From a virus: a DNA stretch of 25,540 nt. Below, one piece after another: positions 1 to 25,540 of the stretch. The first letter of the stretch is position 1. Every line of letters begins with the position of its first letter. The stretch lies in IMG/VR virus record IMGVR_UViG_3300024346_000456, positions 1 through 25,540 of that record, one strand, 5' to 3'. Position numbers and translations under genes: made by a program. The notes under the pieces are model-generated. The model was not told the DNA's origin and made no database searches. It saw nothing but the letters and a program-made list of their open reading frames with translations.

Positions 1-85
1 TAATAGTGGAAGCCGTACCGCTAGAAAAATGAGCAAACCCACTTAGCGTTGTATCTTTAGGTATTTTCGTTAAAACTTGACTCAT
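1..85 (-). CDS. Partial phage structural-region protein, N-terminus only
   Basis: The first 28 codons of a gene that runs off the left edge. Translation begins MSQVLTKIPKDTTLSGFAHF. A GAGG Shine-Dalgarno lies about 6 nt before the ATG at 83-85. It follows the capsid gene on the same strand after a 100-nt gap that holds a GC-rich hairpin. The position just after the capsid protein suggests a head or head-tail completion protein, but this is inference from gene order; the visible peptide matches nothing I recognise. Confidence 0.6.
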   Translation of the reverse strand, partial: MSQVLTKIPKDTTLSGFAHFSSGTASTI

Positions 86-118
86 TAAAATCCTCTTCTT
101 TTATCTTCCTTCAGCAAT

Positions 119-147
119 CCCCCTCCCTACATTTACAAGGGAGGGGG
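119..147 (-). terminator. Perfect 10-bp GC-rich hairpin after the capsid gene
   Basis: Positions 119-128 (CCCCCTCCCT) are exactly complementary to 138-147 (AGGGAGGGGG), with a 9-nt loop. It lies between the capsid stop codon and the next start. No T-run follows on the minus strand, so it does not look like a classical intrinsic terminator. It may be an attenuator or an mRNA 3'-end stabiliser for the abundant capsid message. Similar G5/C5 hairpins lie in the early operon at 22471 and 22771. Confidence 0.55.
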
Positions 148-185
148 ACGCAACCAATGAACCACACTAACCGACTAACCAGAGA

Positions 186-1391
186 TTAAGCTCCAGTGTA
201 GCTAGAGCTACAAGCGTAACCACCAAGAGTATCAAAACAGCGTTGATACAAGATTGGGATAACTGCATGAGGACGATAAGGTTGATAAGCACGTTGGATT
301 TGATATTTGTGCCATCCGTAATCTCCAAACATATTACAGTCTGAATCAATTACATAATGCCAGCTCAATTCACCTGCGTACAGTTGAGGAGCGAACTTGA
401 AAGTTCCTTCTCCAACATATTTCTCAGGGAGCAAACGCATAAAGCTGTCTTTTCCGACGAGGAAAGCAACTTCATACTTGGCTTGTGCCCAAGCGGAATT
501 TTTACGGGAAGCAACACCAGTCGTTGCAGCAGCGGAAGTTTCGGGTTCGATAAGAACCAAATCTCCAGCTCCGTTAAATCCGTTGGAACGGAAAGGTTGT
601 TGATCGATACCGAAGCTAACTCCACGGTAAGGTCCTTCCCATTGATAACCAGTGATCGATTGTTCGCCAAGTTTGTACTTACCAGTGGTAAGAGCACGAA
701 GATCTTGAACAACATTGGCATCAGCACGAAGGGATTCAACCAATTCATAAGAACCAATTAATTTGAAGTCATTACCTTCAAATGGTTCAACAAGCAATTC
801 CTCACGAGCAAACTGAACGAGACGTTGCAGAGCTTTAAAGGTCAAGATCGAATTAGGAACTGTAGAAGGTCCAACAAACTTTGTATCAATCGATTGAACG
901 TCTCCGTTAATCATCGAATCAAAGCTTCCTGTTTGACGCATCGTGAACTTAACGCCAGAACGAAGGAGCAAGTTGCTCTTAATATCTGAGTTATTGATCT
1001 GGATAATCGCTTTTTGCATTGCGTCTTGAGCTGCAATATAGCTTCCCATGAAAGCTGTACGTCCGTCTTTAACGCAAACATTAGGACCACGACCACGGAA
1101 AGTTCCAAGAGTAATTGAATACTCAGTTGTTCCGACTTGATCTTGTCCCCCAAACACTCCGCACATCGAAGCATCAGCAACGAAAGCAGGAGCAACTAAA
1201 GAAGCTGCAACTACCGCACGTTCTTGAACTGCTACACGAACAGTAGAGGAAACATTAGGAAGGGAACCTCCCTTAAGTAAATTAATAAAAGGGCTAGTTT
1301 TGGCGAGTGCCATTGAAACTTTGCCAATTAAACGATTTGAGTCACGACTTCCGATAGAGGTAGCGGTGGCTGCTGTAAAACAATCTCCCAT
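186..1391 (-). CDS. Major capsid protein (probable)
   Basis: A 401-residue protein and probable main shell subunit. The open frame extends 17 codons further upstream, but the ATG at 1389-1391 is preferred because a GGAG site lies 11 nt before it. The N-terminus (MGDCFTAATATS) is followed by a Gly/Ala/Ser/Thr-rich beta-type sequence with no signal peptide, repeated hydrophobic short strands and several Trp/Tyr-rich patches near the C-terminus. Length and composition fit HK97-fold capsid proteins. Gene order (terminase, portal, scaffold, then this) supports the call, although a six-gene sugar-transfer cassette separates it from the scaffold. The 274 nt before it carry a perfect inverted repeat (1413-1440), so it probably has its own mRNA or processed 5' end. 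I cannot assign a capsid family by motif alone. Confidence 0.75.
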   Translation of the reverse strand: MGDCFTAATATSIGSRDSNRLIGKVSMALAKTSPFINLLKGGSLPNVSSTVRVAVQERAVVAASLVAPAFVADASMCGVFGGQDQVGTTEYSITLGTFRGRGPNVCVKDGRTAFMGSYIAAQDAMQKAIIQINNSDIKSNLLLRSGVKFTMRQTGSFDSMINGDVQSIDTKFVGPSTVPNSILTFKALQRLVQFAREELLVEPFEGNDFKLIGSYELVESLRADANVVQDLRALTTGKYKLGEQSITGYQWEGPYRGVSFGIDQQPFRSNGFNGAGDLVLIEPETSAAATTGVASRKNSAWAQAKYEVAFLVGKDSFMRLLPEKYVGEGTFKFAPQLYAGELSWHYVIDSDCNMFGDYGWHKYQIQRAYQPYRPHAVIPILYQRCFDTLGGYACSSSYTGA

Positions 1392-1412
1392 AAATTTAAA
1401 ACTCCATTTTAT

Positions 1413-1440
1413 GACACAAATTATATTTGTTATTTGTGTC
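1413..1440 (-). promoter_or_regulatory. 9-bp inverted repeat in capsid leader
   Basis: GACACAAAT at 1413-1421 and ATTTGTGTC at 1432-1440 form a perfect inverted repeat with a 10-nt spacer, 22 nt before the capsid start codon. It could be a 5' stem-loop that protects the capsid mRNA or an operator. On the minus strand it contains TTGACA (1437-1442) and TATAAT (1420-1425), but only 11 nt apart, so it does not read as an ordinary sigma70 promoter. Confidence 0.5.
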
Positions 1441-1553
1441 AAGGTTTAGACATTAGAAACATCGTATTCACATTGAATATGATGTAACATTAACATTACA
1501 TTGTCTTGAACCTTGCTGGAGGGATCACGTTTATACTTATGTATAACGGCAAT

Positions 1554-1607
1554 TTATACAGCGATTGCAGGAATTACGTTCCAACGGTGGCGAGTTAGTC
1601 TCCACAT
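1554..1607 (-). CDS. Possible 17-residue peptide in the capsid leader region
   Basis: A mini-ORF with an AGGAG site 6 nt before its ATG (1605-1607), encoding MWRLTRHRWNVIPAIAV. It is the only feature I can offer between the glycosyltransferase gene (ends 1666) and the capsid gene. The region before it has TATAAT (1621-1626) and TTGACA (1651-1656), separated by 24 nt, which is too far for a standard promoter. It may be a leader peptide, or chance: the Shine-Dalgarno is good but the ORF is very short. Confidence 0.25.
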   Translation of the reverse strand: MWRLTRHRWNVIPAIAV

Positions 1608-1665
1608 ATTTACTACTCCTATTATAAAAATTTCGTTTACTCTAAAAGCTTGTCAAATACTTTTT

Positions 1666-2388
1666 TCAATTATTTTTTTCAAGTACCCATTTTCTGAGTC
1701 GGTCGCCCTTATAGCCATGAATGATTATAGGCATTGAGCTAGGATTATTTAACCATTGATCCATTTTAGCTTCCGTACATTTGTACTCATTCCAGATAAC
1801 TTTTGAGTGGTGACTATCTTTTAATAGGGTATTGGCATGGTAAGCATCCCAAGCAACATCGGCAGGGCATGAGTAAAGGTTATTCTCATGACAGAATCCT
1901 ATAGGTAAAACCATATTCCCATTGACATGTTTTCCACTTTCTTGTCCATTATAAGTTGAAATAAATCCTAGTACCTTTTTATTACAAGTCTCGTACTCTA
2001 ATCGCAATGCCTCAATCCATCCATCTTTTGTAGGGCATGTATCAGATTCAAAAGTAAATAAAATATCGCCAAACATGTGTCCTTCACGTTTACGGAGGAA
2101 GCAATCAAGGTTTAATTGATACCACATATCGTTCGGTCCATGCGGGTATCCGTCACCAAATCGAGAGCAATCCCATAGGTAAGTACGAAATTTCTGAGAT
2201 AACTTACCCCATAATTGCTTTAACTCTGGATATTTACCTACTCCCTTAAGATTTTCTGCTCCGTATAATACAAACTCTACATCTGGCAGCCATTCCTTCT
2301 GCATGTCAGCTATTAAATGTCCTAGCTCTATCGCTTGTTGAACGTCTCCCTTGTGGAATTGCAACGCTAATACTATTGGTTTTACCAT
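1666..2388 (-). CDS. Putative glycosyltransferase (GT-A-like), last gene of the cassette
   Basis: A 240-residue protein beginning MVKPIVLALQF. The preferred start (2386-2388) has GGAG 6 nt upstream; a start four codons earlier is less favoured. An FTFESDT segment near residues 112-118 resembles the metal-binding DXD-type loop of GT-A sugar transferases. A preceding hydrophobic strand and a downstream GDGYPHGPNDMWYQLN-like aromatic patch fit a nucleotide-sugar enzyme. It overlaps the preceding small gene by 7 nt, so it is translationally coupled to it. The family assignment is inferred from the motif and from its neighbours, which include clearer glycosyltransferases. Acceptor and sugar are unknown. 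Confidence 0.5.
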   Translation of the reverse strand: MVKPIVLALQFHKGDVQQAIELGHLIADMQKEWLPDVEFVLYGAENLKGVGKYPELKQLWGKLSQKFRTYLWDCSRFGDGYPHGPNDMWYQLNLDCFLRKREGHMFGDILFTFESDTCPTKDGWIEALRLEYETCNKKVLGFISTYNGQESGKHVNGNMVLPIGFCHENNLYSCPADVAWDAYHANTLLKDSHHSKVIWNEYKCTEAKMDQWLNNPSSMPIIIHGYKGDRLRKWVLEKNN

Positions 2389-2591
2389 AAAAAACTCCAT
2401 TCCCCTAAATATTCTTCAAATTCTTGTGCTATTTCTTCGGATCGGTCATGCAAGCTAGCTAGATCTTCCCTGCAATCCTCGATACAAACGCAGTTATCCG
2501 ACACATATCCATGATCTTGTAGGAAGTTCATTTGATCTGTCTCATCCATCTTTACGTCATCTAAGGCATATTCCACTACTGTCTTTTCCAT
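2382..2591 (-). CDS. Small acidic hypothetical protein in glycan cassette
   Basis: 69 residues, strongly acidic, starting MEKTVVEYALDDV. The start at 2589-2591 is chosen because AAAGGAC lies 5 nt upstream; the longer frame begins five codons earlier without a better site. It has three Cys in a VCIEDC-like stretch and no transmembrane segment. It overlaps the glycosyltransferase downstream by 7 nt and follows the FkbM methyltransferase with almost no gap, so it is part of the cassette. No function can be assigned; a small accessory subunit of one of the flanking enzymes is possible. Confidence 0.65.
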   Translation of the reverse strand: MEKTVVEYALDDVKMDETDQMNFLQDHGYVSDNCVCIEDCREDLASLHDRSEEIAQEFEEYLGEWSFLW

Positions 2592-2592
2592 G

Positions 2593-3306
2593 TTAAGTCC
2601 TTTCATTAGGTATTGCTAATACATCGTATTGAGCTTCCGTATCTGCACAATCAGGGATATTAGTCCATTTATAACCAAAAGAATCCAATGCTGCAAACAC
2701 ATTCTCGTAATCAAATCCATGTTGCTGCAATGCCCCACGATTTACTTCAATAAACATCGTTGGTCTAAACTTCATGATAAAGTTATCCGCACCTTCTAAT
2801 GCAAATATCTCATTACCTTCAACGTCTATCTTTAGAAAGTCACAACGATCAATGATTCCCATCAATGAATCCAATGTCATTGACTGAATAATATCTCCAA
2901 CATTATCGCCACTCTCAATCCCATCTAAGAGCATTTTACTCGCACCTACATTTTGTGTATTCCGACTAAAGAAAGCTGAATCATTCTGTTTATTGCCAAC
3001 ATAACGATTAAATGCGATTACGTTATCTTTAAACTCGTCCAAGTTCTTTACTAGGCATTGAATAGCTTCCGCATTAGGGTCAATAGCGATAACACGACCT
3101 GTAGTGCCAACAGCCCTAGCATAAGCAATAGTATGGTCGCCGATATAAGACCCACAATCAACAACAGTATTGCCTTCTGAAATATATCTAATAATGATTG
3201 GAATAATATGTCGATCATGGTCTAATCTCCCTGTTTCTTCAATCCACTTACTCAACCACAAGTCACCTTCAATTACGTGGATACCTTCTTTAGTTTGTTT
3301 AATCAT
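2593..3306 (-). CDS. FkbM-family methyltransferase
   Basis: A 237-residue SAM-dependent methyltransferase. The SAM-binding motif I is VVDCGSYIGDHT (about residues 48-59), the acidic motif is VIAIDPNAEA (72-81), and the FkbM signature FLKIDVEGNE is at 157-166, followed by a PTMFIEVN strand. FkbM enzymes usually O-methylate sugars or related small molecules. In a cassette of glycosyltransferases the natural reading is methylation of a transferred glycan. The ATG at 3304-3306 overlaps the upstream stop as ATGA, favouring this start over one five codons earlier. Length is typical for the family. Confidence 0.85.
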   Translation of the reverse strand: MIKQTKEGIHVIEGDLWLSKWIEETGRLDHDRHIIPIIIRYISEGNTVVDCGSYIGDHTIAYARAVGTTGRVIAIDPNAEAIQCLVKNLDEFKDNVIAFNRYVGNKQNDSAFFSRNTQNVGASKMLLDGIESGDNVGDIIQSMTLDSLMGIIDRCDFLKIDVEGNEIFALEGADNFIMKFRPTMFIEVNRGALQQHGFDYENVFAALDSFGYKWTNIPDCADTEAQYDVLAIPNERT

Positions 3307-3956
3307 TGTAGTACTACCCATTTCCCCTTGAGTGAAGGGCGGTTAATGTATTCTTTTCTAGCATATTGATGTAAAACCTTTTTACAACTTAAATCGAGAG
3401 AATTCACTAAGTTTAATGCTCCACAGTCAATACTGTGAATCTCAGTTGCTTTTTCGATGATATTTATCCAATCAAAAATATTATCACTAATTTGCTTTAA
3501 GTAAATCTTTTTAAGTTCCGTCTCTACCTTTGCCTCATCGATTAATCCGTTGCTAATTACCAAGCAATATTTCTCACCGTACTCTGGAGGCATTAAGAAA
3601 TAATCTTTTTTAGCTCCAATCTTAAATGAACTCCAACGACATTCAAAATCTACCCCTGCATGGCGATATAATTCTTTATCCCATTTAGTCCTATCGAATG
3701 TATCCGATGAATAGTCACCTAGCTTTATTGACTTTGATCCTAATTCAGACTCAAAGAAATCGCTTTGGTTTGGATCTGAATACTTTACCACTGATACTTG
3801 TTCCGATACGTCACTAAACATTGTCTCTAATGAAACCTTATTCCAAGAATAACAAGGGACAATAATATTTGTATCCTTGATAAGCTCCCTTACTAATCCA
3901 TTACAAACGATAGCGTCACCTAATCCTAAGTGCCACTGTAGGAATGTTGTCTTCAT
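3303..3956 (-). CDS. GT-B glycosyltransferase, heptosyltransferase (GT9)-like
   Basis: 217 residues. The N-terminus reads WHLGLGDAIVCNGLVREL, which matches the glycine-rich GDxI...P/G loop at the start of GT9-type ADP-heptose transferases. Near residues 173-186 is IHSIDCGALNLVNSL, resembling the family's C-terminal donor-side motif, in which a Ser/Asp pair precedes a conserved small residue. It is shorter than cellular heptosyltransferases (about 320-350 residues), so it may be a trimmed phage version. It is coupled to both neighbours by ATGA overlaps. Substrate unknown. Confidence 0.6.
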   Translation of the reverse strand: MKTTFLQWHLGLGDAIVCNGLVRELIKDTNIIVPCYSWNKVSLETMFSDVSEQVSVVKYSDPNQSDFFESELGSKSIKLGDYSSDTFDRTKWDKELYRHAGVDFECRWSSFKIGAKKDYFLMPPEYGEKYCLVISNGLIDEAKVETELKKIYLKQISDNIFDWINIIEKATEIHSIDCGALNLVNSLDLSCKKVLHQYARKEYINRPSLKGKWVVLQ

Positions 3957-4675
3957 TTGAGAAGCTCTTCCATTTCCTTTTTCTTATCTTCGGTCAAGCC
4001 ACCGTGACTCCAATTTTGAATTATCTTAACCTTCGGGAGATCTCTATCTTGTTCGGTGTCCCACCAATAATATTCGTCATGACACAATTCATCCAATACA
4101 GCACCCATCAAATTAAACTCACTAATTCTACTTAGTGTCTGGACATATTGAATAGTTGGATAGTTTTGGATTGATTCTACGTATTCACGAATTTTAGCAA
4201 AATGATCTTTCTTCACAACAAATGGTAATCTACGCATGTATTCGTACTTTACAGGACGACCAACTGACTTCTCCGTACATTCCTTCCAGCAGATAGCGTC
4301 TCCAACCGAAGAATAATCTGTCTTAAGCCAAATAGGTTTACCGCTTTTAAAGTAATCATCTAAATTGCTTTTCTTGTTAAAGAAACAATCAGAATCTAGG
4401 AAAACAACGTATTCCCCTTGGCAGAAAATATCGGCATGAAGTTTATTCACTTGCTGGTCAATATATCCATCTTTATGTGAATCACTCCAATGAGTCAACC
4501 GAACCCAAGGAAAATCAAGTAGGATCTCCCCCTTCAATCGATCATATTCGGAGTTAGGGAAGCATACCACTACCTCCCCGTCTGACATATCCCAGTTCTT
4601 TTTAATTGAACGTAAACAATATTTCAGCCATTCCATATCCTTGGAATAACTCCGAATAAAGATCGAATGTTTCAT
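3953..4675 (-). CDS. GT-A glycosyltransferase with DSD motif
   Basis: 240 residues, starting MKHSIFIRSYSKD. The ATG at 4673-4675 has AGGAG 4 nt upstream and overlaps the preceding stop by one base. The key motif is YVVFLDSDCFF, with the metal-binding DSD at about 94-96, preceded by a K-L-H-A-D-like helix typical of GT-A enzymes acting on nucleotide sugars. The C-terminal third has a cluster of acidic and aromatic residues (HDEYYWWDTEQD) that could form the acceptor site. It probably adds one sugar in the same pathway as its neighbours. The acceptor could be the virion surface or a nucleotide/DNA base; the sequence does not say. Confidence 0.7.
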   Translation of the reverse strand: MKHSIFIRSYSKDMEWLKYCLRSIKKNWDMSDGEVVVCFPNSEYDRLKGEILLDFPWVRLTHWSDSHKDGYIDQQVNKLHADIFCQGEYVVFLDSDCFFNKKSNLDDYFKSGKPIWLKTDYSSVGDAICWKECTEKSVGRPVKYEYMRRLPFVVKKDHFAKIREYVESIQNYPTIQYVQTLSRISEFNLMGAVLDELCHDEYYWWDTEQDRDLPKVKIIQNWSHGGLTEDKKKEMEELLK

Positions 4676-5658
4676 TAGACTCCTGCTAGTTGGTTCTTGG
4701 TATTGTGCGGTCCCCACGCATTCATTCCGAAGTGTAGGCACAATGCTCCAGTATCTACTAGCGTTTTAAATCCAGCTTGTCCAGCTAATTGAAAGAAAGT
4801 TACATCTTCCCCTTGTCCGCTCGCTACAGGAGGACGGAAATAATCAAAATAAGGGAACTCAACATCTTGAGGTTGACGCTCTGGGAACTTATCTCGGATA
4901 GCTTTGAATACGTCTCGGTGGATCAATACAACGCCTGTACCAGTCCAATCCGTTTCAATAAGGTGTCCTCGTGCTTCACGCATGGTTTGATAAGCGTCAC
5001 GGCTACGCATACCTTCACCATTCAAAGGAACCCCGTTCTTATGTCGTCCAAAGTATGTCCCACCGACAATAGGTTGACCGTGACTCATAAGACGGTCTAC
5101 AATATGTGTATAAAGGATATGCTCAGGAATTAGTTTGTCTTGGACATTCTCTTGTTCGGTAATGTTAGCAAACTTCAAGAACAGATCAGGACGACCTAAT
5201 GGGAATAGAATATCGTCATCAAACCATAACGACCATGTAGCGTCGGTTTTATTCACAAACCAATCAGCCAAACGGTTACGGGCATTAACAATTAAGCTAT
5301 CAATCTCAACTTGATACAATGCCTTATCACGAGGCAAGTCACGAGCTAGAATGATATGAGAAAATAATACCCAACTCGATACAGTTCGTGCCGTAGGAAT
5401 ACAAATAGCTAGATCGGGATGAGCTGGATCTTTATATTCGGTCGCCTTGATATTCTCTGTGCCATCAACATTCTTAGCTGATTCAAAGTTAATTCCTTTT
5501 AATTCAAGGAACTTCTCTACGTCATCAATATCAGGAACCACTGGAGACTCTGGGTCAAGCCAAGCATGGATACGCTTGTTATTTGTCCCGAATTGTTTAG
5601 CTGATTCACTAACCCCAACTTTATTAATATACTCTGTAATTTGTTCTTTAATTGTCAT
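4675..5658 (-). CDS. Glycosyltransferase with N-terminal helix-turn-helix-like domain
   Basis: 327 residues, start at 5656-5658 after AAGGA 9 nt upstream. Residues 13-35 (VGVSESAKQFGTNNKRIHAW) look like a small helix-turn-helix. From about 80 the protein becomes a GT-A-like transferase: an opening LAICIPTART strand, an ARNRLADWF segment, and a WFDDDILFP metal-binding motif (DDD at 147-149). The C-terminal GEDVTFF...AGF...DTG pattern matches the acidic catalytic/acceptor region of GT2-like enzymes. It follows the scaffold gene directly. The fused DNA-binding-like domain is odd for a sugar transferase and may target the enzyme to DNA or a protein partner; that is inference. Confidence 0.75.
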   Translation of the reverse strand: MTIKEQITEYINKVGVSESAKQFGTNNKRIHAWLDPESPVVPDIDDVEKFLELKGINFESAKNVDGTENIKATEYKDPAHPDLAICIPTARTVSSWVLFSHIILARDLPRDKALYQVEIDSLIVNARNRLADWFVNKTDATWSLWFDDDILFPLGRPDLFLKFANITEQENVQDKLIPEHILYTHIVDRLMSHGQPIVGGTYFGRHKNGVPLNGEGMRSRDAYQTMREARGHLIETDWTGTGVVLIHRDVFKAIRDKFPERQPQDVEFPYFDYFRPPVASGQGEDVTFFQLAGQAGFKTLVDTGALCLHFGMNAWGPHNTKNQLAGV

Positions 5659-5659
5659 A

Positions 5660-6946
5660 TTATCGTCCTTCAATTTCGTTAATCATTTGTTCAAGTGCCG
5701 CTTGGTCGTCCATCATAAAATCAACCGCTGGTTTTTTTGCTACTGGTTTAGGAGCATTAACAACTGGTTGAGTATTTGTTCTTCCTACGGATTGTAGTTT
5801 TTGGATTTGAGCCTTTAATGCTGCATTCTCAGATTGGTAAGATTTAATATCTTCTGCCAATTTGAAATAACCACAAGCTGCCATAGCCGTTTGAGCCTTA
5901 ATTTTTGGATCGGTCGAATACAATCCTTTTTGGAAACGCTCTACATGCGTATTCCATTCGGACATTTGACGATCATAATTCTTAGCTTGTTCTGGTGTAG
6001 GATTAATAGGTTTCTGTGGTTCATTAGCCCAAGGAATTTCTTTTTGAATCCGTTGAACTTCTTCCTGCATTTGAGACAAGCTAACTTTTTCTTGTTCGAC
6101 GGTCTGAGTTTTCTTTTGGTTATGCCATTGATCGTAATTTTTTGCAGCGTCTTGGATTACACTTAATCGCTTATCGGCAATACCGTAGATATTTGTAAGG
6201 CTTTTTTTAATATCCTCACGTGTAAACTCATATTCCTCACCCTTTAAAGAACCAAGAATTATCTTAGCCCATTCATCACGTGATTTAGATAAAATACCGC
6301 CATTCTTAATAATCTCAGTAATGGCTTCGTCTGACATTCCAAGTTCTTTAAACTTACCAAATAGCTTATCCTCTTCCGTAATAATTGATTGGACGTATTC
6401 TTTTTGGAACTCTGGATCTGATTGAATGTCAGCCATTCGTCGGAACTGACGTAGTTCCTCGATCTCTTTCTGGATCGGTTCTGGAAGTGCAGCCCCTTTC
6501 TCGTATGACGCTAAAGCTTTAACTGCTTCCTCATATTTATTTTCTACCTCACGAGCCTTCTTTTCAAATACTGAAGCACGTTGGCGTAGGTTAGCCCAAT
6601 TACTTTTCTTCTCTGGACTTAAGTGTTTCGGGGTCGGGAACTCTTTTTCGAGAGGATCTTCTTCGATTGCTTTAGGCTCTTGATTGTCGCTAGGGGAGGC
6701 GGGGGAAGGAGCGGGATTCTCCTCGATTTCTGGCTCAGGAGTTGGTTCGGTTTTAATGCTTTCAACAGGCTCAGGAGTTGGTTCAATATTGTCATTTGTG
6801 GGCGTAGGTTCTGGAGTTGATTGTTCGTTTTCGACTTCATTCGCTAGCTGTTCAATAGCGTTAATATCATCTGGATCGGGTGTAGATCCAGAATTATTGT
6901 CTGGAGCAATAGGTGTATTAAAATCACCTACATTTTCTTCTTTCAT
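5660..6946 (-). CDS. Scaffold-like capsid assembly protein
   Basis: 428 residues, start supported by AAGGAATAA before the ATG at 6944-6946. Residues 1-100 are a low-complexity Pro/Glu/Thr/Ser region with repeated TPEP units, very likely disordered. Residues 105-320 are highly charged and helical with coiled-coil character. The C-terminus has another helix (YQSENAALKAQIQKL) and a Pro/Lys linker before a short acidic helix. The composition and the position between portal and capsid genes match phage scaffolding proteins, which bind capsid subunits through a helical C-terminus. I see no protease motif. A minor head protein is the alternative. Confidence 0.65.
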   Translation of the reverse strand: MKEENVGDFNTPIAPDNNSGSTPDPDDINAIEQLANEVENEQSTPEPTPTNDNIEPTPEPVESIKTEPTPEPEIEENPAPSPASPSDNQEPKAIEEDPLEKEFPTPKHLSPEKKSNWANLRQRASVFEKKAREVENKYEEAVKALASYEKGAALPEPIQKEIEELRQFRRMADIQSDPEFQKEYVQSIITEEDKLFGKFKELGMSDEAITEIIKNGGILSKSRDEWAKIILGSLKGEEYEFTREDIKKSLTNIYGIADKRLSVIQDAAKNYDQWHNQKKTQTVEQEKVSLSQMQEEVQRIQKEIPWANEPQKPINPTPEQAKNYDRQMSEWNTHVERFQKGLYSTDPKIKAQTAMAACGYFKLAEDIKSYQSENAALKAQIQKLQSVGRTNTQPVVNAPKPVAKKPAVDFMMDDQAALEQMINEIEGR

Positions 6947-6973
6947 GCGTTATTCCTTGGTTTTATTTATTCA

Positions 6974-6993
6974 TTAGTATAACATGATACTAA
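6974..6993. promoter_or_regulatory. Inverted repeat upstream of the scaffold gene
   Basis: TTAGTAT (6974-6980) and ATACTAA (6987-6993) form a 7-bp inverted repeat around AACATG, in the 87-nt gap between scaffold and the preceding small gene. On the minus strand it contains TATACT, which could be a -10 element, but there is no good -35 at the right distance. It may be a promoter, operator or processing site for head-protein expression. Confidence 0.35.
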
Positions 6994-7033
6994 TTTACAA
7001 ACGTACACCTCAGAACATTGTCAAGAGATTATT

Positions 7034-7270
7034 TTAAGAAATATATTCTTTTTTATCAACGGACTTTTTCTGCTCCTCAACCAACTTAAACATACGCTTC
7101 ATTGCACGACAATATCCCTGATACTCAGCAGCAGCTATAGAAAATGCTTCTGCAGTCATCTTCTGATCTTTCTGAATAACTGGAAGTCCTTCTTCTAGCC
7201 ATTCAATTAAAGCCTTTCCGTGTGGATTTGCGTAAAACCTTATAATTTCGTCTCTATTTCCTGCGTTCAT
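7034..7270 (-). CDS. Small hypothetical head-module protein
   Basis: 78 residues, starting MNAGNRDEIIRFYANP. Its ATG overlaps the portal stop as ATGA, so it is translationally coupled to the portal. It is charged and predominantly helical, with AEAFSIAAAEYQGYCRAMKRMFKLVEEQK forming a likely amphipathic helix, and has no membrane segment. Small genes in this slot between portal and scaffold often encode head-assembly accessories, but I do not recognise the family. Confidence 0.7.
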   Translation of the reverse strand: MNAGNRDEIIRFYANPHGKALIEWLEEGLPVIQKDQKMTAEAFSIAAAEYQGYCRAMKRMFKLVEEQKKSVDKKEYIS

Positions 7271-9444
7271 TGCATGTACTCCTGATTAGGTGGTTGAATT
7301 GCAGGGACTCCTTGGTTTTGAATCCCTGATTGTGGTAATTGTTTCAATGCGACCGCAGCCTCTTCTAATGCAGCTTGACTGGAATTGTAGAATGCCAACT
7401 CGTCTTGTAATTGGCTATCCTGCATGCCCTTTGATCTAGCTCCATTTAAGTGATCGTTAAAGTGAGCCATGACATTACCGATAGCAGCGAGCGTATCTTC
7501 TGTAAAGCCTCCTTGCATTAGTCCTTCCATGATCGGTTTCGACTTTTGAATAATGATATTCATGTGAATCTTATCATTATCCCGTGGGGATGTAGGCAAG
7601 CTTTCTCCAGTCATAAGCGTCTGAAGCTCAATGAGTTGTAAGCGAGTCGATTCACTTGTTATAGTGTTATCTTCCTCTGGAATAATAAGTTCTTGAGCCA
7701 CATTATATCCAACCTTAGACGCAATGTCACGAGTAATAAGCTCTGTTTGACGAACATTAGGGTGTCCCATGTAAATCTGACGGATACCGTCAATAACTTG
7801 TGAGTTATTTGCAGGATCTTCCAGAACCTCATTAGGAGGACAAAGCGAAAGCTCGTAAATATCATCAGGCTCAAGCCCTTGACGTAACATACTTAGGATA
7901 CAATCAATAGCCTCCTGATTCTGTACGCTATTATTTGAGTCAAGCGGTAGGGTGTTCTTACCTAACATAGCTCTAAATTGCTCTAAACGAGGATCTGCGA
8001 CAATTCGACCAGTTTGTTGCTCTTGATTAAAGATCGATAAAGCATTCATGATGTTCTCTTGGGAACATAGACGCTTCTGCATAATATGGATCAATCGATA
8101 TTGCTGACCTAAATGCCTAGATAGTAATGAGTCACGAATCTTCTGAACCTCAGCATCAATGATTTTTGAGTTTCCTACTGGTCGGTTAGCGTCCTGACCT
8201 TCTAAGAATTGTGTCGGCATAAATACACCAACCTGCATCTCAGCAACTTGTTGCATGTGTCGGTCAAGAGCAAAGAACGCTTCCGTATTTACTTCAAACT
8301 TCTTTGTTGCCAGTTTATATCCTTGACTTACAACAGCTACAGGATGAGCCACATTTAATGCAGGATCATCAGAACCATTCCCGTCCTGTTCTAAGATTAA
8401 CATTCCAGCCAAGTAAAGATTATCAGCGACAAGGTTTCTAGCTTGTTCGGCAGATACGTGGGTATTAAATAGAATACGTCCAGCACCCTTAGATCCATGT
8501 AACTTGCCATTACCAATCTCTACCGAGAATAGGGCTAGGCATTCCTCCATAGACTCAAACTTATCTAAGTGTTGGTAAAGGATCTTACCGTTCTTGTGGT
8601 TATAAATGAAATGACTTACTGCCTTGTTCGGTTCTTGAATAAATAACTGAGACGTTTCAATTACATCTACACCTTGCTGGTATGAAGTAGCTAATGTCGT
8701 CTCACGAATCAAGTCTTGATATTCACGGACACCTTCACCTGTCTGACTAATTCTGTTCTTTGGTTGTGCATCATTAATTGCCTCAACACAATTCTCAAAA
8801 TTCCATCCAACCGACTCTGCTAACTCACGATCTACAATCTTATCGGTCAATTCATGAATTTGATAATCATGTTTCATTACCCAAACAGGAACATAAGAAG
8901 AATCTTGTGAACAATTATCAGGGAAAAATGCTGAATCTGTACGACATGCTAATGGTCGCCAGTCAAACTTATCTGGAAACGCACAAGCCGTATATCCAAA
9001 TAGTACATTCTCAAATACTGTAAGGTAAGCGATATTCTTCCATCCAGACCAGCTACGAATAGTTTTAGTTACAGCTTCACGGAAAACAATATTCTTCTGT
9101 TCCGACTCAGGATCATTAGAGGCTAAAGTTGAATTTGTAAGGTATCTAGCAGACTCCCACACAGCAAGATAAGGAGGCAAAGCACGAACGACAATATTCG
9201 ACATGAATCCAGTGGCTCGGTTATTACGCCAATCTTGTCCTGCGTCTTTCAAATCTTTAGGATTAAATGGTTGACCACCATTGTATTTCTTAAGGATCTC
9301 AGCATTCTGATTATTACGTTCCTTATTGTCATCAATCAATCTAGTACAAATAGTATGACCTAACTTCGGGTCTGGCAACGCCCTACGAATCATTAGTTGC
9401 CCATCTTCACCCTCAAAAATTCTTTTATTCTCGTCGTTTTCCAT
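7267..9444 (-). CDS. Portal protein (large)
   Basis: A 725-residue protein, probably the dodecameric portal at the packaging vertex through which DNA enters the head and to which the tail attaches. It lies downstream of the large terminase and upstream of the scaffold-like gene, the usual order. It has a long mixed alpha/beta body with a helix-rich central part (about 360-480), where MPTQFLEGQDANRP lies in a portal-like position, and a Gln/Asn/Pro-rich disordered tail. Length is at the upper end for portals and closest to large podo- or myovirus-type portals. The start has no strong Shine-Dalgarno; the preceding gene ends 6 nt upstream, so coupling is likely. Confidence 0.7.
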   Translation of the reverse strand: MENDENKRIFEGEDGQLMIRRALPDPKLGHTICTRLIDDNKERNNQNAEILKKYNGGQPFNPKDLKDAGQDWRNNRATGFMSNIVVRALPPYLAVWESARYLTNSTLASNDPESEQKNIVFREAVTKTIRSWSGWKNIAYLTVFENVLFGYTACAFPDKFDWRPLACRTDSAFFPDNCSQDSSYVPVWVMKHDYQIHELTDKIVDRELAESVGWNFENCVEAINDAQPKNRISQTGEGVREYQDLIRETTLATSYQQGVDVIETSQLFIQEPNKAVSHFIYNHKNGKILYQHLDKFESMEECLALFSVEIGNGKLHGSKGAGRILFNTHVSAEQARNLVADNLYLAGMLILEQDGNGSDDPALNVAHPVAVVSQGYKLATKKFEVNTEAFFALDRHMQQVAEMQVGVFMPTQFLEGQDANRPVGNSKIIDAEVQKIRDSLLSRHLGQQYRLIHIMQKRLCSQENIMNALSIFNQEQQTGRIVADPRLEQFRAMLGKNTLPLDSNNSVQNQEAIDCILSMLRQGLEPDDIYELSLCPPNEVLEDPANNSQVIDGIRQIYMGHPNVRQTELITRDIASKVGYNVAQELIIPEEDNTITSESTRLQLIELQTLMTGESLPTSPRDNDKIHMNIIIQKSKPIMEGLMQGGFTEDTLAAIGNVMAHFNDHLNGARSKGMQDSQLQDELAFYNSSQAALEEAAVALKQLPQSGIQNQGVPAIQPPNQEYMQ

Positions 9445-9450
9445 TTTATA

Positions 9451-9669
9451 TTACCATTTGTTGATTGGACATTCAGAGAACGTGAGCTTTGTCTTTAAAC
9501 GGATAAAGCACCCACATTCTTTACATCTGCCTTTATTATAGTTTACACACATTTTACAGATTGCAAAACGCTTAAATCGTTGGTTGACAGACACAAACAC
9601 AGGATCACCAAAGAACCAGAGGACAAAACTACCCCATATTGTCATTAGAAATGATTTAATTCTTTTCAT
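9451..9669 (-). CDS. Small membrane-anchored zinc-ribbon-like protein
   Basis: 72 residues. Residues 6-27 (SFLMTIWGSFVLWFFGD) are hydrophobic enough to be a membrane segment. The rest has CKMC, CKECGC and a final ECP, a Cys pattern that would bind one zinc ion, with an RLKTK linker between the Cys groups and a CPxxKW-type end. I have seen this Cys/Lys layout in small phage proteins of unknown function. Its start overlaps the preceding stop by one base. Its place between ACP and portal is odd for a membrane protein. Confidence 0.6.
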   Translation of the reverse strand: MKRIKSFLMTIWGSFVLWFFGDPVFVSVNQRFKRFAICKMCVNYNKGRCKECGCFIRLKTKLTFSECPINKW

Positions 9670-10250
9670 TATTTACCTATGAAACAACGTGCAGGAGCTA
9701 AGGCAGAGGCTTCCTTCTTATTGTCCTTTAACCAGATTGCCGTTCTAGTATCAAATTCATATACCCTACATGACTTACATTGTTGACCGTACGGAGTGTC
9801 TTTCCCGTTGCGTAAGATCATAGTCAAACGCTTAACGTCTTGAACGCACTTAGGGCATTGATCCTCCCAAGAAGTCTGCATAGGGCATGTATGACAGAAT
9901 GAAGCTCTATTCATTGCGTCCATGTCTGATACTGGTGTTCGATCAGACGAATAAATAGAATGACACCACTCCTGTATCTTATCTATTAAACGCTTCTTTG
10001 GAGCTTCATGGTATGTTGGTTGTGTGGCAGCCCTAGATTCACCGCATTGTTGTGGATACTTGCCACAAATATGATTGCGAATCTCCATAGCGGGATCACC
10101 TATCGGTAGCATATTCTGGCTACGATATTTAATTAGCATGTCCTGTAGTTCTTCATATCCATAGGACTTAAACTCAATTCCATGAAAGTCATTACCACTT
10201 ACCGTCCAACCATTAGGAGGAACTACGCCTGTTTTTATATCTGTTTGCAT
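9669..10250 (-). CDS. Cys-rich protein with tandem CxxC knuckles
   Basis: 193 residues. Residues 1-100 have no clear motif beyond two Cys around a GKYPQQCGE segment. The C-terminal half carries FCHTCP, QCPKC and QCKSC, then a last Cys near the end (RCFIGK), enough for two zinc sites or an iron-sulfur cluster. The gene overlaps the end of the ACP gene by 16 nt and the next gene by one base, so all three are co-translated. The pairing with a second Cys-rich protein suggests the two act together. Function unknown. Confidence 0.65.
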   Translation of the reverse strand: MQTDIKTGVVPPNGWTVSGNDFHGIEFKSYGYEELQDMLIKYRSQNMLPIGDPAMEIRNHICGKYPQQCGESRAATQPTYHEAPKKRLIDKIQEWCHSIYSSDRTPVSDMDAMNRASFCHTCPMQTSWEDQCPKCVQDVKRLTMILRNGKDTPYGQQCKSCRVYEFDTRTAIWLKDNKKEASALAPARCFIGK

Positions 10251-10471
10251 GTCTTTAATTGCTCCGTTAATTCGTTTAATGTTTTTGCTGGAGGTAAATT
10301 ATATGGAATGTCAATTTTAAATGCTCTTTCTAACTCAAATACAGCAGAAATGTAATCTAAACTATCTAATCCAAGGTCTTCCTTAAGATTAATGTCGTAA
10401 CTAAAATCAGCAACCTCTATGTCTTTAACTTTCTTCAATATATTAACTACGTTCTCTTGTGTTATTTCCAT
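10235..10471 (-). CDS. Phage-encoded acyl carrier protein
   Basis: 78 residues with the diagnostic ACP sequence: LKEDLGLDSLDYISAVFELE (about residues 29-48), in which Ser37 of DSL is the expected 4'-phosphopantetheine attachment site. Acidic helix II follows it, and length, acidity and four-helix layout match type II ACPs of fatty-acid synthesis. AAAGGA lies 5 nt before the ATG at 10469-10471. It sits between the large terminase and two Cys-rich genes. No acyltransferase, ketosynthase or phosphopantetheinyl transferase is visible here, so the host must supply the cofactor and partners. Possible roles are redirecting host lipid synthesis, lipid A or virion acylation, or acting as a protein partner. 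Confidence 0.92.
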   Translation of the reverse strand: MEITQENVVNILKKVKDIEVADFSYDINLKEDLGLDSLDYISAVFELERAFKIDIPYNLPPAKTLNELTEQLKTCKQI

Positions 10472-10484
10472 ACATATCCTTTGT

Positions 10485-12305
10485 TTAATTCATGTAAATG
10501 TAATTCTGTTTATCCACTATACTTTTAAATGGTTTAATATTCTTACGTCTAGCCTGCACCGCTACAGAGGTATCTGTCATTTTACCAGATATTCCCATAG
10601 CCGTCCTAGCTAGATGACCCAATAAAGTAGCACAATCCGAATCATCAGGCGACTTACCGCCATTCCTTGCTTTATATTCGGTCTTAGGCTCTAACTTCGT
10701 CTTCGATTTTAATGGTCGGTAAGTACGAGTGGAAAGCTGATGGAATAACGCTCCACTCTTCCATAAACCTTGACCGAACTTAATGTAATCAAATTCCAAT
10801 AGTTTGCGAAATGCAAAGTAAAGCTCTGTATCAATCCCCTCGTAAAGATCACATGGAGCCTTCTCATCCTCCTCCATAATCTTATTGGAAGTAGCTGCCT
10901 CAGAATAGTGGACTGAATGAACGTCATTACCGAATAAACGCTTAATAATGTCGTTTACCCCCGCACCATTTCCTGTGCGGTCAAGTAACAATCTATTAGA
11001 ATTAATTCCTAAATTCTTACAGTTCTCAATAATGTTATTAGCCATATCGATCGAATCTTGTTTCATTAGATCATACATGGATTCAATCTGTAGGCACTTC
11101 TTAGGTTCTTTAAATTGGATATAATCTCCAGCTTGGTTTGTCCACCCATCAGCTAATCCAACCTTACCGATACCAAACTTTGCATTATCTTTACCTTCTA
11201 ATGCCAAATCACATGCTGCAATGTATTCTGAAATGCCTACAAACTTAAAAGTACCTTTTGATTTCTCTAAGATATTTTGAGGTATTGCACTTGTTGTCAT
11301 TCCTTTCTCAGGGAACCAACCCCTCGCCATACTCCAATACGTACTGCTATTTTCTCCAGTTTCAGATACCAATCTCTGAAACCCTTCATAGGTCTGCAAT
11401 CCAAAGAAAAGAATTTTCTTTTGAACTACATTCTCACATTTAGCAGCATCCAAATGAACAACCCTAAATCCCATTTCGCTCATCCACTCAGCATGTGTTC
11501 CAATAGGAAACCAACCTCCAACAGGTTTACATCTTAAGCCATAAGCACTATTACGGTCGGTTGGGTTTGATGCTGCCATAATTTTAATATGCTCCTCGCC
11601 CCAAGCAGGGAGAAGCATATTATCTACATCAACCCAAACACCTTCTGGAACAAACTCACACTCATCAATCATAACCCTAACCCTAGTCATATTACCAAAC
11701 TTAGGATGTGGGTGTTTACGAGGCATAGGAGCAACACCTCGAAGAGTTCCTTTACCGTCAGACTTCATTGGAATAGTCGTTAGCATAATTACGTTACGCT
11801 TGTCCTCCTCATCAATGGCAATACGATTCGTGTAAATCTTACCTTCCATTGGAACGCAAGAAGATTTATGAAGGTCTAATATGTGAGCAAATAGGTTAGT
11901 TTGAGCGTGTGCAGCAGAAGAAGAAATGATCCTAACTGAAGTATTAAATGGATCACGAATCCAATCTAAATAAAGCCATACTCCGCAACCGTAACTTTTG
12001 CAGACTTTCCCACTCCCCATTAATAGAACAGTTTTATTTTCTTGTACGTTACGCCAAATATCTTTAATATATTGTGGATCTGGATCAAACTTAATCTTAC
12101 CAAAAAGAAATAAGGCTACCGATACGTACTTCTCAGACTCCAACATTACCCGAACAAAGTTACGCCAAAAATACAAAGCCTCGTCTGCATTGAATGTGCG
12201 TGGGCTACCTATATCAATATGATATGCCTCAGCAGCATTTACTAAGCCGTTATCTTCATCATCTATAATGATCTCACGGTATTCCATTAGACGATCTTGT
12301 GTCAT
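10485..12305 (-). CDS. terL: Terminase large subunit (TerL)
   Basis: 606 residues: an ATPase followed by an RNase H-like nuclease that packages and cuts the genome. Using numbering from a start four codons earlier, the P-loop is GSGKVCKS at 101-108, a deviant Walker A because Cys replaces the usual Gly before Lys. The Walker B is VMIDECE (D218, E219), and ASNPT (249-253) matches the coupling motif. The nuclease carries ACD (D370), LLLDRTGNG (D446) and SPDDSDC (D558/D559/D561), the acidic residues expected for two-metal cleavage. The ATG at 12303-12305 overlaps the upstream stop as ATGA. The downstream gene is the ACP. Confidence 0.92.
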   Translation of the reverse strand: MTQDRLMEYREIIIDDEDNGLVNAAEAYHIDIGSPRTFNADEALYFWRNFVRVMLESEKYVSVALFLFGKIKFDPDPQYIKDIWRNVQENKTVLLMGSGKVCKSYGCGVWLYLDWIRDPFNTSVRIISSSAAHAQTNLFAHILDLHKSSCVPMEGKIYTNRIAIDEEDKRNVIMLTTIPMKSDGKGTLRGVAPMPRKHPHPKFGNMTRVRVMIDECEFVPEGVWVDVDNMLLPAWGEEHIKIMAASNPTDRNSAYGLRCKPVGGWFPIGTHAEWMSEMGFRVVHLDAAKCENVVQKKILFFGLQTYEGFQRLVSETGENSSTYWSMARGWFPEKGMTTSAIPQNILEKSKGTFKFVGISEYIAACDLALEGKDNAKFGIGKVGLADGWTNQAGDYIQFKEPKKCLQIESMYDLMKQDSIDMANNIIENCKNLGINSNRLLLDRTGNGAGVNDIIKRLFGNDVHSVHYSEAATSNKIMEEDEKAPCDLYEGIDTELYFAFRKLLEFDYIKFGQGLWKSGALFHQLSTRTYRPLKSKTKLEPKTEYKARNGGKSPDDSDCATLLGHLARTAMGISGKMTDTSVAVQARRKNIKPFKSIVDKQNYIYMN

Positions 12306-12586
12306 CCTTTTTTCCATCCCTCGTTATCTTCATCTAACTCAATCGTATCATCTACACCGTAAAACTCGTCCATCCTTGTATTCATATCGGCATTACTATG
12401 AAACTCGGAGAACGCCTGAGCTTGTTTAATACGTGCAAAGATATTTCCTAATCCTCTTTCATACCGATTAGTATCACCCTGTTCGGTATTACTGCAAAGG
12501 ATCTGAACACACTCAAAATGATCCGACAATAAGTTTACCGCTTGCTCTACCTTGTCCAGTAATTCGTTTTGTTCTTGATTATTCAT
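12302..12586 (-). CDS. Small acidic protein directly upstream of TerL
   Basis: 94 residues, beginning MNNQEQNELLDKVEQAVN, acidic and helical with a Cys pair (ECVQILC) in the middle and a very acidic tail (DDTIELDEDNE). The stop overlaps the TerL start as ATGA. A GGTGAG site precedes the ATG at 12584-12586. The location is where some phages put the small terminase, but the protein is short and shows no helix-turn-helix; a larger candidate is at 13828-14574. Function not assigned. Confidence 0.7.
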   Translation of the reverse strand: MNNQEQNELLDKVEQAVNLLSDHFECVQILCSNTEQGDTNRYERGLGNIFARIKQAQAFSEFHSNADMNTRMDEFYGVDDTIELDEDNEGWKKG

Positions 12587-12587
12587 A

Positions 12588-12851
12588 TTAAATTCTCACC
12601 ATGTAATGTATGTCTTTTTTCATTCTTCCACCCATATTATTGGATATACATATATCTCCATCTTCATATTTAAATAAATAAATATTCCCATAATCCGTCT
12701 TAGTTATTAACTCAAAATAAATTTTCAATCCACATATTTTTTCTGGATTTAAATACAAAGCAAATCCAGTTAAATTAAAAATAATGAATCTGAATCCTAA
12801 ACACGGTTTACATATCCAGTATCTAAAAATATTTTTTTGAAACCAATTCAT
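12588..12851 (-). CDS. Hypothetical protein, aromatic and hydrophobic N-terminus
   Basis: 87 residues starting MNWFQKNIFRYWICKPC. The first 35 residues are rich in Phe, Ile, Trp and Tyr and hold three Cys; a GFRFIIFNLTGFALYL segment could insert into a membrane. The C-terminal half reads like small beta strands (NIYLFKYEDGDICIS). It starts 1 nt after the stop of the small gene upstream. The base composition is more AT-rich than its neighbours, which could mean recent acquisition. I do not recognise the family. Confidence 0.6.
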   Translation of the reverse strand: MNWFQKNIFRYWICKPCLGFRFIIFNLTGFALYLNPEKICGLKIYFELITKTDYGNIYLFKYEDGDICISNNMGGRMKKDIHYMVRI

Positions 12852-12852
12852 A

Positions 12853-13002
12853 TTACAGCCCTAATTTTTCAAAGCATTTAATTATGTACGATTGTTTCTT
12901 ATTAAGAATGAGAGCTATCTCAAATTCATCCTTACCTTTCGCCACAAGTCTCTTAATATCATTCTCAAGTCTTTTAGTTACTATAAATTCTGTCTTTTTC
13001 AT
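12853..13002 (-). CDS. 49-residue helix-turn-helix-like protein
   Basis: A gene of only 50 codons: MKKTEFIVTKRLENDIKRLV, then AKGKDEFEIALILNKKQSYI and a short tail. The last 30 residues have the spacing of a small helix-turn-helix (helix, GK turn, EIALILN helix, KKQSYIIK recognition helix), as in small homeodomain-like domains. The ATG overlaps the stop of the ParB-like gene as ATGA, and the stop sits 1 nt before the next gene's start codon, so it is firmly embedded in the operon. A role as small DNA-binding packaging accessory or regulator is inference. Confidence 0.7.
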   Translation of the reverse strand: MKKTEFIVTKRLENDIKRLVAKGKDEFEIALILNKKQSYIIKCFEKLGL

Positions 13003-13571
13003 AACTCTTTACCGCAATGAGGACACTTATCAATCTTAGCATGTTGACCCCCAGCACAATCTTCATTAGGATCTGGTATCTCATCCTCCTGATGAATAGC
13101 TGTCATCATGTTCTCTAATTCATTATTCATGAATCCTGATAGATCCATATCCACAGCACCAGTATCAATCTCCAGTAGGATCTCTTTTAATTCACCTTTA
13201 TCCATGTGAGACAACTCAGCGATTCTATTATCAGCAACCAAATGTAATAGCTCATATTCCTCCGATTGAAACTCCTGATAGTTCACTGGAACCTTGCCGT
13301 ATCCGTTCCTAACGGCAGCTTCTAAGCGTCCGTGACCTGCAACCATGTATCCAGACCTTTTTGAGATAATGATCGGCATACGCCATCCTTGTTCTTTCAA
13401 TATCTTTTGTAATAAATATATCTGAACATCAGGATGTTTATTAGGATTCTTGGGGTGTTTTACTAATTTATTTATAGGCAGTAGTTCGTCGTAAATACAC
13501 CATATTTTCATTCCGTCTGGATCATGGATCGGTTCTAGCTTATCCAAAGATTGTTCTTTTTGTTTCGACAT
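12999..13571 (-). CDS. ParB/Srx-fold nuclease-like protein with C-terminal CxxC
   Basis: 190 residues using the ATG at 13569-13571; a start 10 codons earlier is also open and neither has a strong ribosome site. The ParB N-terminal-type fold is clear: KHPKNPNKHP, then a GW..PI strand pair, SGYMVAGHGRLEAAVRNG (about 73-90) with the typical GHGRL nucleotide-pocket motif, and LVADNRIAEL (111-120). The C-terminal segment is acidic and ends in CPHCGKEL, a single CxxC. Such proteins are common beside phage terminases and are thought to act on DNA or bind CTP/ATP; the precise role is unknown. Start overlaps the preceding gene by 32 nt. Confidence 0.8.
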   Translation of the reverse strand: MSKQKEQSLDKLEPIHDPDGMKIWCIYDELLPINKLVKHPKNPNKHPDVQIYLLQKILKEQGWRMPIIISKRSGYMVAGHGRLEAAVRNGYGKVPVNYQEFQSEEYELLHLVADNRIAELSHMDKGELKEILLEIDTGAVDMDLSGFMNNELENMMTAIHQEDEIPDPNEDCAGGQHAKIDKCPHCGKEL

Positions 13572-13806
13572 ACTTTTCTTTCTTCCGTTCTCTACGTTCA
13601 TTCATGTTATCAGGATTACTTACATATTCCTGCAATAACCTACATGCCTCTTCTGCTTCTAACTTACTATTAAATACAAACTTGTCTATAGGGAACTTGT
13701 TTTCCTTCCATAACCTAAAGCCACAGGGGTTTTCTGACAGACCGTTCCTAACGTAGAGCCTGTGCTTACGGATATTATTGTAACACTTATCTACAAATAT
13801 AGTCAT
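13540..13806 (-). CDS. Small basic hypothetical protein
   Basis: 88 residues starting MTIFVDKCYNNIRKHRLYV. It looks like a compact alpha/beta domain: a short strand pair around GFRLWKENKF and FVFNSKLEAEEACRLLQEYV, then a very basic tail (NERRERKKEKYVETKR). A strand followed by a helix that starts with a residue pair such as EA resembles the AP2/integrase-type small DNA-binding fold, but I cannot confirm that. Its 3' end overlaps the ParB-like gene. GGAC precedes the ATG. Function unknown. Confidence 0.65.
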   Translation of the reverse strand: MTIFVDKCYNNIRKHRLYVRNGLSENPCGFRLWKENKFPIDKFVFNSKLEAEEACRLLQEYVSNPDNMNERRERKKEKYVETKRTIFG

Positions 13807-13827
13807 TATTGTCCATTATATTAACAA

Positions 13828-14574
13828 TTAACTAAGGTCTTTAATGTCTCCGTGGATCTGTTTAGCAATGTCTGAATTGAAATGATAGTTGTTTTGTTGT
13901 ACGTTAATCTGTTTTGCCTTCTCCTTGTCTTCGGCTTTAGCCTCCTTCAATAAAGGATGGCTATTGATTCCAAGTTCCGCCAACGCTTTAATATCACGTA
14001 TCGTCTCGCTGTTAGGGTTTTCTTCGATCTGCTTTAACTTAGCCCTCAATGACTTATTAACGATTGCCATAGCCAATTCAGAGATTGAACTTACCACCTT
14101 TTGTAGCTGTTCCTTCTTTGCTTCTAATTGTATTTCTTCGGTCTGCTTAATTATTTTTTCTGACATAAGTTTGTAGTTCCTCTCGCTTCTATCTTTCCAA
14201 AGATAAGATTTATACCAATTCTCACACGTTCTTAATGACGTTAGGTGTAACCAATCGCTAGCGTCACCTAACTTCTCTGGTAAGTAAGCTGGTATTGCCT
14301 TATCAATATTGTACTTCCTACGTGTAAACTTTTGTGTTGGGAACCTAAACACTAACCAGTATGTGAAATTACTTCCCCCAAATGCAATAAAATCCATGAA
14401 CGCCTTATGTGCATGGATCGGTTCGCATGATAGCTTTGATAACGGATTATTTACGTCAAACATTTCCATTGGACTATTGATAATCGGTTTAATTGCATTC
14501 AAGGCATTACCAACAGATTCAGCTTGTTTAGCTTTTTTTACAACTGACTGTAGTATGTCTTGAATGTTAGCCAT
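13828..14574 (-). CDS. Candidate small terminase subunit
   Basis: 248 residues. The N-terminal 130 are mixed, with NFTYWLVFRFPTQKFTRRKY and a DASDWLHLTSLRTCENWYKSYLW patch. From about 135 the protein is a long charged helix (KLMSEKIIKQTEEIQLEAKKEQ...) with coiled-coil character, then a second helical stretch with SLRAKLKQIEENPNSE and ETIRDIKALAELG. The length, helical oligomerisation region, and place in the packaging module upstream of TerL fit a small terminase, which recognises the DNA to be packaged. No canonical helix-turn-helix is obvious, so the call is tentative. No Shine-Dalgarno is seen; the upstream stop is 1 nt away, suggesting coupling. Confidence 0.4.
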   Translation of the reverse strand: MANIQDILQSVVKKAKQAESVGNALNAIKPIINSPMEMFDVNNPLSKLSCEPIHAHKAFMDFIAFGGSNFTYWLVFRFPTQKFTRRKYNIDKAIPAYLPEKLGDASDWLHLTSLRTCENWYKSYLWKDRSERNYKLMSEKIIKQTEEIQLEAKKEQLQKVVSSISELAMAIVNKSLRAKLKQIEENPNSETIRDIKALAELGINSHPLLKEAKAEDKEKAKQINVQQNNYHFNSDIAKQIHGDIKDLS

Positions 14575-14575
14575 A

Positions 14576-14785
14576 TCAATTTAATTTAATATCATGACAT
14601 TCTAATACGTTATAAAAATTAGCTTCCATGACTTCAATATCAAAGTCCTTTGGATCTCCGTACTTACGAATCTTCCTTAATTCACTACTAATTTCGCACA
14701 ATGCTAAATAATAGTTTAACCCATTATTAGCGTACTTAAAGTCTTCACTATCAACTGGTAACGAGAACTTGAGTGTTGCTTCCAT
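14576..14785 (-). CDS. Small conserved-type phage protein (MEATLKFSLP family)
   Basis: 69 residues beginning MEATLKFSLPVDSEDFKYAN, with AAGGAAG 4 nt before the ATG. Small phage proteins with a similar opening, a short beta strand LKFSLP followed by acidic residues then an NG..YY..L helix, occur in many tailed phages and have no assigned function. The residue pattern GLNYYLALCEISSELRKIRK fits that family. It overlaps the preceding gene by 35 nt. Likely an accessory regulatory or assembly protein, but this is unknown. Confidence 0.75.
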   Translation of the reverse strand: MEATLKFSLPVDSEDFKYANNGLNYYLALCEISSELRKIRKYGDPKDFDIEVMEANFYNVLECHDIKLN

Positions 14786-14984
14786 TTTCTTCCTTTTGTT
14801 TAGAGTTATAAATATAAAACTTATTCTGATTAAACTCGATCATTGATTGTAGGCAGTTACATACATTGAAACAATTAATATGAATATGCTTTTCCTGAAT
14901 CCCACAGAACTTACATGAATATAATTTCATTCCTTCCTGATCTACCTCAATAGGATCTTCATACGGATTACCTAGTTTATTCAT
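14751..14984 (-). CDS. Cys-rich zinc-finger-like hypothetical protein
   Basis: 77 residues using the ATG at 14982-14984, which has TGGAG 4 nt upstream; the frame extends five codons further. It contains CKFCGI and later CFNVCNC, four Cys plus two His in IHINC, which together could bind one or two zinc ions. The C-terminus is Lys/Gln/Asn-rich and likely disordered. It overlaps both neighbours (8 nt and 35 nt). No recognised family. Confidence 0.65.
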   Translation of the reverse strand: MNKLGNPYEDPIEVDQEGMKLYSCKFCGIQEKHIHINCFNVCNCLQSMIEFNQNKFYIYNSKQKEENGSNTQVLVTS

Positions 14985-15267
14985 ATAGCTCCATTGCATT
15001 CTCTGGATTCATACAATACCGAACAGTATCATACCCAATGTTATCAATAAACACCGCACCACAATTACAGATATTAGTTCCGTATGTCTTAGGGGTATAA
15101 ACAGACCTTTCACAAGTCATGCACTTGTATCCAATACCTATTTTTGTTTTCTTATGCTTCTTAGGTTTACTCCAATCAATATCATCGTAACCATTGTTAT
15201 AAGCTTTTGATAGAGAACGATTCGTATCTCCTTTCCCATTAGCACCTTTATCATTCCAGCGTGGCAT
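14977..15267 (-). CDS. Small zinc-ribbon-like phage protein
   Basis: 96 residues. The N-terminus MPRWNDKGANGKGDTNRS resembles the start of widespread small phage proteins (GKGDxxR, then KAYxxxYDxIDWSK). The C-terminal half has CMTC and CNCG followed by AVFIDNIGYDTVRY, a Cys4-like ribbon. GGAG lies 7 nt before the ATG at 15265-15267. It overlaps the next gene. Function unknown. Confidence 0.7.
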   Translation of the reverse strand: MPRWNDKGANGKGDTNRSLSKAYNNGYDDIDWSKPKKHKKTKIGIGYKCMTCERSVYTPKTYGTNICNCGAVFIDNIGYDTVRYCMNPENAMELYE

Positions 15268-15270
15268 ACA

Positions 15271-15618
15271 TTATCTCCAGAATTGATACCATTTCTTTTT
15301 ACTTAAATTAGTTACAATAGTATCTAATTTTTGTAATCTACTTATAATAGTAGTCAAATCTTCATAAACTCTCTTTTGATCTTCTTTAATTGAATTAGCT
15401 CTATCCAACGCTTGAACTAAATCAAACTTATGTGAGAAGATTTGATCTGAAATATCCTTACATTCTTGTAATGTTTCTTCGCATTTAAACCCCCACTCTG
15501 CAAGGGTCATGGCTCCTGCAAGGGTCATGGCTCCTTCAAATGCTTCTTGTAATGTAGGATCTGTTTTCTTTGCCTCTACAATTTGATCTTTAAGTTTTTT
15601 AGGTTTTACTTTTCTCAT
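15271..15618 (-). CDS. Coiled-coil hypothetical protein with an in-frame 18-bp duplication
   Basis: 115 residues: a basic N-terminus, then GAMTLAGAMTLA created by a perfect tandem repeat of 18 nt (15499-15516 and 15517-15534), then a long helix rich in Asp, Gln and Lys (about 55-100), ending KKKWYQFWR. The last residues provide an aromatic/basic C-terminal patch like those of small membrane-associated or virion proteins. GGAG lies 8 nt before the start. The function is unknown, but the duplication is probably recent because both copies are identical. Confidence 0.7.
   Translation of the reverse strand: MRKVKPKKLKDQIVEAKKTDPTLQEAFEGAMTLAGAMTLAEWGFKCEETLQECKDISDQIFSHKFDLVQALDRANSIKEDQKRVYEDLTTIISRLQKLDTIVTNLSKKKWYQFWR
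15499..15534. repeat. Perfect 18-bp tandem repeat (2 copies)
   Basis: TGCAAGGGTCATGGCTCC occurs twice, back to back, with no mismatch. It lies in the coding sequence at 15271-15618 and adds six residues (GAMTLA) in frame. Identity of the copies suggests replication slippage in recent time. Confidence 0.95.
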
Positions 15619-15621
15619 ACA

Positions 15622-15759
15622 TTACTCCGTAAATGATTTACGTTTAGATCCGTAATTCTTCTTTGCACTTTTACGTTGTGGGTTAGACTCGCTATTTACA
15701 GCATATCCTAACTTAGTTACGCCACGCTTATTCTTTTTTTGATTCGGTGATCTGTTCAT
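15622..15759 (-). CDS. Small highly basic protein
   Basis: 45 residues, MNRSPNQKKNKRGVTKLGYA..., with about a third Lys/Arg and a C-terminal KRKSFTE. AAAGGAAGC precedes the ATG at 15757-15759 by 2-9 nt. It is probably disordered and may bind nucleic acid. It sits between two genes with 3- and 29-nt gaps, so it is an ordinary member of the operon. No family is recognised. Too short for a conventional length filter but with good start signals. Confidence 0.65.
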   Translation of the reverse strand: MNRSPNQKKNKRGVTKLGYAVNSESNPQRKSAKKNYGSKRKSFTE

Positions 15760-15788
15760 TTGCTTCCTTTATTTTATGTTTAAATACT

Positions 15789-16124
15789 TCATTTAATATC
15801 GCTAACCACTTCTCTCGTAGGCTCAACTGTGGACTCTTCTCCCTCTCCTGTATAGGCATCGACCCGTCCTTCATATTTGTACACTCCTTTATCTACGATC
15901 TTATTGAACTTCGTTTGCAAGTGATACAAGCATTCTGCAACTAAAAGCCTCTTGCCTTCTAGTGAAGATCTCTTTACTCCATACTTCTTGTAAATAAGGT
16001 TTCCCGTTTGGGCAAACCATTGTTTATCAAAATATAGTTTCAACGATTTAAGTTCCTCATTGAGATTAAATAAATCAGATTGCATTACCTTTTCAAAATC
16101 AATGTTCATGTATTCTTTATTCAT
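15789..16124 (-). CDS. Hypothetical protein, first gene after the internal promoter
   Basis: 111 residues from the ATG at 16122-16124; an ATG at 16128-16130 and a GTG at 16131-16133 are also possible. It has a charged N-terminal helix (IDFEKVMQSDLFNLNEELK), a basic middle (YKKYGVKRSSLEGKRLLV), and a C-terminal acidic tail. There is no Shine-Dalgarno, and the preceding promoter's predicted start falls within a few bases of the ATG, so translation could begin on a nearly leaderless mRNA. No function is apparent. Confidence 0.65.
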   Translation of the reverse strand: MNKEYMNIDFEKVMQSDLFNLNEELKSLKLYFDKQWFAQTGNLIYKKYGVKRSSLEGKRLLVAECLYHLQTKFNKIVDKGVYKYEGRVDAYTGEGEESTVEPTREVVSDIK

Positions 16125-16133
16125 AGTCATCAC

Positions 16134-16161
16134 ACTATAACATTATACTCATGCTTGTCAA
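16134..16161 (-). promoter_or_regulatory. Sigma70-like promoter for the packaging operon
   Basis: On the minus strand TTGACA (complement of 16156-16161) is separated by 16 nt from TATAGT (complement of 16134-16139), close to consensus. The predicted transcription start is near 16127. It begins immediately after the alginate-lyase terminator, so it marks the boundary between two transcription units; the downstream unit includes the terminase and head genes. Confidence 0.75.
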
Positions 16162-16209
16162 ATAAAAAGAAAACCCCCCATGCCGAAAAGGAACTAACGA
16201 CATGAGGGG
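16162..16209 (-). terminator. Rho-independent terminator after the alginate lyase
   Basis: On the minus strand CCCCTCATGTCG pairs with CGGCATGGGGGG (16174-16209, a 12-bp stem with two G-T pairs and a 12-nt loop), followed by TTTTCTTTTTA (through about 16162). This is the strongest intrinsic terminator in the window. It ends the alginate-lyase transcript, and its T-tract lies just before the next promoter. Confidence 0.85.
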
Positions 16210-16256
16210 AACCGTGACGGTATTATCTAAATAAGATACTTATCATAGGGCTAATG

Positions 16257-17222
16257 TCAAGTCCAGTACTCAGAAAACATTGAAACATAAGCATTATCAG
16301 GGACACTAAACTTGACTGGTTTATCAAACATATTGATCCAACCCCAACTTGCTGGCATATCGTTAGGGTGTATCTGACCTCCTAACTTATATCGTTTCTT
16401 CCAATTATCATGGTCGGTCAGGCACTCATTAAAGTTATCTAACGCAACTTTAACTTTAGGAGTATCAACACCGAACAAGTTCCTTAAATGCACCAATGCC
16501 TCTAAGTTCATTAGTGTGTAGCTGCACGACTTATTACCCCTAGCTAATTCCAATGGCATACTGCCGTCCTCTTTAATCTGGTCACAGGCTATCGTATAAA
16601 GGTAATAGGCATGTTCTAATAACTCTCGATTATTCATAACCACGGCAGAAGTAGCTAAATATAAAGCCTTCCATGTCATGTGATTGTTTAGTTGTGCGGG
16701 TCGGTATCTCTTAATATACCCGACATTCATTGGCAATCTACGTTTAGCGTAGAACTCCCTCTCAGCAGGAGTAGCAGACTTAATCATAATGTAATTAAGA
16801 ATCGTAGTAAACTCGCAGATAACAATAGGAGTATCACCTTCCGACCGACCAATAAGACCATCCCAAAATGTACCACCATCACAAGGCATACCCATAGTCT
16901 CAAGCATTGTAATACACTTTTTACCTTTATTCCCTACAAAACAATTAAATGAAGCTATACGCATCCAGTTACAGATACTAGATTGGATATTACCATTACT
17001 ACCAAAGTGTCTAGGAACTTTGAATGCAGGCATTATACCGTAACCTTTTTCTTGTGGAGGTGGAAATAAATCACTAGTGGCAATCTCATGAAACTCAGTA
17101 AAATCAGGCATACGTGATTCGATCTGTTCCCATGTATTACATGACGTAGGTAACGGCTCACGACGACCTTCATTCTGATTCCAAAACAACTTAGCTTTTA
17201 CAAACTCGTATATTGTATTCAT
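16257..17222 (-). CDS. PL5-type alginate lyase (polysaccharide lyase)
   Basis: 321 residues, expected to cleave alginate or a related uronate polymer by beta-elimination. The ATG at 17220-17222 has GGAGG 7 nt upstream. The signature is strong: QLNNHMTWKALYLATSAV (about 177-194), then DQIKEDGSMPLELARGN (214-230) and SYTLMN (234-239). In the characterised PL5 enzyme A1-III the catalytic residues are N191, H192, R239 and Y246. Here N180, H181, R228 and Y235 keep exactly the same spacing (47 and 7). The fold would be an alpha/alpha barrel. No signal peptide is present, so release would be at lysis. It is not fused to a tail protein. The target could be host mucoid exopolysaccharide. Confidence 0.82.
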   Translation of the reverse strand: MNTIYEFVKAKLFWNQNEGRREPLPTSCNTWEQIESRMPDFTEFHEIATSDLFPPPQEKGYGIMPAFKVPRHFGSNGNIQSSICNWMRIASFNCFVGNKGKKCITMLETMGMPCDGGTFWDGLIGRSEGDTPIVICEFTTILNYIMIKSATPAEREFYAKRRLPMNVGYIKRYRPAQLNNHMTWKALYLATSAVVMNNRELLEHAYYLYTIACDQIKEDGSMPLELARGNKSCSYTLMNLEALVHLRNLFGVDTPKVKVALDNFNECLTDHDNWKKRYKLGGQIHPNDMPASWGWINMFDKPVKFSVPDNAYVSMFSEYWT

Positions 17223-17404
17223 TCTTTTGCCTCCACTGATTTCCAACTATTATTATCTGATGGAGAATCCGTCCATACAAATCCAATATTAATATCGTAA
17301 CATCCTTGGAAAGTTTGAATTTTATTGCCTTGAAAAGTTTGAATTTTATTACCTTGGAAGGTTTCAATTTTATTGCCTTGGAAGGTTTCAATTCTATTAT
17401 TCAT
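17219..17404 (-). CDS. Octapeptide-repeat protein
   Basis: 61 residues beginning MNNRIETFQG, built of four copies of N-(K/R)-I-(E/Q)-T-F-Q-G (residues 3-34), then CYDINIGFVWTDSPSDNNSW and an end KSVEAKE. GGAGG lies 7 nt before the ATG at 17402-17404. The repeats may form a small solenoid or multivalent binding stretch. The C-terminal PSDxxSWxSVE also ends the upstream gene, so the two are partial paralogues. Overlaps on both sides are ATGA type. Function unknown, but close coupling to the lyase is notable. Confidence 0.7.
   Translation of the reverse strand: MNNRIETFQGNKIETFQGNKIQTFQGNKIQTFQGCYDINIGFVWTDSPSDNNSWKSVEAKE
17304..17399. repeat. 24-bp tandem repeat, four copies
   Basis: Four adjacent 24-nt units (17304, 17328, 17352, 17376) beginning CCTTGGAAAGTTTGAATTTT or close variants. 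They encode the octapeptide N-K-I-E/Q-T-F-Q-G on the minus strand. The two units on each side share private changes (AGTTTGAA versus GGTTTCAA), indicating expansion by duplicated pairs. Confidence 0.95.
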
Positions 17405-18081
17405 ACTTCTACCTCCACTGATCTCCAGCTTGAATCGTCGGATGGGGTTGAGGTGTAAAGCATTTCTTTTTCTGTACGCATCCAAGTTGATCCCATTAGT
17501 ATTTTATTATTTTCAAACTGCGTAATAAGATAATGGTCTGGATGTTTTTCGTAATATTTAACCCATTTCCCCGCCAGCTCCTTAGCCGTCATTAATCGTT
17601 TCTTCGTCTCTGGTTTTTTTCTTAATCTCTTTATTCCAGCATACCCAAACTTAATCTGTTTCTCATTATGTCTTGAAGTTGCATTGTATTCAATAACATA
17701 TCCTCCATATTCAAATGATCTACCAATTACTCTACCACTTACTACACCTTCACAATCATATCCATCTAATAAAACTTCATCACCAACATTAATTTCATCA
17801 TATTTAAATTTATCACGTAATTCATTCTTAATACTATTCGTAAGAACATAAATACATTTAACTTCTCCTTTACTGTCAATTATCTCTATTATACTGTAAT
17901 CTCCTTTCTCATAAGAATACTCATTTGCTTTACCGCAATAAGTCCCATATAAATAAACATCCTTAAAATGCCATAATATTCTATCACCATTTTTAAATTC
18001 TTGTTCCATATTTATTCCTTTGTTTTCTTTTTCTTCGTCATAATACCAAATGAAACCATCAACTTTCTTACTGGTCAACAT
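17401..18081 (-). CDS. Hypothetical protein with SH3-like segments and a duplicated C-terminal motif
   Basis: 226 residues if translation starts at 18079-18081 (GAGGAATTAAA before the ATG), or 202 if it starts at 18007-18009, which has AAAGGAATAAAT before it. Both sites are good. It contains GDRILWHFKDVYLYGTYCG and VGDEVLLDGYDCEGVVSGRV, two small beta-barrel-like stretches, then a helix MTAKELAGKWVKYYEK and a strand-rich tail ending STPSDDSSWRSVEVEV. That ending is repeated at the end of the next gene. The codons for SWRSVE also contain the ribosome site (AGTGGAGG) for the downstream gene. Function unknown. Confidence 0.7.
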   Translation of the reverse strand: MLTSKKVDGFIWYYDEEKENKGINMEQEFKNGDRILWHFKDVYLYGTYCGKANEYSYEKGDYSIIEIIDSKGEVKCIYVLTNSIKNELRDKFKYDEINVGDEVLLDGYDCEGVVSGRVIGRSFEYGGYVIEYNATSRHNEKQIKFGYAGIKRLRKKPETKKRLMTAKELAGKWVKYYEKHPDHYLITQFENNKILMGSTWMRTEKEMLYTSTPSDDSSWRSVEVEV

Positions 18082-18536
18082 TTTAATTCCTCAATAAACA
18101 GTTTAAACATCATTGGCAATTTACTTTCATAGTTATTGTATGGAAAGCACCGATCCTCGTCAATACCTAAATAATCTACTTTTAATTGTGCCGACAATCC
18201 ATTACTTCTAAATTTCTTACAAAATAGATCATTATCTACTAATACTGCTGTCTTATCATTAATACACTTACTGGCACTCCATTTACCAGCATCGCTATAA
18301 GGAATAGTTTCACAATAAGTAAAATCCTCCCTAGCTGTAATGGTCTTGAATGTATCTGGATAATACTTATTGATAAGTCTAATAGCCCTATCCTTTACGC
18401 TGGTCGTTAGTGCGTGTAATTCATGGTCGGTCGATTGGATATACTTAACCATGTTCTTAGCCATTGGATACACACGTACCTTAGTTCTACTTAGTTCCTG
18501 CAATAGCGTCTCGTCCATATCAAAATAGATATTCAT
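18075..18536 (-). CDS. HAD-like phosphatase
   Basis: 153 residues from the ATG at 18534-18536, with AAAGGAAA 3 nt upstream. The N-terminus MNIYFDMDETLLQELS is the HAD motif I (DxDxT), with Asp6 as nucleophile and Asp8 as acid/base. LHALTTSVKDRA (about 41-52) has the Thr/Ser of motif II, and AVLVDNDLFCKKF (about 96-108) carries the acidic motif IV. The short cap-less layout matches small NLI/5'-nucleotidase-like HADs. Probable substrate is a phosphomonoester, perhaps a nucleotide. The next gene's start lies inside its end. Confidence 0.75.
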   Translation of the reverse strand: MNIYFDMDETLLQELSRTKVRVYPMAKNMVKYIQSTDHELHALTTSVKDRAIRLINKYYPDTFKTITAREDFTYCETIPYSDAGKWSASKCINDKTAVLVDNDLFCKKFRSNGLSAQLKVDYLGIDEDRCFPYNNYESKLPMMFKLFIEELKC

Positions 18537-18647
18537 TAATTTCCTTTTTAACTTGCCCCATTTTCGTGACATAGGCTGGGGGCGACCTATTTAACAACTA
18601 TCTTCTTTGAATATGTAAGTGTAAGCGATACATACCGATAGCCATCA

Positions 18648-18707
18648 CTATGTGTCTAACCTTACCTTGTACCAATTATGGTCGGTTATTCTCAGGTCGG
18701 ACAACAT
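18648..18707 (-). CDS. Possible 19-residue leaderless mini-ORF
   Basis: The first ATG after a predicted promoter, encoding MLSDLRITDHNWYKVRLDT. A sigma70-like promoter (TTGACA at 18734-18739, TAATGT at 18712-18717 on the minus strand, 16-nt spacing) predicts a transcript beginning about 18705, at or within 2 nt of this ATG. It would be a leaderless peptide or a leader-type sequence ahead of the HAD gene. No Shine-Dalgarno. Chance is a real alternative. Confidence 0.2.
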   Translation of the reverse strand: MLSDLRITDHNWYKVRLDT

Positions 18708-18711
18708 CATT

Positions 18712-18739
18712 ACATTATCATGAATCTATTGGTTGTCAA
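18712..18739 (-). promoter_or_regulatory. Candidate promoter upstream of the HAD gene
   Basis: On the minus strand TTGACA (complement of 18734-18739), 16-nt spacing, then TAATGT. The -35 lies inside the 3' end of the preceding gene (18726-18905). The expected leader to the HAD start is about 170 nt, long for this genome, and contains two very short ORFs and no obvious terminator. Confidence 0.45.
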
Positions 18740-18905
18740 GAGTTACCTTTCTATGAAACTTCATAGGACCAACATTAAACCGACCATACTTCCAATCATC
18801 TCCTTCTACAATCACTCCATCTTCACCCATTGATACAAACCTCATTCTGTACCACTTGACCTCATTATCGCTAACCTCTATTACTTCTCTTTCTTCGTAT
18901 GGCAT
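18726..18905 (-). CDS. Small acidic hypothetical protein
   Basis: 59 residues beginning MPYEEREVIEVSDNEVKWYR; the ATG at 18903-18905 has TGAGGT 5-10 nt upstream. Its beta-rich sequence (VKWYRMRFVSMGEDGVIVEG, then WKYGRFNVGPMKFHRKV) suggests a small all-beta domain, perhaps a nucleic acid or polyanion binder. It overlaps the next promoter. Function unknown. Confidence 0.7.
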   Translation of the reverse strand: MPYEEREVIEVSDNEVKWYRMRFVSMGEDGVIVEGDDWKYGRFNVGPMKFHRKVTLDNQ

Positions 18906-18906
18906 A

Positions 18907-19095
18907 TTATACCTCAATCCTTACTAATTCCTTTTTAAACTCTTCGCTATACTGTGTCATAAAAGGTTCTGGTCTATGTAGGACTTCAGCCATCTTGTAA
19001 ATAATCCTTCCACAAGAGACACGGAAACGCTCATTCCTTATCCTAGCTAGCTTACGTCTTTTCTTTTTACTGGTACTATCTTTTTTGTGACTCAT
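18907..19095 (-). CDS. Small basic hypothetical protein
   Basis: 62 residues with a strongly basic N-terminus (MSHKKDSTSKKKRRKLARIR), then a helical tail EPFMTQYSEEFKKELVRIEV. AGGAAATAAG lies just before the ATG at 19093-19095. The basic start suggests nucleic-acid binding. It follows a short ORF whose stop lies 3 nt upstream. No family recognised. Confidence 0.65.
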   Translation of the reverse strand: MSHKKDSTSKKKRRKLARIRNERFRVSCGRIIYKMAEVLHRPEPFMTQYSEEFKKELVRIEV

Positions 19096-19097
19096 AC

Positions 19098-19196
19098 TTA
19101 TTTCCTAGTATCCTGTAACACATTACCGTCACGATCATAAGTAACGAACGGGTTGGAGTGATAGGTTATTTTAAAATTCAATTCTAAACATATCAT
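19098..19196 (-). CDS. Possible 32-residue gene overlapping the nuclease 3' end
   Basis: An open frame in the 75-nt gap after the nuclease-like gene, encoding MICLELNFKITYHSNPFVTY then DRDGNVLQDTRK. The last 24 residues look like a normal small beta hairpin (VTYDRDGNVLQD). Its stop lies 3 nt before the next gene's ATG. Neither the ATG at 19194-19196 nor an internal TTG has a ribosome site, so it could also be a broken or leftover tail. Confidence 0.35.
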   Translation of the reverse strand: MICLELNFKITYHSNPFVTYDRDGNVLQDTRK

Positions 19197-19674
19197 TTAT
19201 TTTATCATATAAAACAGTTGTAGGGACTGGACAATTTAATGTGTCGTATCCAAAGTTCTTTGCGTATCTAGTTCCGTATAATTCAAGCCACTCGCTTTTA
19301 GATTCATTCCACGCTCGTTTTAATTCTAAAACAGGCAACAAATATACAATTTTATCAGGCAAAAAACCATAGGCAATATAATCACACATTAAATCCTTTT
19401 CAACCCAACCCAACGTATTCTTTTGATTATTAGATATGTATTCCAACATAATATCCCCACAATCTTTGATTCGTCTAATTTTTTCATCTACCAATATTTG
19501 TTTACTATTGGACATGATTAAAGAACGATCAACACCTAATTTTTGGTGATCTCCATTTTGATTGTGAGATACAATAGATGCTAATGCTGGAAATGCTTTC
19601 TTGTAAGCTATAGACCAAAATTCTTCTATTTTAGAATCCTGTGAAAACTTTATATCTTTGTAGAAATCATTCAC
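19171..19674 (-). CDS. Possible PD-(D/E)XK-type nuclease
   Basis: 167 residues. The start is a GTG at 19672-19674 that overlaps the stop of the methyltransferase as GTGA. A run GVDRSLIMSNSKQILVDEKIR (about 47-67) has Asp49, then Asp63-Glu-Lys65, the spacing and order of the PD-(D/E)XK nuclease core; EYIS and DYIAYGFLP follow as typical flanking elements. Proteins with this layout occur in phages near adenine methyltransferases. A restriction-like or DNA-degrading role is inferred, since no motif other than the acidic triad can be verified. Confidence 0.5.
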   Translation of the reverse strand: MNDFYKDIKFSQDSKIEEFWSIAYKKAFPALASIVSHNQNGDHQKLGVDRSLIMSNSKQILVDEKIRRIKDCGDIMLEYISNNQKNTLGWVEKDLMCDYIAYGFLPDKIVYLLPVLELKRAWNESKSEWLELYGTRYAKNFGYDTLNCPVPTTVLYDKINDMFRIEF

Positions 19675-20762
19675 ACTTCATTACCCCATGTTCCCCATCC
19701 AATTCTTACTTCACGGCAGTACATTTCAATTTTCTTTTGTTCTGGAAATGCTCTTTCAATCCACTCATAAACACATTGAGGTTTTTTACTATGACGACCC
19801 CTTTCCTCACTAAACACAGAAGATACACGTTCACTTTCTGGAGTTGCACTAGGGTTACCCTTAACGCCAACAAGAAGCAATTCATGTTGTCCTCTAAACC
19901 AATACCCCATACCTACAAGTTTTTTATCCCAAATAGCATGAGTTTTATATTGAAACCCCCAACCTTCAAGAACCTCTATTCCTTCTTTTAATTTAGGTGC
20001 TGTAGCCCACAACAATAATATTGCGTCTTTATTTGTTTCGGGTTTATGACTAATAATTTCTTCTACTGTTGCCGTAGGATAATGATTCTCAATGTCTCTA
20101 TTAGCTGCTTCCTGATGATCGTATCTCCATGGTGGGTCAGCCAACACTAAATCATAAGGACCAGCTATATTGTTTTTAGGCTCTAATCTTACTCTTTCAA
20201 TCTTCTTAGAGTGTTCAGCTTTCTTCTCCTCACGAACAATATCTTTGTAGGCTGAATTAATCGTAACCTCGCCCTTAGATAATTTTTCTTTTGTTCGGTC
20301 GTCGGCATTAGCCTCAATCTTTTTGATCTTGTAGATCGTGTCGTGTGATACGTTCGCCGCCTTCGCCACTTCTTTTTGAGTGTCAACCTTTACAGATATC
20401 TGTGAACCTTGCCCTGCCTTAGATAGATTCTCCTTAGCCTTCTTGGAAATCTCTTCCTCCATTCGCAACGCAAGGACACCCCTAGTATAAGAGGATAGGT
20501 TCCTACGACCGAATTGATTCTTAATGATCCAGATAATAACGTCCGACCGATCCACGAAATCCAACTCCTTAACATCAAATTCTAACCCATGTCTTACGGC
20601 GATCTCATACCGATTATGTCCGTCAATCAATGTACCACCCCAAACACAAAGCGGTTCTCGGATGCCATCTTTCAAAATATTTTGTTCTAATAATTCAATT
20701 TCTTCTTGAGTTGGTTTAGGGATTAAATCTCTAATTTCATTATCAATTTTAAGTGTTTTCAT
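19671..20762 (-). CDS. ParB-like domain fused to MT-A70 N6-adenine methyltransferase
   Basis: 363 residues if started at the ATG at 20760-20762; the frame is open to 20819, but the first residues there are not conserved-looking and have no ribosome site. Residues 16-60 hold a ParB-like core (LIPKPTQEE, ...GGTLIDGHNRYEIA at 41-54). Residues about 128-150 (TQKEVAKAANVSHDTIYKIK) form a helix-turn-helix. The C-terminal part is an MT-A70 methyltransferase: VLADPPWRYD with DPPW at 209-212, the SAM/adenine catalytic motif, LLLWATAPK, and WDKK...MGYWFRGQHE. It would methylate adenine in DNA (or RNA), perhaps to protect phage DNA. It is coupled to the nuclease-like gene. Confidence 0.88.
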   Translation of the reverse strand: MKTLKIDNEIRDLIPKPTQEEIELLEQNILKDGIREPLCVWGGTLIDGHNRYEIAVRHGLEFDVKELDFVDRSDVIIWIIKNQFGRRNLSSYTRGVLALRMEEEISKKAKENLSKAGQGSQISVKVDTQKEVAKAANVSHDTIYKIKKIEANADDRTKEKLSKGEVTINSAYKDIVREEKKAEHSKKIERVRLEPKNNIAGPYDLVLADPPWRYDHQEAANRDIENHYPTATVEEIISHKPETNKDAILLLWATAPKLKEGIEVLEGWGFQYKTHAIWDKKLVGMGYWFRGQHELLLVGVKGNPSATPESERVSSVFSEERGRHSKKPQCVYEWIERAFPEQKKIEMYCREVRIGWGTWGNEV

Positions 20763-20770
20763 AAGCTCTA

Positions 20771-20798
20771 AATGTATCACAGATTTAATGCTTGTAAA
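20771..20798 (-). promoter_or_regulatory. Candidate promoter for the methyltransferase gene
   Basis: On the minus strand TTTACA (complement of 20793-20798), 16-nt spacing, then TACATT (complement of 20771-20776). The predicted start falls within about 2-3 nt of the preferred ATG at 20762, so the mRNA may be nearly leaderless. It is back to back with the plus-strand TTGACA at 20813-20818, so the two are divergent. Confidence 0.4.
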
Positions 20799-20812
20799 GG
20801 ATAAAAATTTAT

Positions 20813-20840
20813 TTGACATTTGTTATGTTTTGAGTAGACT
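20813..20840 (+). promoter_or_regulatory. Candidate promoter for the structured RNA
   Basis: TTGACA (20813-20818), 16-nt spacing, then TAGACT (20835-20840), which keeps four of six -10 bases. It reads rightward into the structured region and predicts a transcript start near 20847. It also overlaps the upstream end of the methyltransferase frame on the other strand, making a compact divergent control region. Confidence 0.5.
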
Positions 20841-20846
20841 AATATG

Positions 20847-21402
20847 TACTCAAGAGAGTGACTAGGATAACTCATATTGTAGATTCCTTATGAGGGCTGT
20901 TTCACCGAGCTTTAAAATCGTGGTGAACCCTTCGGGGTATCCGAAAGGATACGCTCTAGTATCGGTGTGATAGGGAACGATAAGGCAGGCTGCCTAATGC
21001 CGCCAGAGCCTACTTGGGGATGTCAGGGAAGTAGCAGTATGGATAATGACAAACGGACATGGTAGAGAACGTAATGCCGAGGTTGCTAACCCAACGCTCG
21101 TCATAAGATAGCCGAACCACCCCTATTCTTAAATAAGGTTGACTGCGATGCAAGGATGCGTCTAGAGATCAACATTACGATGTAACGGAACTAAAAGACC
21201 GTATGTTATCTGGTGAGGGTTATCACCAGCGAAGCCTAAGCAGGACACGCTAGGAGCGGGAAAACATAACAGAATACGTCAGTACTCAGATTTAAACCTA
21301 TCTTTTTTACCACAAGTAAATGAGCTAGGTTTACCTTTGTCTAACGAGGAACTTACCTACACGATACTAATATGTTCCGAGTATTTGATATGTCTTTTTT
21401 TT
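20847..21402 (+). ncRNA. Large structured non-coding RNA candidate (about 550 nt)
   Basis: No frame of useful length is open on the plus strand, yet helices are dense. Examples: CTCATA/TATGAG (20871-20894), TTCACC/GGTGAA (20901-20927), CCC-TTCG-GGG (20928-20937), TATCC-GAAA-GGATA (20938-20951, a GNRA tetraloop), TATCG/CGATA (20960-20982), AGGCA/TGCCT (20983-20995), ATGTC/GACAT (near 21020 and 21055), a CGAG.GTTG/CAAC.CTCG hairpin (about 21078-21100), TAAGATAG with CTATTCTTA, GTTGA/TCAAC, and CTGGTGA/TCACCAG (about 21210-21230). Both tetraloops are stable only on the plus strand. TACTC (20847-20851) can pair with GAGTA (21379-21383). A run of eight T follows (21395-21402). Size resembles ROOL/GOLLD-type phage RNAs, but identity is not established. 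Confidence 0.6.
21364..21402 (+). terminator. Weak hairpin plus T8 at the end of the structured RNA
   Basis: ATACT (21364-21368) pairs with AGTAT (21380-21384), then ten bases and eight T (21395-21402). The stem is short and the gap long, so termination may depend on the closing helix of the large RNA instead. The loop contains ACTAATATGT, which also occurs at 20839-20848. Confidence 0.35.
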
Positions 21403-22093
21403 AGTTGTAGCTTTTGATTCTTATTTACTATTGATTCTATCTAAACTATTGTTATTATTCTTTATTTGTATAGGTTATTCATTACGAACGACTTATGAAA
21501 ATATTATTGTAAGTGAGTTATGTATCCTCCCCGAAAAGAAACATTACAAGAACGGCTCCGCCAAGTTGATATAATAAGTTATTAAACTATTATAAGTAAA
21601 TATTACATGGAGTAAGCTATACATAATAACATATGTATATACGTTGTAGGCTACGCTGAAAAAAATAATAAAAAAAAATAGGACGTAGGCTAATTATAAC
21701 ATGGTAAAAATTTTAGAAAAAAGCGAAAGGGTAGTACTTTTTAGTAGTGCGTGGGCGTGAATCACTCCCACACCCACCCCCCGTACCCCTCCCACTAATG
21801 CAACGCCACCACACCGAATCAGTCATTGGATTGATTGGTGTCGATTGGACTGGAAGAGAGGGGAAAAGATAAGGAAGAAAAAAACGTAAGAAAGAAAGAG
21901 CTGCACGATACAACCCCCCTCCTCTCGCTTATCTGGAATCATGAGGATACGCCTGCAATATAAACAGTATGACTATAAATATACAATATGATCTATACAT
22001 AAGCATGTAATAACTTATGTAATATATTGACCATCAACGGTTTATATCAAGAATCGTTTATAGGGCGTTTTGATTTAAGGGTAAGGTGTTTAT
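21403..22093. other. Gene-poor AT-rich region with skewed block
   Basis: No convincing coding sequence. It holds A- and T-rich runs, two copies of GTAGGCTA (21646-21653 and 21685-21692) on either side of an A-rich stretch, a C-rich plus-strand stretch (about 21765-21815), then a purine-rich one (about 21849-21903). An imperfect hairpin joins ACACCgAATCA (21811-21821) to TGATTGGTGT (21832-21841). Such asymmetric, gene-free DNA between divergent arms is where phage replication origins or packaging signals often lie; this is inference. Confidence 0.4.
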
Positions 22094-22270
22094 ATGGTCT
22101 TTTTGAGATTGATTAATGGTGACGGTCTGATATGGTGGACGCTGTACGGTATAGAGTCCGATATAAGGCTAGTATTGAATAAATATCGTTTGTATATACA
22201 GATTTATTTTGACAAACGTATATACATAGAGTATAGTTGTTTCATGAGTTTGAAAGTAATCAGACTCTAA
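22094..22270 (+). CDS. Weak 58-residue ORF ahead of the early operon
   Basis: An open frame starting MVFLRLINGDGLIWWTLYGI, with TAAGGTG 5-11 nt before the ATG, ending MSLKVIRL. It contains the near-consensus early promoter inside it, which makes coding doubtful. If transcription starts at 22244, only the last eight codons remain and their ATG is the first base of the mRNA. I list it because the ribosome site is acceptable. Confidence 0.22.
   Translation: MVFLRLINGDGLIWWTLYGIESDIRLVLNKYRLYIQIYFDKRIYIEYSCFMSLKVIRL
22209..22237 (+). promoter_or_regulatory. Early promoter, near-consensus sigma70 type
   Basis: TTGACA (22209-22214), 17-nt spacing, TATAGT (22232-22237). It is the best promoter in the window, reading into the early operon. 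A palindrome GTATATAC (22218-22225) lies in the spacer and another (22192-22199) just upstream, so a repressor or activator could act here. Predicted start about 22244, with a 43-nt leader before the first gene. Confidence 0.85.
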
Positions 22271-22286
22271 TAAAGGAAAAAACATT

Positions 22287-22463
22287 ATGACTAAAGAAAC
22301 TTGGAAGGTTACAATCTCAAATGGATCAATCAACATTACATCATTATATGAGGGTAATATGATCGAAGTATTATTTGAAGCAGGCATTGACGCTAGAATG
22401 ACTGGTAAAGATTACAAGGTAACCGATTGCGTAGAGTACACTAAAAATCAAATGGGATTCTAA
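22287..22463 (+). CDS. First early gene, 58-residue hypothetical protein
   Basis: 58 residues: MTKETWKVTISNGSINITSL, then YEGNMIEVLFEAGIDARMTG and an end KNQMGF. AAAGGAAAAAA lies 5-15 nt before the ATG at 22287-22289, and the same motif precedes the next gene. It is probably a small alpha/beta protein: strand, helix (EVLFEAGIDARM), strand. No family recognised. First after the early promoter, which suggests a rapidly needed host-control function, as inference. Confidence 0.75.
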   Translation: MTKETWKVTISNGSINITSLYEGNMIEVLFEAGIDARMTGKDYKVTDCVEYTKNQMGF

Positions 22464-22470
22464 TTAAAAC

Positions 22471-22492
22471 GGGGGGGGTTAAAGTCTCCCCC
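22471..22492 (+). repeat. Intercistronic G/C hairpin, copy 1
   Basis: GGGGGGG (22471-22477) pairs with CTCCCCC (22486-22492) with one G-T pair. It lies 8 nt after a stop and about 20 nt before the next start. A near copy with the same flanking words (CTCACTA after it) is found at 22771, exactly 300 nt on. No T-run follows. It may set mRNA stability or the ratio of downstream genes. Confidence 0.7.
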
Positions 22493-22514
22493 TCACTAAT
22501 AAAGGAAAAACATT

Positions 22515-22763
22515 ATGAATATTGAATATAAGATTAGAATAAACGGAAAAAACACGATGAGAAGTTACTCTTGTTATAAAACGGCATCACTTAAATGTCA
22601 TGAGCTTATTTGTATTGCAGAGTGTATGGGAAGAAATAGCGGATACACGATTGTCGAGATAGTTAATGGCGTTATGGGACCCGTAAGAACTCCTCATGAT
22701 TGCGATTTAACAAATGAGGAATTAGAACTAATATCGAATAGAGTAGTGGCTCAACTTGCATAA
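22515..22763 (+). CDS. Hypothetical early protein
   Basis: 82 residues, MNIEYKIRINGKNTMRSYSC, with three Cys and an amphipathic pattern in its middle, and a C-terminal helix DLTNEELELISNRVVAQLA. The ribosome site is AAAGGAAAAAC before the ATG at 22515-22517, nearly the same as that of the first early gene. The strand-helix-strand order could be a small RNA- or protein-binding domain. Function unknown. Confidence 0.75.
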   Translation: MNIEYKIRINGKNTMRSYSCYKTASLKCHELICIAECMGRNSGYTIVEIVNGVMGPVRTPHDCDLTNEELELISNRVVAQLA

Positions 22764-22770
22764 CCCAAAC

Positions 22771-22792
22771 GGGGGAGGTTAACAACTCCCCC
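22771..22792 (+). repeat. Intercistronic G/C hairpin, copy 2
   Basis: GGGGGAG (22771-22777) pairs perfectly with CTCCCCC (22786-22792) around a GTTAACAA loop. It has the same stem size, place and flanking sequence as the hairpin at 22471, so it is a repeated intercistronic element and not chance. It follows the stop of the upstream gene and precedes the small membrane protein. Confidence 0.75.
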
Positions 22793-22813
22793 TCACTATA
22801 ACAAAGGAATATA

Positions 22814-22924
22814 ATGAATAAAGAAACAACGGATACGATTGACGCTATAATGGACGTTATCGGATTTCTTGGAGTCCTACTCCTTATTATCGGAACGCTG
22901 GTAACAATTATAAAACACTCATAA
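22814..22924 (+). CDS. 36-residue single-span membrane protein
   Basis: MNKETTDTIDAIMDVIGFLG followed by VLLLIIGTLVTIIKHS. About 22 residues are hydrophobic, one transmembrane span, with an acidic N-terminus and a basic C-terminal end, so the N-terminus is probably outside. AAAGGAATATA precedes the ATG at 22814-22816. Tiny early membrane proteins in phages often affect host membrane, superinfection or lysis timing; the actual role is unknown. Confidence 0.7.
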   Translation: MNKETTDTIDAIMDVIGFLGVLLLIIGTLVTIIKHS

Positions 22925-22941
22925 CAAAGGAAATAAATAAT

Positions 22942-23226
22942 ATGACTAATATTTTAACAGAATGGACAATTCAAAACATCGATAACGCTAATTATATCGG
23001 CGTACTTGATTTAGGAGAAAATGGATATTTTGAGATCCTATCAAATGGAAATTCTCTTATTTTCGGAAACGCATGCAACACTGGTTTAATGCAATCGGGC
23101 TATATGGACATGGAAGAGGGGGAAAGCATCGAAGGCGCTCTTAGTGAGTTACTGGAAGAATTAGAAACATATTATAGAGATAATTGGACGTATTGTAACA
23201 GAATCGTAGTAAATGAGAGAATGTAA
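22942..23226 (+). CDS. Acidic hypothetical early protein
   Basis: 94 residues, MTNILTEWTIQNIDNANYIG..., rich in Glu and Asp, with a helical stretch ALSELLEELETYY near residues 66-78. AAAGGAAATAAATA precedes the ATG. Beta strands around YIGVLDLGENGYFEILSNG begin the protein. Could be a small inhibitor, since acidic early phage proteins often mimic DNA, but no family can be named. Confidence 0.7.
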   Translation: MTNILTEWTIQNIDNANYIGVLDLGENGYFEILSNGNSLIFGNACNTGLMQSGYMDMEEGESIEGALSELLEELETYYRDNWTYCNRIVVNERM

Positions 23227-23227
23227 A

Positions 23228-23281
23228 ATGAGAATACTCTTCATCTTAAAACTACGCAAATTCAAAATAAGGAATAAATAA
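23228..23281 (+). CDS. Possible 17-residue basic peptide
   Basis: Starts 1 nt after the preceding stop; encodes MRILFILKLRKFKIRNK. It ends just before the next gene and contains the likely ribosome site (AAGGAATAAA) for it. It may be chance or a small coupling peptide. No Shine-Dalgarno of its own. Confidence 0.2.
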   Translation: MRILFILKLRKFKIRNK

Positions 23282-23283
23282 TC

Positions 23284-23514
23284 ATGAAATACACTATCGA
23301 ATACACAGATACATTTGGAGGAGAAGCTAACTACTCATGGGTTAAACGTGAAACTGTGGAACACGGGGAAGCGTTAAGCGATAAAACTATCAAAAGCCTT
23401 GCCAAGCGTAAAATGGGATTAAACGGAGTCAGAGGTGAATGGACAAGTTTGGGCGATATGCTTGAATTTCGCCCTAGTAGTTCATGCACGGTTTTATTTG
23501 TAATTTTTAACTAA
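23284..23514 (+). CDS. Conserved-type small phage protein (MKYTIEYTDTFGGEANYSW family)
   Basis: 76 residues. The opening is typical of a small protein seen in many phages with the sequence order TIEYTDTFGGEANYSWVKR, followed later by GEWTSLGDMLEF. Ribosome site AAGGAATAAAT before the ATG. The C-terminus is CTVLFVIFN, a short hydrophobic strand. Role unknown. Recognition of the family is from memory of such phage sequences and should be confirmed. Confidence 0.8.
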   Translation: MKYTIEYTDTFGGEANYSWVKRETVEHGEALSDKTIKSLAKRKMGLNGVRGEWTSLGDMLEFRPSSSCTVLFVIFN

Positions 23515-23525
23515 TAAAGGGATAA

Positions 23526-23801
23526 ATGAACAATATTTCAATTAGAAAACAAGTCGATCATATTTTAAACGATAAAATTAAACGATACGCACAAGCCGAA
23601 TATCTCAAAGCAAATCCTAAAATGGATTTACCTAATAAAAAATCAAAACCATATTCTATTCCTCAAATTGCGGAAGACCTTGTTCTGATGCTAAGGGAAG
23701 TCTGGAATAATGAAACTACTTTAAAGAGATTGGAGGAGATTGCTAGCTTCTCCACTTGTGGACAAGTATTTCAAGATTTACATGTAAAGGGGTTAAAATG
23801 A
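23526..23801 (+). CDS. Hypothetical protein
   Basis: 91 residues, MNNISIRKQVDHILNDKIKR..., mostly helical with a basic stretch and a Pro-rich segment KPYSIPQIAEDLVLMLREVW. AAAGGGATAA precedes the ATG. It overlaps the next gene as ATGA. No recognised family. Confidence 0.65.
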   Translation: MNNISIRKQVDHILNDKIKRYAQAEYLKANPKMDLPNKKSKPYSIPQIAEDLVLMLREVWNNETTLKRLEEIASFSTCGQVFQDLHVKGLK

Positions 23802-23980
23802 ATGAAATAAATAAATGGGAGAATTGTAAGGATATTATGAGAGCTAAAGGAATAGAGTATTCACTTTATTCTGATACAATTAAAATTGCATGCAAAAAAC
23901 TAGGGTTTAATGGCATCACTTTCAGCAACGCCAATGATCTAATGTTTTTTTTGCATGGATTAGAATGGGGGAAGAAATGA
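23798..23980 (+). CDS. Hypothetical protein
   Basis: 60 residues starting MNEINKWENCKDIMRAKGIE, with a strand-rich middle (YSLYSDTIKIACKKLGFNG) and a helix SNANDLMFFLHGLEW. AAAGGGGTTAAA lies before the ATG at 23798-23800. Both ends overlap neighbours as ATGA. Unknown function. Confidence 0.65.
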   Translation: MNEINKWENCKDIMRAKGIEYSLYSDTIKIACKKLGFNGITFSNANDLMFFLHGLEWGKK

Positions 23981-24225
23981 GAAACGAGATATATGAGAGC
24001 TCAACGGCTCCGATCAGCAAGCAATCCAATATCGATGGGGTGAAATCAACCAGCCTTATCATTCGGGTGACTCCAGAACAAAAAACCATGATCGAAACAT
24101 TGGCGGTTAAAATGGGGTTTAATACCTCTGAATGGATACGTCAGGCATCCATAAACCCAAGCCTTGACCTTAGCAGGATCGAACGTGGATTAAATGAACT
24201 TGAACAAAAGGACGGTTTAAAATGA
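23977..24225 (+). CDS. Ribbon-helix-helix regulator
   Basis: 82 residues. After a flexible N-terminus, residues about 24-60 (STSLIIRVTPEQKTMIETLA, then VKMGFNTSEWIRQAS) have the ribbon strand, helix, turn, helix of the Arc/CopG DNA-binding fold; the ribbon would insert in the major groove as a dimer. The start has GGGGGAAG 3 nt upstream. A 17-bp palindrome 190 nt downstream (24415-24431) overlaps a -10 and could be its operator. Probably an early repressor acting on the next operon; binding is inferred. Confidence 0.8.
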   Translation: MRNEIYESSTAPISKQSNIDGVKSTSLIIRVTPEQKTMIETLAVKMGFNTSEWIRQASINPSLDLSRIERGLNELEQKDGLK

Positions 24226-24416
24226 ATAAACGCACTAAAAGAAGACTCTTTAGATCATGGTTCAATGATTTTTTGACGGTTGAACGATTTGCCGAATATT
24301 ACGGTCTGGAAGTAATAGATGCTAAGTCAGTAATCAGTGAGGGAAGAGTATTACATGAAGAATTTGCCGAAAAGTTTAAATCAAAGGTAAAAAACCTTGC
24401 AACTAAGTCAAAATAG
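24222..24416 (+). CDS. Small basic phage protein (FLTVERFAEYYG type)
   Basis: 64 residues. RRLFRSWFNDFLTVERFAEYYGL resembles a small protein often found in phages, in which a DFLTVERFAEYYG segment is followed by a short helix of EGRxLHEE type. It starts with ATGA overlap after the RHH gene and ends in a basic tail. Unknown function, possibly DNA- or protein-interacting. Confidence 0.75.
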   Translation: MNKRTKRRLFRSWFNDFLTVERFAEYYGLEVIDAKSVISEGRVLHEEFAEKFKSKVKNLATKSK

Positions 24417-24431
24417 TTTATACTATAAACT
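24397..24431 (+). promoter_or_regulatory. Promoter with palindromic operator-like site
   Basis: TTGCAA (24397-24402), 16-nt spacing, TATACT (24419-24424). The -10 lies inside a perfect palindrome AGTTTATA-C-TATAAACT (24415-24431). A dimeric regulator bound here would block RNA polymerase. The closest candidate is the RHH protein encoded at 23977-24225. The palindrome lies just before the next start codon's ribosome site. Confidence 0.55.
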
Positions 24432-24453
24432 CAATTTAAAATAAAGGAATAAA

Positions 24454-24621
24454 ATGAAAGAAACTTTTTTAAAACAATCGAATAAAGACTTTAGAGACAT
24501 TGATATAGACAGTCAAAACTCGATGATAGGCTATATCATGGAGAAGAATGATTGCAATGAATGGCAGGCATTAGAAGAGTTGCACAAACACAAATATATC
24601 ATAATAATTGAAAAACAATAA
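24454..24621 (+). CDS. 55-residue hypothetical protein
   Basis: Begins MKETFLKQSNKDFRDIDIDS, then QNSMIGYIMEKNDCNEWQAL and a terminal run of four Ile. AAAGGAATAAA before the ATG. First gene after the operator-like site, so likely part of a separately controlled group. No family recognised; probably helical. Confidence 0.7.
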   Translation: MKETFLKQSNKDFRDIDIDSQNSMIGYIMEKNDCNEWQALEELHKHKYIIIIEKQ

Positions 24622-24639
24622 TAAACAAAGGAAATACAA

Positions 24640-25164
24640 ATGAAAACATTACTAAAAGTTAAGACAATTACAAAAGCAAGGCAAGATCAAGAAAATTCAG
24701 AATACACCAAGCAAGGTAAAGACTTTTTATCTAAAAACGGCATTACATTTAGAGCTGAATTTATCGGAAGGGTGAGTAATCCTTGGAAAGAGAAGAATTA
24801 CAAAGTTCCGAATCATTATGGGGATGGCAAACAGGCTCAATATAAAATAACATTCTCCCGTAAGGATAAAGAACTAGTTATTGATTCTTTTACGCAATCT
24901 CTAATGGATTCAAATCTTTGTAAGAGATACGATCATTTGAGTAGACCTATTGATATTATATCTATTAGCCCTTCCGCTTATTGCGTACTATCAGGACTTA
25001 CTAAGTATGATCCAGAGACGTTCGAGGATTTCTGCGGTGAATTCGATTATGACACGGATTCAATCAAAGCTGAGGAGGTATTTGAAGCAGTAGATAAGGA
25101 ATGGCATAGCGTTAAAAAATTCTTTACTAATGAAGAATTAGAAGAACTACAAGAGATTCAATAA
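24640..25164 (+). CDS. Conserved-type phage protein (SPSAYxVLxxLTKYDPETFEDFC)
   Basis: 174 residues. The middle (about residues 106-152) reads ISPSAYCVLSGLTKYDPETF, then EDFCGEFDYDTDSIKAEEVF, a pattern I know from small phage proteins of unknown function. The first 70 residues are basic and beta-rich (KITFSRKDKELVID). Ribosome site AAAGGAAAT. Its location in an early operon suggests a host-interaction role; mechanism unknown. Identification of the family is from memory. Confidence 0.75.
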   Translation: MKTLLKVKTITKARQDQENSEYTKQGKDFLSKNGITFRAEFIGRVSNPWKEKNYKVPNHYGDGKQAQYKITFSRKDKELVIDSFTQSLMDSNLCKRYDHLSRPIDIISISPSAYCVLSGLTKYDPETFEDFCGEFDYDTDSIKAEEVFEAVDKEWHSVKKFFTNEELEELQEIQ

Positions 25165-25172
25165 AGGACATT

Positions 25173-25346
25173 ATGAACTACACAAAAAAAGAGCTTTCAC
25201 TATTAAACTGTAATAGTCAAACGATTACAGTAAAACTATCAGACTATCGAGGCAATAAGACAAAGTTTCTAGGGTTGAATGATATTGATTCAATTCAAGA
25301 ATTAATCGATTTCTTAGAGAAACGTAAAGGGATATTAAATCCATGA
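25173..25346 (+). CDS. 57-residue hypothetical protein
   Basis: Starts MNYTKKELSLLNCNSQTITV, with AAAGGACATT just before the ATG, followed by KLSDYRGNKTKFLGLND and a helix IQELIDFLEKRKG. It overlaps the next gene as ATGA. Small alpha/beta protein, no known family. Confidence 0.65.
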   Translation: MNYTKKELSLLNCNSQTITVKLSDYRGNKTKFLGLNDIDSIQELIDFLEKRKGILNP

Positions 25347-25540
25347 AAAAAGCTACTCCACTGATTAAATTCTGGAATCTATGGGATTATGACTGGCAGA
25401 ATAAACGCTATCGGCTTGGCTATAAGGCTACGGATACTTTGAGACTGTTAAGGGATCAAAGCAGACATAGACCAAAGGGGAAGGGGAATAGGGCTTGGAA
25501 ACGTGCAGAAGCATTGGACAAGGGAACGCATTGGATTTGC
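25343..25540 (+). CDS. Partial gene at the right edge, basic protein
   Basis: 66 codons open to the window end: MKKATPLIKFWNLWDYDWQN, then KRYRLGYKATDTLRLLRDQS and a basic tail. Rich in Trp and Arg. It starts as ATGA over the previous stop, with AAAGGGATA upstream. The full gene continues outside the window. No domain can be named from the visible part. Confidence 0.6.
   Translation, partial: MKKATPLIKFWNLWDYDWQNKRYRLGYKATDTLRLLRDQSRHRPKGKGNRAWKRAEALDKGTHWIC

What the first reader, a model, noticed from the sequence alone, without database searches (positions are those of the whole stretch)
20813..21402. Large, helix-dense RNA-like region without coding capacity between divergent arms
Between the divergent phage arms is about 550 nt that no reading frame explains, yet hairpins follow one another every 20-40 nt, with UUCG and GNRA tetraloops that are stable only on the plus strand, a possible closing helix between the ends, an upstream promoter and a T8 tract. 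This is the profile of the big ornate phage RNAs (ROOL, GOLLD). I saw no match to RNase P, tmRNA, or group I or II core motifs. It may be a divergent member or a new class.
Basis: partly seen in the sequence, partly recalled or inferred. Interest (0 to 1): 0.85.

Follow-up and report, generated by a model that had tools for sequence, protein, structure and literature searches.

The report
Unassigned noncoding segment in orphan phage
Between the two oppositely pointing gene arms of an otherwise unknown phage lies about 550 bases that code for no protein and have several marks of a noncoding RNA read rightward, but the segment folds no better than shuffled sequence, matches no known RNA family and has no detectable relatives, so a new giant phage RNA is possible but unproven.

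Summary
The segment is real, noncoding and odd, but its key claimed property, being "helix-dense", does not exceed chance. Six-frame codon scores are far below the phage's own genes. The segment holds the most G+C-rich 300 nt of the contig, next to one of the most A+T-rich. Strand skew matches the rightward arm. The contig's only two plus-strand UUCG/GNRA tetraloop hairpins lie here (shuffle P about 0.01). Against a giant ornate RNA: folding z = -0.1 (a real ROOL scored -5.3), hairpin number 16 versus 14.2 +/- 2.7 in shuffles, and closing helices reached by 5-22% of shuffles. All of Rfam 15 gives nothing up to E = 10, including ROOL, GOLLD and group I intron. No relative turned up in phages, plasmids, 822 searched genomes, or by five exact patterns in 2.9 million viral contigs. 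The phage's terminase has no relative there either, so the decisive covariation test could not be run. A true ROOL also lacked blastn matches, so missing relatives say little. Best reading: a stand-alone plus-strand phage noncoding RNA of unknown class (about 0.45). Rivals: a regulatory or origin junction, a primer-type RNA, an inserted noncoding element. Not ROOL or GOLLD by the tests available.

The parts
20846..21402 (+). Proposed noncoding RNA (about 555 nt), from a possible start just after the promoter-like site to the T8 tract; both ends inferred
   Evidence: Noncoding by codon score, G+C peak at 20963-21262, plus-strand skew like the right arm; no transcript data
20813..20840 (+). Promoter-like TTGACA-16-TAGACT
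   Evidence: 10/12 consensus match; 10 sites found vs 6.2 expected in the region, so weak
20846..20851 (+). 5' arm of end helix P1 (GUACUC, with GAGUAU 21379-21384)
   Evidence: Pair probability 0.76-0.97; chance of as much end-to-end pairing 5-16%
20927..20938 (+). UUCG tetraloop hairpin ACCC-UUCG-GGGU
   Evidence: competes with GAGGG/CCUUC and UUCACCG/UGGUGAA pairings in the predicted fold
20937..20952 (+). GAAA tetraloop hairpin GUAUCC-GAAA-GGAUAC
   Evidence: Pair probability 0.99; with the UUCG hairpin, shuffle P 0.0105
20957..20968 (+). 5' arm of long-range helix P2 (UAGUAUCG gUGU, with ACA CGAUACUA 21359-21369)
   Evidence: Pair probability 0.55-0.89; not above chance alone
21074..21104 (+). 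Hairpin AUG.CGAGGUUG...CAACGCUCG.CAU
   Evidence: Pair probability 0.6-0.8
21138..21173 (+). Hairpin GUUGA/UCAAC enclosing GAUGCA/UGCGUC
   Evidence: Pair probability 0.81-0.96
21210..21229 (+). Hairpin CUGGUGA/UCACCAG
   Evidence: Pair probability 0.85
21293..21333 (+). Long hairpin with 18-nt arms, 83% complementary; lies in the A+T-rich 3' part
   Evidence: Inverted repeat I3; local z -2.85 plus and -2.18 minus for 21261-21380
21217..21414 (+). 66-codon stop-free frame without ATG/GTG start, weakly coding-like in 21220-21359
   Evidence: Local shuffle P 0.000-0.005 in two overlapping windows of 13; no Pfam, PHROG or phage match
21395..21402 (+). T8 tract, possible 3' end
   Evidence: no GC-rich terminator hairpin directly before it
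21381..21680 (.). A+T-rich tract (25% G+C) just downstream
   Evidence: Tied second lowest 300-nt G+C window of the contig

Best explanation
The segment is most likely a stand-alone noncoding RNA of an otherwise unknown phage. It would be transcribed rightward from the divergent junction, starting near 20846 and ending near the T8 tract at 21395-21402, with a compact G+C-rich core (20880-21290) whose ends are brought together by two long-range helices. It would act as RNA in early or lytic infection, for example as a scaffold or decoy for a host factor. Shown: no coding capacity, G+C peak, rightward strand skew, two plus-strand tetraloop hairpins. Inferred: that it is transcribed, the two ends, the long-range helices, that it works in trans. 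The claim that it is as elaborately folded as ROOL or GOLLD is not shown.
For: Noncoding: best six-frame codon score -0.46 vs +0.18 for phage genes, no domain match for the stop-free frames tested. G+C peak: 47.7% over 410 nt in a 37.3% contig, top window, and highest 300-nt window 20963-21262 at 49.3%; long G+C-rich intergenic regions are what ncRNA discovery pipelines look for (PMC8723152, abstract). Strand: GC skew +0.10 and 55% purine, like the right arm (+0.15, 59%) and unlike the left arm (-0.17, 44%); only 0.5% of left-arm windows reach it. Tetraloops P 0.0105, none on the minus strand. End complementarity and T8.
Against: Folding z -0.09 and -0.08/+0.65, against -5.28 for a real ROOL; hairpin count at chance; long-range pairing reached by 5-22% of shuffles depending on measure and shuffle; promoter hit not above chance; no homolog and thus no covariation; no expression data; the 3' third has weak coding character. 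Strand skew and G+C could come from other causes.
Confidence: 0.45

Rival explanations
1. The segment is regulatory or origin DNA at the divergent junction (promoters, operators, replication start) and has no function as RNA.
For: Cumulative GC-skew minimum at 20705 and purine-skew minimum at 20769, i.e. at this junction; A+T-rich tract 21381-21680 next door; odd dyad GTGGGCGTGAATCACTCCCAC at 21751-21771, operator-like; fold no better than shuffles.
Against: No iterons in the segment, no exact DnaA-type box in 20700-22300; a G+C peak is the opposite of an unwinding element; transcription alone explains the skew minimum; plus-strand tetraloop bias.
Confidence: 0.25
2. The RNA is a replication pre-primer, like plasmid ColE1 RNA II (about 550 nt, from general knowledge): transcribed rightward, it would invade the A+T-rich tract at 21381-21680 and prime DNA synthesis.
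For: Size, direction, adjacency of the A+T-rich tract and the skew minimum at the junction.
Against: T8 would end the transcript before most of the tract; no origin has been mapped; no relation to RNA II was tested beyond the absent blastn matches in plasmids.
Confidence: 0.08
3. It is a noncoding insertion (mobile element or foreign DNA), which explains the G+C contrast.
For: 10-nt exact direct repeat ACTAATATGT at 20838-20847 and 21366-21375 flanks it, chance 0.026 for such a repeat between the flanks; abrupt G+C change.
Against: No terminal inverted repeats reported at its ends; no second copy in phages or plasmids; the repeat was picked after the fact.
Confidence: 0.08
4. A self-splicing intron or its remnant (group I, possibly group II).
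Against: No match to group I (RF00028) directly or to any of 4227 families up to E 10; the putative P7 strands come in the wrong order relative to the P5-like motif; no upstream exon; no domain V-like hairpin seen.
Confidence: 0.04
5. A member of ROOL too divergent for its model.
For: Length 555-570 nt vs 574; shared AUAAGGCAG and AAGUAGC in like order (by eye).
Against: No hit up to E 10 while a true ROOL scores 158 bits; best local match to the consensus E 0.13-0.34; z -0.1 vs -5.3; no tRNAs nearby.
Confidence: 0.03

Closest known systems
ROOL RNA (RF03087), phage and prophage RNA forming nanocages (PMC12286853)
   Same: Length, phage location, no coding capacity, ends that can pair
   Different: No model match, chance-level sequence likeness, no excess folding energy, no tRNA neighbours
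GOLLD RNA (RF02032)
   Same: Large noncoding RNA in phages
   Different: No match; about 250 nt shorter than the many members that exceed 800 nt (PMC12286853); no tRNA neighbours
Group I intron (RF00028)
   Same: Short sequence likeness to one intron, GAAA tetraloop
   Different: No model match, elements out of order, no exons
ColE1-type RNA II primer (general knowledge)
   Same: Size, transcription toward an A+T-rich stretch at a skew minimum
   Different: No sequence relation found, no mapped origin

Membership tests
ROOL (RF03087) | Matches the Rfam covariance model | tested here: not met
   Nothing up to E 10; positive control L175 scores 158 bits
ROOL (RF03087) | Conserved ROOL sequence blocks | tested here: not met
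   Best local match to consensus E 0.13-0.34
ROOL (RF03087) | Strong secondary structure closed by a long terminal helix | tested here: not met
   z -0.08 vs -5.28; end helix within chance
ROOL (RF03087) | Location near phage tRNAs (common, not universal) | tested here: not met
   No tRNA in the 25.5 kb
GOLLD (RF02032) | Matches the Rfam covariance model | tested here: not met
   the control genomes held no GOLLD above cut-off, so this search has no true positive control
OLE, HEARO and other Rfam 15 families | Matches the family model | tested here: not met
   cmscan of all 4227 families, up to E 10
Group I intron (RF00028) | Catalytic core P3-P8 by model | tested here: not met
   two control genomes pass the cut-off in the same search
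Group I intron (RF00028) | Interrupts a gene (exons on both sides) | tested here: not met
   No upstream plus-strand frame
New structured RNA class | Covarying base pairs across homologs | not testable with these tools
   No homolog found
New structured RNA class | Discrete transcript | not testable with these tools
   No expression data available

The most novel reading that the evidence does not exclude
A new class of large phage noncoding RNA, unrelated in sequence to ROOL, GOLLD and OLE, encoded at the divergent early/late junction of an uncultured phage lineage.
Probability: 0.22. Interest if true: 0.75.

Novelty: new variant of a known kind. Interest (0 to 1): 0.33.

Why it matters
Only a few large phage noncoding RNAs are known, and ROOL and GOLLD form RNA-only cages of unknown purpose. 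A further unrelated class would say such RNAs are a general phage strategy. The present case also shows that 'many hairpins' read by eye in a noncoding stretch is not evidence of structure without a shuffle control and homologs.

Tried and rejected
Rfam at gathering score and up to E 10 on two cuts. ROOL, GOLLD and group I directly. blastn in phages and plasmids. Exact patterns in viral contigs: GGCAGGCTGCCTAATGCC 0 hits; GATAGGGAACGATAAGG 1 hit, only the 17-mer shared; CGGAACTAAAAGACC 91, CATAAGATAGCCGAAC 7, GACAAACGGACATGG 52, nearly all inside long stop-free frames and none colinear. Relatives through proteins: the minus-strand ParB/MT-A70 gene has 13 viral and 6 genome relatives, none with the segment; terminase, two ways, none; portal-size and capsid-size proteins none in phages. 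blastn in 822 genomes around those hits. GAAA tetraloop receptor (UAUGG 21038, CCUAAG 21235): both present by chance in 9% of shuffles, their flanks do not pair, and CCUAAG fits a local hairpin instead; dropped. Further ROOL sequences for a profile could not be fetched.

Full report
The window is a whole IMG/VR virus record of 25,540 bases. It carries a long leftward arm of structural-type genes (terminase-like proteins, alginate lyase domain, ParB and MT-A70 genes) and a rightward arm of small genes. The phage has almost no known kin: its terminase, probed two ways, finds no relative in 2.9 million viral contigs and, probed once, none in about 85,000 genomes; only a weak 27% match to Enterococcus phage phiEf11 exists among phage records; the capsid-size and portal-size proteins find nothing among phages.

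The segment itself is noncoding. No stop-free frame exceeds 66 codons in 20840-21400, codon scores in all six frames are at shuffle level, and no frame matches Pfam or PHROGs convincingly. One caveat: the plus frame 21217-21414 is weakly coding-like in 21220-21359; it has no ATG/GTG start, and its best phage match has E 5. The upstream gene probably starts at 20762, not 20819, because relatives mostly align only from residues 18-23 on, so the promoter-like site at 20813 is probably free of coding sequence.

What sets the segment apart is composition. 20880-21290 is 47.7% G+C in a 37.3% contig and is the top window of that size; the highest 300-nt window of the contig is 20963-21262, and 21381-21680 is tied for second lowest. 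Strand skew changes sign at 20705-20769, and the segment has the skew of the rightward arm. Two plus-strand UUCG and GAAA tetraloop hairpins stand side by side; they are the only such plus-strand hairpins in the contig, P 0.0105 by shuffling. These points fit an RNA read rightward.

What does not fit a giant ornate RNA is the folding statistic. The plus strand folds at -148.6 kcal/mol against -148 +/- 6.4 for shuffles. Hairpins of 5 bp or more number 16 against 14.2 +/- 2.7. The end helices are attractive (GUACUC/GAGUAU and UAGUAUCG/CGAUACUA), but 5-22% of shuffles show as much long-range or end-to-end pairing. As a control, a true ROOL found in a bacterial genome (L175) scores 158 bits with Rfam and folds at z = -5.28, although its neighbouring 600-nt stretches also give -2.1 and -3.7.

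Membership in known families was tested and not met: all 4227 Rfam families up to E 10, ROOL and GOLLD one by one, group I. Both are chance-level or have the elements in the wrong order.

Homologs were sought by blastn, by five exact patterns, and through flanking genes, without success. This absence is weak evidence: the true ROOL L175 also finds no blastn match in 50,697 phage records, and the whole phage is without kin. The covariation test that would settle the matter therefore could not be done.

Verdict: a genuine noncoding compositional outlier, most likely an RNA gene read rightward, of unknown class and unproven structure. The rivals are origin or regulatory DNA at the junction, a primer RNA at an origin, and a noncoding insertion marked by the 10-nt repeat ACTAATATGT at both ends.

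Noticed in passing
window 10235-10471 (-): Phage-encoded acyl carrier protein: Pfam PP-binding E 4.7e-7, with a DSLD motif, between structural-type genes.
   Followed up: partly
window 16257-17246 (-): Protein with an alginate lyase domain (PF05426, E 4e-18), possibly a depolymerase for host polysaccharide.
   Followed up: no
window 2593-5673 (-): Cluster of FkbM-type methyltransferase and glycosyltransferase-like genes in the structural arm.
   Followed up: no
window 19671-20762 (-): Fused ParB-like and MT-A70 methyltransferase; with the next gene (19171-19674) it forms a pair conserved in contigs L003-L007. The ORF start at 20819 is probably too early.
   Followed up: partly
window 21751-21771: Odd dyad GTGGGCGTGAATCACTCCCAC in a G+C-rich island (21735-21860) of the junction, operator-like.
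   Followed up: no
window 21632-21645 and 22215-22228: Perfect 14-nt inverted repeat TATGTATATACGTT / AACGTATATACATA, 569 nt apart, in the junction; the second copy lies within a strong promoter-like site (TTGACA-17-TATAGT, 22209-22237).
   Followed up: no
window 23965-24225 (+): Small protein resembling mobilization protein NikA (PF21983, E 1.8e-7) in the rightward arm.
   Followed up: no
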